From a virus, in the IMG/VR virus record IMGVR_UViG_3300017765_000001, positions 46,338-110,337 of that record: a stretch of DNA of 64,000 nucleotides. One strand, 5' to 3'. A program made the position numbers and the translations under genes. Positions 1-64,000 of the stretch are shown one piece after another; the stretch's first letter is position 1, and each line of letters begins with the position of its first letter. The notes under the pieces are model-generated. The model did no database searches. It worked only from the letters and a program-made list of their open reading frames with translations, and was not told where the DNA came from.

Positions 1-670
1 TAGTCTTTGGATTCACAATTGTCACCTCATGTGACAATTTTGGCATAGTTGTAAAGAAGTTCTCAATCTTCTTGAATTGTTGTGAATTCATCTGCTCAAG
101 AAAATCAGTCAGTTCTTTTTTGCTACAATCTGCTGCAGCCCAGACCTCGTCTTCATTATAAATTTTATCAATACATGCAGCAATCAAATTAAATGATTGA
201 TCCACACTTGTTTTTTCATTAAAATCAAAATTAGTTTTAATGAATTGTTCAAGTGATGGATACTTCATTTCCATAATCAGGTCATCATCCAATTTAATTT
301 TCTTGTCATGACCATCATATTCTTTGACTTCAATTTCATCAAGTGAAATTTCTACCTTCACAGATGTTTCATTGTCATCAGGTGCAATAATATTAACTTC
401 TACCTCTTCTCCCACAGACTTCCCTCTAATATTGAGAAATAGATACTCAATATCAAAGGTAGGAAGTTCCTCTACTTTTACACCTCTTGTTTTGATGCAA
501 GATTGTAATACAGATTTGATGGCAGTTGTAATATCTTTTTGATCCTCACTCTCTAATGCCAAAACAAGTAATTTTTCTTCTTTGACCAGAAAGGGTCTGT
601 ATTTTACTTCTTTCTTAGTTGATGGTAGCACCAAAGAATATGTTGGTGTTGCAATTGTTGGTAAAGGCAT
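1..670 (-). CDS. 26: Baseplate hub subunit gp26-like (partial)
   Basis: The open frame begins with an ATG at 670-668 and runs off the left edge of the window, so the C-terminus is missing. The visible 220 or so residues start MPLPTIATPTYSLVLPSTKK and continue with the charged layout of the T4 baseplate protein family that includes gp26. In T4 this protein helps assemble the baseplate hub and is not retained as an enzyme. The gene follows gp54 by 28 nt in the same direction, as expected for a baseplate block. A CATAAATA box at 696-703 could be its own late promoter. The family call rests on recalled sequence pattern plus context. Confidence 0.7.
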   Translation of the reverse strand, partial: MPLPTIATPTYSLVLPSTKKEVKYRPFLVKEEKLLVLALESEDQKDITTAIKSVLQSCIKTRGVKVEELPTFDIEYLFLNIRGKSVGEEVEVNIIAPDDNETSVKVEISLDEIEVKEYDGHDKKIKLDDDLIMEMKYPSLEQFIKTNFDFNEKTSVDQSFNLIAACIDKIYNEDEVWAAADCSKKELTDFLEQMNSQQFKKIENFFTTMPKLSHEVTIVNPKT

Positions 671-698
671 AACAACCTAAAAAATTCAGTGTGATTAT

Positions 699-1523
699 TT
701 ATGCCTTCTTTTTACCCTTTGGATCTTTATAAATTTCATTCTGATTGATGGCTTCAATTATTGTCATTCCTTCAGGAATATACTTAGTACCTCCAATACC
801 AGGTGGAATCTGCTTTCCACTGACTGCTCTAAATCCTTTTCCTTTTTTATTCTTAACAAGGTCACCTGGTCTCTCAAAATCAACTGAAATTGGGTCAATA
901 TTAATATCTAGGTACTCTCTTACATATCTAACATATGAAAAAGATACGGAGAATCTTAGTATATCACTTGTTTCATAACTTATGGGTATGTTATTGATTG
1001 CAACTGGGAAGGCATCAACAAATGTATGATATAACTGTCTATCAAGTAAATCTTTTTCAAACTTATTGACATGTATGTTTGTCTTATATGAATCAGGAAA
1101 ATGATTTCTAAATCCAACCTGAGTATTTTTATATGCAGAAATACCTCCAGGATTGTCACCTACACCTGATATCCAATCAATCCATCCCTCAAAGAATTCA
1201 ATAATCTTATATTTTTTATCAACATAGAAAGTCATATCAAGAGTCTCATCATATATTCTTCTATATGCTAATTTCTCTGTGACTCCCATGTAGTCATTGG
1301 TCTTATCATGAGTAGCAAGAGCACTTCCTGGCAGAGTAGTTTCATTACAAAGCAATTCTAAGAATCCATTTTCACCACTATAATTTAATCCTCTACCTTC
1401 AAGCATTGTTGCAACATCAGCAGGAGGTTGAAACTTCACCATAAATTGTGAAGACTGTGCCAAGTTCATGAACCTGGATTTCAGTGATGAAGTAGATATT
1501 CTTCCTGAGCGTGCCCCCGCCAT
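699..1523 (-). CDS. 54: Baseplate tail-tube initiator gp54
   Basis: A 274-residue protein close to the size of T4 gp54 (about 320 aa). In T4, gp54 sits on top of gp48 on the baseplate and starts tail-tube polymerisation. The tube-like core is seen around residues 55-120, with a conserved block around FYVDKKYKIIEFFEGWIDWI, and the tail ends in a lysine-rich KGKKKA. It is divergent from gp4 on the plus strand and upstream of gp26. The neighbouring gp48 and gp53 genes support the assignment. A gp19-type tube protein is the main alternative, but the baseplate context favours gp54. Confidence 0.75.
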   Translation of the reverse strand: MAGARSGRISTSSLKSRFMNLAQSSQFMVKFQPPADVATMLEGRGLNYSGENGFLELLCNETTLPGSALATHDKTNDYMGVTEKLAYRRIYDETLDMTFYVDKKYKIIEFFEGWIDWISGVGDNPGGISAYKNTQVGFRNHFPDSYKTNIHVNKFEKDLLDRQLYHTFVDAFPVAINNIPISYETSDILRFSVSFSYVRYVREYLDINIDPISVDFERPGDLVKNKKGKGFRAVSGKQIPPGIGGTKYIPEGMTIIEAINQNEIYKDPKGKKKA

Positions 1524-1524
1524 C

Positions 1525-1532
1525 TATAAATA
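1525..1532 (+). promoter_or_regulatory. T4-type late promoter (TATAAATA)
   Basis: An exact TATAAATA lies 22 nt upstream of the gp4 start codon on the plus strand, in the divergent gap between gp54 and gp4. T4 late promoters consist of this single box, read by the gp55 sigma with gp33 and the gp45 clamp. It would drive the plus-strand structural block gp4, the 125-aa gene, gp48 and gp53. Confidence 0.75.
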
Positions 1533-1554
1533 AACGTGATTACTATAACTATGT

Positions 1555-2031
1555 ATGATTAAAGTGGCAGGATCTTACAAGAGTAGATATAAACCTAGTC
1601 ACCCTGAAAAATACAAAGGCAATTCCAGTAATATCATTTGTAGAAGTAATTGGGAAAGAACCTTTTGTAAGTATTGTGATCTAAATGAAAATGTAGTCAG
1701 TTGGGCAAGTGAAGAATTCAATATACCATATGTTTCACCAGTTGATAATAGAGTTCACAGATATTATCCAGACTTTTTGATTGAAGTGAAAGAAAACAAT
1801 AGAATTAAAAAATATGTAATTGAGATTAAACCCAAAAAACAAACAAGTCCTCCACCAAAAAAATCAAGAGTTACTAAATCATACATCTATGAGTGTAAAA
1901 CCTTTGAAGTGAATAGAGCAAAGTGGAGAGCAGCAAGGGAATTCTGTATAGACAATGGACTTGAGTTTAAAATCATAACAGAAGAAGAACTCTATGGATC
2001 AAGAGGAATACCTAGAAAGCGCAAACAATAG
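1555..2031 (+). CDS. 4: Head completion protein gp4
   Basis: 158 residues, matching the size of T4 gp4 (also called gp50/65), which is needed to finish DNA-filled heads before tail joining. The protein looks like a PD-(D/E)xK-type nuclease. A conserved RSNWERTFCKYCD block (about residues 32-45) is followed by YPDFLIE (about 75-82) and VIEIKPKK (about 91-98), which could hold the metal ligands. The C-terminus is basic. It is first in a plus-strand late operon with gp48 and gp53 and overlaps the next gene by 38 nt. Confidence 0.85.
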   Translation: MIKVAGSYKSRYKPSHPEKYKGNSSNIICRSNWERTFCKYCDLNENVVSWASEEFNIPYVSPVDNRVHRYYPDFLIEVKENNRIKKYVIEIKPKKQTSPPPKKSRVTKSYIYECKTFEVNRAKWRAAREFCIDNGLEFKIITEEELYGSRGIPRKRKQ

Positions 2032-2371
2032 GTTTGAGTATATTGTGGATGACATTATCTCTGAATCGTCAGCAGATGATAGAATGCAGAAAATCTTGGA
2101 AGTTGCTACTGATGTTGAAGTTATCCCTGATGTAGGTAGATACTATACCTTCATATACGCCCCCAAAACACCCAGAATACAATATGACCAAAATCCACTG
2201 ATAGCATGTGTTGAAGTTCAAAGGTGGGGATTCAAAGGTCTTAACTATCATTGGGGTGAAGTTAGAAATTATACCTGGAATGAAGTTATAGGACAGATGC
2301 ATGTTATTTACCCAATGGAACTGACTGATTTGAGGTCTATTCCATATCAATATATTAGAATAAATAATTAA
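1994..2371 (+). CDS. Conserved structural-operon protein
   Basis: A 125-residue protein between gp4 and gp48 that I do not recognise as any T4 gene. It is acidic at the N-terminus and aromatic-rich in the middle (RWGFKGLNYHWGE, about residues 78-90). No signal peptide or membrane segment is visible. Its start overlaps gp4 by 38 nt and gp48 follows after 16 nt, so it is translated from the same late transcript. This suggests a part in head closure or baseplate assembly, but that is inference from position only. Confidence 0.7.
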   Translation: MDQEEYLESANNRFEYIVDDIISESSADDRMQKILEVATDVEVIPDVGRYYTFIYAPKTPRIQYDQNPLIACVEVQRWGFKGLNYHWGEVRNYTWNEVIGQMHVIYPMELTDLRSIPYQYIRINN

Positions 2372-2387
2372 ATAAAGTATCCTACCA

Positions 2388-4019
2388 ATGAGTCGTAAAT
2401 ATAAAAAAAATTTAGACGGGTGGGTAGCGCATTTGGATGAAGCAGGTCTCCCCACGAAAAAATGGACTGGAGAGATAAGAATCAATAAAGAATTAAAAAA
2501 GAAGAAACAGGGTCAAACTGATAAAAAGAGAAAAAAACAAACACTTAAATTAGAACTTGACACAGATCAAGGTGATTACTATGTTTATGAACCAGGAAGT
2601 GAAACACCAATATACAGATACAACCCAAGAGTTGATAAGGTAACGATAAGCGATGAAGAAAAATTTGAGGAGTATTTTGTTGGTGATAAAAACAAAGAAA
2701 AACAACTAGAAAAAATTAGAAAAAATGCACTGTCAAGTATTCTTGCTTTAGCAGAGTCTGAATATGATAGAGCAGCAGCCTTAAGGCTGAATAATGATGA
2801 ACCACGAAGAGATGATAAGAGATTGAAGAGAATACTTGAAAAACTTGAGAAGAAGAAAGGATTTAAATCTCTTAATAATACTGCTGAACCTGCTGAAATT
2901 GCTGAAGTAACATCACAAGACAAGGGTAAGAAGGACAAGGGTCCAAATACTCCAAAAGATGGTAAAGTTTCTGCCAATGTTGATGTGGAGTTAAGTATTA
3001 ATACAGCATCTGGAGGATCTGGAGTATCTGGAGGATCTGGAGGTGGTGGTGGATCTGTGCAAAATTCTGGTTCAGGAAATCGTATTGACACAGAGTCAGA
3101 TATTGTCAAAACATCAATTGTGAGTCTTGAAATGCCTATAGAGACTCCTCCAGTTGCAGCAATAAATGATGGTAGCATGAGATATCCAGTTATACCACCA
3201 CCTTTTGGGTATGACCATATCAGAATCACTGCTTATGCTTATGTTGAGTCTGGACTAAGCAAGCAACAAGCTGAAACAACAAAAGACCTTAAGAAAAGAT
3301 TTACTAAATCTTTAGGAGATGTTGTTTTACCCATGCAACCTAATCTCTCAGAAACAAACTCAATTGATTGGGGTGGAGATAAAATAAATGCTCTTCAAGT
3401 TGCTGCTGCTGGTGTAGCTATGAGTGGTATTGAAAAACTTGGTGATTTGGATGTAGTTGGAGCTGTTACAGGAATGGCTGGACAGACCATGGGAGAGATA
3501 AAAAAAGCTTTAGCTGATCCAGCAACAAAACAAGCAGTAGCAGCATACTTTGCTGGTCAGGCAGTTGGTGCAAATGTCTTGACAAGAACAACAGGAACTG
3601 TCATCAATCCCAATCTTGAGCTTCTCTTCTCTGGACCAAGATTGAGAACTTTTAACTTCAATTTCAATCTTACACCAAGATCTGATGATGAAGCAATAAT
3701 GATAAGAAGAATAATTAGATTTTTCAAAAAAACATCTACACCTTCAATTTCATCATCAGGTAATTTTTTACAGACACCATCTGTATACTTACTAGAATAT
3801 ATTTTTGATCAGGATGATGGTGGACAACATCCATATTTGAATAAATTTAAACCATGTGCATTGACTTCTTTTAATGTAAATTATACCCCTGATGGGTCTT
3901 ATTCTACATATAAAACAGGATCAATGACATCATATTCTATAACTATGTCATTTGGTGAACTTCAACCAATTTATGCAGGTGATTATATCAATAGTTCAGG
4001 GGACGACATGGGATTCTAA
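2388..4019 (+). CDS. 48: Baseplate tail-tube cap gp48
   Basis: 543 residues, longer than T4 gp48 (364 aa). In T4 the protein caps the baseplate and gives the platform for gp54 and the tail tube. The C-terminal 180 residues carry the family core, with NPNLELLFSGPRLRTFNF around residue 403 and a typical end with SYSITMSFGELQPIY. The N-terminal half is extra: a lysine-rich stretch (1-60), a coiled-coil-like part (90-160) and a glycine/serine linker near 205-225. Its stop codon overlaps the gp53 start (TAATG). Confidence 0.85.
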   Translation: MSRKYKKNLDGWVAHLDEAGLPTKKWTGEIRINKELKKKKQGQTDKKRKKQTLKLELDTDQGDYYVYEPGSETPIYRYNPRVDKVTISDEEKFEEYFVGDKNKEKQLEKIRKNALSSILALAESEYDRAAALRLNNDEPRRDDKRLKRILEKLEKKKGFKSLNNTAEPAEIAEVTSQDKGKKDKGPNTPKDGKVSANVDVELSINTASGGSGVSGGSGGGGGSVQNSGSGNRIDTESDIVKTSIVSLEMPIETPPVAAINDGSMRYPVIPPPFGYDHIRITAYAYVESGLSKQQAETTKDLKKRFTKSLGDVVLPMQPNLSETNSIDWGGDKINALQVAAAGVAMSGIEKLGDLDVVGAVTGMAGQTMGEIKKALADPATKQAVAAYFAGQAVGANVLTRTTGTVINPNLELLFSGPRLRTFNFNFNLTPRSDDEAIMIRRIIRFFKKTSTPSISSSGNFLQTPSVYLLEYIFDQDDGGQHPYLNKFKPCALTSFNVNYTPDGSYSTYKTGSMTSYSITMSFGELQPIYAGDYINSSGDDMGF

Positions 4020-4678
4020 TGGCAAATCAGTACTTTTCTTACTTACCAGACTTTGAGTATGTTAGCAGATTATCTGGAGCTAACATTTCAGACTATGTAA
4101 GAGTTAAAAATCTATTTAAGAGAACAAAAGTCAATGACACAATATTTGGTGATTTAACCAATTTCACCAAATATAAGATTATTGGCAATGAAAGACCAGA
4201 CCAGGTGGCTTTCAAGATTTATGGAGATTCAAATCTTGATTGGTTGGTAATGTTGACTAATAATATAGTCAATTACCAGAATGAATGGCCACTACAAGAG
4301 GATGCATTCTATAATTACCTCATTGGGAAATATGGCAGTGAAGAGAAGATCTTTGGTGTTCATCACTATGAAACTAAAGAAGTCAAATCATCACTTGGTG
4401 TGACTATTGTTCCACAAGGTTTAGAAGTGCCTTCAACTTATTCTGTGACATTCTATGATAATGGTCAGATGAAGACAGAAAGTTTATTGGATACTGTGAC
4501 AAACTATGAGTATGAACAAAAGATACAGAATGACAGAAGAAATATATTTTTACTTAAAACACAGTTTTTAAGTCTCGCACTTGAAACTGTTGAAGATGTT
4601 CTTGCTAATCAATCAGGTAGTTCACAGTATGTCTCTGATGAATTAACAAGGGGAGAAAATATAAGATTATATCAATAA
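4019..4678 (+). CDS. 53: Baseplate wedge subunit gp53
   Basis: 219 residues, close to T4 gp53 (196 aa), which binds the gp6-gp25 wedge core and holds wedges together around the hub. The conserved N-terminal part shows YFSYLPDFEYVSR and then a LysM-like segment (NERPDQVAFKIYGDSNLDWLVML, read as two shorter motifs around residues 58-80). It is the last gene of the plus-strand late block and is followed directly by a strong hairpin terminator. Confidence 0.88.
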   Translation: MANQYFSYLPDFEYVSRLSGANISDYVRVKNLFKRTKVNDTIFGDLTNFTKYKIIGNERPDQVAFKIYGDSNLDWLVMLTNNIVNYQNEWPLQEDAFYNYLIGKYGSEEKIFGVHHYETKEVKSSLGVTIVPQGLEVPSTYSVTFYDNGQMKTESLLDTVTNYEYEQKIQNDRRNIFLLKTQFLSLALETVEDVLANQSGSSQYVSDELTRGENIRLYQ

Positions 4679-4685
4679 AAAAGGT

Positions 4686-4756
4686 AAAGGGGGCAAAAAA
4701 TTCTGGAGAAATTTTTTACCCCTTTTTTGGAATTAAAGGTGAATTTTAATTTCACC
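4686..4756. terminator. Bidirectional terminator between gp53 and gp32
   Basis: Two hairpins lie between convergent genes. The first (about 4686-4728) pairs an A/G-rich arm ending in CAAAAAATT with its near complement and ends in TTTTTT on the plus strand. The second (4738-4756) pairs GGTGAA with TTCACC around a 7-nt loop. Read on the minus strand the first structure also ends in U-rich sequence, so it can stop transcription from both sides. Confidence 0.75.
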
Positions 4757-4822
4757 CTCTTAACAGATTAATGTATGATGCTATCACAAGAAGTGTCAAA
4801 CATATCTGATTGTATTTCATCA

Positions 4823-5755
4823 TCAACTATCAGCAAGTTTAGAGAAGTAAGACATAGGATCATCGTCATCAGAAGTGGATGTTGATTCAACTTGCTTTGA
4901 TGCCTTGTAAGAATCTTCAAGTTTCTGCATAACATCTTCTTCGCTGACAGACTTCTGTTCTGTTGCTGCGTAGTTGTCATATTCAGTCTCCTCCTGTGCT
5001 ACATTACGTGTTGATTTTGATCCCAGAACATAATCAAGACGCTTCTTCAGTTCATCATAGGTTTTGAACTGATCAGCAGCAGTAAATGCACTCAGAGAAT
5101 ATTGCTTCTTCCAAAGTGCTTCAAGGGCATCATCATCATCCAGGAGAGGACCCTGACGATCAAACTCAGAGGAGTCATAATTCCAATACCCAGCAACCTT
5201 CTTCAACTTCAGTTTGAAGTTTGCACCTTGCCAGAAGTCAAAGGGGTTGATAGGAGTTTCATCTTCAAACTCAGGTTGCATGGCATCCATGATCTTGTCA
5301 AAGATCTTCTTACCAAACTTATAAAGGAATACACCACCCTCATTCTGAGGATTGGCAGGATCTTTCACAACATAGATGTTTGCATAAAAAGAAAGCTTAC
5401 GCTTTTGCTTACGAACAACATCCTTATCAGACTCATTTCCACTGTTCCAGAGTTCACGATTGAGTTCTCCAACAGGATCTTTCCCACTAACTGTTGTCAG
5501 TGAGTTTTCAATATACCATCCACCAGGTCCTTGGAATGCATGAGAATACAGTTTCACCCAGGGGAGATCTTCTCCTTCAGGTGCTGGTAGGAAGCGAATG
5601 ACTGCATATCCATTACCAGACTTGTCCATTTCTGGTTTCCAGAGGCGATCATCTGCCCCACTACCACCAGAGTTATTCATTTTTTCAACTTCTTTCACCA
5701 ACTTATTGGTGAGAGACCCAAGTGAAGATTGTTTCTTCAGGTCTGAAAAAGACAT
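4823..5755 (-). CDS. 32: Single-stranded DNA-binding protein gp32
   Basis: 310 residues, the length expected for T4 gp32 (301 aa), which coats ssDNA in replication, recombination and repair. The N-terminal segment is basic (SDLKKQSSLGSLTNKLVKEVEK), the core includes the aromatic DNA-binding region (AVIRFLPAPEGEDLPWVKLY near residue 50), and the C-terminus is acidic (DDDDPM), the protein-interaction tail. No cysteine is present anywhere, so the zinc site of T4 gp32 is absent. A GAGG ribosome site precedes the start, and a promoter lies at 5826-5853. Confidence 0.93.
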   Translation of the reverse strand: MSFSDLKKQSSLGSLTNKLVKEVEKMNNSGGSGADDRLWKPEMDKSGNGYAVIRFLPAPEGEDLPWVKLYSHAFQGPGGWYIENSLTTVSGKDPVGELNRELWNSGNESDKDVVRKQKRKLSFYANIYVVKDPANPQNEGGVFLYKFGKKIFDKIMDAMQPEFEDETPINPFDFWQGANFKLKLKKVAGYWNYDSSEFDRQGPLLDDDDALEALWKKQYSLSAFTAADQFKTYDELKKRLDYVLGSKSTRNVAQEETEYDNYAATEQKSVSEEDVMQKLEDSYKASKQVESTSTSDDDDPMSYFSKLADS

Positions 5756-5825
5756 TGGATTTACCTCTTATTTGTTAGATTTGGCCTGTTCCCTTAGCTT
5801 GTGTGAGGGTTGGGTAGCCTCTTAT

Positions 5826-5853
5826 ATTCTATTGGGTTTGTGTCAGTTGTCAA
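5826..5853 (-). promoter_or_regulatory. 32: Sigma-70-type early promoter for gp32
   Basis: On the minus strand TTGACA (5853-5848) is followed after 16 bp by TAGAAT (5831-5826). This leaves a leader of about 65 nt before the gp32 start. The -35 box touches the end of the DUF1825 gene, so gp32 can be transcribed apart from the upstream operon. Confidence 0.6.
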
Positions 5854-6182
5854 GAATTATTCAAAGACTTCTTCATATTCTCAATCATATTAACCATATT
5901 GGAGAAAACATAATCAAGATTCACATCTGGGGGGAACCCAAGTTGTTTTGCTTGTGATATGATGTTTTCTTTCATTTTGACAGCATCAGGATCATCAGAC
6001 AATGTAAGTCTAGTATAAAAGATTCTCTGCCTCTTCAGCAGATCTTCCATCATTTCTATATGTTCTATTTTATCCTCTTTGCTCATGGCAGGAAAAAGGA
6101 AAACAGATTTATAGACCTTCTCTTGAAGTTTCTCAATCTCTCTCATTTCCTGCTGAACAATATCAGACTTAAAATAACTCAT
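5850..6182 (-). CDS. DUF1825 family protein
   Basis: A 110-residue protein beginning MSYFKSDIVQQEMREIEKLQ, the hallmark N-terminus of DUF1825, a family found in cyanobacteria and their phages and so probably taken from a host. It is mostly helical and charged, with no membrane segment. Its biochemical role is unknown. It lies between gp59 and gp32, both replication genes, and overlaps gp59 by 4 nt, which hints at a link with DNA metabolism or host takeover but does not prove it. Confidence 0.85.
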   Translation of the reverse strand: MSYFKSDIVQQEMREIEKLQEKVYKSVFLFPAMSKEDKIEHIEMMEDLLKRQRIFYTRLTLSDDPDAVKMKENIISQAKQLGFPPDVNLDYVFSNMVNMIENMKKSLNNS

Positions 6183-6781
6183 ATCCCTAGAACCTGTTTA
6201 AGAATTTTCCTATAGCGTAACACATCAATATGTAGGAAGGATTTATACTTGTCAATTCTGAGTGAAAGAAAATCCCACACAGGATCATTCATTTTATTAT
6301 CAAAATCTTTCTTGAATCCAAGAATGTTTTCAAGAATAATGAAAGTCTCTAATGATATGTTGTTCTGAAGAAGCTCTTTCACAAGAACAGGATGTTTACC
6401 ATTCTCAATGTGAAATACCTCATCAAATTTATGATCACTAAACAGTGTGTCTACCTGCTCCTTAAAGAGGTAAGACATAGACTGCATCTTCTTCTTCCAG
6501 TCTGTGTAATAGTCTTCACCATTTCTCACAATCTCACCAATCCATAAGGACTCTGGATTATCACATGCTACAAAATTAGATACAAAAAACTCAATCACCT
6601 CACTATCATTTTTTTGTCTGCTGAGTTTCTCAAAGAAATATCTATCTTTCCTTTTGTAAAAACTCTGCACAGATGCTTTTGATCTACCACAATACTTGTG
6701 GTAGTCATACTTCTGTTTTGTAAAATGATTTTTCAATCCAAGATAGGACTTGTATGTATCAAATGGTTTCACCTTGATCAT
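6179..6781 (-). CDS. 59: Helicase loader gp59
   Basis: 200 residues (T4 gp59 has 217). T4 gp59 binds forks and gp32 and loads the gp41 helicase. The region KRKDRYFFEKLSRQKN (about residues 42-57) matches the conserved RRDKYFFQKLS block of T4 gp59, and LLQNNISLETFIIL (about 135-150) matches LLQSNIISFETFILL. The gene is next to gp32, its partner, as in T4. It overlaps the upstream 64-aa gene by 23 nt. Confidence 0.85.
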   Translation of the reverse strand: MIKVKPFDTYKSYLGLKNHFTKQKYDYHKYCGRSKASVQSFYKRKDRYFFEKLSRQKNDSEVIEFFVSNFVACDNPESLWIGEIVRNGEDYYTDWKKKMQSMSYLFKEQVDTLFSDHKFDEVFHIENGKHPVLVKELLQNNISLETFIILENILGFKKDFDNKMNDPVWDFLSLRIDKYKSFLHIDVLRYRKILKQVLGI

Positions 6782-6953
6782 TTATCTCTTCAAAATCAAC
6801 AATTTCATCAAGTTTAACAACATGCTTATTGTCAATAAGATAGGTGTGTTCTCCATCAATCATACCCAAATACTTGAGTTGATCTTCAGGAAGATATCCC
6901 TCTCTTATTGCAGCAAGCATTCTGAGGTGTCTGAGTTCTTTGTAAGAAATCAT
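6759..6953 (-). CDS. Small conserved cyanophage protein
   Basis: A 64-residue acidic protein between gp33 and gp59, overlapping both (4 nt and 23 nt). It contains a GYLPEDQLKYLGMIDGEHTYL segment shared, as far as I recall, by related phages, but no named domain. Tight coupling with replication and late-transcription genes suggests co-translation with them. Function unknown. Confidence 0.7.
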   Translation of the reverse strand: MISYKELRHLRMLAAIREGYLPEDQLKYLGMIDGEHTYLIDNKHVVKLDEIVDFEEINDQGETI

Positions 6954-7210
6954 AGTGGTAACTTAGCACGAGATGTTCTTTTTAACAAGTTCAACTCCAT
7001 TGCTTCTGCTTTCAGTTTTTCCTTAAGTGGTTTTGAAACTAACTTAGGTACTGACTCAACATCCACATTGTTTTTCTCACAGAAAAAAATGATTGCATCT
7101 ATGTACTTCATGCCCTTATTTTCAAGCACAGTCTTTTCAATCTCTTCAGCAAACTTTTTAGAACTGTAGAACTTCTTCTCTATCAGTTCATTAATGTTCT
7201 CTTCAGGCAT
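6950..7210 (-). CDS. 33: Late-promoter transcription accessory protein gp33
   Basis: In T4, gp33 binds the RNA polymerase beta flap and links the late sigma gp55 to the gp45 sliding clamp. The C-terminal half here, KGMKYIDAIIFFCEKNNVDV and then LKEKLKAEAMELNLLKR, matches the conserved T4 region GMSYLEATTAFLEEN / IIEKIQSEAIDENLL. An ATG at 7291 would give 113 aa but would overlap the upstream nuclease gene by 89 nt. The ATG at 7210 (86 aa) overlaps it by only 8 nt and is preferred. Several TATAAATA late boxes in the window fit the presence of this factor. Confidence 0.82.
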   Translation of the reverse strand: MPEENINELIEKKFYSSKKFAEEIEKTVLENKGMKYIDAIIFFCEKNNVDVESVPKLVSKPLKEKLKAEAMELNLLKRTSRAKLPL

Positions 7211-7868
7211 AGGTTTGAAGCTTAAATTCAACAAACTCTCTAATGTATTCTGAGAGTAAGTTGATATACTTTCTCTTGTCGTATTGTTCATAAACTACAC
7301 ATTCTCCATTTTCACAAGACATTATGATGACAAACTTCTTCACCATTATACCAGTCATTTCATATAACATGCAAGCATATGCTGCACATTGTACATAATA
7401 GTGCTCAATCCACTTTTCAGGTTTTGGTTTCTTACTAGTCTTAAAATCAATCACAGCAAGTTCACCCTCATATTCAGCAATGCAATCAACTGTTCCAGCA
7501 ACACCCAATTCTTTGCTAAAGAGTGCTTGCTCAATAGCATGAATGTTATCTATCTTGTCTAGATCAGATTTAGCTTGTAGAAAGAGAAATTGCGATAGTG
7601 GTTGGACTTCAGGTAATTTAATATTGCGAAGATGGCACTCAGCAAGAGTATGCATGTCAGTGCCCCTGCTTGTGGATTGCTTTGTGATCTTGTTTGCTTC
7701 TACATTACCTACCCTTGCTCTCCATTCTCTGAAGATCTCTCTGTTGTAATGACTAATGATAGATGTAATAGAAACAAGTTTATTTCCATCTGGAGTGTCA
7801 TAGTATCTAACACCATCAATCATCTCCCTATCTAATTTAGGGTAATCAATCTCAATATGTTTGAACAT
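7203..7868 (-). CDS. RecB-type PD-(D/E)xK exonuclease
   Basis: A 221-residue nuclease. Motifs in order are GTVDCIAEYEGELAVIDFKTSK (about residues 121-142, with catalytic D, D and K) and QCAAYACML (about 155), the RecB-family QxxxY motif. No four-cysteine iron-sulfur cluster is present, so it is not a typical Cas4 or AddB. Cyanophages usually carry such a gene near uvsY/gp33, probably for host DNA breakdown or recombination. It overlaps phoH by one base (stop/start). Confidence 0.8.
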   Translation of the reverse strand: MFKHIEIDYPKLDREMIDGVRYYDTPDGNKLVSITSIISHYNREIFREWRARVGNVEANKITKQSTSRGTDMHTLAECHLRNIKLPEVQPLSQFLFLQAKSDLDKIDNIHAIEQALFSKELGVAGTVDCIAEYEGELAVIDFKTSKKPKPEKWIEHYYVQCAAYACMLYEMTGIMVKKFVIIMSCENGECVVYEQYDKRKYINLLSEYIREFVEFKLQTYA

Positions 7869-8638
7869 TAGAGTCCTAATTCAAGTTTTGTTGTTATGTA
7901 CTCTTTGACAAATCCACTTCTGCAGATATCTTCAGCTTGGAATTCAATGACATCAAAGGATGGCATGTTCTTCAAGATACGCATGAAATCAATGATGCCA
8001 TTCTTCTCACTCATCTTAATAAGGTCAGTCTGTGTTGCATCACCACAGAACATGATCTTTGAACCTTCACCTACTCTGGTGATGATAGAGTCCAATTCAT
8101 GGAAATTCAAATTCTGAAACTCATCAACAATCAAAATTGAATTATCAAAGGTTGTACCTCTAATATATGATGTGCTCCAGAAACTAATAGTTCCCTGTGC
8201 CTTAAGATTATTGTAAAGCATATCAAAAGATGAGTCATCAGGCATCTCAAACATATACTTTACCATATTCTTATATGGAATTTGATAGATGTCTGATTTG
8301 TCCTCATGATCACCAGGCAGGAATCCAATCTCTCTGGTAGGCACCAAAGATCTCACAATATAGATTTTCTCATACTGAGTGTTAACATTCAATACATCCT
8401 GAAGTGCATTATATAAGGTAATGAATGTCTTGCCTGTGCCTGCACACCCATAGGCAACCATATTTTGGTTCTTCTTGTATGAATTAAAGAAAATCTCCTG
8501 GTTGTCAGTCAGTGGTTCAATTTTCTTGGCATAATCAAGATTAATTGGTTTCTTTCGCTTCATTTGTCTATTACTCATTCCAAATGGGACTGGATTGGTG
8601 CTACCAATACCTGAAGACTTTCCTCTACTCTTGGGCAT
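7868..8638 (-). CDS. phoH: PhoH-like P-loop ATPase
   Basis: A 256-residue ATPase with Walker A GCAGTGKTF near residue 63 and Walker B ILIVDEFQNL near residue 168. PhoH is very widespread in marine phages. Its name comes from the phosphate-starvation regulon of E. coli, but the phage function (perhaps RNA metabolism) is unsettled. The basic N-terminus (MPKSRGKSSG ... RQMKRKKPINL) is typical for phage versions. No Pho box is evident upstream. Confidence 0.93.
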   Translation of the reverse strand: MPKSRGKSSGIGSTNPVPFGMSNRQMKRKKPINLDYAKKIEPLTDNQEIFFNSYKKNQNMVAYGCAGTGKTFITLYNALQDVLNVNTQYEKIYIVRSLVPTREIGFLPGDHEDKSDIYQIPYKNMVKYMFEMPDDSSFDMLYNNLKAQGTISFWSTSYIRGTTFDNSILIVDEFQNLNFHELDSIITRVGEGSKIMFCGDATQTDLIKMSEKNGIIDFMRILKNMPSFDVIEFQAEDICRSGFVKEYITTKLELGL

Positions 8639-8647
8639 AAACTCTAA

Positions 8648-8890
8648 TTAAACAGGATTAACATTTGAACCTGGCATCTTGGATACCTTATGAAGAACAT
8701 CATTCCAACCTGGATGTGACTTCTTCAGTTTATCATATGTCTCCCCTACTTCTCCCACGCCAGCACATCCAGCTGACCAATCTTTATCCCAATCAGGATT
8801 TTCATCTCTCCACTCACTATATTTAATCATAGTCATATGGAGAGTTTGTGTCTCTCCTGTCTTCATATTTTTCACTGGATATGTTGGCAT
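8648..8890 (-). CDS. Small conserved cyanophage protein, FmdB-like start
   Basis: 80 residues starting MPTYPVKNMKTGETQTL, which resembles the beginning of FmdB-type zinc-ribbon proteins, but the paired cysteines are missing (only one Cys), so no zinc ribbon can form. Tryptophan-rich middle (EWRDENPDWDKDW). Preceded by a good GAGG ribosome site and an AATAAATA box (8911-8918) that could be a weak late promoter. Function unknown, possibly virion-associated. Confidence 0.7.
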   Translation of the reverse strand: MPTYPVKNMKTGETQTLHMTMIKYSEWRDENPDWDKDWSAGCAGVGEVGETYDKLKKSHPGWNDVLHKVSKMPGSNVNPV

Positions 8891-8916
8891 ATCAACCTCA
8901 ATTGTATGTATATTTA

Positions 8917-9552
8917 TTAAACCCAGTCAAGGGCACCCCCAATGATGGGAAATTGTTCAGTAAAGAGTCTCTTACACTCATTGGCAATGTCCATATGTTC
9001 TTTCTGAGTTCCATTGGCAGATCTCAGATCAATATAGTGAATCCATGAACGAACAGATCCAGTCATGTACATTCTAGTTGGAGTTGCTAATGGTAAGACC
9101 ATACGAGCACACTCCTTTGCTACACCTCTTTCAAGCATCTGTTGATACAGTGCCATAGAAGAGTCAAACAGAGTCTGCATCTGGAGTTCCAGATTTTGTT
9201 TAACAAATGGGTCAAGATCATCAGTGGAATTCTGACGATTCTTAGTGTCCTGACGTCTCAATTCTGGAAGAGGAATCTTATCCATCAACAAAGATGAATC
9301 AGCATACCTTTGTGAAAATTCTTGATATGTGAAGCTCCTATGACGTAGCACTTGAGCCGCAATTGCTCTTGATGTTTCTATCTCAAGAGTCATGTATGCC
9401 TGTTCAAAGATGCTCCAATGCTTGTGCTTGATGCAATACTTGATAAGACCCTCAAAGGAATCATTGCCCTGGTTAGTGGGGTTACTGACCCTTGCACAGT
9501 AAGCAATGTGCTTCTCTGCATCGGGGGTGACTGATAGTAGTGTTACTTTCAT
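8917..9552 (-). CDS. thyX: Flavin-dependent thymidylate synthase ThyX
   Basis: 211 residues, the usual ThyX length. It makes dTMP from dUMP using methylene-tetrahydrofolate, FAD and NADPH. The signature RHRSFTYQEFSQRY (about residues 69-82) covers the RHR-x7-S motif that binds FAD and dUMP. A second conserved region (GSVRSWIHYIDLR) lies near the C-terminus. Belongs with nrdAB and glutaredoxin to the dNTP supply of the phage and would consume NADPH made by Zwf/Gnd. Its start overlaps the next small gene by 4 nt. Confidence 0.95.
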   Translation of the reverse strand: MKVTLLSVTPDAEKHIAYCARVSNPTNQGNDSFEGLIKYCIKHKHWSIFEQAYMTLEIETSRAIAAQVLRHRSFTYQEFSQRYADSSLLMDKIPLPELRRQDTKNRQNSTDDLDPFVKQNLELQMQTLFDSSMALYQQMLERGVAKECARMVLPLATPTRMYMTGSVRSWIHYIDLRSANGTQKEHMDIANECKRLFTEQFPIIGGALDWV

Positions 9553-9716
9553 TTAAAATTCTTCCTCACCTTTTTTAGTTCCTTTAGTTCCTCTTTAATT
9601 TGTTGATAAGCATCCTCTGTTTTGATTTTGTCTGCCATTTCCATGGCTGTGATTATTTCAACTCTTGTTCCAAAATGTTGTAGTGCCCTTTCAAAACAAT
9701 CTAATTCTTCGTACAT
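9549..9716 (-). CDS. Small helical protein upstream of thyX
   Basis: A 55-residue protein starting MYEELDCFERALQHFGTRVE. The ATG at 9716 follows the stop of the upstream gene after one base. A longer frame to 9806 would run through that gene and is rejected. It is a predicted helical hairpin (EELKELKKVRK at the end) and belongs to the set of tiny genes shared by cyanomyoviruses. Overlap with thyX is 4 nt. No function known. Confidence 0.78.
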   Translation of the reverse strand: MYEELDCFERALQHFGTRVEIITAMEMADKIKTEDAYQQIKEELKELKKVRKNFK

Positions 9717-9717
9717 T

Positions 9718-9942
9718 TTAACCTCTATTGAAGTATGCATTGAAATATGCACTGATACCATTGGATGTTTTATTGCCTTGAGAAATCCAGGTATCAACAC
9801 ACTCATAAATGTCTTGAGTGCTGTAAGGTGCCTCCTCTATCCTTACACCTCCATATTTATTGAGTAGAATATTAAGGCATCCTGCCCTAAGTTTCATTCT
9901 GTCCTCTGTGTATCTCCAATCTTGGTTAGTCTGGATATCCAT
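9718..9942 (-). CDS. Small conserved cyanophage protein
   Basis: About 74 residues, containing DWRYTEDRMKLRAGCLNILL and TWISQGNKTSNGIS. Several ATG codons in a row (9951, 9948, 9945, 9942) make the exact start uncertain. The last one is chosen because it gives the smallest overlap (17 nt) with the upstream gene. Part of a chain of tightly packed genes read from the promoter at 10140-10168. Confidence 0.7.
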   Translation of the reverse strand: MDIQTNQDWRYTEDRMKLRAGCLNILLNKYGGVRIEEAPYSTQDIYECVDTWISQGNKTSNGISAYFNAYFNRG

Positions 9943-10117
9943 CATCATCATTAAAAATTTCATCATAGTCAGAGATTGGGGCATAGTATGATGCTGGATC
10001 ATCTAAGTTTTCTCTCTTGTCAAGGTATGCAGTAGTATCAGAGTAAACTTCAGACTCTAGTGCATCTACAAGTAATTTAAGATTTCTGACAATTAGTTTG
10101 AGTTTATCCTTTTCCAT
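9926..10117 (-). CDS. Small conserved cyanophage protein
   Basis: 63 residues from the ATG at 10117 (MEKDKLKLIVRNLKLLVDAL). The N-terminal helix is basic and leucine-rich, the C-terminus is very acidic (DYDEIFNDDDGYPD). A longer frame up to 10168 would extend through the terminator/promoter element and is not used. It is the first gene after that element, with a leader of about 15-20 nt. Confidence 0.75.
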   Translation of the reverse strand: MEKDKLKLIVRNLKLLVDALESEVYSDTTAYLDKRENLDDPASYYAPISDYDEIFNDDDGYPD

Positions 10118-10139
10118 AGGAGAATATTTACTTGTACTA

Positions 10140-10176
10140 ATTATAGATAAAAAAAGAGGACCAGTCAAGGTCCTCT
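10140..10176 (-). promoter_or_regulatory. Terminator with -35 box in its loop, fused to a promoter
   Basis: On the minus strand an 8-bp stem (AGAGGACC/GGTCCTCT, 10155-10176) closes a six-base loop TTGACT and is followed by seven T: a good intrinsic terminator for the 51-aa gene, whose stop codon lies in the stem. The loop is also a -35 box: TTGACT (10168-10163), 17 bp, TATAAT (10145-10140). Transcription of the following genes would thus restart at the end of the terminator. The same layout recurs at 29.4 and 46.7 kb. Confidence 0.8.
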
Positions 10177-10330
10177 AAAAAACTTTCCAATCAGATATGC
10201 CATGTGATTTAAGAAAAATCCATTTAGCATATGATACACCACGATATGTCAAAAGTCTAAAAACTTTTTCTGGATCATGGGTCTCTGGATTGTACTCTGG
10301 AAGATCATAACAAAATTTGATCTTCAGCAT
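10175..10330 (-). CDS. 51-aa protein ending in the terminator
   Basis: A short gene starting MLKIKFCYDLPEYNPETHD and ending SDWKVF. A GAGGGA ribosome site lies 8 nt before the ATG at 10330. The TAG stop is inside the stem of the downstream terminator/promoter element, which is very economical. The context (small genes with their own ribosome sites behind an early promoter) suggests a host-takeover type protein. No family recognised. Confidence 0.65.
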   Translation of the reverse strand: MLKIKFCYDLPEYNPETHDPEKVFRLLTYRGVSYAKWIFLKSHGISDWKVF

Positions 10331-10340
10331 TTGTCATCCC

Positions 10341-10436
10341 TCAGATTTTTTTTAGAAGGAGTATTTCACCATACCATAATGACATTGTCGCAAAACAAGC
10401 AAGAGTGGTGACTGCTGTGAGTTGTAGTGCTCCCAT
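10341..10436 (-). CDS. 31-aa putative membrane peptide
   Basis: A tiny frame, MGALQLTAVTTLACFATMSL and then WYGEILLLKKI, with one hydrophobic helix (residues 2-20) and a positively charged C-terminus, so a possible single-pass membrane peptide. GAGG precedes the ATG by 6 nt. It sits 10 nt upstream of the 51-aa gene in the same direction. Its very small size keeps confidence moderate. Confidence 0.5.
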   Translation of the reverse strand: MGALQLTAVTTLACFATMSLWYGEILLLKKI

Positions 10437-10443
10437 AATTACC

Positions 10444-10608
10444 TCATTTGGTATAGGTACGACCACGATAGCAGAAGGTGCCATGAGGCTCCTGTCCTGC
10501 CTTACGAACTTCACACTTTACACCACGATATGCAGTGTGAGTGATTCGTGCGTCATGCAGAGCTGCTGCCTTGTTAATTTGCTTCTTAATGATTGTAAGT
10601 GTGTTCAT
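10444..10608 (-). CDS. DUF4278-like small protein
   Basis: 54 residues starting MNTLTIIKKQINKAA. The C-terminal half HTAYRGVKCEV ... GTFCYRGRTYTK has the paired YRG motifs of DUF4278, a short domain common in cyanobacteria, so host origin is likely. AGGAGAA lies 6 nt before the ATG at 10608. The frame open further to 10701 is ignored because it would overlap the upstream 53-aa gene. Function unknown. Confidence 0.75.
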   Translation of the reverse strand: MNTLTIIKKQINKAAALHDARITHTAYRGVKCEVRKAGQEPHGTFCYRGRTYTK

Positions 10609-10648
10609 TGATTTCTCCTGAAAGTAAGGGGTTTTTAATCCCGTTCCT

Positions 10649-10810
10649 TCAGTCGTTTGCGTCCCATCTACACTCAGAAGTATAGTCCTGAATGGTTTCA
10701 ATTAATTCTAACTTCCACTCTGCTTTCAGATTCTCATGCTTTTGGATCCTAAGGACCATAGCATCAGCATCTGAACATGTAATGGTTGATGAAAGAAAAA
10801 ATTCAAACAT
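10649..10810 (-). CDS. 53-aa host-like protein
   Basis: Starts MFEFFLSSTITCSDADAMVL and ends TSECRWDAND, a short soluble protein resembling small proteins I recall from cyanobacteria and cyanophages (SSTITCS... and ...ECxWDAND motifs). It is the first gene after the strong early promoter at 10891-10919, so it is probably expressed right after infection. A GGAG ribosome site lies in a GC-rich leader. Function unknown. Confidence 0.75.
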   Translation of the reverse strand: MFEFFLSSTITCSDADAMVLRIQKHENLKAEWKLELIETIQDYTSECRWDAND

Positions 10811-10890
10811 GGGATGAACGCTCCGTTCCGCGACTTACTTGCGTCCTGAGACTGAATTTTACTTCTGACTCTTGGATGAACGATGGTCTT

Positions 10891-10919
10891 ATTATAGACC
10901 TCATGACTTATATAGTCAA
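10891..10919 (-). promoter_or_regulatory. Strong sigma-70-type early promoter
   Basis: TTGACT (10919-10914), a 17-bp spacer and a perfect TATAAT (10896-10891) on the minus strand. Start of transcription would be near 10884, leaving a leader of about 74 nt before the 53-aa gene. This layout would be read by unmodified host RNA polymerase, so the downstream run of small genes fits an early operon. Confidence 0.75.
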
Positions 10920-10954
10920 GTTTGTATGTAACTTGTGATACAATTTTACTATTT

Positions 10955-11209
10955 CTACAGAATTATACCTTTGTCTCTAAAAAAGTGTAGCAAATCCTTC
11001 AAACCACCCACATGTCTTGACCCATCACTATCAATTGTAATCTGAGGATACTCTGCCTTCTCTCCAAACTCGGACTTGAATCCAATCTCTGAGAAGTCTT
11101 GGCCTACATGATAGACACTAATATCATGACCACTAAACTGGACACTTTTCAGCAGACTCTCTGCTCTCTCACACTCTTGATTGTCATTTGAGTAAATGAT
11201 TGCTCTCAT
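10955..11209 (-). CDS. Thioredoxin-fold / glutaredoxin-like protein without CxxC
   Basis: 84 residues, MRAIIYSNDNQECERAESLL at the start and EYPQITIDSDGSRHVGGLKDLL later, which follows the glutaredoxin order (active site, then a TVPxxxxxxxxVGG-like segment). Only one cysteine remains where CxxC is expected, so it could at most work by a monothiol mechanism. A typical dithiol glutaredoxin is encoded at 13.7-14.0 kb. Start overlaps the upstream stop (TAATG). Confidence 0.65.
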   Translation of the reverse strand: MRAIIYSNDNQECERAESLLKSVQFSGHDISVYHVGQDFSEIGFKSEFGEKAEYPQITIDSDGSRHVGGLKDLLHFFRDKGIIL

Positions 11210-11523
11210 TAGTCTCTCTGTCTCCAATCGTCTGGTTTGTCCTGTTTAAACCAATCAAGAATTTCATCTGCCCCATCAAATCCATTCTTGTGATTAGATG
11301 GATCAGGATCTCCTAGTCCCATCTTATTCAAAAAGTCATCAGTGCTGCCCTCCTCAATTTCTGAAGTAGACTGACGTCTTGCTTTATTTAACCAATCTCT
11401 TGCAGTTGTGTGTGCCTTTGCTAATTTCTCTACCCAGATCATGTCTTCTAGGGGAACATTCTCTTTATTAGCAATGAGCCTACAAATAGACTCTAAACGA
11501 AGTCTGTATGCAGTAGAAAGCAT
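11209..11523 (-). CDS. Conserved cyanophage protein (MLSTAYRLRLE family)
   Basis: 104 residues starting MLSTAYRLRLESICRLIANK, a conserved protein of T4-like cyanophages as I recall it. The N-terminal two thirds are helical and charged, the C-terminal third is Asp/Gly-rich (ADEILDWFKQDKPDDW). No domain assignment is possible from sequence. It lies in the operon between speD and the glutaredoxin-like gene. Confidence 0.78.
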   Translation of the reverse strand: MLSTAYRLRLESICRLIANKENVPLEDMIWVEKLAKAHTTARDWLNKARRQSTSEIEEGSTDDFLNKMGLGDPDPSNHKNGFDGADEILDWFKQDKPDDWRQRD

Positions 11524-11524
11524 C

Positions 11525-11746
11525 TTAATCTCTATGCAATTTTGCTTCTAAATCTGTTGTCCTTTGGAAATCAGCATATGCACCTTCAGATCTCTCATGA
11601 AGAATGTCCATGAGATCAGCATAAATTACATCTACCTCAACATAATCATTGAAGTATGAATCAATTGCTTCTTTGAGATACCTTTTACGATTCCACTCAG
11701 GTGAATAAGGCTTATACATGATATGAGGAATACATGATTTAATCAT
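11525..11746 (-). CDS. Conserved cyanophage protein
   Basis: 73 residues from the ATG at 11746 (MIKSCIPHIMYKPYSPEWNR). A TTG at 11770 would overlap the stop of speD and could also serve, but the ATG version starts close to the conserved block. Contains YVEVDVIYADLMDILHER. Spacing to the next gene is one base. Function unknown. Confidence 0.75.
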   Translation of the reverse strand: MIKSCIPHIMYKPYSPEWNRKRYLKEAIDSYFNDYVEVDVIYADLMDILHERSEGAYADFQRTTDLEAKLHRD

Positions 11747-11766
11747 ATTACTATTTAACCACTTTG

Positions 11767-12093
11767 TCAACGTTCTATCTGACCAATTCTATGTTTTGTA
11801 GCCTCTAGTTTATTGATGATGATGTCACATCCCAATTCAGGTATTGCATTGCCACAGGTAAAAAAGTCTACAGCAGCTTCTCCTCTCTCAGGCCAGGTAT
11901 GAATTGAGATATGACTTTCACTTAGAAGACCCAGAATGGTCACACCATGAGGCGAGAATGATTTAGATACTATTTCTAATAGATTAACTCTACTAGTAGA
12001 GCAAGCCTCTGTGACACACTGTCTAAGAAAATATTCATCATTTAGTAATCCAAATGGGCAACCATACAGATTTACAAAGTAATGCTTACCCAT
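11767..12093 (-). CDS. speD: S-adenosylmethionine decarboxylase SpeD
   Basis: 108 residues, bacterial class 1B size. The proenzyme cleaves itself before Ser in LLSESHIS (about residues 56-63) to make the pyruvoyl cofactor. FFTCGNA (about 77-83) carries the catalytic cysteine. The enzyme makes decarboxylated SAM for spermidine synthesis, and polyamines could help pack DNA or support translation. It is found in many T4-like cyanophages. Overlaps the upstream gene by 8 nt. Confidence 0.93.
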   Translation of the reverse strand: MGKHYFVNLYGCPFGLLNDEYFLRQCVTEACSTSRVNLLEIVSKSFSPHGVTILGLLSESHISIHTWPERGEAAVDFFTCGNAIPELGCDIIINKLEATKHRIGQIER

Positions 12094-12271
12094 CTACAGG
12101 ATTATCCTCCAACTCTTTGATCATATTTGAAATAACCTTTTCAGATCCATCCAGAGTTTTCAGTTCAAAGAAATTAGATTTGCGATACTTATTCAGTTTC
12201 TTATATTTTTTGATGAGTTTGTCCAAATCATCTTTGGGCAAATCAAATTCAACATCAAATCCTTTTCCCAT
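12086..12271 (-). CDS. Small basic cyanophage protein
   Basis: 61 residues, MGKGFDVEFDLPKDDLDKLI at the start, lysine-rich helix after it (KKYKKLNKYRKSNF). ATG at 12271 lies just after the upstream stop. Overlaps speD by 8 nt. A conserved small gene of this operon with no known function. Confidence 0.72.
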   Translation of the reverse strand: MGKGFDVEFDLPKDDLDKLIKKYKKLNKYRKSNFFELKTLDGSEKVISNMIKELEDNPVDG

Positions 12272-12272
12272 C

Positions 12273-12539
12273 TTACTTCTTCTTTTTCTCTTTGCTCTCA
12301 ATACCCCAAAGTTTAGGATTACTTCTTCCCTCTGCTTGGTTCATGGTAACAAAATTCTTTTTGTAAGTATCATAATAGTGATCAAATATCTCACTTTGCT
12401 TACCTGCAAAAACTAAGTCATAATGAGATGCATCATCCACTCTATACTCTACAAGGAATGCATTATTGGGTAGTGATTTATCCTGTGCATCAACAGGATC
12501 ACAATCTTCTTTAATGATCTTCAACTTCTTCCTCCCCAT
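12273..12539 (-). CDS. Conserved cyanophage protein
   Basis: 88 residues. Basic at both ends (MGRKKLKIIKEDCDP and EKKKK) with a central VEYRVDDASHYDLVFAGKQS stretch that looks like a small beta-alpha domain. No known family. Overlaps the upstream DUF6433-like gene by 19 nt. Confidence 0.72.
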   Translation of the reverse strand: MGRKKLKIIKEDCDPVDAQDKSLPNNAFLVEYRVDDASHYDLVFAGKQSEIFDHYYDTYKKNFVTMNQAEGRSNPKLWGIESKEKKKK

Positions 12540-13003
12540 TCAATATCAGGATATGCTTGTGACACAACATCCTTGGTGATTCTATACTTTGATCCTAGCA
12601 CTTTATCCTTAATAAGGCAAATAATTTCTGCCTCACCAGGATGAAGTCCTTCTAGCATTTGGATAAAGATAGACTCTCTACGGGTCTTAGAAAGTCCATC
12701 ATTGCCACCTTTCACAAAGTGATAGAGATTCCTATACTCCTTCCTCAAAGAGGTATGGTCTGTCCCAATGGGTGCCTCATTCTTATTAAAGGGAACTTCC
12801 CCCTCAGGAAGCAAAGAGATCACTGTATCATCAAAGTTCCATATCAAGATTGAAACAAGAGCATCATTTCTATGCTCCTTCAAAATCTCAATCTTCTTAG
12901 CATTAGATCGTTGCTTACTAGCAAACTCCAAAATCTCATGGATAAAAGGATTGGGGGGAAGTTTTTTAGTTACACTAAATTTCTTCTTCGTCGTCTGGGC
13001 CAT
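12521..13003 (-). CDS. DUF6433-like conserved phage protein
   Basis: 160 residues from the ATG at 13003, preceded by GAGG. Contains HEILEFASKQRSNAKKIEIL and later MLEGLHPGEAEIICLIKDK, which I associate with a conserved helical protein of T4-like phages (DUF6433). It is found in many cyanomyoviruses between glutaredoxin and speD. Role unknown. Confidence 0.72.
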   Translation of the reverse strand: MAQTTKKKFSVTKKLPPNPFIHEILEFASKQRSNAKKIEILKEHRNDALVSILIWNFDDTVISLLPEGEVPFNKNEAPIGTDHTSLRKEYRNLYHFVKGGNDGLSKTRRESIFIQMLEGLHPGEAEIICLIKDKVLGSKYRITKDVVSQAYPDIEWGGRS

Positions 13004-13193
13004 TTTCAAACCTCACTGATAAAATTTCATCTGGGATAATCTGTCCATTCTCATCAAACATTTCAGGGTGGGTGGGAATGTATGTAGCTGTTCTTTGATA
13101 TGCATACTCTCTAAGAAGATATCCAACTACACCTCCAACAACCAGAAACAATAATGAAATGACTGTAGACAGTGTTAGGGTTACTGCTAACAT
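12975..13193 (-). CDS. Small membrane protein
   Basis: 72 residues. One membrane helix (about residues 3-27, LTLSTVISLLFLVVGGVVGY) followed by a soluble tail with PEMFDENGQIIPDEIL. N-terminal anchor and acidic cytoplasmic or periplasmic tail, repeated in related phages. The stop overlaps the next gene by 29 nt. Confidence 0.75.
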   Translation of the reverse strand: MLAVTLTLSTVISLLFLVVGGVVGYLLREYAYQRTATYIPTHPEMFDENGQIIPDEILSVRFENGPDDEEEI

Positions 13194-13194
13194 T

Positions 13195-13362
13195 TTACCT
13201 CTCCCCTCTAGGACTGTGTTTTAAGACATCCAATGAGAAGTCTAGATTAATGTGAATCTCCCTTCTTAGTAAGGAGATCACCTTACCAAACCTCACTTGG
13301 AAAGTTTTTGGTCTGGGTTTCCTCCTTTTGTTTCTTAATAGTAATTCTACACCTCTGTTCAT
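13195..13362 (-). CDS. Small basic conserved protein
   Basis: 55 residues from the ATG at 13362: MNRGVELLLRNKRRKPRPKT then FQVRFGKVISLLRREIHINL. Strongly basic N-terminal half followed by beta-rich sequence, which could bind nucleic acid. The upstream frame to 13461 overlaps another gene and is not used. Conserved in cyanomyoviruses as far as I recall. Confidence 0.72.
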   Translation of the reverse strand: MNRGVELLLRNKRRKPRPKTFQVRFGKVISLLRREIHINLDFSLDVLKHSPRGER

Positions 13363-13387
13363 TTTGAGGGTATCATCACTTTTGACT

Positions 13388-13738
13388 TTATTTAGAGGAC
13401 TTTCTTCTCCTCCCTGGTCTTTTGTCACTACTGTACCTCCATCCATCAAGAAGAATCCCATATAGGTATTCTTTTATTTTTCTTGCCTGAGGTTTAGATA
13501 TGAAACCATAAGCCTCTCTCAGTTGTTTGTGCTCATCATCAGCACCACCTTTGATATATTCTTCAAGTTGTAAAGTCAAATCACTCAGCTCTGCAGCAAC
13601 AGAGCTTTCATTAAAGGCATCAATCTCATGCTTCTTGATTTTGTTATCTTTAAGAAAATCATAAAACTTGAAATTTAGATTGCCCCTGAAGGCATTGTCA
13701 ATTACATGCTCAATCATATCATAGGTTTCCTCATTCAT
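13388..13738 (-). CDS. Conserved cyanophage protein
   Basis: 116 residues, helical and charged. C-terminal KPQARKIKEYLYGILLDGWR and a basic tail RPGRRRKSSK. No signal or membrane helix. It overlaps the glutaredoxin gene by one base, so both are probably translated together. Function not recognised. Confidence 0.72.
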   Translation of the reverse strand: MNEETYDMIEHVIDNAFRGNLNFKFYDFLKDNKIKKHEIDAFNESSVAAELSDLTLQLEEYIKGGADDEHKQLREAYGFISKPQARKIKEYLYGILLDGWRYSSDKRPGRRRKSSK

Positions 13739-13974
13739 TACACCAGTTTGTTTTCTCTGAGATATTTAACCGTATCCACACATCCACCAAGTTTCTCTTG
13801 ATCTTTGAGAACCTGAGGGAATGTGGAACCCTGTCCAAAGACATCATAGAATTGATCTCTATCAAAGTCTCTTCCTAGTTTGTACTCCACAAATTTCAAC
13901 TCTGCTAATTGTAGGACACTGATGACCTTTGTGCAATAGGGACATCCATTTTTACTGTAAACTGTGAACATCAT
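13738..13974 (-). CDS. nrdC: Glutaredoxin
   Basis: 78 residues with a CPYC active site at residues 11-14, TFPQVLKD (cis-Pro loop) and GGCVDTVKYL at the glutathione-binding end, all in glutaredoxin order. In T4 the equivalent protein (NrdC) reduces ribonucleotide reductase, so it should serve the NrdAB encoded at 50.4-53.9 kb. The start at 13974 or 13971 (ATGATG) overlaps the stop of the 35-aa membrane peptide. Confidence 0.93.
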   Translation of the reverse strand: MMFTVYSKNGCPYCTKVISVLQLAELKFVEYKLGRDFDRDQFYDVFGQGSTFPQVLKDQEKLGGCVDTVKYLRENKLV

Positions 13975-14078
13975 AATAGAACTATAACTATAAAAGGAAT
14001 TGCAATTATGCTTAATGATATGAGAATGCCCCCTACAATGTCAAGTAGGGGGCGTAAACTGAATGGGTCTTCTGTCAT
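13971..14078 (-). CDS. 35-aa membrane peptide
   Basis: MTEDPFSLRPLLDIVGGILI then SLSIIAIPFIVIVLL. One long hydrophobic helix at the C-terminus (about residues 13-35) and an acidic N-terminus. Start and stop both overlap neighbouring genes as ATGA (14078/14075 upstream, 13974/13971 downstream), strong evidence of a real, translationally coupled gene. A perfect 9-bp hairpin (14028-14053) lies inside its coding sequence. Confidence 0.68.
   Translation of the reverse strand: MTEDPFSLRPLLDIVGGILISLSIIAIPFIVIVLL
14028..14053 (-). promoter_or_regulatory. Hairpin with TTGACA loop, candidate internal promoter
   Basis: A perfect 9-bp stem (GCCCCCTAC/GTAGGGGGC) encloses a loop containing TTGACA on the minus strand. 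With an 18-bp spacer a TATCAT lies at 14020-14015. Unlike the other hairpin promoters it has no T-run and is inside a coding sequence, so it may be a promoter for glutaredoxin and the genes after it, or only an RNA structure. Confidence 0.4.
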
Positions 14079-14389
14079 TTAGATTGGTGAGGGTGGGCAG
14101 GTTTGAATTCACCTTCTGGAAATGGTTTTGAAGGTTCAAAAGGACTGCGATCCAGATTCTTGATGACTATGAATGCATCCTTATTATATTTACGTGTTCC
14201 ATATGGTGCAGCCCATTTCTTGTTATAGTTTTCACCTTGATGAATACCAGAAACCTGAGTGCCACCAATCTCTACCACCACATCATCATAACATTCCCAA
14301 CCGAGAGTGGAGATTACCTCTGATAATTTTCCAGACACTGTTTTCATTACTGCTGAAGCTTTTCTACTTGAGGAAACTTGATCTGCCAT
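14075..14389 (-). CDS. Conserved cyanophage protein
   Basis: 104 residues. N-terminal helix MADQVSSSRKASAVMKTVSG, then a beta-rich part with ISTLGWECYDDVVVEIGGTQ. The C-terminus is proline-rich (PFEPSKPFPEGEFKPAHPHQ). Soluble. Overlaps the 35-aa membrane peptide by 4 nt. Not recognised. Confidence 0.7.
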   Translation of the reverse strand: MADQVSSSRKASAVMKTVSGKLSEVISTLGWECYDDVVVEIGGTQVSGIHQGENYNKKWAAPYGTRKYNKDAFIVIKNLDRSPFEPSKPFPEGEFKPAHPHQSK

Positions 14390-14396
14390 TAAAAAA

Positions 14397-14412
14397 GGAG
14401 GATTTCTCCTCC
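14397..14412 (-). terminator. Intrinsic terminator downstream of the psbA/psbD region
   Basis: Minus-strand hairpin GGAGGA-GAAA-TCCTCC with a stable tetraloop followed by TTTTTT. It lies between the 72-aa membrane protein gene and the 104-aa gene, separating the photosynthesis transcript from the speD operon. The stem would also hide an SD-like GGAGG. Confidence 0.75.
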
Positions 14413-14419
14413 TAGCATA

Positions 14420-14638
14420 TCATTCTTTATCATCCTTGTAAAGGTCTTCTAACCTCTCTCTTGAGAGGTCCACATACATTACCTCATCACCTGGAGCAGG
14501 TGCCTCTGGATGCCTTGGTTTGGGAGGTTCATCCATCATTTTATTGATAGATTGAATGTTCCCCCACATCATTGCAAAAGCAGCTCCACCAATGGCAGCA
14601 AAGCATACAAAATAGAAAAAGACTTCAAAGTTATTCAT
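14420..14638 (-). CDS. Small membrane protein downstream of DoxX
   Basis: 72 residues, one membrane helix (about 5-26, VFFYFVCFAAIGGAAFAMMW) and a Pro-rich soluble tail (PPKPRHPEAPAPGDE). Overlaps the upstream secreted-protein gene by 4 nt. It belongs to the psbD-DoxX transcript, so a role in the photosynthetic membrane is possible, but only by position. Confidence 0.72.
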   Translation of the reverse strand: MNNFEVFFYFVCFAAIGGAAFAMMWGNIQSINKMMDEPPKPRHPEAPAPGDEVMYVDLSRERLEDLYKDDKE

Positions 14639-14880
14639 GCTTCCTGTAGAGATTGAACTGTGTTATGAAGTTCTCCAATATCACGAAGACCTTCAACGCT
14701 AAACCAAGGAGCATTTGCCCAACTGAATCCTTCACCCATTGTGCTATCAGGTGCTGTGATATACCAATGACATGCTGTGTCTGGTACATCAACAGCACAC
14801 TTAGACCAATCATCACTCCACTGTGGGACTTGTACCCACATTAGAGCAGCAAACATTAAAGTGAATAGAGATTTAATCAT
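14635..14880 (-). CDS. Secreted or lumenal protein downstream of psbD
   Basis: 81 residues with a hydrophobic N-terminus ([20 protein letters not shown]), a likely signal peptide or anchor, then a tryptophan-rich domain with two cysteines (KCAVDVPDTACHWY) that could form a disulfide in the periplasm or lumen. Overlaps DoxX by 8 nt. No family known to me. Confidence 0.72.
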   Translation of the reverse strand: MIKSLFTLMFAALMWVQVPQWSDDWSKCAVDVPDTACHWYITAPDSTMGEGFSWANAPWFSVEGLRDIGELHNTVQSLQEA

Positions 14881-15271
14881 TTGTGAGTCTTAGTTTTATG
14901 AGATGATCTAGTGAGAAGTTACCCCCACCATTGAGAAAGACACATGCTGCACCTCCCCAGTAAAGAATTAAAAGTTCTAGCAAATATATGTTAAATCCAG
15001 ATGTAACTAGAGCATGATAAATTGCGAATGATATTGTACCTAGGATTGCTAGGGCACCCAGACGAGTGCCAAGTCCAAAGATAACCAACCAACTCCCCAC
15101 AATCTCAGAGAATGCTGCGAAGTATGAGGATAAGATTGGGAATGGAAGATGCAATGGTCTTACAAATGCATCCGCAAAGTTTTCAATGTTCTCTAGTTTC
15201 TCATATCCATGATGGATGAGCATGGTGCCTAATGCTATACGAAGTAATAAGAATCCTAAAGACTGAATCAC
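14873..15271 (-). CDS. DoxX-family membrane protein
   Basis: 132 residues with four predicted membrane helices (about 5-22, 47-68, 72-92, 98-115) and the DoxX opening [19 protein letters not shown]. DoxX-type proteins act in quinone or thiosulfate-linked redox or redox-stress systems in other bacteria. Here it directly follows psbD (4-nt overlap), so a role in the photosynthetic membrane is a fair inference. Not proven biochemically for phages. Confidence 0.82.
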
Positions 15272-16323
15272 AATGCATTACCTCTGGGAAGCACTTCCTC
15301 TGGAAACACGAAGTTCTCATGAGGTTGATCCACTGGTGCCATCCAAGCACGTAGACCTTCATTCAGAAGGATGTTCTTTGTGTAGAAGGTTTCAAATTCT
15401 GGATCCTCTGCTGCTCTGATTTCTTGGGAAACGAAATCATAAGCCCTAAGGTTGAGAGCAAGACCAATAATACCGATGGAACTTGTCCACAAACCCATAA
15501 CAGGAACAAACAGCATAAAGAAATGCAACCACCTCTTATTACTAAACGCAATACCAAAGATCTGAGACCAGAAACGGTTTGCTGTAACCATTGAATAAGT
15601 TTCTTCTTCTTGAGTGCTGTCAAATGCTTTGAAAGTATTTGCCTGATCACCATCTTCATACAGAGTGTTCTCAACTGTTACACCATGGATAGCACTCAGT
15701 AGTGCTCCACCAAGTATACCAGCAACTCCCATCATATGGAAGGGATTGAGCGTCCAATTATGAAAGCCCTGGAGGAAGAGAAGGAAGCGGAATATCGCCG
15801 CGCCACCGAAACTCGGCGCAAAGAACCAACTAGACTGTCCGAGTGGATAGATGAGGAAAACAGAGACAAAAACAGCAATAGGCCCAGAGAACGCAATAGC
15901 ATTGTAAGGACGGATTCCTATGAGACGACTAAGTTCAAACTGCCTAAGCATGAAACCAATGAGGGCAAATGCACCGTGGAGAGCAACAAAGGCCCAAAAC
16001 CCTCCAAGTTGGCACCACCTGACAAAGTCTCCTTGAGCTTCAGGACCCCAAAGTAGAAGAAGAGAATGACCCATAGCATCAGCAGGCGTTGACACAGCCG
16101 CTGTAAGAAAATTAGCACCCTCAAGGTAACTGCTTGCGAGTCCGTGGGTGTACCAGCTCGTAACAAAGGTAGTGCCAGTAAGCCAGCCCCCAATTGCAAG
16201 ATAAGCAGTGGGAAAAAGAAGTAGTCCAGACCAACCCACAAAGACAAAGCGATCCCGTTTAAGCCAGTCATCAAGGATATCAAACCATCCCCTCCTTGTT
16301 TGTTGAATTGTTGATGCAACCAT
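15268..16323 (-). CDS. psbD: Photosystem II D2 protein
   Basis: 351 residues, full-length D2 (cyanobacterial D2 about 352). The reading frame is intact from [20 protein letters not shown] to PRGNAL. Typical D2 elements include the [15 protein letters not shown] segment near the iron and quinone sites. It pairs with D1 in the reaction centre and, like psbA, would replace damaged host protein during infection. Local base composition is richer in GC than the neighbouring phage genes, in line with host origin. It follows the psbA terminator by 28 nt. Confidence 0.97.
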
Positions 16324-16351
16324 TTTTATTTACCATTTAAGACTAAAAAAA

Positions 16352-16370
16352 GGGGTGCTGTTAACACCCC
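16352..16370 (-). terminator. Terminator after psbA, with a weak promoter pattern
   Basis: Minus-strand stem GGGGTG/CACCCC with a seven-base loop TTAACAG followed by seven T. It would stop psbA transcripts before psbD. The loop TTAACA is followed after 17 bp by CTTAAA, a poor but correctly placed -10, so the site may be a degenerate version of the hairpin promoter seen elsewhere and could start psbD mRNA. Confidence 0.7.
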
Positions 16371-16392
16371 ATTGTTGTGATTTTATGACAGA

Positions 16393-17469
16393 TCAACCAA
16401 TGGCTGGTGCCTGAAGTGCCACAGGAGTGGACTCAGAAGCAGCAAGGTCCAGAGGGAAGTTATGAGCATTGCGCTCATGCATGACTTCCATTCCAAGACC
16501 AGCACGGTTGAGGACATCTGCCCAAGTGTTGATCACTTTACCTTGAGACTCCACAATGGACTGGTTGAAGTTGAAACCATTGAGGTTGAATGCCATGGTG
16601 CTAACACCAAGAGCAGTGAACCAGATACCAACAACAGGCCATGCAGCTAAGAAGAAGTGCAGGGAACGGGAATTGTTGAAGGATGCATACTGGAAGATGA
16701 GTCTTCCAAAGTATCCGTGTGCAGCAACAATGTTGTAGGTCTCTTCCTCTTGTCCAAACTTGTAACCATAGTTCTGGGACTCAGTTTCTGTGGTTTCACG
16801 AACCAGCGAAGAAGTAACAAGACTTCCATGCATAGCAGAGAACAGAGATCCACCGAATACCCCAGCAACACCGAGCATGTGGAACGGATGCATAAGGATA
16901 TTGTGTTCTGCTTGGAATACAAGCATATAGTTAAAAGTACCAGAGATACCAAGAGGCATACCATCGGAGAAACTACCTTGACCGAAAGGATAAACAAGGA
17001 ATACTGCAGATGCTGCTGCTACAGGAGCAGAGTAAGCAACACAGATCCAGGGACGCATACCCAGTCTGTAAGACAGTTCCCACTCACGACCCATATAGGC
17101 AAAGACGCCAATGAGGAAGTGGAATACAACTAACTGGTAAGGACCACCATTGTACAACCACTCATCCAGAGAGGCTGCTTCCCAGATGGGATAGAAGTGA
17201 AGTCCAATAGCATTTGAGGAAGGAACAACAGCACCAGAGATGATGTTGTTACCATACATTAGAGAACCAGCAACTGGTTCACGGATGCCATCAATGTCTA
17301 CAGGAGGTGCAGCAACGAAGGCAACAATGAAGCAGATTGTGGCAGCAAGCAGGGTAGGAATCATGAGGACTCCAAACCAACCAACATACAAACGATTATT
17401 GGTTGATGTGACCCACTCACAGAAATTATCCCAGACTGACGGGGATTGTTGACGTGTAAGAGTTGACAT
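16393..17469 (-). CDS. psbA: Photosystem II D1 protein, E130 (high-light) type
   Basis: 358 residues, full-length. D1 carries P680, the QB site and Mn ligands of photosystem II. The stretch [17 protein letters not shown] has Glu at the position equivalent to residue 130 (129 here because the N-terminus is one residue shorter), the form linked to the high-light or stress D1 copy of cyanobacteria. The C-terminal extension after DLA ([15 protein letters not shown]) is the usual CtpA-processed tail. No intron or homing gene interrupts it. Expressed from a composite promoter at 17623-17656. Confidence 0.98.
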
Positions 17470-17622
17470 TTGAAAAAGGGTTAAGTAAAAGTGCGGGGAA
17501 CACTAGGAAAAATATTCCAACTCTACCCTCCAGAGTTGGTATGAGAGACGTTTTTTACTTCCCTAGAGGTCTCGGTTTAAGGGGAAGAGTAAAAAGGTGA
17601 GGAAACCCCCACCACTTCCACT
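17470..17622 (-). other. psbA: psbA 5' leader with two hairpins
   Basis: About 150 nt without a gene. Hairpin 1 (17517-17539) is a perfect 8-bp stem CCAACTCT/AGAGTTGG. Hairpin 2 (about 17552-17595) pairs a T/A-rich arm ending in TTCCC with GGGAAGTAAAAA-type sequence around a 20-nt loop. Host psbA leaders are short or AU-box controlled, so such a long structured leader could time translation or stabilise mRNA. Confidence 0.6.
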
Positions 17623-17656
17623 TATTTATATTAAGTTAGTTTAAGTGTTTTGTCAA
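17623..17656 (-). promoter_or_regulatory. psbA: Composite early plus late promoter of psbA
   Basis: On the minus strand TTGACA (17656-17651), 17 bp, TAATAT (17633-17628) form a sigma-70-type promoter. An exact TATAAATA late box (17630-17623) overlaps the -10 box. psbA could therefore be transcribed by host polymerase early and by the phage-modified polymerase late. Confidence 0.75.
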
Positions 17657-17680
17657 GCACTTTGGACACTTTGAAAATTG

Positions 17681-17842
17681 TCACTGTGAATACTCATTCA
17701 ATACATCAAGCACATCATTCAAAGATTGATCTGCGCCATCCAACCATTGACCTGGTTTGTTGGCATGTTTTTCATTCAGATCATTCTTTAATTTGTATAC
17801 TCTTGCCAAGATATCAACCTTGGTCACTCTTCCTCTTGGCAT
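17681..17842 (-). CDS. 53-aa conserved cyanophage protein
   Basis: MPRGRVTKVDILARVYKLKN at the start and DVLDVLNEYSQ at the end, helical and soluble. GGAG lies about 8 nt before the ATG at 17842. The start overlaps the end of the 96-aa gene by 29 nt. Similar short proteins with the PRGRVTK start occur next to psbA in related phages as far as I recall. Function unknown. Confidence 0.72.
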   Translation of the reverse strand: MPRGRVTKVDILARVYKLKNDLNEKHANKPGQWLDGADQSLNDVLDVLNEYSQ

Positions 17843-18104
17843 GTTTCAACTCCGTTTCAAAGGATCCGTCAATATATCCCCTACGATACTCCCAGGTTGT
17901 TCCTCCGTCAACTCCCCTCTTTGGGTTTATACACTTAGTATAATCTGGATCCTCTTTAGAAATACTATTGCAAACTAGTCCTGCTAGATCTAGTTCATTA
18001 CCTTTTGCTCCTGTTCCTGTCCATCTATGTTCTCCATTTAACCAAGTAGCTCCACATTTTTCACATACCTCTTGCTTGAGGGAAAAATTGAGTTCTTCAG
18101 ACAT
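17814..18104 (-). CDS. Cysteine-containing conserved protein
   Basis: 96 residues with CEKCGATW near residue 14 and later VCNS and KCINP, which could bind one zinc ion. Otherwise rich in Gly/Asp/Trp. No membrane helix. Lies four bases after the 91-aa gene. Probably a small zinc-binding protein of unknown role; the cysteine pattern is suggestive only. Confidence 0.7.
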   Translation of the reverse strand: MSEELNFSLKQEVCEKCGATWLNGEHRWTGTGAKGNELDLAGLVCNSISKEDPDYTKCINPKRGVDGGTTWEYRRGYIDGSFETELKHAKRKSDQG

Positions 18105-18107
18105 TAA

Positions 18108-18383
18108 TTACATTCCTGGGATAGAGGGCATGGTGACACCACCAGTCATTGGAGGAAGTGATGCACCACCAGACACACCACCTGTCATTGATGGAATTTC
18201 TGGCATCTCTGGCATCATACCTCCAACTAAGTCAGGAAGCATAGTAGAAACTTGTTCTAATACTTTTGACTTGACTCCTTCAATGATAGCACCACGACTA
18301 GTGTACACATAAATTCCACCAGCAACAGCAACGCTTGTTACACCAAATGAGAAAATTGCCATAGCATTAATAATTTTCTGCAT
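18108..18383 (-). CDS. Membrane-anchored Pro/Gly/Met-rich protein
   Basis: 91 residues from the ATG at 18383 (MQKIINAMAIFSFGVTSVAV). One membrane helix (about 8-28) then a linker and a low-complexity tail with repeated MPEMPEIPSMTGG and PPMTGG. A TTG at 18425 could lengthen it but lacks support. Related phages carry a protein of the same layout beside the secreted proteins of the plus strand. Perhaps a virion-associated peptide. Confidence 0.68.
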   Translation of the reverse strand: MQKIINAMAIFSFGVTSVAVAGGIYVYTSRGAIIEGVKSKVLEQVSTMLPDLVGGMMPEMPEIPSMTGGVSGGASLPPMTGGVTMPSIPGM

Positions 18384-18408
18384 AACGCGTCCAATAAAAT
18401 CGTATTTA

Positions 18409-18416
18409 GATAAATA
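18409..18416 (+). promoter_or_regulatory. Late promoter-like box (GATAAATA)
   Basis: GATAAATA lies 26 nt before the 163-aa gene on the plus strand and differs from the T4 late consensus at one position. It is in the divergent gap with the 91-aa gene and would drive the plus-strand block 18.4-20.4 kb. Confidence 0.55.
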
Positions 18417-18442
18417 CAAAGGCAAACAATTCTTTACATAGT

Positions 18443-18934
18443 ATGAGAAAGTTAGTACCTTTTCTCATGATTTTGATGGCAGCAGGACCAGCATCTGCTG
18501 ATATTACTCATAAATTAAGTAGTTCTACACAATTGACTGTGGATGCTGCCGCCTCTCAGGCAACACGCATTGGATCCACATATAGTGTAAGTGGTTCTAA
18601 TATCACTGCTGGCACAATGGGTGGAATTACTGCTCCTGCATCTGTCACAACTGCCGCCACTCAAATTCAAGGAGCATATACAGTTACCACAGCAGGTTCT
18701 GCATTTTCCCTGAGTGAGTCTTTTACTTATGGTGATGCAATCCCCACAGGCACAACTGTTGGAACAGGTGTTGTAGGAACTCTGCCAGCATTTGGTTCAG
18801 TTACAACCACCGCAGGCGGAGTGGCAGGCACTTTAGCTGGCACCATAACCTCAGCGGGGGTAACAACCCTGACTGCAGGTGGGGCAGGAACATCTGCCAC
18901 TGGCCAATTTGTCAGTGAGATCTCTGTAGACTAG
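18443..18934 (+). CDS. Secreted Ala/Gly/Thr-rich structural-type protein
   Basis: 163 residues with a clear signal peptide (MRKLVPFLMILMAAGPASA, cleavage near residue 19). The mature part is almost free of charged residues and rich in A, G, T, S and V, with beta-like repeats, ending TSATGQFVSEISVD. Conserved in cyanomyoviruses next to the two following genes. A signal peptide on a phage protein suggests export through Sec to the periplasm or outer surface. Confidence 0.78.
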   Translation: MRKLVPFLMILMAAGPASADITHKLSSSTQLTVDAAASQATRIGSTYSVSGSNITAGTMGGITAPASVTTAATQIQGAYTVTTAGSAFSLSESFTYGDAIPTGTTVGTGVVGTLPAFGSVTTTAGGVAGTLAGTITSAGVTTLTAGGAGTSATGQFVSEISVD

Positions 18935-18954
18935 ATATATAATGGAGAGTCTCT

Positions 18955-19425
18955 ATGTCTAAACTGCAAGAGGCAATCAGTCTTGGTCTGGTACTTGGTA
19001 TCCTACATGGACTGTCTCAATCTTCAAGGGCAGTCCCTGTGGTCCCAAATTTCAGCCAGGGATCAATGACGAGCCACACAGAGACAACATCTAAGGTAAC
19101 TGAAACAATTAATTCCATTGATTATAACACAGGATGGCAATACTCAGTGACAGGAACAAATGTTGGAAATGGAAGCAACGCACTAAACCCAAGCAGTGTG
19201 GAGAGTTCAGTGAATCTGAATCCGCTGGGAGGTATAGAGGGGCAAATTTCAAGCACTCAATCCTCAGCAAACTTAGGAACTGCACAATTCACAATAACAA
19301 ACCCTGGGGAGGCATTTCAGTTCACCCAAACTTATCAGGGTCCAGGAATTTCAAATCAGACTATAATTCAAAGGGTAACAGAAGTTACAAGCGTAACAGA
19401 TACTACAAGTATATTCTCCCAGTAA
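18955..19425 (+). CDS. Secreted Ser/Thr-rich protein
   Basis: 156 residues. N-terminal hydrophobic segment (EAISLGLVLGILHGLSQSS) ending SRAVP, a plausible signal sequence. Then a Ser/Thr/Asn-rich beta domain with TSKVTETINSIDYNTGWQYS, conserved in related phages. It is translated from its own start 20 nt after the 163-aa gene. Partner of the flanking secreted proteins; function unknown. Confidence 0.76.
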   Translation: MSKLQEAISLGLVLGILHGLSQSSRAVPVVPNFSQGSMTSHTETTSKVTETINSIDYNTGWQYSVTGTNVGNGSNALNPSSVESSVNLNPLGGIEGQISSTQSSANLGTAQFTITNPGEAFQFTQTYQGPGISNQTIIQRVTEVTSVTDTTSIFSQ

Positions 19426-20405
19426 TTGGTTGCTTATCATTTTCGTCCAATGCTTTTGCAGATGTGGGTGGTGTCTCAGCAACAGCAAACCCAATCGCAA
19501 ATAGTAGCGGGTCAGTAACCAACCAAGCTATTCAGGTTTTACAAGGTCCATATGTAACTAATTCATATGGTAATGGGATATCTTGTCAAGGTCCCACAAT
19601 GAATTTCACTCCATACGTAACTCACTCAAAAAGTTATCAGTTACCTTTTGAGAGATATCATAATGAACCTCAGTATAATGCCACAGATTTTAAAGGAAGG
19701 AAAGTAGAGATACAACAACAAGTTAAAAACTATCCATGGGAAGAGTGGTATGACAATCGTACCTACATCTCAGATGGTAGTGATGGTAATGAAGTTGGAA
19801 GTGAACAGAGATGGTTTCCAGATGGATCTGATATGACAATTGTAATTGAACAAATACAACCAGATGGAATACCTGATAAGCCAGGCCAGATCTTGTGGGA
19901 AAAACCAGTAAGGACTGGTCAGCAAGATAACTACAACACTAATATTGGATTCTCTGCCACTCTCTCATTCCCTCTTGATGGAGGACTTCAGGAAAGATGT
20001 AAGGCTGCAGCAGATACACATACTGCATTGATGAAGCAAAATCTTGCCAACAAGAGATTAGATTTTGAGATTGCTCGTCTCAAGAATTGTGGTGAATTGA
20101 TGAAATCTGGAATCAGTTTTCACCCCAAGAGTAGATACTATGCCATCTGTGCAGATGTGGTTGTGCAAAATGTCAACACTATACCACAACACAGACACTC
20201 TATCCCTTCTTCTTCTTTGCAATCTTCAAGGGTTGCAAACCCCTCTTCTCGCGATACTTATTCGCAGCAATCTCAGATGCAGACAACTTTGGGGGCTTCT
20301 TCCCCAATAAGGTCTGTACCTTCGTCAATGCTTTCTTCACAACAGGTTTCACCACTCTTAACAAAAGATCAGCAAGAGGTTTTGCAAATATTGCCGAAGA
20401 GGTAG
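19413..20405 (+). CDS. Exported protein with no canonical start codon
   Basis: The frame codes for a signal-peptide-like ILPVIGCLSFSSNAFA followed by DVGGVSATANPIANSSGS and a domain ending near KNCGELMKSGISFHPKSRYY, known to me as a conserved cyanomyovirus protein. No ATG, GTG or TTG lies between the upstream gene and this signal sequence. Possible starts are ATT at 19413 or 19425, or a -1 frameshift from the 156-aa gene; the frame upstream encodes a basic stretch (SYKRNRYYKY) that would make a good n-region. The last 80 residues overlap a minus-strand gene. Confidence 0.65.
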   Translation: MLPVIGCLSFSSNAFADVGGVSATANPIANSSGSVTNQAIQVLQGPYVTNSYGNGISCQGPTMNFTPYVTHSKSYQLPFERYHNEPQYNATDFKGRKVEIQQQVKNYPWEEWYDNRTYISDGSDGNEVGSEQRWFPDGSDMTIVIEQIQPDGIPDKPGQILWEKPVRTGQQDNYNTNIGFSATLSFPLDGGLQERCKAAADTHTALMKQNLANKRLDFEIARLKNCGELMKSGISFHPKSRYYAICADVVVQNVNTIPQHRHSIPSSSLQSSRVANPSSRDTYSQQSQMQTTLGASSPIRSVPSSMLSSQQVSPLLTKDQQEVLQILPKR

Positions 20406-20994
20406 CAACCACAGCAATTGATGCTGTGGCAGTCACTGCACCTGCTGTAGGAAGATTACCCACAATCTGTGCCACAACCTCAATCTTCTCTGTAACCTGA
20501 ATACATTCATTCCCTACAAGTCTATAGTCAGTTACTTTTTGATCACCCTTTACAAAACCAATAGGTTCTTTTAATTCCTGTGCCTCAGTGGGGCATGGGA
20601 TTTCTTCTATGGGTGTCTGAGGAACTTCTGGTGTCTGTGGGGTAGATGGCTCTGGTGCCTCTGGAGATTCAGGTGATTTTACTGGTGGAACTTCTCTTGA
20701 TTTTTTCTCAGTGATCATCTGCAATCTAGATGCATCATATTGTATGGGATTAAAGGTTGGTATTCCTGAGTCACAATATGTGACAATCCCATCTTCATCC
20801 TCTTGAGTTAGTTGTACATTCTCGTTACTATCTCTATGAGATTGAACACAGCCAGGCATATCAATAATTGGTATACCTATTTGAGAGGTTATTGGTGGAT
20901 AAATTGGCAGGGCAAGAGGGGGTGACTGAGACCAATTATGGATTGGAAGATTATAAATTGAAAGTTCTTGAATATTTAATTCAGGTATCTCCAT
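20200..20994 (-). CDS. Pro-rich membrane-associated protein
   Basis: 264 residues from the ATG at 20994 (MEIPELNIQELSIYNLPIHN). A proline-rich spacer (PESPEAPEPSTPQTPEVPQT, about 112-131), a conserved LVGNECIQVTEKIEVV segment, an Ala/Val-rich hydrophobic helix (about 190-215) and a very basic C-terminus (KIAKKKKG). Same order as a conserved protein of related phages. Transcribed from the late promoter at 21564-21571. Its last 206 bp overlap the convergent plus-strand gene. Confidence 0.75.
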   Translation of the reverse strand: MEIPELNIQELSIYNLPIHNWSQSPPLALPIYPPITSQIGIPIIDMPGCVQSHRDSNENVQLTQEDEDGIVTYCDSGIPTFNPIQYDASRLQMITEKKSREVPPVKSPESPEAPEPSTPQTPEVPQTPIEEIPCPTEAQELKEPIGFVKGDQKVTDYRLVGNECIQVTEKIEVVAQIVGNLPTAGAVTATASIAVVATSSAIFAKPLADLLLRVVKPVVKKALTKVQTLLGKKPPKLSASEIAANKYREKRGLQPLKIAKKKKG

Positions 20995-21541
20995 CCAATT
21001 CCTCACAATCATTAATAGAGGTTGCTAATTCTCCACCTACTTGTGCTCCTTGATCAGCACCAAAGAGAGCAACAAAACCAGCAAGCACTGGACCAACAAA
21101 GGGTATACCTGTCACAAATCCCGAGGCACTAGCACCAATGCTAGCTCCCACAATCCTTCCTGTTTGTTCTCCACCACCTTCCGCCTTGATGCACTCTAAC
21201 GCTTTTGCACTCAACTTTTTTCCACCACCTGCTGGAGGTGATCCTTCCATGGTATATTCAGTCTCAACATCCACAATAGATTTACCACCTACTCCAAAAA
21301 ATCCATTCTTTTTGTCAATATATTTCTTTGTGCTCATCACCTTTGGGTCATTAGCACTATACTCTATACTGTAACCCTCCTGACCTGCCTCAACTTTATA
21401 TGAGGTGTAATCACCAACAGGTAGATTGATATCAGGTAATTCTGTATTGGTTCTGGTAGCAATGATTCCTATCATTCCAATGTGACCTATGCCTAAAATT
21501 GCTCCCAATCCAAGAGCAAACCATTTGAATGTGTTTGACAT
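20981..21541 (-). CDS. Membrane protein with glycine zipper
   Basis: 186 residues. N-terminal membrane helix (about 7-29), a beta-rich middle with SYKVEAGQEGYSIEYSANDP, then a Gly/Ala-rich hydrophobic region (about 128-170, GRIVGASIGASASGFVTGIP) that looks like a glycine-zipper membrane domain. First gene after an exact late promoter. Possibly a virion or lysis-stage membrane factor; no firm family. Confidence 0.72.
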   Translation of the reverse strand: MSNTFKWFALGLGAILGIGHIGMIGIIATRTNTELPDINLPVGDYTSYKVEAGQEGYSIEYSANDPKVMSTKKYIDKKNGFFGVGGKSIVDVETEYTMEGSPPAGGGKKLSAKALECIKAEGGGEQTGRIVGASIGASASGFVTGIPFVGPVLAGFVALFGADQGAQVGGELATSINDCEELDGDT

Positions 21542-21563
21542 GAGATTGCCTGCGGTGGCAACT

Positions 21564-21571
21564 TATTTATA
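21564..21571 (-). promoter_or_regulatory. T4-type late promoter (TATAAATA)
   Basis: Exact TATAAATA on the minus strand, 22 nt before the ATG of the 186-aa membrane protein, in the short gap after the thermonuclease gene. Drives the 21.5-20.2 kb pair in the late phase. Confidence 0.75.
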
Positions 21572-21573
21572 AA

Positions 21574-22035
21574 TTAGTCAATAAGAGTGCCGTGTGCTCT
21601 CCTAATTTCTCTTAATTCCTCAAAGTTTTTCTGCTTTGTGCCACCATCATATGGCCATGCATATCCTTGTTCAATCATTTGTTCATTCAGTGATGTCTCT
21701 GCATCTCCAATATATAACCAACCAAGAAGACGACCATACTTACCCATACCACCAACAAGTTCAGTTCTAATGATGAGATCTTCATCTCCATCTATAGCAC
21801 CTTCTAGTCTCGCTTTCATCCAGTTGGTGGCATCTATTCCAAGTGCCTTTTCTTCAAGGTCTCTTGTTCTTTTCTCTGGTGTGTCTACACCAGCAATTCT
21901 TACTCTTTCTTTTTTAAAAAGATCAAATCCAAGATCAATAGTCACATCAATGGTATCACCATCAACAACTCTATTAATCTCTACAACTCTAAAATTGTAG
22001 CATGACTTTCTACTAGGGGGAAACATTGCACCCAT
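21574..22035 (-). CDS. Thermonuclease-like (SNase) protein
   Basis: 153 residues. SNase-fold motifs in order: VVDGDTIDVTIDLG (about residues 23-36), RVRIAGVDTPEKR (about 46-58) and YGRLLGWLY (about 98-106), with the Asp and Arg residues that bind calcium and phosphate. The family cuts DNA or RNA near phosphate groups. Without a signal peptide it should act inside the cell, perhaps in host nucleic acid breakdown. Overlaps the next upstream gene by one base. Confidence 0.85.
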   Translation of the reverse strand: MGAMFPPSRKSCYNFRVVEINRVVDGDTIDVTIDLGFDLFKKERVRIAGVDTPEKRTRDLEEKALGIDATNWMKARLEGAIDGDEDLIIRTELVGGMGKYGRLLGWLYIGDAETSLNEQMIEQGYAWPYDGGTKQKNFEELREIRRAHGTLID

Positions 22036-22346
22036 TATTCTTGCTCCTCTGATGAAGGTTTAATACTGACTTCCTCAACAACATAACTAGAAATTAATTC
22101 AGTGGCACATGGAGATCCTGTCAAACTATCTTCAGTGAATGCATCTGCATCCTGTGGTATTGCTACTATGATTCCCACAAGTGTCACTGCAGCAGTGATT
22201 ACAGCTCCAGCTCTCCATACCCAACGCTCTAAATTACGAACTCTGTCACGAAGTTCTTCTGCCATCTTTTCAGCATCCTCAATCCTATGTGTCAACAATG
22301 CTATCAGTTGATCCTGATCCGCATCCTTCTGATTGATTGTGGTCAT
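22035..22346 (-). CDS. Coiled-coil plus single-membrane-helix protein
   Basis: 103 residues. A heptad-like charged helix (about 8-42, IALLTHRIEDAEKMAEELRD) leads into WVWRAGAVITAAVTLVGIIV (about 42-62), a membrane helix, then a short soluble tail. The layout resembles XhlA-type lysis helpers. A second protein of the same layout is encoded at 54.9-55.3 kb. Function inferred only from topology. Confidence 0.72.
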   Translation of the reverse strand: MTTINQKDADQDQLIALLTHRIEDAEKMAEELRDRVRNLERWVWRAGAVITAAVTLVGIIVAIPQDADAFTEDSLTGSPCATELISSYVVEEVSIKPSSEEQE

Positions 22347-22482
22347 GGTTCAATTCATCAAAAGCCATACGCATTATATAGACAATATAGTATGTGACTC
22401 CAGCCAAAAATATGATCAATCCAATAATAACACTCCATGTTGGGTCATCATAATTATCATGGAGTTTAATAATATTCAACAT
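22285..22482 (-). CDS. Small membrane protein
   Basis: 65 residues with one strong membrane helix (about 17-41, SVIIGLIIFLAGVTYYIVYI) and an acidic, His- and Ser-rich tail. It overlaps the ferredoxin gene by one base and the next gene by 62 nt. Linked by position to electron-transport genes. No family known. Confidence 0.65.
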   Translation of the reverse strand: MLNIIKLHDNYDDPTWSVIIGLIIFLAGVTYYIVYIMRMAFDELNHDHNQSEGCGSGSTDSIVDT

Positions 22483-22775
22483 CAGTAAAGCTCTTCTTCT
22501 GCCTCTGCTTTAATTACACAATCAGATTCAGGATATGAAACACAAAGAAGTGCAAAACCTGCCTCAATCTGATCATCATCAAGGAAGGATTGATCACTCT
22601 GGTCTAATGTTCCTGATACAATTTTTCCTGCACATGTTGAACATGCACCTGCTTTGCAAGAGTAAGGCATCAACACACCTGCCTCTTCTGCAGCATCCAA
22701 AATGTATTGATCTGTATCACACTCAAATGTATTCTTCTCACCATCTGAGGTTTCAACTGTGATTGTATAAGACAT
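22482..22775 (-). CDS. petF: Plant-type [2Fe-2S] ferredoxin
   Basis: 97 residues, the size of cyanobacterial PetF. Four cysteine ligands in [10 protein letters not shown] and the distal LLCVSYP (C-x4-C-x2-C and a later Cys). It carries electrons from photosystem I to FNR, thioredoxin reductase or bilin reductases. The ATG at 22775 ([12 protein letters not shown]) is chosen; a TTG six codons upstream is less likely. The phage copy would support reducing power for nucleotide synthesis. Confidence 0.96.
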
Positions 22776-22802
22776 GTTAAAAAAGTAATGCAAATTATAT
22801 AG

Positions 22803-22952
22803 TTAGTTATTTCTGGGGTCAAGTCCAAGATCTTTAAGATATTCAACCCACCATTCAGGATCCTTAGTGGTTCTCCAATCAGGAATAGGAATTCCTCTCT
22901 CAACAGTGTAATACTGATAGAAAGATTCATTTAAAGTCTGTGCGATCTCCAT
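22803..22952 (-). CDS. 49-aa conserved protein
   Basis: MEIAQTLNESFYQYYTVERG at the start, VEYLKDLGLDPRNN at the end, soluble and Trp-rich (IPDWRTTKDPEWW). GAGGAAG precedes the ATG at 22952. The start lies 26 nt inside the upstream membrane protein gene. The longer frame to 23072 is a shadow. Unknown function, next to ferredoxin. Confidence 0.68.
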   Translation of the reverse strand: MEIAQTLNESFYQYYTVERGIPIPDWRTTKDPEWWVEYLKDLGLDPRNN

Positions 22953-23136
22953 ATTCTTCCTCCTTTTCGTCAACGTCTGCATATGGATCGACCACATATG
23001 GTCCTCGCTTTCTAAATGGTTCTTTTTGAACATATGATTGTTCCAAATTAACTGCAGAAATCCAAACAGCAAGTTTCATGATAATGAATATTATGGCAAG
23101 AGGTGAGAGACATGCTAATAAAATAAGTGGATTCAT
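22927..23136 (-). CDS. Small membrane protein
   Basis: 69 residues, one or two close membrane helices at the N-terminus (about 3-29, LILLACLSPLAIIFIIMKLA) then a charged tail with GPYVVDPYADVDEKEEE. Its ATG overlaps the stop of the 53-aa acidic gene (ATGA at 23133-23136), showing coupled translation. Confidence 0.7.
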   Translation of the reverse strand: MNPLILLACLSPLAIIFIIMKLAVWISAVNLEQSYVQKEPFRKRGPYVVDPYADVDEKEEEYGDRTDFK

Positions 23137-23294
23137 ATGTTCTCTCCAATGAAATTATCGTTGTCAGATTCTTCTTCATCATCCCAGTCTGGTTCATAAA
23201 GAGGGCATGGTTCTTCAAACAAATGTTCCATTCTAAGTTGTTTAATTCTTTCCTTGAGAGACTTATAAAATTCTCTCTTTTCGTCATCTTTCAT
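23133..23294 (-). CDS. 53-aa acidic soluble protein
   Basis: MKDDEKREFYKSLKERIKQL then an acidic tail (YEPDWDDEEESDNDNFIGEN). Both ends overlap neighbours as ATGA (23294/23291 and 23136/23133), which supports this frame over the longer overlapping one at 23048-23287. Function unknown. Confidence 0.7.
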   Translation of the reverse strand: MKDDEKREFYKSLKERIKQLRMEHLFEEPCPLYEPDWDDEEESDNDNFIGENI

Positions 23295-23449
23295 TTATGA
23301 CTTTTGGTGAATGGTTCCCAATGTTGCCAACCATAATTATGTATAGCCCAAATTCCTATAATGGGAACAAACACAAGGCAAAATCCCATGACTCCTAAAC
23401 ACCATGGGGTTTGCATAACAGATCTAACCAGGAGCTGAATGTGATTCAT
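23291..23449 (-). CDS. Small membrane protein
   Basis: 52 residues from the ATG at 23449 (MNHIQLLVRSVMQTPWCLGV). One membrane helix (about 16-36) and an aromatic C-terminus (YGWQHWEPFTKSHK). Overlaps the upstream gene by 26 nt and the downstream one as ATGA. Another member of the run of tiny membrane proteins beside zwf. Confidence 0.62.
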   Translation of the reverse strand: MNHIQLLVRSVMQTPWCLGVMGFCLVFVPIIGIWAIHNYGWQHWEPFTKSHK

Positions 23450-23615
23450 TTTGGAAATGCTCGGGGAAAGGACAACCTTTAAACTCATTTAGTTCATTCT
23501 GAAATAAAACAAACATAGTAACAAATCCTAGGCAAAAAGCAAATAGCATCTGAGGGAAGTTATAGTTTCCCATATAAGCAGTAGGATCAGGCTCATCATC
23601 ATGAGGATGAATCAT
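23424..23615 (-). CDS. Small membrane protein
   Basis: 63 residues if the ATG at 23615 is used (MIHPHDDEPDPTAYMGNYNF). One membrane helix (about 22-41, PQMLFAFCLGFVTMFVLF) then FKGCPFPEHF. An ATG at 23705 would add 30 charged residues but overlap the upstream gene by 107 nt, so the shorter form is preferred. Topology: acidic N-terminus outside or inside, short C-tail. Confidence 0.65.
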   Translation of the reverse strand: MIHPHDDEPDPTAYMGNYNFPQMLFAFCLGFVTMFVLFQNELNEFKGCPFPEHFQNESHSAPG

Positions 23616-23811
23616 CTTTGCTATATCTTCTGAGGACTTTTTCAATTTGTCGTCTTGTTCTGTCCCTTGCTTCTGGATTTTCTGTTTCTTTTCTGGTGTA
23701 TCCATGTTTCTGATGAAAAATGAAATGGCCTTGACATATCATAGTCAATACAAAAAAACTTGCTGTAACAATTCCAACCAATTTTAGAATTAAAGATACA
23801 GAATCATCCAC
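23599..23811 (-). CDS. Small membrane protein with GTG start
   Basis: 70 residues. The first codon is GTG at 23811, and the stop of the 27-aa peptide upstream lies 8 nt inside it. One membrane helix (about 5-27, VSLILKLVGIVTASFFVLTM) and a basic tail (RDRTRRQIEKVLRRYSKDD). Part of the zwf-proximal membrane gene chain. Confidence 0.65.
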   Translation of the reverse strand: MDDSVSLILKLVGIVTASFFVLTMICQGHFIFHQKHGYTRKETENPEARDRTRRQIEKVLRRYSKDDSSS

Positions 23812-23887
23812 GATATCTGCCAGGCCAAGTTAATTGCATTCCAGCAGTTAACAATCCAATAAAGACAAACACAAATAACAAGTTCAT
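23804..23887 (-). CDS. 27-aa membrane peptide
   Basis: MNLLFVFVFIGLLTAGMQLT then WPGRYRG: one hydrophobic helix plus a basic tail. The ATG overlaps the zwf stop (ATGA, 23887-23884) and its own stop overlaps the next gene by 8 nt. Such coupling on both sides argues for a real gene despite the size. Length and topology are like small photosystem subunits, but no identity is claimed. Confidence 0.58.
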   Translation of the reverse strand: MNLLFVFVFIGLLTAGMQLTWPGRYRG

Positions 23888-25257
23888 GCTGGATAATCCC
23901 AATTGGTTATGATATTTGTTTTATGCACTGGACCCCATTGCCCCTCCTTGTAAATATAAGGTGCTGTTCTGATTGGACACTTATCACCTACACATAATAA
24001 ATCATCAACAATTCTCCAAGATTCCAAAACCTCTTCAGAATGAACAAAATGGGATTGATCATTATGGAGAGCATCAAATAAAAGTTTTTCATAACCATCA
24101 ACACCCAACCAATCAGGATATCGATGAGTCAGAGTTGCAGTTTCAACATCATTCTTAAATCCAGGTGCCTTCATATCAATTCTGATATCAAAGTGTGGAT
24201 GTGGTTGGAGACGCATTACGATACGATCATTATATTCATGTCCATCAAACAGTTGTTGAGGAGGTGCCTTAAGTTTAACCACAACTTCAACACATTGATA
24301 TGGCATTTTCTTTCCACTCATGAAGTGAAAAGGAACTCCCTCCCAACGCCAGTTATCAATATATAAGTCACCAGCAATATAGGTAGCAGTGTCACTGAAA
24401 GAATCAACACCGTCTTCAGATTTATAAGATTCATATTGACCAAAAATAACTTTGTGTCCTAGTCTAGTCGCTGCAAGAACTTTTGTCTTCTCTCTACGAA
24501 TCTCAGTAGCATTCATTTTACATGGTGCTTCCATGGCAATCAGTGCAAGAACCTGAAGCATGTGATTCTGAAGCATGTCTCTGACAACACCAGATCCATC
24601 ATAGTATTGTGAACGACCTTCACAACCAATTGTTTCAGTTGCAAAGATCTGAACCTCTTCTATGTACTGGCGATTCCAAAGTGGTTCAAGTAATGTATTG
24701 CTAAAACGAGTGGCAAGGATATTATTAACAGTATCTTTACCAAGATAATGATCAATCCGATATACTTGTTTTTCGCGTAAATGTCTATCCACCACTGACT
24801 GTAAATTATCAGCAGATTTATAATCGTACCCAAAGGGTTTTTCAATAACCACACGCGATCTTTCTGGGTCATCTAAGAATCCTGCTGACTTAAGATGAGT
24901 AATTGCACTAGCATAAGTGTTTGGTGGTACAGATAAGAAATATGTGGTGTCAGCACTCTGATCATGCAGTTTCATCAGACTTTCTTCACATTCCAAATCA
25001 CAAGATACAAAATCCAACCAATGACAAAAATCTTGTGGATATTCACCCAAATGACGTAACCATTCATCTCTAGAAATTTCTCTACGAGAAGAACCAACAA
25101 TTAATAACCCTGGAGGAAGCAGATTTTTTTTCCACAACTCATAGAGTGCAGGAATCAGTTTTCTTTTACAAAGATCTCCAGCAGCACCAAAGATAACTAT
25201 GTGTTTACTAATGTGCTGTTCCATTTCCATCATACTTGTCTGTGTCATAGTAGTCAT
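23884..25257 (-). CDS. zwf: Glucose-6-phosphate dehydrogenase
   Basis: 457 residues from the ATG at 25257, which has AGGTG just upstream. A GTG at 25329 overlapping the gnd stop would add 24 residues and cannot be excluded. Motifs: GAAGDLCKRKLIPALYEL (NADP site, near residue 23) and RIDHYLGK (substrate and catalytic Lys/His, near residue 175). First step of the oxidative pentose-phosphate pathway, making NADPH. With gnd and talC it redirects host carbon flow during infection. Confidence 0.96.
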   Translation of the reverse strand: MTTMTQTSMMEMEQHISKHIVIFGAAGDLCKRKLIPALYELWKKNLLPPGLLIVGSSRREISRDEWLRHLGEYPQDFCHWLDFVSCDLECEESLMKLHDQSADTTYFLSVPPNTYASAITHLKSAGFLDDPERSRVVIEKPFGYDYKSADNLQSVVDRHLREKQVYRIDHYLGKDTVNNILATRFSNTLLEPLWNRQYIEEVQIFATETIGCEGRSQYYDGSGVVRDMLQNHMLQVLALIAMEAPCKMNATEIRREKTKVLAATRLGHKVIFGQYESYKSEDGVDSFSDTATYIAGDLYIDNWRWEGVPFHFMSGKKMPYQCVEVVVKLKAPPQQLFDGHEYNDRIVMRLQPHPHFDIRIDMKAPGFKNDVETATLTHRYPDWLGVDGYEKLLFDALHNDQSHFVHSEEVLESWRIVDDLLCVGDKCPIRTAPYIYKEGQWGPVHKTNIITNWDYPA

Positions 25258-25325
25258 TTTCACCTTTTCGTAACCCGAAATATACTGTGGATAGTACAAA
25301 GGGTAAAGCAATCCATTTAAGTATC

Positions 25326-26390
25326 TCACCTAACATGATGTCCCCCAAACATGTATCGCATTCCGTTTAAGATTTTATTTCCAAATTCTCCAAGTCTCCT
25401 TGAATTGAATCTTTCAAATAAAGCAGCAGATATAACTGGAGTTGGTACACCAAGATCTACAGCAGCATGAAGAGTCCAACGACCTTCACCAGAGTCTGAT
25501 ACCCCTCCATCAAATTTACTAAGATCATGATCATGTCTTAATACATCAGCAGTAAGATCAAGCAACCAACTGCCCACAACAGAACCACGACGCCAAAGCT
25601 CAGCTACTTCAGCACAGTCAATATCATATTCATAATCCTTTGGATTTTCCATTGGAGCCACCTCAGCATCACCTTCCTTGGTGTAGTTGGAACCAAGATT
25701 GCCATGATGCAAGATATTGAATCCCTCAGCATATGCCTGCATTATACCATATTCTACACCATTGTGAACCATTTTCACAAAGTGACCTGCTCCAGGACCC
25801 CCACAGTGAAGCCAACCATATTCAGCACTGGATGCTCTTGTATATGCATCTGTGCGAGGTGCAGCGGTGATACCTAGTGCAAGTGCCCTGAAAATGGGGG
25901 CACATGTAGATACTGCTGTATTTGCACCACCAACCATGAGACAGTATCCACGCTCCAGACCATAAACTCCACCACTAGTACCACAGTCAATATATTGGAT
26001 GCCCAACTTTGCCAGGTATTCTGCCCTTCTGCGAGAATCTTTAAAGTTGCTATTGCCATGATCAATAACAATATCCCCACTGCTAAGTAATGGTAGTAAC
26101 TCATTAAGTGTGTCCTCTACAAGTTCTGCTGGAATGACAAGTTGGAAGATGCCAGGTTGCTCAACATAAATTGTCTCACCAGATTTTTCCCCATAGACAC
26201 TCTCTGCTTTTTTTACTACTTGAACAAGGCTTTCCAGAGAAGTGGCAACTCCACTGACATAACCTGCTTCATACGCCTCTTGAGCTTTTTCATAGTTCCT
26301 CCTATATCCCCATGTTTCTATTCCTGCCTTCATCATACGACGAGACATACCCTCGCCCATACGACCAAGACCAATAATACCCACTTTCAT
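25326..26390 (-). CDS. gnd: 6-phosphogluconate dehydrogenase (decarboxylating)
   Basis: 354 residues, shorter than the classic 468-aa enzyme and more like the short, YqeC-type GND. NAD(P)-binding GLGRMGEGM at the N-terminus, DHGNSNFKDS (about 111-120), CGTSGGVYGLERGYC (about 136-150) and HNGVEYGIMQ (about 208-217) in order. It produces ribulose-5-phosphate, CO2 and reducing power. A GGGAG ribosome site lies about 8 nt before the ATG. Upstream of zwf in one operon. Confidence 0.95.
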   Translation of the reverse strand: MKVGIIGLGRMGEGMSRRMMKAGIETWGYRRNYEKAQEAYEAGYVSGVATSLESLVQVVKKAESVYGEKSGETIYVEQPGIFQLVIPAELVEDTLNELLPLLSSGDIVIDHGNSNFKDSRRRAEYLAKLGIQYIDCGTSGGVYGLERGYCLMVGGANTAVSTCAPIFRALALGITAAPRTDAYTRASSAEYGWLHCGGPGAGHFVKMVHNGVEYGIMQAYAEGFNILHHGNLGSNYTKEGDAEVAPMENPKDYEYDIDCAEVAELWRRGSVVGSWLLDLTADVLRHDHDLSKFDGGVSDSGEGRWTLHAAVDLGVPTPVISAALFERFNSRRLGEFGNKILNGMRYMFGGHHVR

Positions 26391-26411
26391 AATTACACTC
26401 CCTTAAATTTT

Positions 26412-26564
26412 TCAATTTCTTTTACTCATTGCAAGTAATGTATCATATGGTATCCATGCTGGATCCTCATCTGCAAATTGAACCTGCACCTCAACAATAT
26501 TTCTCTCCAAATACCTAGAGTAAATTGTTCTTGTATTTTTGACGCAAGATATGATGTTTGTCAT
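26412..26564 (-). CDS. 50-aa conserved protein
   Basis: MTNIISCVKNTRTIYSRYLE at the start, then VQVQFADEDPAWIPYDTLLA. Soluble. The start overlaps the upstream stop as ATGA (26564-26561). The sequence reads like a small beta-sheet domain; no family known. It fills most of the apparently empty gap before gnd. Confidence 0.65.
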   Translation of the reverse strand: MTNIISCVKNTRTIYSRYLERNIVEVQVQFADEDPAWIPYDTLLAMSKRN

Positions 26565-26734
26565 CCTGTCCTCCTTGCAATTGCTGACATGCTTCTCCTA
26601 TTCATTTCTTTAATTAGGTCACCATACTCTTTGTGCATTCTATCTCCTACCACATATCTTGCTTGCTTTTGTTCTAATGCACACACAATCAAAGCATAAT
26701 CTTCTTGAGTGAAGTCAGGAAAATATTTTATCAT
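26561..26734 (-). CDS. 57-aa conserved protein
   Basis: MIKYFPDFTQEDYALIVCAL at the start and a basic C-terminus (MNRRSMSAIARRTG). Helical, soluble. Ends in an ATGA overlap with the 50-aa gene. Starts 5 nt after the stop of the PTOX-adjacent membrane protein. Unknown function. Confidence 0.65.
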   Translation of the reverse strand: MIKYFPDFTQEDYALIVCALEQKQARYVVGDRMHKEYGDLIKEMNRRSMSAIARRTG

Positions 26735-26739
26735 TAATT

Positions 26740-27009
26740 CTATTGCAATTGAACAACATTAAGAACCTCTTCTTTTACTCTATCTATTATATCCTGCATC
26801 ATGTCAACATCAATACCCATGAAGGGTGGAATCATACCAATGACTCTGAAGAATCCCTCAGCAAAAAGAGCCAGGAAAATAATCCCAAGGAACATGCTAA
26901 TGATAGATGCATTACGATTGTGCTTGTTAATAGCATTGTCAATCATTTTTTCACATTCTTCTTTTGTGACATGATGAGCAGGTTTTATCTCATCCATTCT
27001 GTGTGCCAT
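26740..27009 (-). CDS. Small membrane protein next to PTOX
   Basis: 89 residues, GAGGAA 7 nt before the ATG at 27009. Charged N-terminal 35 residues, one membrane helix (about 36-60, SIISMFLGIIFLALFAEGFF) and an acidic amphipathic C-terminal helix (DIIDRVKEEVLNVV). Overlaps the PTOX gene by 20 nt. Role unknown. Confidence 0.7.
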   Translation of the reverse strand: MAHRMDEIKPAHHVTKEECEKMIDNAINKHNRNASIISMFLGIIFLALFAEGFFRVIGMIPPFMGIDVDMMQDIIDRVKEEVLNVVQLQ

Positions 27010-27556
27010 GAATCAATTCCTCACAAGAGGGCAAATCATTTGTTAATCTACCTGAATTTATTAATTCAATTGCCTCAAGTAGTTCTCTTGAATGTTCTAA
27101 TTCATCATTAAGAATCTCAAGAATTTTATCATCAGGACCATTCAAGGCAAGATACTTCCCATAAGTTTCTGCTGCATGAATCTCTACTTCGTAGGAGAGA
27201 TGGTAAGCAGAACGAGGAGCCACCCAATAATAAACCACATTCACCCAATAGTAGATAAGTACAAGGTGTCTGGCAAAAAAGCGATCAATCCAATAAGAAT
27301 TTCCACCACGACTTTCCATGTATTCTAGATGTTCTGTTTCGTTAAGAGTCTGAGCAAAATGTTCCTTCATCAAATAAATGTGTTCTGGACCTCGTAAACC
27401 CATGGATTCTCTCAAGTGCAACACACTTAAGAATGCAAAATATGGTGCTCTGGCAATCTCCTCAAGCACCCAGAATCTTTGATAGTCTCTTCCTGAATAG
27501 AGGAAGTCAATGATTGCTACAGTAATGTTTAAAGTAACTTCATTGAATTTTTTCAT
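26990..27556 (-). CDS. Plastoquinol terminal oxidase (PTOX)
   Basis: 188 residues, alternative-oxidase family. The di-iron carboxylate ligands can be traced in LEEIARAPYFAFLSVLH (about 31-47), NETEHLEYME (about 71-80), EVEIHAAETYGKYL (about 124-137) and DELEHSRELL (about 151-160), with the ExxH spacing of the family. It moves electrons from plastoquinol to oxygen, acting as a relief valve when electron sinks are cut. Starts one base after petE in the same operon. Confidence 0.93.
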   Translation of the reverse strand: MKKFNEVTLNITVAIIDFLYSGRDYQRFWVLEEIARAPYFAFLSVLHLRESMGLRGPEHIYLMKEHFAQTLNETEHLEYMESRGGNSYWIDRFFARHLVLIYYWVNVVYYWVAPRSAYHLSYEVEIHAAETYGKYLALNGPDDKILEILNDELEHSRELLEAIELINSGRLTNDLPSCEELIHGTQNG

Positions 27557-27557
27557 T

Positions 27558-27881
27558 TTACTCTACGTGAATAGTACCTGTCATTCCAGCTCCCTGATGT
27601 GGTCCACAAAAAAAATCATAATCACCTGCGTCTGCAAATGTAATATCTTGTGATTCACCAGGTGAAAACATTAGTGCTTCTCTGGACAAGTCTGCACGAC
27701 CCCCAACAATAATATTGTGTGGCGGAAGCATCCCATTAACAAAGTGAACTGTGTCTCCTGCCTTTATTGTAATATCAGATGGATCAAAAATCAAGTTCCC
27801 ATTTGATCCCAATGTGACATCAACTGCCCATACTGGCGCAACAAAAAATAGTGTAGCCAGCAAAGCAAAAATAAACTTCAT
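27558..27881 (-). CDS. petE: Plastocyanin
   Basis: 107 residues with a signal peptide (about 1-19, cut after VWA), so it would be exported to the thylakoid lumen. Copper ligands: His in LPPHNII, then Cys, His and Met in FFCGPHQGAGM. It ferries electrons from cytochrome b6f to photosystem I. A phage copy next to PTOX suggests control of electron flow around photosystem I during infection. Confidence 0.96.
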   Translation of the reverse strand: MKFIFALLATLFFVAPVWAVDVTLGSNGNLIFDPSDITIKAGDTVHFVNGMLPPHNIIVGGRADLSREALMFSPGESQDITFADAGDYDFFCGPHQGAGMTGTIHVE

Positions 27882-27945
27882 ATAAGTTTAGCAACTACAC
27901 TATCTAGGTGTTTATTCTTTTCTTAAAACTTTTTTTATTAGGATA

Positions 27946-28389
27946 TCATGACTCTTTTTTGGGATCAACTGCTGATGCCACAGGTGGTTCTCCAGCAATT
28001 TTAATTGGTCCTTGTTCAATCCTAATTGTTTGTGCTGGTGCAGTCTGAGCAGCAGCTGCTATCAGTCTTTCCAGATCTGCCTTACTTACTCCACCACCAC
28101 CTGAAGAACCATTTCCGTTCTTCTTAGCAGTCTGAACCCCAAAAGTAGCTAAAACCCCAGTGAAGACCGAGGCGATGAAAGTTGGGTCCAGTTTTTGTTC
28201 TGGGATTCCCAAAGCAGGGGGTAATTTGATGTACGCAAGTGTGAGAATTCCCCCACTCCAAATAAGAATACCAAGCCTAACAAAAGTAGAAAGAATCGCC
28301 AACTGTTCATCAGAGTCATCTAATTTATCCTTTAGTTTACTAATGGGACCTTTGGTCTTTGTGTCTTCCTTCTTTACTTCTGCAGGCAT
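27946..28389 (-). CDS. Conserved protein with two membrane helices
   Basis: 147 residues. Basic N-terminus (KLKDKLDDSDEQLA), two membrane helices (about 33-55 and 69-87), a Gly/Ser linker (NGSSGGGGVS) and a C-terminal amphipathic part with QTIRIEQGPIKIAGEPP. The topology would suit a holin or virion membrane factor, but neither is proven. A late-like AATAAATA box lies upstream. Confidence 0.7.
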   Translation of the reverse strand: MPAEVKKEDTKTKGPISKLKDKLDDSDEQLAILSTFVRLGILIWSGGILTLAYIKLPPALGIPEQKLDPTFIASVFTGVLATFGVQTAKKNGNGSSGGGGVSKADLERLIAAAAQTAPAQTIRIEQGPIKIAGEPPVASAVDPKKES

Positions 28390-28408
28390 GGCACTAGAGT
28401 ATCTGGGT

Positions 28409-28416
28409 TATTTATT
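28409..28416 (-). promoter_or_regulatory. Late promoter-like box (AATAAATA)
   Basis: AATAAATA on the minus strand, one mismatch from TATAAATA, 19 nt before the 147-aa gene and at the end of the 44-aa gene. Plausible late start for the 147-aa gene and perhaps petE. Confidence 0.45.
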
Positions 28417-28549
28417 ATGCACCCTCATAAACTGGAGACATAATTCCACCACCTGGACCATCATTATCATCATCAACATTATTTGTAAGTGCCCAGACAA
28501 CCCAGGCAAATATTAATCCTGATGATAGTGCTAACATATTCTCAATCAC
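28415..28549 (-). CDS. 44-aa membrane protein with GTG start
   Basis: Starts with GTG at 28549, overlapping the stop of the hli gene as GTGA. One membrane helix (ENMLALSSGLIFAWVVWALT) then an Asp/Gly-rich tail (NNVDDDNDGPGGG). The longer ATG frame to 28708 runs through the hli gene and is a shadow. Conserved, as I recall, beside hli genes in cyanophages. Confidence 0.7.
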   Translation of the reverse strand: MIENMLALSSGLIFAWVVWALTNNVDDDNDGPGGGIMSPVYEGA

Positions 28550-28653
28550 CAGACACCTGGGATGATTTGTCCTGTAAAGGCATATGAACCAATTGCTGCT
28601 ACAACACCCAGCATGGCTGCCCAACCATTGATACGTTCTGCTTTTTCGTTCAT
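28546..28653 (-). CDS. hli: High-light-inducible protein (Hli), minimal
   Basis: 35 residues: MNEKAERINGWAAMLGVVAA then IGSYAFTGQIIPGVW. The chlorophyll-binding ExxNGxxAMxG motif is intact. The protein is a single membrane helix and among the shortest Hlips. Hlips bind chlorophyll and protect photosystem II. It was missed by simple ORF length limits. Coupled by overlaps on both sides. Confidence 0.9.
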   Translation of the reverse strand: MNEKAERINGWAAMLGVVAAIGSYAFTGQIIPGVW

Positions 28654-28886
28654 TGTCCTGTCTCCTGTAGTGTAAGATAAAAGTTTTCGTTTGTGGGTCG
28701 TCTACCATCTAGTTCATAGATTGTAGAATCACCGTATGTTTTGTGATCTTTGTATCCAACCATTCTGCCCTTTGTATTTTGAAGGGCTGGCATGAATACA
28801 ATAAAAAAGAATACTCCTGGGGCACCAATCAAAAGGGCACCACCAATAATATAGTAAGTAAGAATTTCAAGAAGTGGTGATTGCAT
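28650..28886 (-). CDS. Membrane protein next to hli
   Basis: 78 residues, one membrane helix (about 10-33, YYIIGGALLIGAPGVFFFIV), then a conserved soluble tail (GRMVGYKDHKTYGDSTIYEL). Overlaps the hli start as ATGA. Related phages keep this gene beside hli, which hints at a job in the photosynthetic membrane. Not characterised. Confidence 0.75.
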   Translation of the reverse strand: MQSPLLEILTYYIIGGALLIGAPGVFFFIVFMPALQNTKGRMVGYKDHKTYGDSTIYELDGRRPTNENFYLTLQETGQ

Positions 28887-28888
28887 AA

Positions 28889-29107
28889 TTAAACTGTGAA
28901 GTGCTTGGAAATAACTTGGATACGTTCTTCTTCTTTTGCAATTAGGTCAATCTGCTCTTGAATAGCACCTAATACATCTGAATGCTCACCAATGCCAACA
29001 GGACTATGAAGGTAGATTTCTACATTCATCTTTGCCCTTTGGATGTTGCCCTTTGATTGTTCAATCAGAGCAGTGGTGATATCATCTTTGAGTGAATGGC
29101 AAGACAT
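28889..29107 (-). CDS. Conserved helical protein
   Basis: 72 residues, MSCHSLKDDITTALIEQSKG at the start and AIQEQIDLIAKEEERIQVIS at the end. Soluble, two-helix layout. Shares a TGATG overlap with the 28-aa peptide. Function unknown. Confidence 0.72.
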   Translation of the reverse strand: MSCHSLKDDITTALIEQSKGNIQRAKMNVEIYLHSPVGIGEHSDVLGAIQEQIDLIAKEEERIQVISKHFTV

Positions 29108-29193
29108 CAGTATGTTTCAGATAACTGTTCTACAGAATAACCCAAAAGCACAAAAAAAGCAATACTTGTGACAGTAAAGATTGTTTCTACCAT
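29107..29193 (-). CDS. 28-aa membrane peptide
   Basis: MVETIFTVTSIAFFVLLGYS then VEQLSETY: one membrane helix, short charged end. TGATG overlaps at both ends (29193 with hli, 29107 with the 72-aa gene). Its place directly after hli and coupling make it a good candidate for a genuine small membrane subunit. Confidence 0.65.
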   Translation of the reverse strand: MVETIFTVTSIAFFVLLGYSVEQLSETY

Positions 29194-29402
29194 CAGATCA
29201 AACCAAAGAAAAGATTTCCAGTCAGTGAATAGGAAAAGATAGCAAAAAAGAATCCTACCATGGCAGTTCTGCCATTGAGTTTCTCTGCACGCTCTGCATA
29301 TGTTTCATAACCATAACGCTCAGCATCTGATTTTGAAACATACATTTGTGGTTCCTTAGCAAAAAGATTTTGCTGACCATGCTCATTAGTTGTTACAGTC
29401 AT
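29193..29402 (-). CDS. hli: High-light-inducible protein (Hli)
   Basis: 69 residues. The C-terminal helix AERAEKLNGRTAMVGFFFAI has the ExxNGRxAMxGF chlorophyll-binding motif, followed by FSYSLTGNLF. The N-terminal 35 residues are soluble. First gene after the hairpin promoter at 29429-29462, so expression can begin early. Confidence 0.95.
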   Translation of the reverse strand: MTVTTNEHGQQNLFAKEPQMYVSKSDAERYGYETYAERAEKLNGRTAMVGFFFAIFSYSLTGNLFFGLI

Positions 29403-29428
29403 TTACCAATTGTAATGAATCTTTACAT

Positions 29429-29462
29429 ATTATATATAAAAAAAATCCCCCTGTCAAGGGGG
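29429..29462 (-). promoter_or_regulatory. Terminator loop is a perfect -35 box; consensus promoter for hli
   Basis: On the minus strand CCCCC-TTGACA-GGGGG (29462-29447) is a terminator stem and loop for the 62-aa gene, followed by A and eight T. The loop TTGACA (29457-29452) stands exactly 17 bp before TATAAT (29434-29429). This is a perfect consensus sigma-70 promoter built into a terminator; it would drive hli and the following small membrane genes. Confidence 0.82.
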
Positions 29463-29480
29463 AGGTGTAGTAATTTATAC

Positions 29481-29669
29481 TTAGTAGTCTTCTCCTTCAA
29501 GGATATCCTGACATTTCTCAGGGTTCTTTTCACAAAATTGTCTCACATAACCATGAACATCTTCATCCATGCGATGATGATAGTTGTTGTGCATAACACC
29601 AACAAAAATAAGAAATCCAATAATTAAAAGATTGAAATAAGTTACTGGAGAGGTTAAAATTCTTTTCAT
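29481..29669 (-). CDS. Small membrane protein
   Basis: 62 residues: basic start MKRILTSPVTYFNLLIIGFL, membrane helix (about 9-27), then a soluble tail with two cysteines (FCEKNPEKCQDIL). The ATG begins right after the T-run of the upstream terminator. Unknown role. Confidence 0.68.
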   Translation of the reverse strand: MKRILTSPVTYFNLLIIGFLIFVGVMHNNYHHRMDEDVHGYVRQFCEKNPEKCQDILEGEDY

Positions 29670-29677
29670 AAAAAAAA

Positions 29678-29693
29678 GGGGTCCGCAGACCCC
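29678..29693 (-). terminator. Terminator after the beta-barrel-like gene
   Basis: Minus-strand stem GGGGTC/GACCCC with a four-base loop, followed by eight T. It lies between the secreted-protein gene (stop at 29719) and the 62-aa gene. Confidence 0.8.
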
Positions 29694-29718
29694 TATATTA
29701 TAGCAGATATTTCAACTA

Positions 29719-30099
29719 TCAGAAGGCATATTTCACACCAACTTTAGCACCCCAATCAATGATCTCATCACCATCAGAGTCCTCACCAGCAGTCATTCCT
29801 GCAATTTCACCATAGATGCCCAGATCCTCTGTGGCAGCATAGGACAGACCAACCTTACCTGAGAGTTCAGTCTCAGTGTCATCAGCAACTTCACTGTGGA
29901 CAAAGGCAGGACCACCTTGGACATAGTATCCAACCTTACCTGAACCACCTTCAACACCTACATGAAGATCGGTAACTGCTGAAGTATACTCTCCATCAGG
30001 ATATGAAGCATTGGCCTCTACATTGACGTAGGGTCCTGCAAGGGCAGCACCAGCGAAAAGAGGAGCAGCAGCAAGAGCTGCGATTACAGATTTAAACAT
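29719..30099 (-). CDS. Secreted beta-barrel-like (porin-type) protein
   Basis: 126 residues from the ATG at 30099. Signal peptide MFKSVIAALAAAPLFAGAAL cut after ALA-G, then alternating hydrophobic/charged strands (YVNVEANASYP, VGYYVQGGPAFVH, ELSGKVGLSYAA) and a final WGAKVGVKYAF. A C-terminal Phe is the usual outer-membrane barrel signal. It may insert in the host outer membrane. Monocistronic, with its own promoter, long leader and terminator. Alternative: a virion decoration protein. Confidence 0.75.
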   Translation of the reverse strand: MFKSVIAALAAAPLFAGAALAGPYVNVEANASYPDGEYTSAVTDLHVGVEGGSGKVGYYVQGGPAFVHSEVADDTETELSGKVGLSYAATEDLGIYGEIAGMTAGEDSDGDEIIDWGAKVGVKYAF

Positions 30100-30303
30100 T
30101 TTTTTTACCTTAGTTACTTGCGGAATGATTACCCGCAGATGGAAGAACCTCGACATGGTTCTGTTTAGAAATTTTGGATTGAATAGAAACTTGCTCTAGT
30201 AATTGAGGAGGTTATTTCTTTGTTAATCTACCAAAATTGAAAGACTTACTCAAGTAATTGCGGAGTTTGTCTTTGGACACATATAGATTTCTTTACTTTT
30301 GTT
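30100..30303 (-). other. Long 5' leader with direct repeat and hairpins
   Basis: About 200 nt without a gene. A 22-nt direct repeat (30189-30210 and 30244-30265, three mismatches) has the pattern acttRctcWagtaattgMggag. Hairpins: AGAACC/GGTTCT (30144-30162) and a GCGG/CCGC stem nearer the start codon. Looks like a regulatory leader or small RNA; no known riboswitch recognised. Confidence 0.55.
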
Positions 30304-30308
30304 TATTT

Positions 30309-30337
30309 AGTATAGATACCTACCATAATTTTGTCAA
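30309..30337 (-). promoter_or_regulatory. Promoter of the secreted barrel-like protein
   Basis: TTGACA (30337-30332), 17 bp, TATACT (30314-30309) on the minus strand. The -35 box overlaps the stop codon of the first glycosyltransferase gene. Predicted start near 30302. Confidence 0.7.
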
Positions 30338-31155
30338 GACTTTGGTGTATTATCACTACTATGTGAGGGTTCCACCACTCTTCCTAGGTAGGGATCAAAA
30401 TCCATAAGATCCTGGATCTTCATTTGAGCACCTTGTTGTGACCAATAACCAAACTGAGCATTATAATTTCCCTTATGAAAAACATCAATGTGCTCTGGAT
30501 GAATACTAGATCCTAACTCAATTTTGTATAAGAGAAGAGGAATAGAATAAGTATTTCCAGAATTGTAAATCAAATCATCAGCTACTGGTCTTGGTTTGAC
30601 ACCATTATCTAGTTTGTATTTGTCACCTTTACAGTGCAATCTAATGAGTTTTTCAGCATGATGTCTGTTAATAATATAACAGGCAGTAGAAAACTCATTT
30701 ACAAATCTCTTGTGAATCTTGATATGGACATCACCAGTGCAGATAATTGCTATCTGAACAACATCCCAATCATATGGAAGTTTACAATAGAAATCCCTCC
30801 AAGTAAAGTTCCAGTACTTAACAAGGTCCAGACTGCAGTCATCCTCCATGAAGATAGCATAAGGAGAGTCAGAGGTTTCATACCAGTGCTTAATAGCTTT
30901 GAGATGTGATGTAACACATCCAATCTCACCAGAGGACATCATCTCTGGATATCTACCTTTGATGATATGACTCAGATCATCATCTCTACCATCATACCCA
31001 GAGATACGTGTGTAATTCTCAATCTCCCAATACTTGAATTGTTCCTCCATGTATTCCCATCTCTCTGGTTGTCCATCAAGATTAGTAACATAGATGGGTC
31101 CAATGCCACTGAGTTTAAATGCTGATTTATTTTTATCTACCACTGATTCTGTCAT
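30334..31155 (-). CDS. Glycosyltransferase family 25 protein
   Basis: 273 residues. GT25 (LPS galactosyltransferase-type) motifs: IYVTNLDGQPERWEYME (about 22-38), SSGEIGCVTSHLKAIKHWYE (about 74-93) and YAIFMEDDCSLD (about 98-109). The start at 31155 has AGGTGAT before it and an ATGA overlap with the upstream gene. Last gene of the glycan cassette. Transfers a hexose in LPS or glycoprotein glycan synthesis in known members. Confidence 0.85.
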   Translation of the reverse strand: MTESVVDKNKSAFKLSGIGPIYVTNLDGQPERWEYMEEQFKYWEIENYTRISGYDGRDDDLSHIIKGRYPEMMSSGEIGCVTSHLKAIKHWYETSDSPYAIFMEDDCSLDLVKYWNFTWRDFYCKLPYDWDVVQIAIICTGDVHIKIHKRFVNEFSTACYIINRHHAEKLIRLHCKGDKYKLDNGVKPRPVADDLIYNSGNTYSIPLLLYKIELGSSIHPEHIDVFHKGNYNAQFGYWSQQGAQMKIQDLMDFDPYLGRVVEPSHSSDNTPKS

Positions 31156-31946
31156 ATCACCTCCCAATGATCTGGATACAAGTCTTTAGTATTTAAGTGT
31201 GCATTATTAGGACCAAACCATTTCTTTGGTGCGATCACTCTTCCTCTGTTTGCTAACCATGCTCCCCACCAACTGAATGAACTGTTGGCTATAATAAAAT
31301 CATTACACTGTGTCATCATGTATAGGTCATGATATGAATCTGCCTGTTCTGAAATAATAAAACTATCTTCAGAGAATAGATCTTGTTCCATACACCAGGC
31401 AGGATCATCACTGAAGATAATAACTTGTCTACCTTTCTCAAATTTACTGAGTGCATCAGCATAGTATTCAAGACTTTGGTTATGATGATTTCCAGAGTTT
31501 GTGAGAAAATCACCTCTTCTGATGTGAAGGGAAATAGGATTATCAAAGTAATTATCAATGATATTCTTACATTCGTCAACTATGTGTTGTTTGAATGTAA
31601 ACTCTTTTCTGACTTTATCTTGGATATGAATAAAGTATTTTTCTGTTTGATAGAATCCATGGAGTGTGAAATCATCATTTTTGATATCAAAAACACTATC
31701 ATCAAATTCAAATCCAGATTGTTGATATACCTTTCCACTGTTGATGAAACCAATGTTAGGTTTGATATTGAAACAATCAAAGAGTTCTATGTGTAGTTTG
31801 TTTCCAATACCATCATCAAAGATCTCATCATGTTTGGGTATCTTAAATCCCACTCCAATTTTATCTGCTATACCCATGGTAGCAGCATATTGAAACATTT
31901 GGTTTCCCAACTGTCCCAACTTTCCAAGGTAATCAAATCCTATCAT
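31152..31946 (-). CDS. Glycosyltransferase family 11 (alpha-1,2-fucosyltransferase-like)
   Basis: 264 residues. GT11 signature set complete: GKLGQLGNQMFQYAA at the N-terminus, SLHIRRGDF (about 141-149, GDP-sugar binding HxRRGD) and NSSFSWWGAWLA (about 221-232). Uses GDP-L-fucose in known members; no fucose synthesis genes are seen in this window, so donor supply would come from the host or outside the window. Overlaps both neighbours by 4 nt. Confidence 0.88.
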   Translation of the reverse strand: MIGFDYLGKLGQLGNQMFQYAATMGIADKIGVGFKIPKHDEIFDDGIGNKLHIELFDCFNIKPNIGFINSGKVYQQSGFEFDDSVFDIKNDDFTLHGFYQTEKYFIHIQDKVRKEFTFKQHIVDECKNIIDNYFDNPISLHIRRGDFLTNSGNHHNQSLEYYADALSKFEKGRQVIIFSDDPAWCMEQDLFSEDSFIISEQADSYHDLYMMTQCNDFIIANSSFSWWGAWLANRGRVIAPKKWFGPNNAHLNTKDLYPDHWEVI

Positions 31947-32836
31947 TGTTTCTTAATCCAATCAAGAACATCAATCTCAGGCATCCACCCCAAGACATTT
32001 GCTATCTTACTTATGTTAGCAAATGTCATATCCATTTCACCTGACCTTTTAGGAATGTATGTTTGATTATCAGAAATTGCATCAGCAATACTTTGAACAG
32101 AGACACACTTACCACTACCCACATTGAATACCTCACCAGCATGTCCTTTGAGTGGCATGGTAGATGCAAGATAGTTTGCCCTTGCTACATCCTTGACATG
32201 AATAAAATCCCTCTTCTGTGATCCATCTCCAACAATGGTCAGTGGTTCACCAGCATCTTTCTGTCTCTGGAAAATACCTATCACAGGAGCATATTGACCC
32301 CTTGTGGGGGATCTATCGCCATACACATTGAAGTATCTCAGAACAACTGTCTCAAGACCATAGAGGTTGGTGTACATCTTACAAAACTTCTCTGCTGCTA
32401 TCTTTGATGCAGAGTAAGGATTCAAGCAATCATCAGGTTGAGTTTCAACATTGGGAACAGAATTATTTCCATAACCAGATGAAGTGGAGGAGTAGATAAA
32501 TCTTTCAACACCTGCCTCTCTTGCACACTGAAGAACAGTGGCTGTGCCTACACAGTTCCTGTGTACTGCTTGAATGGGATTTTCAATTGCTGGTTGAAGT
32601 CTTGACTCTGCAGCAAGGTGATATACATGCTTTACATTCATAAAGCAATTTCTTAACTCTTTATAGTTGCATATATCAACCTTAATATTAATTACCCTAT
32701 CACTATCACTCCAATAAAACTTATCATTATTAGCACTTTCATTGTCAACACAAATTACTCTCTCTCCTTTACTGATTAAATAATCTACAAGGTTAGATCC
32801 AATAAATCCAGATCCACCAGTAACAAGGCTATACAT
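31943..32836 (-). CDS. NAD-dependent sugar epimerase/dehydratase (GalE-like)
   Basis: 297 residues. Extended SDR: TGGSGFIGSNL at the N-terminus, SSTSSGYG (about 115-122) and YSASK (catalytic Tyr-xxx-Lys, about 141-145), GDGSQKRDFIHVKDVA later. Probably a UDP-hexose 4-epimerase or similar enzyme making sugar nucleotides for the transferases around it. The ATG at 32836 overlaps the upstream stop (TGATG). Confidence 0.85.
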   Translation of the reverse strand: MYSLVTGGSGFIGSNLVDYLISKGERVICVDNESANNDKFYWSDSDRVINIKVDICNYKELRNCFMNVKHVYHLAAESRLQPAIENPIQAVHRNCVGTATVLQCAREAGVERFIYSSTSSGYGNNSVPNVETQPDDCLNPYSASKIAAEKFCKMYTNLYGLETVVLRYFNVYGDRSPTRGQYAPVIGIFQRQKDAGEPLTIVGDGSQKRDFIHVKDVARANYLASTMPLKGHAGEVFNVGSGKCVSVQSIADAISDNQTYIPKRSGEMDMTFANISKIANVLGWMPEIDVLDWIKKQ

Positions 32837-33690
32837 CACTTGATACCTCTCTTTTCCTTCATATCATTAAACACCTTAGCAATACCTTCGTCAATGGTGG
32901 TCTTGGGAAGCCACCATCCAAGAATATAATTATCAGCTTCATTTCTCTTGTCCAGTTGCACACTATCTTTAGCAATCCCTGGTATGATTTTAATTGGTTT
33001 ACTAATCAAATTAAACTGACCTTGAATAATATCTGCAATTTGTCTGATACTATTGTTGTGGAATGATGTGATATGCAGTGGGTCATCTGATTTAAAATCT
33101 GTATAACAATTCATCACAGTTTCAAGTGCCTCACAGCAATCCTCTGCATATAGGAATTGCCTTTCTTCTGTTCCATCTGTCATCATCTCAAATTCACCTT
33201 CATCAAATCCTTTATTGATAAAGTCAGTAATGACATGAGCTTTGTCCATATCATTCTCAATACCATAGACATTCCAGAACTTCACAATCAGTCCTTTCAG
33301 TGCCTTGGTGTAGAGTTCTCCAACTCTCTTGGCAACACCATAAGGGGAGTAACTCATGTTACTCATCTGGGATGATGCGAACACAAATCTCTTGTTGTAC
33401 TTCTCAAGGAGACCAAACACACTTGCCATCATCCGTGTGTTGTTATCAATGAACTTGAAGGTATGTTGATACTTCTTCAGGTATCTTGATCCACCCACAT
33501 CAAAGGCAAGGAAGAACACAAAGTCTGATTCTTTGATCAGGTGTTCAAGAGCAAGGTTTGGAATTTGTGTGAGGTCTTGAGTAGGGACACTTGCAATGTC
33601 ATACTCAAATACATGATGTCCCTTATTACTAAGATACTCAGTCAAGTAAGCACCAATCTGACCAGCAGATCCTAAAATTGTAATCTTCAT
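32836..33690 (-). CDS. NAD-dependent epimerase/reductase (SDR)
   Basis: 284 residues. ILGSAGQIGAYL nucleotide site, ASSQMSNMSYSPYGVAK with YxxxK (about 105-121), and TEERQFLYAEDCCEAL. Sits between the GalE-like gene and the HAD-nucleotidyltransferase fusion. Could act on a heptose or deoxysugar nucleotide. Specificity cannot be read. Confidence 0.8.
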   Translation of the reverse strand: MKITILGSAGQIGAYLTEYLSNKGHHVFEYDIASVPTQDLTQIPNLALEHLIKESDFVFFLAFDVGGSRYLKKYQHTFKFIDNNTRMMASVFGLLEKYNKRFVFASSQMSNMSYSPYGVAKRVGELYTKALKGLIVKFWNVYGIENDMDKAHVITDFINKGFDEGEFEMMTDGTEERQFLYAEDCCEALETVMNCYTDFKSDDPLHITSFHNNSIRQIADIIQGQFNLISKPIKIIPGIAKDSVQLDKRNEADNYILGWWLPKTTIDEGIAKVFNDMKEKRGIK

Positions 33691-34415
33691 AATGCCTCAA
33701 CGATTGAATTGTAAATCTCTTTCTTTAGTTTAGTGGTTGAATAACCATGATCCTGGCGTTTAATCCAAACTATATCTATGTCAATATCTTTACCAGTGTA
33801 AGATCCATCTTCATAATCATCACCAAGGAATCTTACATCATAATCTGAGAGATAAGAAAGAAAAGTATCCTCTGCTTGATAGACTACAACATCATCAATA
33901 TACCTTATTGATTTCAGTATTTCTTTTCTATCCTCAAGAGACTGTACAGGTATCATTTTGTGTGGACGTCCCATATTAGGATTCTCATGCAGTGCAACAG
34001 TCAGATGATTACAGTAATCCTTTGCCTCTTTGAACATCCTAATATATCCAGGGTGAATAATGTCAAATGCTCCAGCCACAATACCTTTTCTTAGTGGCAT
34101 TCTTTTTTTCCATTCTTCTACACTGATACCCTTGTCATCAATAAACAAATCAGCAGTTGGTTTATGAAACATAGGTTCAAGTTCATGATACTTGTATCCC
34201 CACATTGCCAATTGATTTCTAGTAAGGTCTGAGTGATCAATACCAGAACCTCTACCTCTTGCTGTCATGAAGATAATGTGATGTCCCTCATCATATAGAC
34301 GATTGACATGCTCCACCATCCAGGTGAATGGCAGAGCATTATAGTAATCTGGTTTTCCTAGAGAATTATTAGGAGTATGACAGAGTGTGCCATCAATATC
34401 AAAACAATATCTCAT
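33687..34415 (-). CDS. HAD phosphatase - nucleotidyltransferase fusion
   Basis: 242 residues, start at 34415 (ATGA overlap with the SIS gene). N-terminal HAD-type half: CFDIDGTLCHTP (motif I), IIFMTARGRG (motif II region), FIDDKG (motif IV). C-terminal half: GIVAGAFDIIHPGYIRMFKE, an HxGH-variant cytidylyltransferase-type nucleotide-binding motif, and LGDDYEDGSYTGKDI. Such parts match GmhB-like and HldE-C-like steps of activated-heptose synthesis, here joined in one chain. Confidence 0.82.
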   Translation of the reverse strand: MRYCFDIDGTLCHTPNNSLGKPDYYNALPFTWMVEHVNRLYDEGHHIIFMTARGRGSGIDHSDLTRNQLAMWGYKYHELEPMFHKPTADLFIDDKGISVEEWKKRMPLRKGIVAGAFDIIHPGYIRMFKEAKDYCNHLTVALHENPNMGRPHKMIPVQSLEDRKEILKSIRYIDDVVVYQAEDTFLSYLSDYDVRFLGDDYEDGSYTGKDIDIDIVWIKRQDHGYSTTKLKKEIYNSIVEAL

Positions 34416-34924
34416 ACAACACCATGTAAGAATATCTGGTGTACGCATTCTACCACACCATATGACCTGCTGGCAATATAATAATTCCAGAGTGCATTAG
34501 TAGCTTCATTTCTAATAGTATTGTCAGGACTAAATCCAGTTAACACACCATAGGGGATCTGATTGTCTTCACACCAGTCCACACATTTCAGCATGTTCTT
34601 TGACTCACCCCCTGAGCTCATGATTACAACTAGAGTATCATCCTCAACATAATACTCCAGAAATTTCTTGTATGCATAATCATAACCAAAATCATTTGTG
34701 AGCATGGTAATCATTGAAGGATCAGAGAGGATAGACACCTTCTTACTATGAAACTTCATGTAATCTTGAGAGATATGAGAAGCAACTGAATTGCTTCCAC
34801 CATTACCTAGAATAATGATTCTATTGTAGTTCTCAAATGCTTTTTGATACTTCTCAAACTCACTTTCAGTATGAGCATTTTGTAAAGCATCAACATACTC
34901 GCTAAATGGATTGTTTATAGACAT
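34412..34924 (-). CDS. SIS-domain sugar isomerase (GmhA-like)
   Basis: 170 residues. Phosphosugar-binding ILGNGGSNSVASHISQDYM (about 37-56) and VVIMSSGGESKNML (about 98-111), typical of sedoheptulose-7-phosphate isomerase and related SIS proteins. Overlaps the GHMP kinase gene by 10 nt. Its position next to a GHMP kinase and a HAD/nucleotidyltransferase supports a heptose pathway. Confidence 0.82.
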   Translation of the reverse strand: MSINNPFSEYVDALQNAHTESEFEKYQKAFENYNRIIILGNGGSNSVASHISQDYMKFHSKKVSILSDPSMITMLTNDFGYDYAYKKFLEYYVEDDTLVVIMSSGGESKNMLKCVDWCEDNQIPYGVLTGFSPDNTIRNEATNALWNYYIASRSYGVVECVHQIFLHGVV

Positions 34925-35862
34925 TTACCTTTCACTCCATTGGGTGATACATTTATTTTAACAGAATCATATGGTATATTCAAGTCATTCTTTTTAGAAA
35001 AGACCAAGAAGAATCCACCATTACCCGCCCCACATAATTTATGTGCGATGACAGTGTCACTTTCTTCAAGAGTTTTATCCATAGTTCTGATGATCTTATT
35101 TTCTGTAATATGAGATGTTGTTTTTTTCTTCTGATCCCAACTCAGATTTAATAATTCTAAAAACTCAGGATAGTTTTCATCCAGTAGTGCATCATATGCT
35201 TTCTCCACTGTCCCAATTAGAGGAACTGCCTTATCAAGATTATCTGTCACACTTTTAAGAACGCCTCTTGAATTTCTGGTGACTCCAGTAAACACAAGTG
35301 CCATATCATAATACTTGAATAAGTCAGTAGATAGAAAATCATACTTAACTATCCCACCCCTGTAGAAATCAATCTTCTTGAAACCACCAATACCACATCC
35401 ATATGGATCTTGATATCCACAATATGGATTCATCTTCAATTCAAGTTTGTATGCCAACTTGCATATCTCCACATCAGTCATGCTCAAACCATTGAACATG
35501 GATATGGCTTTAATCAAACTAATAATGTAGGATGAAGAGGATGCAAGTCCACTTCCCTGAGAATATGCATCACTAGTCATTGAGATATTCATTGGATTAC
35601 AATTAAAGTGGTCCAATACAACCCTTACAAGTTCATTCTTGATATCTTGAATGTGTTGTACCTCCTCTCTCTTTGAATAGTTGATAATATACTTACTTGA
35701 TTCAGCATTATATCCCAACTGATCCTGATGAAGAGTAATGTAAGTCTTCAAGTTTGATGTAAAACTAATGACAGATCCTTGTCCATACTTCTCAACAAAG
35801 AATGGATTATCAGTGGATCCACCAAACAAAGACACTCTAAGTGGGCAACTAGATATTAGCAT
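34915..35862 (-). CDS. GHMP sugar kinase (HddA-like)
   Basis: 315 residues. All three GHMP motifs: PLRVSLFGGSTD at the N-terminus, QGSGLASSSSYIISL (about 105-120, phosphate loop) and LCGAGNGGFFLVF (about 276-288). Closest by layout to D-glycero-D-manno-heptose-7-phosphate kinase. It would phosphorylate the C1 hydroxyl before phosphatase and nucleotidyl transfer. Overlaps the upstream gene by 14 nt. Confidence 0.83.
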   Translation of the reverse strand: MLISSCPLRVSLFGGSTDNPFFVEKYGQGSVISFTSNLKTYITLHQDQLGYNAESSKYIINYSKREEVQHIQDIKNELVRVVLDHFNCNPMNISMTSDAYSQGSGLASSSSYIISLIKAISMFNGLSMTDVEICKLAYKLELKMNPYCGYQDPYGCGIGGFKKIDFYRGGIVKYDFLSTDLFKYYDMALVFTGVTRNSRGVLKSVTDNLDKAVPLIGTVEKAYDALLDENYPEFLELLNLSWDQKKKTTSHITENKIIRTMDKTLEESDTVIAHKLCGAGNGGFFLVFSKKNDLNIPYDSVKINVSPNGVKGKCL

Positions 35863-36676
35863 ACTTTTTAAGATACTCCTGATTAGAATAATAAGATCTC
35901 AGTTGATGTCCAGTCATTTTTTGAATCTTCTCCCATTCATCAAAGTTTTGTTTCATGTATGGATTACCTTGCACAGAATTAGGCCATGAGTTTGCACCTC
36001 TACTGTGCTCTAAGTGATATACTATATCATCTAATCTACCAACAGAATACCCCATCTTATCAAATCTATAGAATCTTTCCTTATCCTCTGGAGATGATCC
36101 CCTGAAGTTTTCATTCTCCATCCCTGCAAGAATATAAGATTTTCTATTGACAAACTGCACATGTCCATACTGTGCATCATACATTCTGGATTTCTTATCT
36201 AGGACTTCAAAATCAAAGTCTTCGTTAATAAAGTCACTCACACCATCATCATCAATGAATACTTGCTTTTGATAATTTCCAAACCCATATGGATACACAA
36301 GGTCAAATCCATCCATAATCATCTTGACTGATTCAACGTATGTTTCTTTCTTGAAGAGAACATCACAATCATAGTTTGCTATGACCTTTGTATCAACCAT
36401 ATCAATCATCTCATTCAGGATCTTCATCCTGTAGAATACAGGATCATCAGATTTCTCAAATACATGAGTAAGGTTGTTGATATTGTCACCAAGAAAATCT
36501 TCTATCTGAGGTAGAACCTGATCCTCAAATACAGATTCTACATCAACCTCTTTAAGAATAACTTTGGTATCAAAGGTTTTAAGAAGATAAGCAAGGACAG
36601 TGACAACATTTCTCATCCTATCTTCACTTTCAATCCTGATAGGAATAATGAAAGTACAGTTTTTTAAATCAATCAT
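35849..36676 (-). CDS. GT2-like glycosyltransferase
   Basis: 275 residues. Opens MIDLKNCTFIIPIRIESEDR, the strand of a GT-A fold, with a DCDVLF (DxD) metal motif near residue 103 and a Trp-rich C-terminus with RGANSWPNSVQGNPYM, as in some galactosyl/N-acetylgalactosaminyl transferases. Uses a nucleotide sugar; acceptor unknown. Overlaps the methyltransferase gene by 4 nt. Confidence 0.72.
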   Translation of the reverse strand: MIDLKNCTFIIPIRIESEDRMRNVVTVLAYLLKTFDTKVILKEVDVESVFEDQVLPQIEDFLGDNINNLTHVFEKSDDPVFYRMKILNEMIDMVDTKVIANYDCDVLFKKETYVESVKMIMDGFDLVYPYGFGNYQKQVFIDDDGVSDFINEDFDFEVLDKKSRMYDAQYGHVQFVNRKSYILAGMENENFRGSSPEDKERFYRFDKMGYSVGRLDDIVYHLEHSRGANSWPNSVQGNPYMKQNFDEWEKIQKMTGHQLRSYYSNQEYLKKYANI

Positions 36677-37431
36677 TTTGTGCAACAGAAGTATGCTGAC
36701 TCATCCCACCCTTTATACCCAGGGACATTACCAGAATATCCTGCTCCTCTCACAATATGTGTGAAAAGATATCCAAAGTGATTGGCATCATGTAGACCCT
36801 CTTCAAAGATCTTGAACCCTGCTGCTTCTAACTTTTCTTTCCACCATACTGCAGGAAATACTGATTGATGCAGAGTAAACAATTCTCCCTCATACCCTAC
36901 TGTTTTATCATAAGGTGCAAAAGGTGGGACCATATCCTCACCCTTCTCATTTCTTACATCTGGTACAAGAGACACACCAAATACACACAGACCACCCTCT
37001 TTCAGATGCTTAAAGATATTATCAAGCATTGGTTCAACATCATCTGGAGCAATATGTTCAAACACTTCCTCTGAGTGAATAAAATCAAACTCCATGGGTT
37101 TACCATCCTGATACAGCTGGTAATCCTTGGTGATATCACACAAGAAAAGATTCTTGTCATGATACTTATCCCAGTTCTTCTTGCCAACACCAGTCAGTGA
37201 ATTACTGCTTCCCTCTAAACCAATACCAATATCACCTCTATCAATGAAGTCAACAACAAACTGCCCACAAGCACAACCAAGATCAAGCATGGCAATCTGC
37301 TCATCATCAAATCCATCCTTAACCTCATCAATTAATCCCTGAGAGGTGAAGTTGTCTCTGATGGCACCTACTGGACAGATATGATCTGGAGAGTCATCAG
37401 CAACTGTCTTGTTTGCTTCTAATGTAATCAT
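36673..37431 (-). CDS. SAM-dependent methyltransferase
   Basis: 252 residues, class I fold. MLDLGCACGQFVVDF (about 48-62, SAM-binding glycine loop), GIGLEGSSNS (acidic end of strand 2) and FDFIHSEEVFEHIAPDD (about 115-131). Probably methylates a sugar in the glycan made by the cassette. No DNA-type target motif is present. Confidence 0.82.
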   Translation of the reverse strand: MITLEANKTVADDSPDHICPVGAIRDNFTSQGLIDEVKDGFDDEQIAMLDLGCACGQFVVDFIDRGDIGIGLEGSSNSLTGVGKKNWDKYHDKNLFLCDITKDYQLYQDGKPMEFDFIHSEEVFEHIAPDDVEPMLDNIFKHLKEGGLCVFGVSLVPDVRNEKGEDMVPPFAPYDKTVGYEGELFTLHQSVFPAVWWKEKLEAAGFKIFEEGLHDANHFGYLFTHIVRGAGYSGNVPGYKGWDESAYFCCTK

Positions 37432-38192
37432 TTTTTTACGTAAATTAGATTGTTGAATTCTTCATCAAAGTTTTTTGGTTCAGGTATAATTACCTCAGCC
37501 TGACAACCACCAAACCACCATGCAACCTCATCAAACGAACTAGCATATGTACCAATAATCTTAGCACACTTAGATAGTATCAACAACTCAATGAATGCAT
37601 CAGTTGTGATCTGGATGTCATCATGATGACCAGACTCAGCTAGTTTAGGATCATTAAAAATCTTTCTGTCATACAAAATTATTCTGTCAGGATATTTTTC
37701 TGCAAAATACTTATAGACATCTGAGTTATCAGAGCAAAAGAAAAACTTTTGATCTTTTGGTAATCTATCTATCTCTCTTTCAAAGATGGAATTATCATGA
37801 AACTTCCTCCTCTGACAATACCAGGATCTAATATGCACACCAACCATATTGTCCCACGAATTCACAAACTCAGAGACATATTCAACAATTTCTGGATTGA
37901 TTTTAAGTTGTTCAATCACTCTCAAATACTTTTTGATAAAGTATTCTGGTGTTCTTTCATATAAAAGATCTATGGTTTTATAATCATCAATATATTGTTC
38001 TTCATCTGGCTGTACATATAATCTCCAGTCCTCCTCATAGATCATTTTTGGAGGATCAACTAGATCAATACCTGGAAGAAGAAAATTAGTTGTCTCATGA
38101 ATAGTGCATACCTTATCATAGACTGACATTGCACTGAGTATATTCTTTATTCTATTAGCAATGCCAGCATGACTTACTACTGTAGCATCCAT
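37428..38192 (-). CDS. Fucosyltransferase-like (GT-B) protein
   Basis: 254 residues from the ATG at 38192 (TGATG overlap with the upstream stop, GGGAGG before it). GIANRIKNILSAM near the N-terminus and MVGVHIRSWYCQRR (about 133-146) resemble the nucleotide-binding arginine motifs of NodZ/O-fucosyltransferase-type enzymes. A late KIIGTYASSFDEVAWWFGG segment is in the right place for the acceptor end. Likely but not certain glycosyltransferase. Confidence 0.7.
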   Translation of the reverse strand: MDATVVSHAGIANRIKNILSAMSVYDKVCTIHETTNFLLPGIDLVDPPKMIYEEDWRLYVQPDEEQYIDDYKTIDLLYERTPEYFIKKYLRVIEQLKINPEIVEYVSEFVNSWDNMVGVHIRSWYCQRRKFHDNSIFEREIDRLPKDQKFFFCSDNSDVYKYFAEKYPDRIILYDRKIFNDPKLAESGHHDDIQITTDAFIELLILSKCAKIIGTYASSFDEVAWWFGGCQAEVIIPEPKNFDEEFNNLIYVKK

Positions 38193-38977
38193 CAAATAAC
38201 CTCCCAACCTTCAGGATATAAATCATCAGTATTGATATCTGAGAGACCAGGACCATACCATGGTGTGGGGGCAATTACTTTACCATCACCCAACCATGCA
38301 CCCCACCAACTAAAAGTGCTGTTAGATATAATAAAATCTTTGCACTTTGAAATTAAACAAAGATCAAAGAATGCTTTCTCAGACACGATATTAACATCAT
38401 TATAGATAAAATTATCTCCAACAAAATGATTCTTGAATCTATCTATATCATTTGAGCAGACAATATATTTTCTATCTTTACCAAACCTTTCAATAGCTCT
38501 ATCAAAGTATTCCATTTCAATATTTCTATGATTATTACTACAATTAGGATAATCAAAATTATCATTGTAGAATCTCACGCAGATTGAAACAGGGTCATCT
38601 TTTAGGTGTTCACCAAACTTCTCCTCCACCTCTGCTTCAATTTCTTTTTTGAATCTAAAATCTAATCTGATTAATTTTTCAGCATTCTGAAAATACTTGT
38701 CAGATTGAAAATATCCGTTGAGTGTTACATGATTTGGACATCCATAAAATAAGTCCTCACAGAACTCATGTGAGTCATGAAGTTCAACTTCATCACCATC
38801 TATCATTCCAAATCTCTCTCCACAGTGTAGCATACCAAATCCTCTGACCAGATCACAGTCACTTGGAATTACAAAATCATAACCACTCTGTTTAGCAATA
38901 CCTACAAGAGCAGCATATTGGAACATTTGATTTCCAAGTCTGCCATTCTTACCAAGATTGTTCATTCCAATGGTCAT
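38192..38977 (-). CDS. GT11-like protein with altered donor motif
   Basis: 261 residues, clear GT11 frame: GKNGRLGNQMFQYAALVGIA at the start and SNSTFSWWGAWLGDG (about 225-239). The central HxRRGD motif is replaced by CVRFYNDNF (about 156-164), losing the His, second Arg and GD. Donor binding may be changed or the enzyme may be inactive. Paralog of the gene at 31.2-31.9 kb. Confidence 0.8.
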   Translation of the reverse strand: MTIGMNNLGKNGRLGNQMFQYAALVGIAKQSGYDFVIPSDCDLVRGFGMLHCGERFGMIDGDEVELHDSHEFCEDLFYGCPNHVTLNGYFQSDKYFQNAEKLIRLDFRFKKEIEAEVEEKFGEHLKDDPVSICVRFYNDNFDYPNCSNNHRNIEMEYFDRAIERFGKDRKYIVCSNDIDRFKNHFVGDNFIYNDVNIVSEKAFFDLCLISKCKDFIISNSTFSWWGAWLGDGKVIAPTPWYGPGLSDINTDDLYPEGWEVI

Positions 38978-39807
38978 AATACTATCTCCTTATTCTGTTC
39001 CTTTAATCTATCATCAATTATATCACCAATATCTAGTGAATAAAAGGCGTGCCACCCTCTAGTGTTACCTGTGTACCAGTGATTACAATCACCTCTATGC
39101 ATCTTTACAGTTTCCCAGTACTCTCTTGATTGTAATTGATAATGATTCAATAACAACTCTGGGTCATCTGTATCCATCTTATATGAAAGATTAATTGATG
39201 GTCCATCATTGACTGCATCATGGACCATGAATGCTTTGCATCCAAAATCTGTATTAACAATACACTTAGGAGCATTCAGATTCTGCCACTCAGGTTCATT
39301 CTGTCCATTCTCAGCAGCATGACTGTAAATGGTACAGAAAACCCTGGCATCATACTCTGCTCTCTTGTTAAAATTTTTGACTATACCACCCTCTGGATGA
39401 TCAATATATTCATTAGAATTAAACCAGACCCAGTTGGTAATTACCCTACCATAGTTCTCATAGTTCACAAGAATGTCTTTAAGATTGATTGCTTTGGGAC
39501 TATATAAAAATTCATCAACATCAACCTGAGCAATCCACTTTGACTCACTAGCAATTGGAAGAAGATACTTATTGGTGATATCAATCTGTCTACCAATATA
39601 TCTCTCAGAGATATCACTTTTGAATAGTGTGACATACCCAGAATCAATATATGGTTGCAGGATAGGCATGTAATCATCATCACTGAAGTCATCCACAAGA
39701 TATACATGGTCTGCTCCATGTAACTTATAGTGCTCAATCCACTCCTTAAGACTCCAACTTTCATTCTTGAACATTGAAGCCACTGAAAAATAATACTTGT
39801 GACTCAT
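38974..39807 (-). CDS. Glycosyltransferase family 92 (DUF23) protein
   Basis: 277 residues. FKNESWSLKEWIEHYKLHGA and YLVDDFSDDD (about 13-45), AQVDVDEFLY (about 92-101, DxD) and LNHYQLQSREYWETVKM (about 240-256) follow the GT92 order. Known GT92 enzymes add galactose to N-glycan core fucose in animals. In phages the acceptor is unknown. Overlaps the split GT2 gene by 4 nt. Confidence 0.82.
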   Translation of the reverse strand: MSHKYYFSVASMFKNESWSLKEWIEHYKLHGADHVYLVDDFSDDDYMPILQPYIDSGYVTLFKSDISERYIGRQIDITNKYLLPIASESKWIAQVDVDEFLYSPKAINLKDILVNYENYGRVITNWVWFNSNEYIDHPEGGIVKNFNKRAEYDARVFCTIYSHAAENGQNEPEWQNLNAPKCIVNTDFGCKAFMVHDAVNDGPSINLSYKMDTDDPELLLNHYQLQSREYWETVKMHRGDCNHWYTGNTRGWHAFYSLDIGDIIDDRLKEQNKEIVL

Positions 39808-40511
39808 TTCTTTATTCCAAACTTCTTATGAACATAATCAAATTCCTGCAGTGTTTCTTCTTCTGATACATCTGCCATCAATGTGTTTTCATCTCTTACT
39901 CTATTGGCGATAAGAACATCATGATGAAGAATAGGTTCACCATATTTAAGCAGCATGGAATAGTAGAAATCTACATCTAGACACATTCTAACATTTGGGT
40001 CAAATCTGACATCAACACCATTCTTAATTGTAAGAACAGAGAGACCACCAATATAATTAAATCCTGGATCAGTGATCATTTTCTCATGAAGAAGAGGTAA
40101 CATGGGATTGAAGAATGAATGTCCATCATCCCTAGTATGAATGGCACCACAGGCATACCATTGAGCAGGTGTATCATTCATCACATCATACATCTTTTGC
40201 AGTGCTTCTGTATCATACAGAAAATCATCCTGCTGGAAGATTTTAATAATCTCTCCAGTAGAATGATCAATGGCATTATTAGTATTGACAGCAGGATTTC
40301 CTCTTGCCTATACATTACGAATGTATTTGATATTTAAATCATATTCATTCTCATCACAATATTCTTCAATCTCAGTATCAACACTGTGATCTGAAATGAC
40401 AACCTCAACATCTTTCAATGTTTGTTGTGAAATTGTGCGAAACATATCATCCAGCATTTCAACACCAAATCCATAGTATTCAAACACTGGGACTGCAATT
40501 GAAACTTTCAT
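39804..40511 (-). pseudogene. GT2 glycosyltransferase split by an in-frame TAG
   Basis: One reading frame of 236 codons with a single TAG at 40310-40308. N-terminal part: MKVSIAVPVFEYYGFGVEML, a GT2 nucleotide-binding start, up to IKYIRNV. After the stop the frame goes on ARGNPAVNTNNAIDHSTGEI and QQDDFLY (the metal-binding DD), clearly the same enzyme. The downstream part alone can restart at 40193. Either an inactive gene, a read-through product or a sequencing difference. Confidence 0.85.
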
Positions 40512-41296
40512 CGTGTTACAATCATTTCTCCATGAAGACCATTCCTAAGCAACTCATACTTGTAATTATTTTTATCCAACCATTCCTTACAAGCAAGTCT
40601 TTCATGCTGATCATAGTCAGGTTCATGACCATGCCAATCATCAAATCTCATGTAAATCTTTTTCCATTCACACTGATCAACAAAGTTCAGTGCTGATACT
40701 GTGGGTTCATAAATGTCCACATCAATATGTACAGCACAGATCTTTTTGATCTCATAGTCCTTAGGTTCTGTGAGATCATGAATGTCTTCTACAATCAAAC
40801 TAATATTATCAAACTGAGAGAGGTCATCAATCACTTCATCATATGTTTGACGATATTCAGGACCATCCAATGCAAATGCTCCTTCATGCCACCCAGCATA
40901 TAATGGGATAAATTGTTGTGTCTGCTCCAGTCCTTCAAAGTGATCAAATCCATGCCATCTTTTTGTTGGATTTATGAAAGCAAAGTCACGAATAGTTCCT
41001 CCACATGCAACACCAAACTCAAGAACATCACCTCTCAATTTCATGGTTTTGAGAATAGCTGCCCACTCAATGTGAGTCATTGGATGAGTTGGGACATCCT
41101 CAGGAAAAATTTTATCTGTTTCAACCCATGATGGTGGTTCATAACCAACTGCCCCTGTGTTCAGGAGAAAGTGATTTTTCTTATGATATGTGGTAAGTGC
41201 TTCAAGTGCTTTCACACCACCAGTCATGTCAGCATCACTTACATTCTGAAAAATTCCTTGAAAGTATGGAGTTGAATGGTCAAGATCGTATTTCAT
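40508..41296 (-). CDS. TylF-like SAM-dependent methyltransferase
   Basis: 262 residues. VLEFGVACGGTIRDFAF (about 90-106) SAM loop, WHGFDHFEGLEQTQ (about 113-126) and VHIDVDIYEPTVSALNF (about 186-202) match macrocin O-methyltransferase (TylF) type enzymes that methylate sugar hydroxyls. Overlaps the split GT2 gene by 4 nt. Confidence 0.8.
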   Translation of the reverse strand: MKYDLDHSTPYFQGIFQNVSDADMTGGVKALEALTTYHKKNHFLLNTGAVGYEPPSWVETDKIFPEDVPTHPMTHIEWAAILKTMKLRGDVLEFGVACGGTIRDFAFINPTKRWHGFDHFEGLEQTQQFIPLYAGWHEGAFALDGPEYRQTYDEVIDDLSQFDNISLIVEDIHDLTEPKDYEIKKICAVHIDVDIYEPTVSALNFVDQCEWKKIYMRFDDWHGHEPDYDQHERLACKEWLDKNNYKYELLRNGLHGEMIVTR

Positions 41297-41304
41297 TATA
41301 TCTC

Positions 41305-42078
41305 CTATGAAAATTGTACACCTTGTGGGAGGTTGCCATGAAACCCAAAAGGTATCATACCATAATTAATATCTAGGGTGCTCTCATGAGAGAAATGTTT
41401 TGCCACCTCCACTGGAGCAAACTTACAACCCTGGGATTCAAAGATGTGTCTGTTGTGAACACAGATGTTTCCATCTTCATTCCAATTGACACCACCAAAC
41501 ATTTTGTAGAAATCATTCATTGCCACAACATCAAATGGCACCTCAACTTTTGATGGAACATCAAGAAGTTTCTTACTCCTGAATGAGAATCCACCATTAC
41601 CAACAGAGATGTGCTCTCCAAAGGGTGTCACAAATCCCTGCTCTCTCCATGGCCATGGAGCACCAATGTAATCATAATCATAGTACTCATCTCTCCATTC
41701 ATCTGGATTAATAATAAATCCATCATGCTGAATAGTAAGAGTATAGTTTGTGTCTACATGCTCAGTCAAATGATAAATCATAAATCTAGCATAATCCTTC
41801 ATATTAGTGATAGGAATACTAGGTTCTTCACATACAATTCCATCCTGCAACAGGTCTTCACCTCTGATATCAATGACTTCTTTTGACGTGATGAACTTGA
41901 CAGAGTCAAAGTCAGCAAAGTCCATGCAGGTGTAGATAGCACGAATAGTATCCTCCACACCATTGTCAAGAGTCTTACTTTGCTCTCCATCTTGAAGGTC
42001 AGATGCAGCAATCTTACTCTTATCCCATGGCACATACATGGTTGATAGAGTAGTGTCTTTGATTCTTAATTTAGTCAT
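41305..42078 (-). CDS. DUF5672-like glycosyltransferase
   Basis: 257 residues from the ATG at 42078. TIQHDGFIINPDEW (about 129-142) and YDYIGAPWPW followed by VGNGGFSFRSKKLL (about 169-182) are the DUF5672 signature, a domain of probable glycosyltransferases in capsule regions. The C-terminus (NYGMIPFGFHGNLP) is also typical. Overlaps the oxygenase gene by 8 nt. Confidence 0.8.
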   Translation of the reverse strand: MTKLRIKDTTLSTMYVPWDKSKIAASDLQDGEQSKTLDNGVEDTIRAIYTCMDFADFDSVKFITSKEVIDIRGEDLLQDGIVCEEPSIPITNMKDYARFMIYHLTEHVDTNYTLTIQHDGFIINPDEWRDEYYDYDYIGAPWPWREQGFVTPFGEHISVGNGGFSFRSKKLLDVPSKVEVPFDVVAMNDFYKMFGGVNWNEDGNICVHNRHIFESQGCKFAPVEVAKHFSHESTLDINYGMIPFGFHGNLPQGVQFS

Positions 42079-42748
42079 TTGTCTCCACATATAGTGCTTT
42101 GTATCTCTTGGCAGATGTTGGAGCAAGATCTGTCAAGTAGTAGACAGCAATACTCTTTCTCATTTTGCCATCAGGACAATTGATAGGTATTGGAAATCCA
42201 TGCCATGAATTCTGTGATGTATCAAATAGAACTGCTCTGTTAAAAATAGGTTCTATTTGAGTAATCTTTTCTTTTGGTTTGTTAGTATCAGAATCATGTG
42301 ACCAAAATTCTAAACTACCTCCCCAATCAGGATTATAATCCTTCTCAAGATATACTATCAGATTCAGTTTCCTAAGCAAGTTGAGTTTAGGATGTGTGGC
42401 ATAATCAAGATGCACAGCTAAACTTCCACCTGCTCTATGCATGTGCCACCCACCACCATGCAATCCCACATCAGGATACAGAGGTTCAATATTAGTTAGA
42501 GATGATATCTCTGACGTAAATTCTGATGACAATAGTTTAGTAAAGACATCATATGTTGTGGCAGGAAATCTATTCCACACATTACATGTCTTCTTATCAC
42601 CAATCCAACCTTTGTAGTGAACAACATCTTTACCATCATCAAAGTCAATAAACTCATTGGTCATTGACTCTGCCACATCTTGATCTAAAAAATCATCAAT
42701 GATCCAATGATCAAATGGTTCGCTACAATATACAGATTTAGACAACAT
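42071..42748 (-). CDS. 2-oxoglutarate/Fe(II)-dependent oxygenase
   Basis: About 225 residues; starts at 42748, 42760, 42763 or 42772 are all possible. Iron ligands are seen as HLD in SLAVHLDYATHP and the distal His in SQNSWHGFP, with the 2OG-binding Arg in RKSIAVYYL. Similar phage enzymes hydroxylate sugars, amino acids or DNA bases. Inside this cassette, sugar or lipid hydroxylation is more likely. Confidence 0.8.
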   Translation of the reverse strand: MLSKSVYCSEPFDHWIIDDFLDQDVAESMTNEFIDFDDGKDVVHYKGWIGDKKTCNVWNRFPATTYDVFTKLLSSEFTSEISSLTNIEPLYPDVGLHGGGWHMHRAGGSLAVHLDYATHPKLNLLRKLNLIVYLEKDYNPDWGGSLEFWSHDSDTNKPKEKITQIEPIFNRAVLFDTSQNSWHGFPIPINCPDGKMRKSIAVYYLTDLAPTSAKRYKALYVETND

Positions 42749-43781
42749 CTGGTTTATCATCATAGAACTCATGTCTTTTTCTATATTCTCTATATTCTTC
42801 TTTGCAGTCAGTTCCACTCATCATTATACCAGATCTATCAATATACATCCAGTCATCCACAATATTATCATCACCTCTCCAATATCCTGTTGACCTTTTG
42901 TAATCATTCCAATACTTAGGAGCAATGATAGTTTTTGCTTTTGTATTAGTCCATGCTGGCCAGAAAGCAAATGTTGATGAGGTCAGAATAGAGTGAACTG
43001 CATTGTTCAGAATAGAATAATCAATACCAATGGGACCACCTTTATAGACATAGAATCCTGATCCCTGTAGATGTGCTAGTGGGTCAATCTGATCTGATGA
43101 TGATGCTCCAATGATTGGTGCCCAGGGAATATACTTCTTTGCATTCTCAGGGTCGTCAGTAATGACTCCAAACTTCATGTTGGGATTAATCTCAAGCATT
43201 CTATCTGCTGCCATCCTGTAATATTCAGGCGGACACCAGGCAGATGTAATTAGATATTCACCACCTCTGAATTGGATGACACAAAAATCATCACTTGAAT
43301 AATCAGTGACTGTGATATTTGGTTTCAACCATTCAATAATATCAGATCTTCTATCATTAATATATCTAAGTCTTTGAAATGTCCCATCAATTTTTGTATT
43401 ATCAGGGACAGTATTATGGAGAAGATCATCATAGATCATTGCATCTTCATTTGGTAGTTCGTGAAATCCATATGGATATTCATCCACTCTTTCTCTTCCA
43501 TAGTATTCAATACCATCTGGAAGTTCTGATGGCTCTTGACCTTCCTGGTGTGTGACACCTCCTGTGACCTCATCCCCCCAATCAATATTAGTCAGAAACT
43601 GACATCCCTTGAAAGTCTTAAGTCCTACTGTTTGTAGATTGGATGCACCTGACCCACTATTAGTGATGTCTCTACGCACTCCCCATCTAAACCCTCTGTG
43701 CTCTGCTATGCATCTAGGAGCAACAATATTCCACAACTGGTTACCCAAACCAGATCCATTATAAATTTCAGATACAATCAT
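42738..43781 (-). CDS. GT11-like glycosyltransferase (third copy)
   Basis: 347 residues. YNGSGLGNQLWNIVA near the N-terminus is a variant of the GT11 start, CVIQFRGGEYL (about 166-176) stands in place of HxRRGD, and SSTFAFWPAW (about 274-283) in place of the last motif. Longer than the other two copies and divergent, perhaps with another acceptor or donor. Confidence 0.7.
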   Translation of the reverse strand: MIVSEIYNGSGLGNQLWNIVAPRCIAEHRGFRWGVRRDITNSGSGASNLQTVGLKTFKGCQFLTNIDWGDEVTGGVTHQEGQEPSELPDGIEYYGRERVDEYPYGFHELPNEDAMIYDDLLHNTVPDNTKIDGTFQRLRYINDRRSDIIEWLKPNITVTDYSSDDFCVIQFRGGEYLITSAWCPPEYYRMAADRMLEINPNMKFGVITDDPENAKKYIPWAPIIGASSSDQIDPLAHLQGSGFYVYKGGPIGIDYSILNNAVHSILTSSTFAFWPAWTNTKAKTIIAPKYWNDYKRSTGYWRGDDNIVDDWMYIDRSGIMMSGTDCKEEYREYRKRHEFYDDKPDVV

Positions 43782-44554
43782 TTAATCAAGTGTACATATT
43801 TTTCTTGGTTATCAATTATATATTGAGGAAAAGAATCATCAATTTCTACAGTTCTATAACTCATATTACCTCTACTCAACACATCTTTTCCATTCTTGAG
43901 ATTATCAGACACATTATCAAGAACTTGTGGCACATTGAACTGTGTGTCACAGAATGAATTGATCTTCTGTTTTACATGTTCAGCATCACCACAGTATGTA
44001 AAATGCCAACCTGCATTGGTAATAATTGAACCTGTAATCTTACTCTCGTCCTCTGTGCCTTCTCTTATATCATCCACTGTAGTTCCTTTCATGAACTTAT
44101 AAGTGGCTGCTCTTGATCCAAACCATGTATCAGAATAGAGATTGTTCAGATATCCATGATATGCAGACTGTTGAAATGTGAAATGAGTATCATCTGATAT
44201 CCACTCTGAAGCATGTTCAATTACCTCAGGACTAGGAATCTCATCCCCATCACTTAACAAAAGTAGATCATCATCCTCAAAGATATCCAAGTCCATTACA
44301 GAGTTCCTTGAGTATATCTCACGATGCCAGGGTCCTTCAAGATCAGGAATCTTGATTTGATTATGAATAATCTTATGTTCCCACTTAGCAAATCTCTCTT
44401 TGTTATTCAGATAATGACTATCCTTTGGTTTGCCAGAAAATGTAATGTCACCCTCTGTAATTACAAAGTAATCACAATACTCATCTAAGATATTGAGTCT
44501 AATCTCAAGTAGTTCAACTTCATGATTGAAGATGATGCAGTCATAAATTTTCAT
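43778..44554 (-). CDS. Glycosyltransferase family 17 protein
   Basis: 258 residues. FNHEVELLEIRLNILDEYCD (about 9-28) and VITEGDITFSGKPK (about 31-44) with LLLLSDGDEIPSP later follow family GT17 (beta-1,4-N-acetylglucosaminyltransferase). It would add GlcNAc to a mannose-type sugar in known members. Overlaps the upstream gene by one base. Confidence 0.85.
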   Translation of the reverse strand: MKIYDCIIFNHEVELLEIRLNILDEYCDYFVITEGDITFSGKPKDSHYLNNKERFAKWEHKIIHNQIKIPDLEGPWHREIYSRNSVMDLDIFEDDDLLLLSDGDEIPSPEVIEHASEWISDDTHFTFQQSAYHGYLNNLYSDTWFGSRAATYKFMKGTTVDDIREGTEDESKITGSIITNAGWHFTYCGDAEHVKQKINSFCDTQFNVPQVLDNVSDNLKNGKDVLSRGNMSYRTVEIDDSFPQYIIDNQEKYVHLIK

Positions 44555-45618
44555 CAGTCCTCTAATACTCTTGATAGTGCTTTTGTTTTAGCAGCATTAT
44601 ACTCTTCTGTCTGCCATGCATTTCCATTACTAGCATTCTTGTAATGCAGCACAAATGCTTCAGTCATATCATCATCAGTTTCAAACTTTATAAGATCAAT
44701 GAATGTTGGTTTAGGAAAATTATGAGTTGCTGAGTATCTCACCATGTACTTGAAACAGTCATAAACATACTGCCAATGATTCTCTCTTTCTTTCTGATGT
44801 GGGAATGTCTGTTTGTCTGAATGTTGATAATCAAGAATGATAAATTCTTTATCATCAAGATTGACATGCATTGGTGAACAACCATTGAAACCCATCTCAA
44901 TGAATCCATCAGGAGGTGTATGTTTATCTCCTGAGTCTGCATCTCTTTGAATACTGACATGATCAAGATATTTAATTTTTAATTTATCTTTATAATCAAT
45001 CAGATATTGATAACCTTCACCACCAACATCACATGGCTGTCCATTGAATACACCCAACCCCCACTTTAATTCTGATGGATTTGGCATATTAGGAATATCA
45101 GCAATCACCAAACCATTCCAAGGATATCTGAGAGCAATCTGTCCTCTACTTTCCTCAGAGTATTTTTGTGAGTATCTGTATGATGGAATGAATGCAAGAT
45201 TATGATCCTTCATCATCTCTTCAAAAGAAATGTCTTTGATGAAAAACATATCAGAGTCAATCAAGATTGAAATGCAGTCATTGTTGACAATATAATGCTG
45301 CCACCCCCATGTGAATGCATATCCACAGACCTGACTTCCATCACCTGTAAATGAATCACCTTCAAACTGTTTATACCCATTGATGAACTGATACTCTGGA
45401 TCAAGTTCAACTCTGATGCATTGGACACCTAATGACTCACATACATCATTAATCTCCTGAACCCTCTCAGGTTTGTATCCACTAAAAGGATTTGATCCTG
45501 CTCTTTCATTGTTAAAGACAATGTATTCAAAATCATCTTTAATGTGTCTCTTCATACTCTCATACTGAGGTTTAATCAGATCAGGTCTATTATGAGAGTA
45601 GGTATAAATTTTAATCAT
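44554..45618 (-). CDS. Putative GT-A fold glycosyltransferase
   Basis: 354 residues. IYTYSHNRPDLIKPQYESMK at the N-terminus and ISILIDSDMFFIKD (DxD, about 115-128) are consistent with a GT-A transferase. A long middle region with GFNGCSPMHVNLDD and a helical C-terminus remain unassigned. Family not certain. Overlaps both neighbours by 1-4 nt in the cassette. Confidence 0.65.
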   Translation of the reverse strand: MIKIYTYSHNRPDLIKPQYESMKRHIKDDFEYIVFNNERAGSNPFSGYKPERVQEINDVCESLGVQCIRVELDPEYQFINGYKQFEGDSFTGDGSQVCGYAFTWGWQHYIVNNDCISILIDSDMFFIKDISFEEMMKDHNLAFIPSYRYSQKYSEESRGQIALRYPWNGLVIADIPNMPNPSELKWGLGVFNGQPCDVGGEGYQYLIDYKDKLKIKYLDHVSIQRDADSGDKHTPPDGFIEMGFNGCSPMHVNLDDKEFIILDYQHSDKQTFPHQKERENHWQYVYDCFKYMVRYSATHNFPKPTFIDLIKFETDDDMTEAFVLHYKNASNGNAWQTEEYNAAKTKALSRVLED

Positions 45619-46667
45619 TTCTTATTGTCAATTTGCTGTTTAATCCATGTATAAGTTTTTCTGATTCCTTCTTCAAGAGATTGAGAATAATCCCATCCAA
45701 GATTCTCTCTAATCAGATCATTATTAGAGTTTCTACCTCTGACACCAGTAGGTGCATCAAGTTTGTACAATTTCTTGACTACCTTACCTGATACTTTAGC
45801 AGCAGTATCAACCAATTCATTGATTGAAACCATCTCTTCTGATCCAATATTGACTGGACCCATGAAGTCAGAATCCATCAGCCTTCTAGTTGCTTCAATG
45901 CATTCATCAATGAACAGGAAGGAACGAGTCTGTAAGCCATCTCCCCACACCTCGATGCCTCCACCTGTCTCAGGGAGGTAAGCGACTTTACGGCAGATTG
46001 CAGCTGGCGCTTTCTCTCTTCCTCCCTCCCAGGTTCCTTCTGGACCGAAGATATTGTGATACCTAGCAATACGAACAGGAATAGAATGATTACGGTTGTA
46101 AGCCAAGTAAAGTCTTTCGCTAAAGAGTTTTTCCCATCCATATTCTGAGTCTGGGTTTGCTGGGTATGCTGATTCTTCACGACAGTCTGGATTGTTGGGG
46201 TCAAGTTGATTGTGTTCTGGATACATGCAGGCAGATCCAGAATAGAAAATCTTAGTGGTATTTGTTACTGTATAGTCATTAAACTCTTTTTGTGCTTCAA
46301 GCACATTAAGATTGATGCTGACAGAGTTGTGCATGATATTGGCATCATTCTCACCAGTGAATACAAATCCTGCACCACCCATATCTGCAGCAAACTGATA
46401 GATCTCATCAAAACATTGATGATACTGTTGAGGGACATCATAATAAAAATTTCCCTGATATCCCTTAAATCTGATGACCTTATTCACAAAAGTTGGATCA
46501 CGTAGATCACCATGAACAAATTCATGTGCCTCTGATTTACCAAACTCAGGGCTCTTCAAATCTACTCCACGCACCCAATATCCCTCAGCACGCAGACGTT
46601 TTACCATATGACTACCAATAAAACCACCTGCACCTAAGACAAGTGCAGTCTTTGTGTATTCAGACAT
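45615..46667 (-). CDS. GDP-mannose 3,5-epimerase-like
   Basis: 350 residues. Extended SDR with LGAGGFIGSHM, AADMGGAGFVF, the Cys of SGSACMYPE, then YPANPDSEYGWEKLFSERLY (YxxxK) and FGPEGTWEGGREKAPAA with the second catalytic Lys. This pattern is that of GME, which makes GDP-L-galactose/gulose and is best known from plants. First gene of the cassette after the hairpin promoter at 46.7 kb. Confidence 0.85.
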   Translation of the reverse strand: MSEYTKTALVLGAGGFIGSHMVKRLRAEGYWVRGVDLKSPEFGKSEAHEFVHGDLRDPTFVNKVIRFKGYQGNFYYDVPQQYHQCFDEIYQFAADMGGAGFVFTGENDANIMHNSVSINLNVLEAQKEFNDYTVTNTTKIFYSGSACMYPEHNQLDPNNPDCREESAYPANPDSEYGWEKLFSERLYLAYNRNHSIPVRIARYHNIFGPEGTWEGGREKAPAAICRKVAYLPETGGGIEVWGDGLQTRSFLFIDECIEATRRLMDSDFMGPVNIGSEEMVSINELVDTAAKVSGKVVKKLYKLDAPTGVRGRNSNNDLIRENLGWDYSQSLEEGIRKTYTWIKQQIDNKK

Positions 46668-46688
46668 TTGATCTAAGTTTTTTACTTA

Positions 46689-46829
46689 CTATGTATTATA
46701 CAAAAAAAGATGGGGTAAGACAACCCCATCTAAAGAAATCCATGCACGCCACTTGTTTTTGAGAGAAGCAAGAAACTCTGGGGTATCCCGACCAGGGCTA
46801 GTTTTGAGACGATACCGAGTCTTTAACAT
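46689..46829 (-). CDS. 46-aa ORF reaching into the hairpin promoter
   Basis: MLKTRYRLKTSPGRDTPEFL then ASLKNKWRAWISL, basic and helical, coding-like. It overlaps the 79-aa gene by 32 nt and its last third is the terminator/promoter element itself, so its stop lies after the -10 box. No ribosome site is clear. It may be a genuine small gene or a remnant. Confidence 0.4.
   Translation of the reverse strand: MLKTRYRLKTSPGRDTPEFLASLKNKWRAWISLDGVVLPHLFLYNT
46695..46731 (-). promoter_or_regulatory. Terminator with -35 in its loop: promoter of the glycan cassette
   Basis: An 8-bp stem AGATGGGG/CCCCATCT (46708-46731) with loop TTGTCTTA and seven T. TTGTCT (46723-46718), 17 bp, TATAAT (46700-46695) on the minus strand. 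Same layout as at 10.1 and 29.4 kb, weaker -35 box. Predicted start near 46688, about 20 nt before the epimerase ATG at 46667. Confidence 0.72.
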
Positions 46830-47037
46830 AACAAGGAACACCCTCTGGATCTAACCACTTGGTGTATTCAAAGTCATCAATAGCAGTGAGCAACTGCATT
46901 TGATTATCAAGAAGATACATGTCCCTATACCTTTTGGTATAACTATCAGCCTTTTGAATGCGATAGTCTGGGAATCCATTTTCTAGAATCCCATTCTCAA
47001 CGTACCTGTAAGGAAAACGCTCAAGCAAAATTTTCAT
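46798..47037 (-). CDS. Conserved cyanophage protein
   Basis: 79 residues, aromatic-rich: RFPYRYVENGILENGFPDYR and later KWLDPEGVPCYVKD. Soluble, no known family. Overlaps the upstream 71-aa gene by 4 nt. Transcribed from the promoter at 47272-47300. Confidence 0.72.
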   Translation of the reverse strand: MKILLERFPYRYVENGILENGFPDYRIQKADSYTKRYRDMYLLDNQMQLLTAIDDFEYTKWLDPEGVPCYVKDSVSSQN

Positions 47038-47249
47038 ACCACCTCTTTAGGATCAAGATCTTGAGCCAGATAATCCAGAAGAATATCATAATCATCAAGT
47101 GGGTCACCAGAAAATACTACACCTGTATTCTCATAATACTTGCGAATCTTTTTGTAAAGTTTTGGATTCTTTACATCAAGATAAAAATCTCCATTAACTG
47201 CAGACTGCAAAGTGCTGATGTCTTTCTTGAACTTAGTTGTGATAGTCAT
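47034..47249 (-). CDS. Conserved cyanophage protein
   Basis: 71 residues from the ATG at 47249 (MTITTKFKKDISTLQSAVNG). Contains FYLDVKNPKLYKKIRKYYEN and an acidic end (DPLDDYDILLDYLAQDLD). A longer frame to 47300 reaches into the promoter and is not used. Function unknown. Confidence 0.72.
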   Translation of the reverse strand: MTITTKFKKDISTLQSAVNGDFYLDVKNPKLYKKIRKYYENTGVVFSGDPLDDYDILLDYLAQDLDPKEVV

Positions 47250-47271
47250 TGACTTGTGTGTTGACCTTTTT

Positions 47272-47300
47272 ATTCTAAGGGATTTGACCTTGTGAGTCAA
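47272..47300 (-). promoter_or_regulatory. Promoter between tRNA-CAT and the 71-aa gene
   Basis: TTGACT (47300-47295), 17 bp, TAGAAT (47277-47272) on the minus strand, just after the 3' end of the last tRNA. Leader about 20 nt to the 71-aa gene. Confidence 0.62.
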
Positions 47301-47322
47301 GTAGACAGATTTGATTCTGTCA

Positions 47323-47395
47323 TAGGGGTTGTGAGGATCGAACTCACCTTAGGCAAATTATGAGTTTGCTGCATTCACCAGATTGCTAAACCCCC
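47323..47395 (-). tRNA. tRNA with CAT anticodon (Met or Ile2)
   Basis: 73 nt cloverleaf. Anticodon stem GCAAA/TTTGC with loop CTCATAA, T-arm GTGAG-TTCGATC-CTCAC, acceptor GGGGGTT/AACCCCT with a G:U first pair. The CAT anticodon may be elongator Met or, after lysidine modification, Ile for AUA. The G:U end is not that of initiator tRNA. Confidence 0.85.
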
Positions 47396-47399
47396 AAGG

Positions 47400-47471
47400 T
47401 AGGACTGCTGGGACTTGAACCCAGATCACTCCGTTATAAGCAGAGGGCCTTTACCTTTAGGCGACAGTCCC
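47400..47471 (-). tRNA. tRNA-Ile (TAT anticodon)
   Basis: Acceptor GGGACTG/CAGTCCT, anticodon stem CTCTG/CGGAG with loop CTTATAA, T-arm CTGGG-TTCAAGT-CCCAG. Reads the AUA codon, rare in many cyanobacteria and common in this AT-rich phage. Its first 15 nt are the last codons and stop of talC. Confidence 0.85.
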
Positions 47472-48110
47472 TTGTACCTGCTTCCAATCATTCTCAAAGA
47501 TTTCCATTCCTTTATCAGTAAGGATATGATCATACATTTGCTCAAACACTTTTGGTGGCATAGTGCAAATGTGAGCACCATTATAGTATGATCTTACAAC
47601 TCTTTGAACATTTCTGATTGAAGCAGATAGGACTTGAGTTTCAATTCCTTGAACTCTATAGAGGTCTGATATAGATCTAACGACCTCCAGTCCTGCTACT
47701 GATTGATCATCCAGTCTACCCACAAAAGGAGAGACATAAGTTGCTCCTGCCTTTGCTGCCAGAATTGCTTGTGCTGCACAGAAAACAAGTGTAACATTGG
47801 TCTTGATACCTCTGTCTGCCAGATTTTTACATGCCAAGAGACCATCTCTCGTGCATGGGACTTTAATTGTTGAGCAATATCCAAACTTGTCATCAAGTCT
47901 GATGCCTTCATCAGTCATCTCTTGTGCATCACCCATGACTTCCATGCTGATATCTTCAATTCCTATCTCATCTATCTCTGCATAGACATCTTGAGGATCT
48001 CTACCACTCTTCCTAATCAGTGTGGGGTTTGTTGTCACACCATCAATCAATCCAGTCTGGAAATACTTTCTGATGACTTCTGTGTCTGCTGTATCAAGAA
48101 AAATTTTCAT
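47457..48110 (-). CDS. talC: Transaldolase TalC
   Basis: 217 residues, small TalC/Fsa-type. DGVTTNPTLIRKSGRD near the N-terminus, the Schiff-base Lys in YCSTIKVPCTRDG (about 77-89), and YVSPFVGRLDDQ (about 124-135). It completes the pentose-phosphate rearrangement that Zwf/Gnd start and is the phage counterpart of the host enzyme. The stop codon lies inside the tRNA-Ile sequence. ATGA overlap with the Phd-like gene. Confidence 0.95.
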   Translation of the reverse strand: MKIFLDTADTEVIRKYFQTGLIDGVTTNPTLIRKSGRDPQDVYAEIDEIGIEDISMEVMGDAQEMTDEGIRLDDKFGYCSTIKVPCTRDGLLACKNLADRGIKTNVTLVFCAAQAILAAKAGATYVSPFVGRLDDQSVAGLEVVRSISDLYRVQGIETQVLSASIRNVQRVVRSYYNGAHICTMPPKVFEQMYDHILTDKGMEIFENDWKQVQGTVA

Positions 48111-48280
48111 GTTCCTTCGTTATTGTTATCTCTGTACATTTTAAGTATTTCATCATCAGCAGGCATCATGACTGCTGCATGTCCATCATCATTCACTATG
48201 CCAAGGTGTTCACCTTTTTCAACTCTCTCCATTAATTCATCCCATTTATCCTGAAATTCTTTGACTGTGAAAATTTCCAT
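48107..48280 (-). CDS. Phd/YefM antitoxin-like small protein
   Basis: 57 residues: MEIFTVKEFQDKWDELMERV, then GEHLGIVNDDGHAAVMMPAD. The layout (N-terminal strand-helix, 'VEKGEHLGIVNDDGHAAVMMP') is that of the Phd/YefM DNA-binding half; the toxin-binding tail is very short. No toxin gene is adjacent. It may act as an orphan antitoxin or repressor. Coupled with talC by ATGA. Confidence 0.72.
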   Translation of the reverse strand: MEIFTVKEFQDKWDELMERVEKGEHLGIVNDDGHAAVMMPADDEILKMYRDNNNEGT

Positions 48281-48307
48281 TGCACATAGGTTTTGATTAT
48301 ATAGGCA

Positions 48308-48381
48308 TCGAGGTGACAGGATTCGAACCTGCGACCCCTGCTTCCCAAAAGCAGTGCTCTACCAAACTGAGCTACACCTCG
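48308..48381 (-). tRNA. tRNA-Pro (TGG anticodon)
   Basis: Acceptor CGAGGTG/CACCTCG, anticodon stem CTGCT/AGCAG with loop TTTGGGA, T-arm GCAGG-TTCGAAT-CCTGT. Wobble T34 lets it read all CCN codons in principle. Confidence 0.93.
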
Positions 48382-48386
48382 ATGAG

Positions 48387-48473
48387 CGGAGAGGGTGGGA
48401 TTCGAACCCACGTTGCCCTTGCAGACAAGCTGGTTTTCAAGACCAGAGCCATAAACCACTCGACCACCTCTCC
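48387..48473 (-). tRNA. tRNA-Ser (TGA anticodon)
   Basis: 87 nt with the long variable arm of class II tRNAs. Acceptor GGAGAGG/CCTCTCC, anticodon loop CTTGAAA in a CTGGT/ACCAG stem, discriminator G. Confidence 0.93.
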
Positions 48474-48722
48474 TTATCTCTCTTCAAAGTCAAGTCTTCT
48501 GACTTTCCTTTGACGTCTTGCCTCCTGAAAGGCAAGGTCTTCATTTGATAGAACTCCTTTTCTTTTTTTAGGATTGTTAGATTTTACCATAACAATCTTA
48601 CTTAGGTCAACTGCAGTCACCTTATCATCAACCACTGTCATCATATTGGGACATCCACAGGATTGAGATTTGGTGGAGCTCGTGATTTCTTTTCTGCATA
48701 CTTTACATCTTACTGTAATCAT
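48474..48722 (-). CDS. Zinc-finger-like conserved protein between tRNAs
   Basis: 82 residues. CKVCRKEI and SCGCPNM give four cysteines that can bind zinc in the first 27 residues. The C-terminus is basic (FQEARRQRKVRRLDFEE) and could contact nucleic acid. Conserved in cyanomyoviruses as far as I recall. Its stop codon abuts the 5' end of tRNA-Ser. Confidence 0.75.
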   Translation of the reverse strand: MITVRCKVCRKEITSSTKSQSCGCPNMMTVVDDKVTAVDLSKIVMVKSNNPKKRKGVLSNEDLAFQEARRQRKVRRLDFEER

Positions 48723-48742
48723 TGGTTTAGTTGGATACTACA

Positions 48743-48814
48743 TGGGAGATACAAGGATCGAACTTGTGACATCCTCGGTGTAAACGAGATGCTCTACCGC
48801 TGAGCTAATCTCCC
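48743..48814 (-). tRNA. tRNA-Val (TAC anticodon)
   Basis: Acceptor GGGAGAT/ATCTCCC, anticodon loop TTTACAC in a TCTCG/CGAGG stem, T-arm ACAAG-TTCGATC-CTTGT, discriminator A. Confidence 0.93.
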
Positions 48815-48817
48815 ATA

Positions 48818-48890
48818 CTCCTCCACCTGGACTCGAACCAGGGACAAGGTGATTAACAGTCACCTGCTCTACCAACTGAGCTATAGAGGA
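48818..48890 (-). tRNA. tRNA-Asn (GTT anticodon)
   Basis: Acceptor TCCTCTA/TGGAGGA, anticodon stem GGTGA/TCACC with loop CTGTTAA, T-arm CCTGG-TTCGAGT-CCAGG, discriminator G. Only three bases separate it from tRNA-Val. Confidence 0.93.
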
Positions 48891-49097
48891 TTATTCTAAG
48901 ACACTAGTTTCTTGTTTCTTCAATCTAAAATACATCTTATAGTATTTCTTTTTGATTCCATCAAGAGTTTCCTTATCATCACCAAACCCCATCCAATTAC
49001 AGAGTTGTGCTGATCCTTCCAATTCACTAATCAGTCTCAATATATTGACTGACTGAATAGGAAGACCTCCTGGTTGATAATCTTCAATTGGGTTCAT
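48891..49097 (-). CDS. Conserved protein between tRNA genes
   Basis: 68 residues from the ATG at 49097 (MNPIEDYQPGGLPIQSVNIL), GGAG 6 nt upstream. Helical, with SAQLCNWMGFGDDKETLDGI and a basic C-terminus. Stop abuts the tRNA-Asn gene. The longer frame to 49145 enters tRNA-Gly and is a shadow. Function unknown. Confidence 0.72.
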   Translation of the reverse strand: MNPIEDYQPGGLPIQSVNILRLISELEGSAQLCNWMGFGDDKETLDGIKKKYYKMYFRLKKQETSVLE

Positions 49098-49115
49098 AAT
49101 ACTCCAGTAGGAGGA

Positions 49116-49187
49116 AGCGAGTAAGGGGACTTGAACCCCTGACATTCAGCTTGGAAGGCTGACGTTCTACCACTGAACTACACTCGC
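49116..49187 (-). tRNA. tRNA-Gly (TCC anticodon)
   Basis: Acceptor GCGAGTG/TACTCGC, anticodon stem TCAGC/GCTGA with loop CTTCCAA, T-arm AGGGG-TTCAAGT-CCCCT, discriminator T as is usual for Gly. Confidence 0.93.
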
Positions 49188-49206
49188 ATTGTGGGAATAA
49201 ATCCCA

Positions 49207-49278
49207 AGCCAGATAACAGATTTGAACTGATGACCTTTGCTTTACAAAAGCACTGCTCTACCACTGAGCTAATCTGGC
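49207..49278 (-). tRNA. tRNA-Thr (TGT anticodon)
   Basis: Acceptor GCCAGAT/ATCTGGC, anticodon loop TTTGTAA, T-arm with TTCAAAT. The outer pair of the anticodon stem is mismatched (G/A), all else is regular. Confidence 0.9.
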
Positions 49279-49282
49279 AAGG

Positions 49283-49356
49283 CGACTCAAGTAGGATTCG
49301 AACCTACGACCGACTGCTTAGAAGGCAGTTGCTCTGTCCAGCTGAGCTATTGAGTC
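49283..49356 (-). tRNA. tRNA-Arg (TCT anticodon)
   Basis: Acceptor GACTCAA/TTGAGTC, anticodon stem ACTGC/GCAGT with loop CTTCTAA, T-arm GTAGG-TTCGAAT-CCTAC. Reads AGA/AGG, codons frequent in AT-rich phage genes. First in the tRNA transcript, 9 nt after the -10 box of its promoter. Confidence 0.93.
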
Positions 49357-49364
49357 ATGAAATA

Positions 49365-49393
49365 ATTATAGTGGCCTTTGGTTCCTCTGTCAA
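49365..49393 (-). promoter_or_regulatory. Consensus promoter of the tRNA cluster
   Basis: Perfect TTGACA (49393-49388), 17 bp, perfect TATAAT (49370-49365) on the minus strand. Transcription should start near 49358, right at the 5' end of tRNA-Arg, and run through the tRNAs and small genes toward talC. Confidence 0.85.
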
Positions 49394-49615
49394 CTAGGGA
49401 AGATTCTCTGATCCTCCTAGATGGACTTTGTTTTTGGTTGCCATCTCATACATGACTTCATGAATATTCTCTGATTCCTTTGTTCCATAGAACTTGTGTG
49501 CCTCTTCCTTGAAGGCATCATGCTCAATCTTCTTCTGTTTTGATTTGTCTGATAGAACTGCTGGACCAAACCATGGGTCATCTTGCAGATACTCTGGTGC
49601 TGGAACTGTCTTGTG
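49394..49615 (-). pseudogene. Open frame without start codon after an in-frame TAA
   Basis: 73 codons in frame with the 38-aa ORF upstream but separated from it by TAA. Sequence HKTVPAPEYLQDDPWFGPAV ... KKIEHDAFKEEAHKFYGTKE ... KNKVHLGGSENLP reads like a real conserved protein. No ATG, GTG or TTG lies near its beginning (first ATG 50 codons in). Possible readthrough product, unusual start or decayed gene. The tRNA promoter begins directly after its stop. Confidence 0.6.
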
Positions 49616-49732
49616 TTATTTTTTATCCAATTCAGAATTAATCCAGGTTACAAAAGGAATTAAATTAATTGTTTTTTCTTTTCTCAAGACTTTCTTAGCA
49701 ACATTTCTGATTCTATTTAAGAGTTTCTTCAT
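49616..49732 (-). CDS. 38-aa basic protein
   Basis: MKKLLNRIRNVAKKVLRKEK then TINLIPFVTWINSELDKK, amphipathic and basic at the N-terminus. Overlaps the GIY-YIG-like gene by 20 nt. Ends with AAA AAA TAA and the frame continues as an open 73-codon stretch. Could be the N-terminal part of a longer protein. Confidence 0.55.
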   Translation of the reverse strand: MKKLLNRIRNVAKKVLRKEKTINLIPFVTWINSELDKK

Positions 49733-50186
49733 CAAAGTAATCCTTTCTGTAGTAGCGTCCTAAGATATTGCTATTGTAATATGCAGGACTACCATCAGTC
49801 AAGCTTTCTGTCAGGACATTGTGGGCAAACAATTGTCTTGTTTCTTCAAAATTAGTTTTACCTAAAGTGGAGTGGAGGGAAAGTATCTGTCTTGTGAACT
49901 GTCCAATCCCATATCTCCCAAGATCCTCCTTAAGCTCAGGGCAAGACCCCCAGTAATCTCTCCAGTTGCTTTCAGATGTAACTCTTCTCCTGACTGAAGA
50001 ATCACCTTTACTTCTAGGCTTTCGTTTTTGCCAGAAGTATTTTCTACCAATATACTTTTTCTTTGTGATAGTATTGGTAATGCAATACACAAAGCCGTAG
50101 TTGTCCCCAATAAGACTCCCGTCAAAAACCCTACTCTGGTAAATCCAGGGATTGGGGTAGTCGCCATTGATTTCAACTTTTGCCAA
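49713..50186 (-). CDS. GIY-YIG-like (Seg-type) endonuclease
   Basis: 157 residues. YGFVYCITNTITKKKYIGRK (about 30-49) is the GIY-YIG motif of phage free-standing nucleases, with the catalytic Arg after it. The C-terminal half (ARQLFAHNVLTE-like, NSNILGRYY) is typical of T4-like homologs. The start appears to be TTG at 50186, since no ATG exists in this frame nearby. Position beside nrdB is common for homing nucleases. Confidence 0.78.
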   Translation of the reverse strand: MAKVEINGDYPNPWIYQSRVFDGSLIGDNYGFVYCITNTITKKKYIGRKYFWQKRKPRSKGDSSVRRRVTSESNWRDYWGSCPELKEDLGRYGIGQFTRQILSLHSTLGKTNFEETRQLFAHNVLTESLTDGSPAYYNSNILGRYYRKDYFDEETLK

Positions 50187-50205
50187 ATGTTCATAACAAC
50201 TTTCC

Positions 50206-50213
50206 TTATTTAT
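50206..50213 (-). promoter_or_regulatory. Late promoter-like box (AATAAATA)
   Basis: AATAAATA on the minus strand 20 nt before the TTG of the GIY-YIG-like gene, one mismatch from TATAAATA, in the short gap after the 65-aa gene. Confidence 0.4.
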
Positions 50214-50410
50214 TACTCAGTAACTACTGATGCTCCTACCCAACCACCATTGGTGCCATCTGGATTGTTCAGCATAGCCTCTGTTGTAGTCTTATTGGTG
50301 TATTGCTTTCTAGCAGAATAGTCATGAGACCACTTACCACCAGCACCTGTGTAGTATGAGTCCTTAGTAGCATCAATCCTGCTAGGTCTCTTGATGTGAT
50401 AATTTGCCAT
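50213..50410 (-). CDS. Conserved cyanophage protein downstream of nrdB
   Basis: 65 residues: MANYHIKRPSRIDATKDSYY and later NPDGTNGGWVGASVVTE, soluble. Shares one base with the nrdB stop. Small, well-kept gene in related phages as I recall, perhaps virion related. Function unknown. Confidence 0.75.
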   Translation of the reverse strand: MANYHIKRPSRIDATKDSYYTGAGGKWSHDYSARKQYTNKTTTEAMLNNPDGTNGGWVGASVVTE

Positions 50411-51558
50411 TAGAGTTTAAATCCAGTGAATGTGTCTTCTTTAACATCTTGTTTGATGCCCCCAACAACATAAGATTCAACTTCTGTTTCTTGAGGTGCA
50501 ACCTGGAGACCCTTAGAGGAAATCCAGTGTTCAGTCCAGGGGAGGGGATTGTTTTTTGCAGGTACATCATATACTTGCTTCATGCCAATAGACTTGAGTC
50601 TTCTATTGGCAACCCACTCAACATACTTTTTGAGTAGAGTATCATTCAGTCCTATCATTGATCCATCTTTGAAAAGATAGTCTGCCCATCTCTTCTCTTC
50701 ATTGACTGCTCTATCAAACATTGCATAAACCCACTCTTCCTCCTCTTTGGCAATTTCTGCCATTTCAGGATCATCACCCTGTCTCCATTTATTTAGGATA
50801 TTTTGTGTAATTGCAAGATGCTGGTTCTCATCTCTGGCGATAAGAGAGATGATTTTTGCGGACCCTTCCATAAGTTTAAGTTCACCAAATGCAAAGCTGC
50901 AAGCGAAACTAACATAAAAGCGAATACCCTCGAGAATGTTGACATTTGCAATTGCTCTATACAATTTGCGCTTCAGTTCTCTCCTCTCAACTCTTCCTGC
51001 TATGTGCCCCTCATTAGCAAGTTCCCACATAGTGCTGGTGTCATACATGTGAGCACTATTGATGAAGTCATCATAGGACTCTGTGACAGTCCCTGCTCTC
51101 TCAAGAATTCTTTCATCAGTCACAATTTTATCCAGAACCTCTGAAGGATCTGAATAAACATTCTTGATGACATATGTGTATGAACGACTATGGATCATCT
51201 CCATGAACCCCCAGACCTCCATACATGCCTCTAATTCAGGCAGAGAGCAGTATGGAATGAAAGCCATACCTGGTCCCCTACCTTGAACAGAATCAAGCAG
51301 AATTTGGTACTTCAGATTAGAAGTATAGATGTGTTTTTGCTCAGGTCTGAGTGTTTGATAGTCACCTCTATCTTTTTGTAGAGAGACTTCCTCTGGTCTC
51401 CAAAAGTATCCTAACTGTTGTGTTGTGAGTTTATCAAAAATACCATATTTAAATGAATCATATCTCTGTATTCCCAGTGGTTTGCCAAAGAACATTGGTT
51501 GTTTTTTGGTGTTAACCTGTTCAGAGTTGAAAACTGTCATTCTCTGAACTGGGTTCAT
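50410..51558 (-). CDS. nrdB: Ribonucleotide reductase small subunit NrdB
   Basis: 382 residues from the ATG at 51558 (MNPVQRMTVFNSEQVNTKKQ), class Ia R2. Di-iron and radical site: LPELEACMEVWGFMEMIHSR with Tyr in SYTYVIKN (about 118-146), and ARDENQHLAI (about 235-244). A TTG upstream at 51612 would overlap nrdA. Works with NrdA to make dNDPs. C-terminus (VKEDTFTGFKL) is the NrdA-docking tail. Confidence 0.96.
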   Translation of the reverse strand: MNPVQRMTVFNSEQVNTKKQPMFFGKPLGIQRYDSFKYGIFDKLTTQQLGYFWRPEEVSLQKDRGDYQTLRPEQKHIYTSNLKYQILLDSVQGRGPGMAFIPYCSLPELEACMEVWGFMEMIHSRSYTYVIKNVYSDPSEVLDKIVTDERILERAGTVTESYDDFINSAHMYDTSTMWELANEGHIAGRVERRELKRKLYRAIANVNILEGIRFYVSFACSFAFGELKLMEGSAKIISLIARDENQHLAITQNILNKWRQGDDPEMAEIAKEEEEWVYAMFDRAVNEEKRWADYLFKDGSMIGLNDTLLKKYVEWVANRRLKSIGMKQVYDVPAKNNPLPWTEHWISSKGLQVAPQETEVESYVVGGIKQDVKEDTFTGFKL

Positions 51559-51592
51559 TTTGATGCTACCTATTGGTGATGTCACGTCTCTT

Positions 51593-53893
51593 TTAAACTG
51601 CACAGGATTCACACTCCCCCTCCTCTACTTTTTCTAGTTCTTGCATTAATGATTCTAATTTAGAAGACTTATCATCAACAACCTCATCAGTCTTGATGTC
51701 ATATGTGTTCTGATAATAAGAAGTCTTCCAACCATACTTATATGTAGTCAAAAGGTCTTTTGCCATTTCAGAAACTGGGACCTCATTATCTGGGTAATTT
51801 TCTGGATTGTAAGACCAGTTACCAGATATAGCCTGATCAAAGAATTTCTGCATCACAGACACCACATTTATGTAACCTTTGTTGTCAGGCATCTCCCACA
51901 GAAGTGTATAATTGTTCTTCAGTGTGTTGTACTGCGGAACAATCTGCTTAAGAGGCCCTTTCTTGGATTTTTTAATGGACAGATAGTCTCTAGGTGGCTC
52001 GATTCCATTTGTTGCGTTTGACACAACGGAACTGCTCTCTGATGGCATCTGAGCAGACAGTGTTGAGTGCCTAAGACCGTGTGTGGAGATAGATGTTCTA
52101 AGATCTTCCCAATCATGTACTAACTCCTGACTAGAAATTTCATCAACATCTTTCTTGTATGTATCAATAGGAAGGATGCCATCAGCATACTTAGTTCTAC
52201 CAAAATATTCACAATGCCCCTTCTCCTGTGCAAGTTTGTTTGATGCCTTTAGGAGATAGTATTGGAAGGACTCAGCAAGTCCATGAACTGCATCCCATGC
52301 CTCCTGAGATCCATAATCAAATCCAAGTTTGGCAAGATAATGTGCCAGACCAATAAATCCAATTCCAAGGGACCTACGTGCCTTTGTAGCAATCTCTGCT
52401 GCCTTCACAGGATATTCCTGGTAGTCAATCAATTCATCAAGGGCACGCACTGAAAGATCACATAACTCCTCCAACTCATCATCAGATCTTACCTTACCAA
52501 CATTGATAGCAGATAGGATACACAGTGCAATCTCACCAAGATGATCATCAATATGTGAGATTGGATATGTGGGCAAAGTGATTTCTTGACAAAGATTACT
52601 CATCTCCACCTTATCCTTGAAGGAGGAATGAGAATTGCAGTGATCAATATTCATGATGTAAAGACGACCTGTCTCTGCTCTCTCTTTCAGGATGTCAAGA
52701 AATAGTTTTTGAGCACTGATAGTTTTTCTTGGAATAGACTCATCTGTTTCATAAGAAACATATAAGTCATCAAATCTATCAGTACCAAAAGCACCATACA
52801 GATTTGGAACGTCATGTGGAGAGAAGAGAGAAATGTCTCCTCCTTGTATGAATCTCTCATAGAAGAGTTTACTGATTTGAATACTATAATCTAACTTACG
52901 AACTCTGTTATCTTCTGTGCCCTTGTTGTTCTTGAGAACAATAATGTCTTCTATTTCTTGGTGCCAGATTGGGAAGTGGACAGTCGCTGACCCACCTCGT
53001 ATTCCATTTTGTGTACAACACCTGACAGTTGATTCAAACTTTTTAAGGAAAGGAATAACACCTGTGTGTTGAACTTCTCCACCCCTGATTTTACTGTTGA
53101 TGCCACGGATTCTGCCTGCGTTGATGCCGATTCCTGCCCTTTGAGCAACATATCTCCCAATAGCCATATCACTGCTAAAGATAGAATCGAGGGAGTCATC
53201 AACATCAACAAGAACGCAAGAAGCAAACTGTCTGAGAGGTGTTCTGACCCCAGCCATGATTGGGGTGGGGATGTTGATTTTGTGCTTGCTGATTGCGTCG
53301 TAGTATCTTTTGACATAATTCAGTTTAGTTTCTTTTGGATACTCAGAAAAAATAGTTAAGGCAATCATCATGTACATAAACTGTGGAGTTTCATAAACTC
53401 CTCCACCACTGCGATCTTGCACAAGGTACTTATCCACAACCTGGCGTAAACCAGCATAAGTAAAGAGAAAATCACGATCATGATCAATGAAAGAATTAGC
53501 TTTCTCAATTTCTTCTTTTGAATATTTAGAGTAAATATTTGCATCATAGACATCCTTGTTCACACAACTGTAAATATGTTGTTCAAGGTGTGGCAACTCT
53601 CTCATCTTGCCATACAACTGCTTTCTAAGGGCAAATAAGAGCAGTCTAGCAGCAACAAATTGATAGTTAGGATGCTCCAGATCAATCAGGTCAGAAGCAC
53701 TTTTAATCAGGATTTCTTGGATCTCCTGAGTTGAAATGCCATCATAGAACTGAATGCCAGAAGTCATTTCTACCTGGCTAGCAGATACACCAGCAAGTCC
53801 AACAGTTGCCTCTTCAACCATCAGATGCATCTTATCTAAGTCAAGAGGTTCAATTTGACCATTTCTTTTTGTTACCTTGATTCCATTACTCAT
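51593..53893 (-). CDS. nrdA: Ribonucleotide reductase large subunit NrdA
   Basis: 766 residues, full-length class Ia R1. N-terminal ATP-cone (IKVTKRNGQIEPLDLDKMHL), catalytic-site region with CCTQNGIRGGSATVHFP (about 290), NLCQEITLP (about 430) and redox C-terminus GECESCAV with paired cysteines. No intein or intron. Overlaps the primase gene by 4 nt. Reducing equivalents would come from glutaredoxin/NADPH. Confidence 0.97.
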   Translation of the reverse strand: MSNGIKVTKRNGQIEPLDLDKMHLMVEEATVGLAGVSASQVEMTSGIQFYDGISTQEIQEILIKSASDLIDLEHPNYQFVAARLLLFALRKQLYGKMRELPHLEQHIYSCVNKDVYDANIYSKYSKEEIEKANSFIDHDRDFLFTYAGLRQVVDKYLVQDRSGGGVYETPQFMYMMIALTIFSEYPKETKLNYVKRYYDAISKHKINIPTPIMAGVRTPLRQFASCVLVDVDDSLDSIFSSDMAIGRYVAQRAGIGINAGRIRGINSKIRGGEVQHTGVIPFLKKFESTVRCCTQNGIRGGSATVHFPIWHQEIEDIIVLKNNKGTEDNRVRKLDYSIQISKLFYERFIQGGDISLFSPHDVPNLYGAFGTDRFDDLYVSYETDESIPRKTISAQKLFLDILKERAETGRLYIMNIDHCNSHSSFKDKVEMSNLCQEITLPTYPISHIDDHLGEIALCILSAINVGKVRSDDELEELCDLSVRALDELIDYQEYPVKAAEIATKARRSLGIGFIGLAHYLAKLGFDYGSQEAWDAVHGLAESFQYYLLKASNKLAQEKGHCEYFGRTKYADGILPIDTYKKDVDEISSQELVHDWEDLRTSISTHGLRHSTLSAQMPSESSSVVSNATNGIEPPRDYLSIKKSKKGPLKQIVPQYNTLKNNYTLLWEMPDNKGYINVVSVMQKFFDQAISGNWSYNPENYPDNEVPVSEMAKDLLTTYKYGWKTSYYQNTYDIKTDEVVDDKSSKLESLMQELEKVEEGECESCAV

Positions 53894-54873
53894 ATCTTTT
53901 TCCAGGTGGTAAACTTAAGTTTTGCTTCTAAACCAGAGTAGACATTTGATTCTACTAATTTTTTAACATCATGTCCAGCCAATACCATATCATTTAGGTC
54001 TTTCTCTCTGATGTTTGAGGGAAAGATAACTACTGAGTCACCTCTTTCAATTGTTCTGCTGATGCGTTGGACGATCTCTCTATTACGAGGTTCGTTATCA
54101 TAGACCCAGACAGGATTGCTAACCCCCCAGTCCCCAACATCAGCATCAGCACCACACATTGCAATCGCATTTTGAAGGAATGTGCTATCAAAAGGTCCTT
54201 CTGTGACGTATACTGGCACATCTGTAGAAATGTTGTCCAGTCCATATATCTTTGGTTCTTCATCCTCAAACATGATGGTAATGTATTTAATAGGGTTTGA
54301 AGAGAGAGCTCTTCCCTGCACCCCAATCAGGTGTTTGTTTCTATACAAAGGTATCACAATCCTTGACTCACCATAGGTGGTGTCAGGAAATGTATCAGGT
54401 TTCATAGTGTTTATGAATTCCTGAAAGTTTGCTGTATAGTAAAACTCTCCATCAAAGATTGCTCTTGTGTGGAGATACATTTTAGATTGAGTGACATCAA
54501 ATGCTGATGGTAAATCAATCTTTTTTCTGAATACTGGTTTAGAATCCAACTTCTTAAAAATGTCTTCTGGGGTTTCTGTAGTGAAGTTCTTTCCAGTATG
54601 ACCTTCTTTGAACTTCTCAAAAACATATTGTTTATGAGTAACAGGATCTATTTCTTTCAAAAAATTATTGAGAGAAATATTCACACCACAATTATGACAC
54701 TTATAGTTAGTATTGTTCTTAACTTGATAAAAATATCCTCTTGCTTTATTCTTATTCTTCTTTGAGTCTCCACAAATAGGGCATCTACAATTATATAAGT
54801 TTTGCTTTACCTTTTTGAACTTAGAGAGTCTGGAAGATATCAAATTAATATATTTGACATCAATAAAATCCAT
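53890..54873 (-). CDS. 61: DNA primase gp61
   Basis: 327 residues (T4 gp61 342). Zinc-ribbon CRCPICGDSKK and YKCHNCG at residues 29-63, then the TOPRIM-type core with VYVTEGPFDSTFLQNA (about 220-235, catalytic Glu) and VWVYDNEPRNREIV (about 255-268, DxD equivalent). Makes RNA primers with the gp41 helicase. Followed by nrdA in the same operon. Confidence 0.9.
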   Translation of the reverse strand: MDFIDVKYINLISSRLSKFKKVKQNLYNCRCPICGDSKKNKNKARGYFYQVKNNTNYKCHNCGVNISLNNFLKEIDPVTHKQYVFEKFKEGHTGKNFTTETPEDIFKKLDSKPVFRKKIDLPSAFDVTQSKMYLHTRAIFDGEFYYTANFQEFINTMKPDTFPDTTYGESRIVIPLYRNKHLIGVQGRALSSNPIKYITIMFEDEEPKIYGLDNISTDVPVYVTEGPFDSTFLQNAIAMCGADADVGDWGVSNPVWVYDNEPRNREIVQRISRTIERGDSVVIFPSNIREKDLNDMVLAGHDVKKLVESNVYSGLEAKLKFTTWKKI

Positions 54874-54880
54874 GCATCAA

Positions 54881-55258
54881 CTAATAACTCCTCTCAATAC
54901 TAGGTGGTTCAGTGATGTTTGTCAATATATCAGGGTTACTTGCAAACACTCTTGTTCCAAAGGTAATAACTGCCAGTCCACCAACTGCCATCCATACCCT
55001 TTTCTCTAGTCCACGTAATCTTTGCAACACACTGTCATGATCTGCGTCCATTTTATCACGGAGTTTGTCAATCTTTGTAAAGAGTACAGTGTCAATTTCT
55101 TCTTGTTTTGATAAGCGCTCTTCATGTACTGCAAGCATCCTACTCACAGTTGTATTTACCTCACTTAATTTTTCAATTGCAGTGTCAAGTTTGATGATTA
55201 TGGGTTTCAGATCTTCAAGTTTTTGATTTAATACTGCTACCTTAACTTCGTTTTCCAT
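54881..55258 (-). CDS. Coiled-coil protein with a membrane helix
   Basis: 125 residues. Long charged helix (about 5-85) with regular hydrophobic heptads, then VWMAVGGLAVITFGTRVFAS (about 89-108), a membrane helix, and a short tail. Same layout as the 103-aa protein at 22.0-22.3 kb. Could be a holin partner or an anchor. Overlaps the next gene by 17 nt. Confidence 0.72.
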   Translation of the reverse strand: MENEVKVAVLNQKLEDLKPIIIKLDTAIEKLSEVNTTVSRMLAVHEERLSKQEEIDTVLFTKIDKLRDKMDADHDSVLQRLRGLEKRVWMAVGGLAVITFGTRVFASNPDILTNITEPPSIERSY

Positions 55259-55535
55259 TGGGACTAAAGTAGGGATTGAAGTCCATAACCTTTCTCATTG
55301 CTTTCTTATCCTCTCTCTTCTTTCTATTATTCATCAACTGATTCATATACTTTTTCACATACTTTCTTCTGCCATCTAACTTTACTGGAGGATCATCACC
55401 CGCTGGTTGTGTGCCAGCAATCTTTCCTCCACCAATATTATTAGCAGGAATAGCACCATCTTCATTTACTTCAAATTCACTATACATTGCAACTCTGAAT
55501 GCATCGATGAATCTATCAATTTTAGACTTTTCCAT
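55242..55535 (-). CDS. Conserved basic protein
   Basis: 97 residues: MEKSKIDRFIDAFRVAMYSE, a Gly/Pro linker (NNIGGGKIAGTQPAGDDPPV) and a basic C-terminal helix (KKREDKKAMRKVMDFNP) ending YFSPNGKRS. Looks like a capsid/prohead-associated short protein. Overlaps the next gene by 14 nt. Confidence 0.7.
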   Translation of the reverse strand: MEKSKIDRFIDAFRVAMYSEFEVNEDGAIPANNIGGGKIAGTQPAGDDPPVKLDGRRKYVKKYMNQLMNNRKKREDKKAMRKVMDFNPYFSPNGKRS

Positions 55536-55908
55536 TAGTGATTCTCTCTAATTCTGAAAGACAATCATCATCTATCTCAATATCATGTATGTAACATCTG
55601 GGACTATCAGGTAGTCTTTCCAAGAAAATAATAAATGTTTTTACCATAGACCACAAGTCCTTCTCTATTTTAAAAAATAGCATTGGAGTTGTTGCCTCAC
55701 CAAAAATATTATACAGTATGATGAAGTGATTGATAAGGAGATGAGCCTTCAATTCACCAGAGGATTTATACTTTTTGAGCAACCTCTTGATATATTTAAA
55801 ATGATTCAAGTCCTTATCAAAATCCTCCTTTGTTATAGCATGGGGATTCTCATAATTTTTAATTGCGAATAAGAGGAAATTATCCTCATTCAATTCAGAA
55901 AATATCAT
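55522..55908 (-). CDS. Conserved helical protein
   Basis: 128 residues, lysine-, phenylalanine- and leucine-rich. KNYENPHAITKEDFDKDL near the start and KAHLLINHFIILYNIFGEAT in the middle, a region found in many marine T4-like phages. No catalytic motif. It lies between structural genes; role unknown. Confidence 0.72.
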   Translation of the reverse strand: MIFSELNEDNFLLFAIKNYENPHAITKEDFDKDLNHFKYIKRLLKKYKSSGELKAHLLINHFIILYNIFGEATTPMLFFKIEKDLWSMVKTFIIFLERLPDSPRCYIHDIEIDDDCLSELERITNGKV

Positions 55909-55913
55909 TTACA

Positions 55914-56978
55914 TCATACAGCAGGGTTAGAATCATATACAGGGACATTACCTGTCTGAATACCAGCAGTGCTATCTTGTGAATTGCTGCCCATTGCCAC
56001 AAGAACTTCCTTCTTAACTCTAAGGTTTCCATGTGTATCAATATATGTGGTGACACCAACCCAACCAGCATGGTCAACTTCAAATGCAGATCCAGCAGAT
56101 GCTGTCACACCAGCACCAGAAACACCATAGAGATACTTGTCATATCCTGCTTTATGTCTGGCAATGGTAATGTCAGCACCAACAAGAAGTGTTTCACCAA
56201 TGGTTGAACCCAAGCTGACCATCTTAGCACCAGGTTCAGAGAACAGAAGCACTGTTCCAAAACCAATTTCTGCAGTGGTTGCAGCATCAACTGTTACAAA
56301 TGAAGCAGCAGTAGAAACCACCTTAACACCAAGTCCACCAGTTGTAAATGTTGTTCCAGCAGTTCCAGATGAGATAACTGTGCCAGCCTGAAGTCCTGGA
56401 ACTAAACTTGTGTTGAAGAAGATTGTAGTAAATCCAACAGGAACATGGTTTCCTACTTCAAGTGTAGCAGTTCCAAGTCCAAGGATCTTATGATTTACTC
56501 CATTATTAACAACAAAATCACCAACTTTCACACCTTTATTGGCAGCAGCAAGTACTGAATCAAAACTCAGGATGCTAACACCAACACCTGCAACTGACAA
56601 ATTAGGCACTGTAGTGAATGGTTTAATAGAACCACCCTCTTGACTAAGTGTTTCACTATCACTATATGAAACATCAAGAATACTTGACTTAGGAAGTTCA
56701 CTAACCTGGAACTGCGCACCAGAGATAGCATCTCCAGAAAGACCTGCAGTTGATCCAATGGTAAGTGACTCACTATTAGCAATACTGACAATTACAGCAT
56801 CACCAAAATAATCAGTTGATCCACCATCAGTTCTTGTACCAAATCTTATTACCTGCCCCTCTGTACATCCTCCAGTAATACCAAAGGAGGTGCCAGTGCC
56901 CGTCACGACACCAGTGCCATAGTTCAGAGCAACTGTTCCAGTTGACAGAACATTATCGTTTTTACCCCAAAGTGCCAT
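55914..56978 (-). CDS. Virion structural protein (fibre/decoration type)
   Basis: 354 residues starting MALWGKNDNVLSTGTVALNY, the usual start of a structural protein of cyanomyoviruses. Gly/Ser/Thr/Val-rich beta repeats (GTGTSFGITGG, GTVISSGTAGTTFTTGGLG), few charges. Exact late promoter 36 nt upstream. Probably a surface protein of the virion, such as fibre or capsid decoration. Confidence 0.8.
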   Translation of the reverse strand: MALWGKNDNVLSTGTVALNYGTGVVTGTGTSFGITGGCTEGQVIRFGTRTDGGSTDYFGDAVIVSIANSESLTIGSTAGLSGDAISGAQFQVSELPKSSILDVSYSDSETLSQEGGSIKPFTTVPNLSVAGVGVSILSFDSVLAAANKGVKVGDFVVNNGVNHKILGLGTATLEVGNHVPVGFTTIFFNTSLVPGLQAGTVISSGTAGTTFTTGGLGVKVVSTAASFVTVDAATTAEIGFGTVLLFSEPGAKMVSLGSTIGETLLVGADITIARHKAGYDKYLYGVSGAGVTASAGSAFEVDHAGWVGVTTYIDTHGNLRVKKEVLVAMGSNSQDSTAGIQTGNVPVYDSNPAV

Positions 56979-57013
56979 GTGACTGCCCTTGCTAAAATTT
57001 ATATGCTATAGAA

Positions 57014-57021
57014 TATTTATA
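57014..57021 (-). promoter_or_regulatory. T4-type late promoter (TATAAATA)
   Basis: Exact TATAAATA on the minus strand, 36 nt before the structural gene. It directly follows the T-run of the terminator at 57027-57046, so stop and late restart are merged within 35 bp. Confidence 0.8.
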
Positions 57022-57026
57022 AAAAT

Positions 57027-57046
57027 GAGAGACCCCTGGGTCTCTC
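57027..57046 (-). terminator. Strong intrinsic terminator
   Basis: Nine-bp perfect stem GAGAGACCC/GGGTCTCTC with a two-base loop followed by A and five T on the minus strand, after the 73-aa gene. The near-zero loop probably opens to four bases. Confidence 0.8.
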
Positions 57047-57051
57047 AAAAA

Positions 57052-57273
57052 CTAGACAGCAGTCTCTGGTTCTGCCTCTTCTCTTGTCTTGATTGCCTTG
57101 ATGACAACTTCTAAAAGTTGGTCATCCATGTCAGTCTTAGTAAGCTTTACTGCCTTACTAAGGATTACAAGACAAATATCAATCAACTTTTCTCCTAATT
57201 CCTCATTCTCAGGAATATTTGATACTGCATCTGAAATAATCTTTGAAGCCAATGGAAGTAAGAATGCAAACAT
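57052..57273 (-). CDS. Small conserved helical protein
   Basis: 73 residues: MFAFLLPLASKIISDAVSNI then LIDICLVILSKAVKLTKTDM. Two amphipathic/hydrophobic helices and an acidic tail. Conserved in cyanomyoviruses as I recall. It might associate with a membrane, but the helices are short, so a lysis role is only a guess. Confidence 0.72.
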   Translation of the reverse strand: MFAFLLPLASKIISDAVSNIPENEELGEKLIDICLVILSKAVKLTKTDMDDQLLEVVIKAIKTREEAEPETAV

Positions 57274-57310
57274 GATAATTCTCGCTATCTACAGACTATA
57301 TATGTATCTG

Positions 57311-57538
57311 CTATTCATCTCTGTATCTTGATTCCATCAACATCTTATCCATCTGTCTTATCATGTATTTAACATGTGCTGTAGGTTCCTGCATGTGTTC
57401 AGGTCTCTCCCCTGAACCAGGTCTATTTTTAAGATAAAAATCTACAGCATTGTGTATCAATCTAACATCTTCTTCATGAAGATGAAACCAAAATCTGTGT
57501 TGTTGGTCTCTAGGTTTTTTAGTGTTACCTGTTGGCAT
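57311..57538 (-). CDS. Conserved cyanophage protein
   Basis: 75 residues: RDQQHRFWFHLHEEDVRLIH and EPTAHVKYMIRQMDKMLMES. Soluble, helical and rich in His/Arg. Shares one base with the next gene's stop. Function unknown. Confidence 0.7.
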   Translation of the reverse strand: MPTGNTKKPRDQQHRFWFHLHEEDVRLIHNAVDFYLKNRPGSGERPEHMQEPTAHVKYMIRQMDKMLMESRYRDE

Positions 57539-57933
57539 TAGGTTTTCTTCTTGCCACTAATTTCATCATATCTTGGTTTGTTATCTCTATTAGAAACATA
57601 CTGTTTCTTATCAGGATCCCATGTTTTAACTTCTCCTTTTTTTAATCTGCTCTGTGCCTCCTTTGCTTTCTGCGCAAACTTGCCAAACTTCATTCTCTTA
57701 TCTTGTTCTTTATTTCTCCTATCATTATCAGCAATTCTTTTCATTGCCTTAGGAGAAGTAAGAGCACTAGTTCTAAGTGATTCTGCCTGAGGTCCACGCT
57801 CAGCAGTCAACTTCGCAGCAACTGCCATCTGCCTTCTCTTTTCTTTTGACTTACCTTTAAATTGTGGCGCTTTAGATTTGTAAAAATCCTTTATCACATC
57901 ACCCATACTATCTTTCTTAAGATCTAATGGCAT
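57538..57933 (-). CDS. Lysine-rich virion-type protein
   Basis: 131 residues with many Lys/Arg. SKAPQFKGKSKEKRRQMAVA and AKLTAERGPQAESL in the N-half, KTWDPDKKQYVSNRDNKPRY in the C-half. The basic, repetitive composition resembles internal head proteins. It overlaps the 306-aa structural gene by one base. Confidence 0.72.
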   Translation of the reverse strand: MPLDLKKDSMGDVIKDFYKSKAPQFKGKSKEKRRQMAVAAKLTAERGPQAESLRTSALTSPKAMKRIADNDRRNKEQDKRMKFGKFAQKAKEAQSRLKKGEVKTWDPDKKQYVSNRDNKPRYDEISGKKKT

Positions 57934-58853
57934 TACTTTGCCTTTTCACAGTTTGGATATCTCTTACCAAAGAGAATCTTGGTCTTTCTTTTGGGGTTTA
58001 CTCTATAACCAGGCCAGCACTTCTCATCAAGTTCATTCTCTTCTTTATTTGTCTTCATGATTGCACCTTTACCATACTTGTCAGTGATAGATTTTTTAAC
58101 AAAATCAAATGCTCTCTGTGATGCCTCTCTTGATTTTTGTCTTTCTGCATCAGAGATTGCAGCACTCTTTACATTCTTGGGTGGTTTTTTGTAATCTGCT
58201 CTTGCACCCATCCCACCACGCTCAAGGTGCCTATCCTTCATGGCATCAGACTCCTCTTCATTTACTGATTCAGTTTTGGTTGGTTCATCAGATTTTTGAC
58301 CAGCCTTTGATATACTTTGCTTTCTCTTCTTGGCAATCATCACATCAAGTTGTGCCTTTCTCTTTTGAAGCATTACTTCTTGAGGAGACATTGATGCATA
58401 CTCATCAAGTTCTACTTCTTCTTTCTTCAGTGGTTCAGGTTTAATGATATCAATAGTTTCAATCTCTAATGGTTTATAGTTTTCATCATAGTCAATCACC
58501 TCAAGCATTTCCACCACCGTACCACCAATTTTTTTAAACTCCTCAGACATTTCAGGATTAATCTTAATCTTATTCTTGATTTTCTTTTCTTTAATCTTGG
58601 GTTCCATATCATCTTCACCTATGACTTCAATCAGATCACTTCTCCAATTAGAAAACTTCTCTGACAATCCAAGACTCTTCTTAATCATTTGACGCTCAGC
58701 AGCACCAATACCACTACCAGCAGTTGACATATGATCATTGAAAGCTTTAATCATATTGCCACCTTCCTTTCTTGCCTTATACCTGATGGCTTTGGTAATT
58801 GATCTGACTCTTCCCTTTACTGCTTCAGGAGAATTGTCTTGCTCAGAAATCAT
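57933..58853 (-). CDS. Virion structural protein, internal type
   Basis: 306 residues, highly charged. SITKAIRYKARKEGGNMIKA at the start, a variable charged middle and a C-terminal CWPGYRVNPKRKTKILFGKR block shared by cyanomyovirus structural proteins. Likely packaged in the head or at the portal. Overlaps the next gene by 4 nt. Confidence 0.74.
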   Translation of the reverse strand: MISEQDNSPEAVKGRVRSITKAIRYKARKEGGNMIKAFNDHMSTAGSGIGAAERQMIKKSLGLSEKFSNWRSDLIEVIGEDDMEPKIKEKKIKNKIKINPEMSEEFKKIGGTVVEMLEVIDYDENYKPLEIETIDIIKPEPLKKEEVELDEYASMSPQEVMLQKRKAQLDVMIAKKRKQSISKAGQKSDEPTKTESVNEEESDAMKDRHLERGGMGARADYKKPPKNVKSAAISDAERQKSREASQRAFDFVKKSITDKYGKGAIMKTNKEENELDEKCWPGYRVNPKRKTKILFGKRYPNCEKAK

Positions 58854-60076
58854 GACGCAACTTTCTTTTTCTTATACTTATTTATGAATTTCCTACCATT
58901 TATAACACCTGTCATCCTCATGACATAATCCCTGAGTGAATCAGTACCAACCTCTCTCTGATGAGATGGTACACCAGATGGTCCAGGATAGTTTACAGTT
59001 GCTTCTGATAAATCTCTAATCCATGACTTGAACATCACATTATCTTCTGTCACACAGATAAGATAATTAGTGCCTCTTCTGATGACTTTACCTATCAAAC
59101 CAGTATTCAAATTCTCTACAAGTTGCCCCATCTTAAAGATGGCACCTGACACAAAGTTTTCTCTAAGATTTTTCCAATCAAACTTAGGAGCAATCTCCCA
59201 AAGTTCATAACCCTCAGCAACCTTCATTCTCTTTCTAATGGTTGTCATCATCAGTTTTGCTGTCTTATCATCAATATTTGAGGGTAAACCAGACACAAAG
59301 GTTTCATAATCATCCTCTGCTGCTGCCTTTCTCATCTTAGAGGCAGACATTCCCGCTACACCTTTAGCGTCTGCATCTCTTTCTCCAGCAGATACAGTCT
59401 CCACACCAGAAAAGTCATAGAGTTTGCCATTGTAGTCTCCTGACATTTTTTCAAACTCTTTGACCCTATCACCACCCACCACAATTTTAACACTTGAATA
59501 TCCATCTTGATGTGCCTGCTTCAAAACGTCAAAAATAGTCCTTGCATTTGGATCACTCACAATGCTACCAGCATGATCTGGGAACATTCTTCTCATCAAT
59601 TCTGCCTTTTCCTCTGGATCAAGAGGATTTTTCTTAGCATCTTGTGATCTTGATGGATATACTCTAAGAGTTCCATCTCCTGCTGCAGATTTTGCCTTAT
59701 CTAATAATTTTTGATGCCCTATTGTTGGTGGATTGAATCTACCAAATGTGACTGTAAGTGGACCTAAGTCTTCTTTTGGTGTGCCATCTGCCCTTGTGGG
59801 AGGTGACATTCTCCTTGGTGTACCATCAGCAAATGCACCAAACTCTGTCTCTTGTTCTGGTGGTGCTTGTTGTGTTTGTGCCTGTGGTTCCTGTTGTTGA
59901 GCAGGTTGCTTCTTAGATAGATATGATAACTTACCTCTTTCTGTTTTGGCAACAATATTACCCTGGTTGTCAAACCAGTTGCCGTGACCATCTCCAGTCA
60001 GACCAGCACGCTCTGCTTGATCTGATATTCGTGAAGTTCTTGCCTCACTACAGAAACTTAAGAACGTTCTCATCAA
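58850..60076 (-). CDS. Structural-cluster protein with a nucleotidyltransferase domain
   Basis: 408 residues. N-terminal 90 residues are Gln/Pro-rich. Then VTFGRFNPPTIGHQKLL (about 108-124, HxGH-type motif), KKNPLDPEEKAELMRRMFPD, VVGGDRVKEFEKM and GMSASKMRKAA (ISTxxxR-like), the order of NMN/pantetheine adenylyltransferases. The C-terminal 120 residues are shared by phage relatives. Could act in NAD or cofactor metabolism or be a scaffold with a borrowed fold. Confidence 0.8.
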   Translation of the reverse strand: MMRTFLSFCSEARTSRISDQAERAGLTGDGHGNWFDNQGNIVAKTERGKLSYLSKKQPAQQQEPQAQTQQAPPEQETEFGAFADGTPRRMSPPTRADGTPKEDLGPLTVTFGRFNPPTIGHQKLLDKAKSAAGDGTLRVYPSRSQDAKKNPLDPEEKAELMRRMFPDHAGSIVSDPNARTIFDVLKQAHQDGYSSVKIVVGGDRVKEFEKMSGDYNGKLYDFSGVETVSAGERDADAKGVAGMSASKMRKAAAEDDYETFVSGLPSNIDDKTAKLMMTTIRKRMKVAEGYELWEIAPKFDWKNLRENFVSGAIFKMGQLVENLNTGLIGKVIRRGTNYLICVTEDNVMFKSWIRDLSEATVNYPGPSGVPSHQREVGTDSLRDYVMRMTGVINGRKFINKYKKKKVAS

Positions 60077-60096
60077 TACAAATGTGTTATAAATTT

Positions 60097-60104
60097 ATTT
60101 ATGA
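60097..60104 (-). promoter_or_regulatory. Late promoter-like box (CATAAATA)
   Basis: CATAAATA on the minus strand, one mismatch from TATAAATA, 20 nt before the 408-aa gene and at the end of the methyltransferase gene. Confidence 0.5.
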
Positions 60105-60875
60105 TTGAGCTAGAGTGAACACATCTGTATCACTTTCTGCTGCAAGACCAGTCTCATCAGAGAACTTTCTGAGATCATTCTTAGATGGATTGGCAATTCT
60201 TTCTCTTGCCATGTCATGATACTCTTCAGACAAATCAAATCCAATGTAATCATGACCAAGCAGTGTTGCTACCAATCCAGTGGTGCCAGAACCACTGTAA
60301 GGATCAAAGACAATACCAGGTTCTGACATTACTGCCTGAATACACCTTGCAGGAAGTTGAATAGGATATGGTGCAGGATGAGGATTCTTCATCTCAGGAC
60401 CAAACTTCCATACACTTGTCCAGTTTGCAGAACGCCTTGGCAGTCTTGGGTGCTTTGAACCTTTACACAACCAGAAGATTCTCTCATCAGTCTGAATAAA
60501 CCTATAACCAGATATCTCTGGACCACTACCACGATTCCAGATAATCTCCTCTCTAATATTCCACTTGGTTTTAGTCAACCACTGCCAAGGAGAGATGGCA
60601 CCACCTTTATCATATCTGACCTTATGATTGTAGAAGAGTGATCCACCCTCTTTAGTCTTATCATAGATGATATCAAGCAGTTCAATCTGCTGCTCCTGAT
60701 ACTCATCTTCAGGCAGAGTATCATCAAAGTCTTGATACTTAATCTTTCTGAACAGACCACCACCAACACCTCTCTTATTGTATGGAGGAGATGTGACAGT
60801 GCAGTCAATGGATTCATCCTCCAGGTCCAGTGCCAAATTGAGGCAGCTGCCAGTCCTCAGGTCAATCATGGTCAT
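60099..60875 (-). CDS. DNA methyltransferase (N6-adenine/N4-cytosine type)
   Basis: 258 residues from the ATG at 60875 (MTMIDLRTGSCLNLALDLED). TVTSPPYNKRG (motif IV, TSPPY form) comes before FDPYSGSGTTGLVATL (motif I, SAM binding), the order of beta-class enzymes. The middle segment GYRFIQTDERIFWLCKG may help recognise the target. It could modify phage DNA against restriction. It lies in a run of structural genes and has no paired nuclease. Confidence 0.88.
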   Translation of the reverse strand: MTMIDLRTGSCLNLALDLEDESIDCTVTSPPYNKRGVGGGLFRKIKYQDFDDTLPEDEYQEQQIELLDIIYDKTKEGGSLFYNHKVRYDKGGAISPWQWLTKTKWNIREEIIWNRGSGPEISGYRFIQTDERIFWLCKGSKHPRLPRRSANWTSVWKFGPEMKNPHPAPYPIQLPARCIQAVMSEPGIVFDPYSGSGTTGLVATLLGHDYIGFDLSEEYHDMARERIANPSKNDLRKFSDETGLAAESDTDVFTLAQS

Positions 60876-60903
60876 GCGCTTATATGGGAATATTATAGCA
60901 GGT

Positions 60904-62178
60904 TTATTGAATCTTGACAAATGGACCAGCAAGGTCTGCCTGAGAAATATTCATCTTTGAGGACAAGAAGTAAGCATGAGAAATCAGTTCACCTAGTTTA
61001 CCCTGCTGATTTGCTTTGATGAACATCTTAATATATCTAAGATGTCTTAACTTTGCTCTTATTTTGGTGGCAAAATTTTTACCAGATGGGACACCACTAT
61101 CCATCAAAAACATTGCTTTGATAAAATCCTCAGGTGACATAGATTGACCATCAATCTCTGGTCCAACAATGTCTACAGGAACATTAACAGATGATAATGA
61201 TAAAATATTTTTATAATAAGTTTGCCAGTATGTTATTTGAGATTTTGACGCCTTCCCAGTCAGAGGAATATTATAATTTAAATCCTCATTAGTATATTTC
61301 TTAACCAATTTTGCCATTTCTGGTCCAGGAATAGATCCATTTCTGGCAGCAGCAGTAACATATTTACCTTTGTTGTTTATTGGTCTGTCTCTTGGTTCAG
61401 TCACATCAGCAGATTTACTGCCCACTTTTGTCTCCCAGGTATATCTTTTCTTATAAGCTCCTGCTTCAAACTCCATTTCAAATCTTAAAGAATTTCCCAC
61501 AAAATCCATAGCATTTGCTCTTCTACCTGAGGTTATTTGAAATCTTGTATTCATAGCGTTGACAAAATTTCCAGACTGAACTTTCAATCCCTCAGGACCA
61601 AGAGCAATATTTGTTGGAGTAATATTGATATTTACATTTTTTGTCTTCTGCTTAAGCGATATAGGAATAAGAATCTTATCTTCCAATAAAGCAGACATGT
61701 ATCTGTTTACTGTTCCAACAAATATTGCAGGATCCACACCATTAGAAAATTCACTTTTGAGAGTATCAATGGTAGTCTTTATTTCTCTTTCTTTGTTTGA
61801 TTTAACCATATAAACATCTGCAGTATCCCAGGAGTCTTTTTTTCCTGCAAAAATTTTTTTCTGGTCAACACCAAAACTATCCCAGATGTAATTCAGTACA
61901 TCAGTTGTTGCTGATGCTGGAATAGATTTTGTCCTACCATCATAGTGAGCATACTTCCATGATGTGTCTTTAGATCCAGATCTATGTCCAATGTAAGACA
62001 TGACTGCTTCAGTGCCAGCAAGTATTCCATTCCTCCAATCATCTGACATCCTAGGATACTCTTCATCCATAGCATTAGTCATGCCAGGAGATAAACCACT
62101 GATTGGAGATAATCCATTATTGATTGCTTGATAATAAGATGCAATTGATGCTGCTTCAAATTGTGCAGTATCTGCCAT
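60904..62178 (-). CDS. Conserved protein of the structural cluster
   Basis: 424 residues. N-terminal IASYYQAINNGLSPISGLSP, a beta-rich middle with FQITSGRRANAMDFVGNSLR, and a helical C-terminus (IKMFIKANQQGKLGELISHA). No transmembrane helix and no catalytic motif recognised. A structural or head-associated role is inferred from neighbours. Confidence 0.68.
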   Translation of the reverse strand: MADTAQFEAASIASYYQAINNGLSPISGLSPGMTNAMDEEYPRMSDDWRNGILAGTEAVMSYIGHRSGSKDTSWKYAHYDGRTKSIPASATTDVLNYIWDSFGVDQKKIFAGKKDSWDTADVYMVKSNKEREIKTTIDTLKSEFSNGVDPAIFVGTVNRYMSALLEDKILIPISLKQKTKNVNINITPTNIALGPEGLKVQSGNFVNAMNTRFQITSGRRANAMDFVGNSLRFEMEFEAGAYKKRYTWETKVGSKSADVTEPRDRPINNKGKYVTAAARNGSIPGPEMAKLVKKYTNEDLNYNIPLTGKASKSQITYWQTYYKNILSLSSVNVPVDIVGPEIDGQSMSPEDFIKAMFLMDSGVPSGKNFATKIRAKLRHLRYIKMFIKANQQGKLGELISHAYFLSSKMNISQADLAGPFVKIQ

Positions 62179-62181
62179 AGG

Positions 62182-63309
62182 TCAGAGAGATTCAATAATT
62201 TTTAAGATTTCAGTCTCAGAAAACTTACCAGATGCCTCTAGTTGTTCTTTCATTCCTTGCTTTGCTTTTGCTGCTTTATTCTTAGCTTCAATTTCCTTAT
62301 TCTGTCTCATGATATCTTTGATGCTACCAGAGATACCAGTAAATCCTGCTTTGGAAGGATCAGTTTGCTTCTTGGAATCATCCTTATAACCACCTGCAGT
62401 ATAGGCAGCCATTCTATTCTCACCCAACTTCATATCTTCTTTGTTAAGTTGTTTGGTGATCTCATTAGATTTTTTCATTGCCTTCTGACCAGCAGATGAA
62501 TTCATGCCTGAACTAGCCATCTGTCTTCCAAGATTGCCTGCCATTCTCATCTTTGCAACCTTGGATTTCTGCATCACTCTATCTTTTGCCTCACTCGCTG
62601 GCTTATTAGGACCATCATATGCCATAGCACCCTTCTGCATTCTTGGTGCTTGCATTCCTTCACTCATCTTCTTATCTTTAGCAGCCTTCTTCATGGACTC
62701 CTTCTTATCACCATCTTTGTCAAGATCAAGGAAGTCAGGTTTACCACCACCCTTAGAATCAGACTTATCTTCTCCCTTGGAGTGTCCCTTACCTTTCTTC
62801 TCCATGTACTTTTTCAGACCTTCAGGCATCTTGCCTTCAATCATTGAAAGCAATCCAGATTTAACAGCAGCAACCTCATCAGCAACACTGGTGCCATGTG
62901 CTCTTTGTACTCTCTTTTCCTGATTGAATCTTACAGACCAGGTTTCTTGCAGTTTCTTATTATTTCTATATCTTGCAAATGACTCAAGTGCAACATCTGT
63001 AGACTTTGACTTAATTCTCTTGAATGCTTCAGCAAAGGCATCAAGGATTCTTTCTGCTTTCTTCTGTCTGCCAACAATTTCAGTTTCAGAGAAGAGTTCT
63101 GAGATGATAAATTCTGCATCAGATACAGAGGCACCTTCAGAAAAAAGATGCTCACAAATCTGCTCAGAGATCTCTCTCAGATCATTATCTGTGAGTCTGC
63201 CAATATTCATTGAGCTGAGTTCATCTTGATTCTTATAGAACTCATCTCTAACTTCTTTATTATGGACAGCTTCATAAGCTTCCATAAAGTTACGCATAGA
63301 TGCAGACAT
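62182..63309 (-). CDS. Virion structural protein, Lys/Met-rich
   Basis: 375 residues. Start MSASMRNFMEAYEAVHNKEV, a helical N-half with IVGRQKKAERILDAFAEAFK, then low-complexity Gly/Lys/Met (KGKGHSKGEDKSDSKGGG, DLDKDGDKKESMKKA). Such DLDKDGDKKE segments occur in structural proteins of T4-like marine phages. Exact late promoter 27 nt upstream. Confidence 0.76.
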   Translation of the reverse strand: MSASMRNFMEAYEAVHNKEVRDEFYKNQDELSSMNIGRLTDNDLREISEQICEHLFSEGASVSDAEFIISELFSETEIVGRQKKAERILDAFAEAFKRIKSKSTDVALESFARYRNNKKLQETWSVRFNQEKRVQRAHGTSVADEVAAVKSGLLSMIEGKMPEGLKKYMEKKGKGHSKGEDKSDSKGGGKPDFLDLDKDGDKKESMKKAAKDKKMSEGMQAPRMQKGAMAYDGPNKPASEAKDRVMQKSKVAKMRMAGNLGRQMASSGMNSSAGQKAMKKSNEITKQLNKEDMKLGENRMAAYTAGGYKDDSKKQTDPSKAGFTGISGSIKDIMRQNKEIEAKNKAAKAKQGMKEQLEASGKFSETEILKIIESL

Positions 63310-63321
63310 GCTACTGATATA

Positions 63322-63528
63322 CTATTCCTTAGTTCTATTTATAGAATTTAGAAAATCTCTTTCATTCTGATATATTGAGGAGGGATTGAAATAAATTTCA
63401 ATACCCTCTCTTACACCTGGTATCAACCATTGATCAACTCTATAGCAATATTTCCAATTGACAGGTTGTATACAATTCATCACAACAACTGACCAAAAAG
63501 CAGTCAAGTGATTCACAAGTGTAAGCAT
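63322..63528 (-). CDS. Small conserved protein
   Basis: 68 residues, aromatic-rich: NCIQPVNWKYCYRVDQWLIP and FNPSSIYQNERDFLNSINRT. The ATG shares a base with the upstream stop (TAATG). The late promoter of the next gene is inside its 3' end. Function unknown. Confidence 0.68.
   Translation of the reverse strand: MLTLVNHLTAFWSVVVMNCIQPVNWKYCYRVDQWLIPGVREGIEIYFNPSSIYQNERDFLNSINRTKE
63336..63343 (-). promoter_or_regulatory. T4-type late promoter (TATAAATA)
   Basis: Exact TATAAATA on the minus strand, 27 nt before the 375-aa structural gene, overlapping the end of the 68-aa gene. Confidence 0.75.
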
Positions 63529-63767
63529 TACAATTTACCACCTACATATGCATCTCCTATCACTCTAGTATATTGATCTAGTGTTCCCTCCTGTTCACAC
63601 TTCAGTCTCCATCTTGTCATACCAATGACATCTTCTTTCTTAAGACCTGTTGTCATTTTACGACCTTGTTTAGACATACTTGAGTAGAGTCCCAATCTTG
63701 TCTTCCACACATAAAAGACTTCATCAATTAGTTCAGCACCATCAGGCACCTTTACATCATTGTTCAT
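63528..63767 (-). CDS. Conserved cyanophage protein
   Basis: 79 residues from the ATG at 63767 (MNNDVKVPDGAELIDEVFYV); ATG codons at 63788 and upstream are possible but overlap more. Contains TGLKKEDVIGMTRWRLKCEQ and EGTLDQYTRVIGDAY. Soluble; may be a small DNA- or virion-associated protein. Confidence 0.7.
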   Translation of the reverse strand: MNNDVKVPDGAELIDEVFYVWKTRLGLYSSMSKQGRKMTTGLKKEDVIGMTRWRLKCEQEGTLDQYTRVIGDAYVGGKL

Positions 63768-63981
63768 CTGATTCTGTGTCTTTGTCATCTTTCTTGTTGA
63801 ATCCAAAAGGTCCTTCTTTCTTTTCTAATGCAAGTTTAAGTGCAAGTCCACCAACTGCTTCCATAACTTTGAGAACTTGTTCTGGTTTTGCATCCTCACC
63901 AAGTTCTTTAGCCACATACCAATACTTAGGCCAGAATGTTTCTCCAGCCTTTTGATAATCTTCAAGTGTAAGTAATTTCAT
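63757..63981 (-). CDS. Conserved cyanophage protein
   Basis: 74 residues: MKLLTLEDYQKAGETFWPKY then LKVMEAVGGLALKLALEKKE and an acidic tail (KKDDKDTESDEQ). AAGGAG lies 4 nt before the ATG, a strong ribosome site. Overlaps the next gene by 11 nt. Function unknown. Confidence 0.72.
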   Translation of the reverse strand: MKLLTLEDYQKAGETFWPKYWYVAKELGEDAKPEQVLKVMEAVGGLALKLALEKKEGPFGFNKKDDKDTESDEQ

Positions 63982-64000
63982 AGATCTCCTTCTTTACGAT

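What the first reader, a model, noticed from the sequence alone, without database searches (positions are those of the whole stretch)
33687..35862. Activated-heptose-like pathway in three genes
A SIS isomerase (GmhA-like), a GHMP kinase (HddA-like) and a HAD-nucleotidyltransferase fusion lie side by side with 4-10 nt overlaps. Together they supply the four known chemical steps (isomerise, phosphorylate at C1, remove the 7-phosphate, nucleotidylate) for NDP-heptose. The pentose-phosphate genes zwf, gnd and talC elsewhere in the window could feed sedoheptulose-7-phosphate.
Basis: partly seen in the sequence, partly recalled or inferred. Interest (0 to 1): 0.62.

Follow-up and report, generated by a model that had tools for sequence, protein, structure and literature searches.

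The report
Cyanophage genes for activated heptose sugar
A marine cyanophage carries a compact gene set, shared with some Prochlorococcus cells, that very probably turns a seven-carbon sugar phosphate into an activated sugar for surface glycans, using an unusual mix of known enzyme types; the general idea was already annotated in a related phage, and the exact sugar and nucleotide remain unproven.

Summary
The three genes are real and intact on the minus strand: GHMP kinase, SIS isomerase, and a HAD-nucleotidyltransferase fusion. They are not a chance cluster. In 36 loci (30 viral, 5 Prochlorococcus-family genomes, 1 probably mislabelled MAG) the order kinase-SIS-HAD/NT-epimerase holds wherever the contig covers it, so a fourth gene (31943-32839) belongs to the set. 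The kinase is closest to HddA and keeps every residue shown to be essential in WcbL. The SIS is a divergent GmhA, with two of four zinc ligands changed (E to D, Q to E). The fusion is not GmhB plus HddC: the HAD is an EcbF-type phosphatase and the transferase is TagD/HldE-C-like with an altered signature (HPGY for HxGH). In picocyanobacterial genomes the fusion takes the place of GmhB and HddC: 10/10 classical clusters have HddC and none the fusion; 5/5 clusters of this type have the fusion and none HddC. An activated heptose is the best reading, but a pentose is not excluded: the HAD's nearest solved relative is a phage D-arabinose-1,5-diphosphate phosphatase. Heptose annotation of a relative was published in 2020. 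New variant of a known kind; product, anomer and nucleotide are untested.

The parts
34915..35862 (-). GHMP kinase, HddA-like (315 aa): proposed sugar-7-phosphate C1 kinase
   Evidence: NCBIfam HddA 91 bits (curated cut-off 600), PDB 3k85/4n3o/4usk best; WcbL-essential R13, D22, S118-120, Q162, D163 = R9, D18, S108-110, Q151, D152, all invariant
34412..34924 (-). SIS isomerase, divergent short GmhA (170 aa): proposed ketose-phosphate to aldose-phosphate isomerase
   Evidence: gmhA 51 bits (cut-off 209); 23/23 relatives match gmhA; Foldseek top hits are GmhA; zinc-ligand positions H50, D54, E159, H167
34098..34415 (-). HAD phosphatase domain (EcbF/BcbF type) of the fusion
   Evidence: 49% identical to P-SSM2 HAD and 44% to the ara-hmC-type phage HAD; PDB 9iqw 40%; D6, D8, T51, K85, D93, D94 invariant
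33687..34097 (-). TagD/HldE-C-fold nucleotidyltransferase domain of the fusion
   Evidence: TIGR01518 62 bits, rfaE_dom_II 50 bits; Foldseek TagD 1coz, HldC 5xf2; HPGY in place of HxGH, R220...STT kept
31943..32839 (-). SDR epimerase (GalE-like), conserved fourth member of the set
   Evidence: Downstream of HAD-NT in all 35 loci that reach it; STSSGYG...YSASK motif; PDB UDP-Glc 4-epimerase family
32836..33690 (-). Second SDR (weakly GDP-fucose-synthase-like), facultative member
   Evidence: Epimerase Pfam; present only in closest relatives L006, L007/L034, L008/L035
31152..31946 (-). GT11-family glycosyltransferase next to the set
   Evidence: PF01531
30334..31167 (-). GT25-family glycosyltransferase, common downstream neighbour
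   Evidence: PF01755; relative found in most of the viral loci
47457..48110 (-). talC transaldolase, possible source of sedoheptulose-7-P
   Evidence: PF00923 TAL_FSA
23884..25329 (-). zwf, pentose-phosphate feed (indirect)
   Evidence: G6PD_N/G6PD_C
25326..26390 (-). gnd, pentose-phosphate feed (indirect)
   Evidence: 6PGD

Best explanation
A four-gene sugar-activation operon shared by cyanophages and some Prochlorococcus. [quoted passage not shown] the GHMP kinase (HddA-like) phosphorylates C1, by analogy giving the alpha anomer; the HAD domain removes the 7-phosphate; the fused TagD-fold domain couples heptose-1-P to a nucleotide, possibly from CTP; the GalE-like SDR then epimerises the NDP-sugar. 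Neighbouring glycosyltransferases put it into a surface glycan (host O-antigen or virion). Shown here: the genes, their conserved order, family placement, most catalytic residues, and replacement of GmhB+HddC by the fusion. Inferred: seven carbons, anomer, nucleotide, the SDR step and the glycan target.
For: Conserved order in 36 loci. Kinase: HddA family and heptose-kinase structures best, WcbL-essential residues (PMC4691232) all invariant. SIS: GmhA best by HMM, hhalign (96.7% against 0.4% for the KpsF-type SIS of an ara-hmC-type phage) and fold. Fusion replaces GmhB+HddC in host clusters. The same HAD family sits with HldE-N/HldE-C-like proteins in P-SSM2 and is fused to canonical GmhA in two Prochlorococcus-family genomes. 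Jumbo phage LR756511 fuses the GHMP kinase to the same NT in one ORF. Caulobacter phage Cr30 also has HddA, GmhA and a TagD-like gene. Prochlorococcus genomes carry the set beside O-antigen-type genes.
Against: All family scores are far below the curated cut-offs. Two SIS zinc ligands reported as completely conserved in GmhA are changed (E68 to D, Q175 to E), and channel residue D61 is V47. The second His of the transferase HxGH signature is Tyr in the whole family. The nearest solved HAD is named a D-arabinose-1,5-diphosphate phosphatase. No substrate-length determinant was tested. HldE-C-type transferases are known for beta-heptose-1-P, while HddA is known to give the alpha anomer, so the pairing lacks a characterised precedent among the papers I could search.
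Confidence: 0.6

Rival explanations
1. The same four steps on a pentose: SIS turns ribulose-5-P into D-arabinose-5-P, the kinase makes arabinose-1,5-bisphosphate, the HAD removes the 5-phosphate, and the transferase makes NDP-D-arabinose.
For: Closest solved HAD, 9iqw, is titled phage HY126 D-arabinose 1,5-diphosphate phosphatase AfhF, 40% identical. RB69-like (ara-hmC) phages use a SIS isomerase plus this HAD (PMC6024577). zwf and gnd make ribulose-5-P.
Against: Those phages use a KpsF-type SIS and a GT-A transferase fused to a long C-terminal region, none related to the SIS, kinase or NT here. Here the SIS is GmhA-type and the kinase HddA-type. The HAD is closer to that of P-SSM2 (49%), which sits with heptose-type enzymes.
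Confidence: 0.17
2. [quoted passage not shown]
For: The transferase domain is of the TagD/HldE-C fold. In P-SSM2 relatives sit with HldE-N-like kinase and HldD-like epimerase. Virus-encoded ADP-beta-heptose enzymes are known (PMC11461863).
Against: The kinase is GHMP/HddA-type, whose characterised members make the alpha-1-phosphate (PMC10680097); no PfkB kinase is in the set. The STTR5 motif is absent (Tyr225).
Confidence: 0.13
3. The sugar nucleotide feeds DNA base hypermodification rather than a surface glycan.
For: The related HAD in T4-like phages belongs to the ara-hmC region.
Against: The set lies among GT11/GT17/GT25/GT92 and methyltransferase genes, and the same set lies on Prochlorococcus chromosomes beside O-antigen-type genes.
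Confidence: 0.05
4. The transferase or isomerase is inactive (altered HxGH and zinc ligands) and the set is decaying or has another role.
For: HPGY in place of HxGH; D and E at zinc positions; one locus (L023) has the fusion split into two frames.
Against: The altered residues are invariant at 60-97% identity across phages and hosts, and in a jumbo phage, while other active-site residues are kept, which indicates selection, not decay; SIS next to HddA in Cr30, G119 and G091 share D/E.
Confidence: 0.05

Closest known systems
[quoted passage not shown]
   Same: GmhA-type isomerase and HddA-type kinase, same four chemical steps
   Different: Phosphatase is EcbF-type HAD and transferase is TagD-fold, fused; no GmhB or HddC in the set
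ADP-L-glycero-beta-D-manno-heptose pathway (GmhA, HldE, GmhB, HldD)
   Same: Transferase fold, isomerase type, epimerase after activation
   Different: GHMP instead of PfkB kinase; epimerase is GalE-like, not HldD
Heptose genes of Synechococcus phage SynMITS9220M01 (MT408532; PMC7378029)
   Same: Orthologous set in the same order (63-76% identity), annotated in 2020 as heptose kinase, phosphoheptose isomerase and heptose epimerase
   Different: Its HAD-NT was left hypothetical; it carries an additional, more canonical HddA/HddC/Gmd cluster
P-SSM2 / S-CAM1 cyanophage HldE-like set
   Same: Same HAD family (49% identity) and TagD-like transferase
   Different: PfkB-type kinase, no SIS, no fusion, HxGH kept
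Phage D-arabinose activation for ara-hmC DNA (AfhF, RB69-like phages)
   Same: SIS isomerase and HAD bisphosphate phosphatase, same logic
   Different: KpsF-type SIS, GT-A transferase fusion, no GHMP kinase, DNA as target

Membership tests
GmhA (sedoheptulose-7-P isomerase) | Best match and fold are GmhA | tested here: met
   score below the curated cut-off
GmhA (sedoheptulose-7-P isomerase) | Zinc ligands His, Glu, Gln, His (H64, E68, Q175, H183; PMC5705639) | tested here: not met
   H50, D54, E159, H167 invariant in this family; two of four changed, same change in three HddA-linked SIS
GmhA (sedoheptulose-7-P isomerase) | Acts on sedoheptulose-7-P | not testable with these tools
   needs enzyme assay
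HddA/WcbL (heptose-7-P kinase) | Residues essential in WcbL (R13, D22, S118-120, Q162, D163) | tested here: met
   R9, D18, S108-110, Q151, D152 invariant
HddA/WcbL (heptose-7-P kinase) | NCBIfam curated cut-off (600 bits) | tested here: not met
   91 bits; a second HddA-like phage kinase scores 287, and none of the host HddA-type kinases searched passes either
GmhB (heptose-1,7-bisP phosphatase) | Homology to GmhB | tested here: not met
   hhalign probability 2% to E. coli GmhB; EcbF-type HAD instead
HddC (heptose-1-P guanylyltransferase) | GT-A type nucleotidyltransferase fold | tested here: not met
   Cytidylyltransferase-like fold
TagD/HldE-C nucleotidyltransferases | HxGH signature | tested here: not met
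   HPGY invariant; phage relatives with HxGH exist
TagD/HldE-C nucleotidyltransferases | Fold and (R)...STT motif | tested here: met
STTR5 heptose nucleotidyltransferases | Arg directly before STT | tested here: not met
   Tyr225
AfhF-type D-arabinose-1,5-bisP phosphatase | Acts on arabinose-1,5-bisP | not testable with these tools
   40% identity to 9iqw only

The most novel reading that the evidence does not exclude
Probability: 0.3. Interest if true: 0.6.

Novelty: new variant of a known kind. Interest (0 to 1): 0.42.

Why it matters
If right, this is a third way of wiring activated-heptose synthesis, moving between marine phages and Prochlorococcus. It predicts heptose in glycans of organisms related to marine Synechococcus, whose analysed LPS lacks it (PMC4515613). 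It also offers candidates for the phosphatase step reported missing from viral heptose enzymes (PMC11461863), and it shows that the label 'phosphoheptose isomerase' carried by this HAD family in many phage records is wrong.

Tried and rejected
Rejected: GmhB or HddC identity for the fusion. Rejected: KpsF/GutQ-type arabinose isomerase identity for the SIS. Rejected: L-fucokinase for the kinase (weaker match than HddA), although the QD motif and the Asp are shared with fucokinase-type GHMP kinases, so they do not prove heptose. Rejected: the idea that D/E zinc ligands are unique to this family (Cr30, G119 and G091 share them). The HAD-GmhA fusion is weaker support than it first looked, because in both genomes it sits in a NeuB cluster, not an HddA cluster. 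The predicted structures were not used for active-site geometry.

Full report
What was checked. The window is bases 46338-110337 of a 110,337-base IMG/VR virus record with T4-like cyanophage relatives. The fusion ORF has an upstream Met at 34448, but the conserved start is M12 at 34415, which gives the 4-nt ATGA overlap with the SIS gene. The chain of short overlaps continues on both sides, as in an operon (what the sequence shows).

Is it more than chance? Twenty-eight IMG/VR loci were found with the SIS, plus further loci with the kinase, SynMITS9220M01, and cellular assemblies. In 36 loci the order kinase - SIS - HAD-NT - SDR is kept wherever the contig covers it: HAD-NT and SDR downstream in 35 of 35, kinase upstream in 33 of 33. 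In several loci a methyltransferase gene is inserted between members. Glycosyltransferases around the set vary; the GT25 gene is frequent. The GalE-like SDR (31943-32839) is therefore a core member; the SDR at 32836-33690 is not.

The kinase. Best families are HddA (91 bits; fucokinase fusion 61) and the solved structures 3k85, 4n3o and WcbL 4usk; a family profile gives the heptose kinases E 1e-50 to 1e-53 against 1e-25 for fucokinase (the profile alignment also contained two other phage HddA). WcbL mutants R13A, D22A, S118-120A, Q162L and D163A lose all activity (PMC4691232); the equivalent residues are invariant here. Scores lie far below the curated cut-off, but none of the 14 picocyanobacterial genomes with an HddA-type match passes it either.

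The isomerase. All 23 family members match gmhA; hhalign gives 96.7% probability to E. coli GmhA and 0.4% to the KpsF-type SIS of an ara-hmC-type phage; the predicted model (pLDDT 86) has GmhA structures as its top hits (TM about 0.8). Two of the four zinc ligands described as completely conserved (PMC5705639) are changed: E to D54 and Q to E159; H50 and H167 are kept, in the same spacing. The same D/E pair occurs in SIS proteins adjacent to HddA in phage Cr30 and in Prochlorococcus-family genomes G119 and G091, while other HddA-linked GmhA have E/Q. The change thus marks a GmhA subgroup linked to HddA kinases; its effect on activity is unknown.

The fusion. The N-terminal domain is a HAD of the EcbF/BcbF type with the catalytic residues invariant; it is unrelated in sequence to GmhB. 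It is 49% identical to the HAD of P-SSM2, which sits beside HldE-N-like, HldE-C-like and HldD-like proteins, and 44% to the HAD of an ara-hmC-type phage. The best solved structure is 9iqw, titled D-arabinose 1,5-diphosphate phosphatase AfhF of phage HY126. The family therefore seems to remove the terminal phosphate of sugar bisphosphates of more than one length (inference). The C-terminal domain has the TagD/HldE-C fold, with HPGY in place of HxGH in every member, including jumbo phage LR756511, whereas related TagD-like phage proteins keep HxGH. An Arg at the position of TagD's RTEGISTT motif suggests CTP, but this is inference. The STTR5 motif of promiscuous heptose transferases is absent.

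Genome-context test. In 201 picocyanobacterial genomes, 14 have an HddA-type kinase. Ten classical clusters were inspected: 10/10 have an HddC-type transferase, 9/10 a GmhB, none the fusion; two even fuse HddC to GmhB. Five clusters of the type seen in this window have the fusion and none has HddC nearby; one has a GmhB about 3 kb away. Shared descent makes the p value (0.0003) indicative only. The simplest reading is that the HAD-TagD fusion displaced the GmhB and HddC functions. Independent fusions agree: LR756511 fuses the GHMP kinase to the transferase, and the HAD is fused to canonical GmhA in G119 and G007, although there in a NeuB-type cluster.

Role. The set lies among GT11, GT17, GT25, GT92 and methyltransferase genes. 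In Prochlorococcus it lies on chromosomal contigs (in one case near genes read as ilvC and cobD) beside glycosyltransferases and what reads as an undecaprenyl-phosphate sugar transferase (names by inspection of the translations), so a surface polysaccharide is the likely target. Analysed LPS of marine Synechococcus lacks heptose (PMC4515613), so the sugar would be in an O-antigen or capsule of particular strains. zwf, gnd and talC are present; their link to this operon was not tested, and talC is reported in SynMITS9220M01 as well.

Novelty. SynMITS9220M01 was described in 2020 as carrying heptose-related LPS genes, namely this kinase, isomerase and epimerase (PMC7378029), and viral ADP-heptose enzymes were reported in 2024. 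New here are the identity of the fusion, the conserved four-gene set in phages and Prochlorococcus, the replacement of GmhB+HddC, and the altered zinc and HxGH residues. I found no paper describing this combination in the library held, which lacks most subscription journals.

Verdict. An activated-heptose operon is the best explanation (0.6); a pentose version is the main rival (0.17). New variant of a known kind, interest 0.42.

Noticed in passing
L002 (MT408532) 7388-8434, 8714-9391, 10200-11237: SynMITS9220M01 carries a second, more canonical HddA with an HddC-like transferase and a Gmd-like 4,6-dehydratase beside the set described here, but only one GmhA-type SIS in the whole genome, so one isomerase may feed two pathways.
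   Followed up: partly
L004 (LR756511.1) 7986-9362: In a 595-kb jumbo phage the GHMP kinase and the TagD-like transferase are one 458-aa ORF, followed by the SDR relative and a GT11 gene; no SIS of this type found in that genome.
   Followed up: partly
L092 16379-19644 and L093 9838-11621 (G119, G007): EcbF-type HAD fused to canonical GmhA, next to NeuB (and NeuA in G119); a neighbouring CMP-transferase in G119 is also fused to such a HAD. Could be a nonulosonic-type acid pathway.
   Followed up: no
phrog_1238 and many T4-like phage records: The small HAD phosphatase is widely annotated as phosphoheptose isomerase, which it is not.
   Followed up: partly
L002 4710-5867: A GT-A nucleotidyltransferase fused to an RpiB-type isomerase.
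   Followed up: no
L120 6397-7644 and L092 3763-5016: HddC-GmhB fusions in picocyanobacteria, with the phosphatase and transferase again on one chain but from other families.
   Followed up: partly
window 58850-60076: A 408-aa ORF with a cytidylyltransferase-like domain outside the glycan region.
   Followed up: no
L051 (PBYV01000054.1): The set on a contig labelled Acidimicrobiaceae MAG; with 60-72% identity to the phage set it is probably a misbinned phage or picocyanobacterial contig.
   Followed up: no
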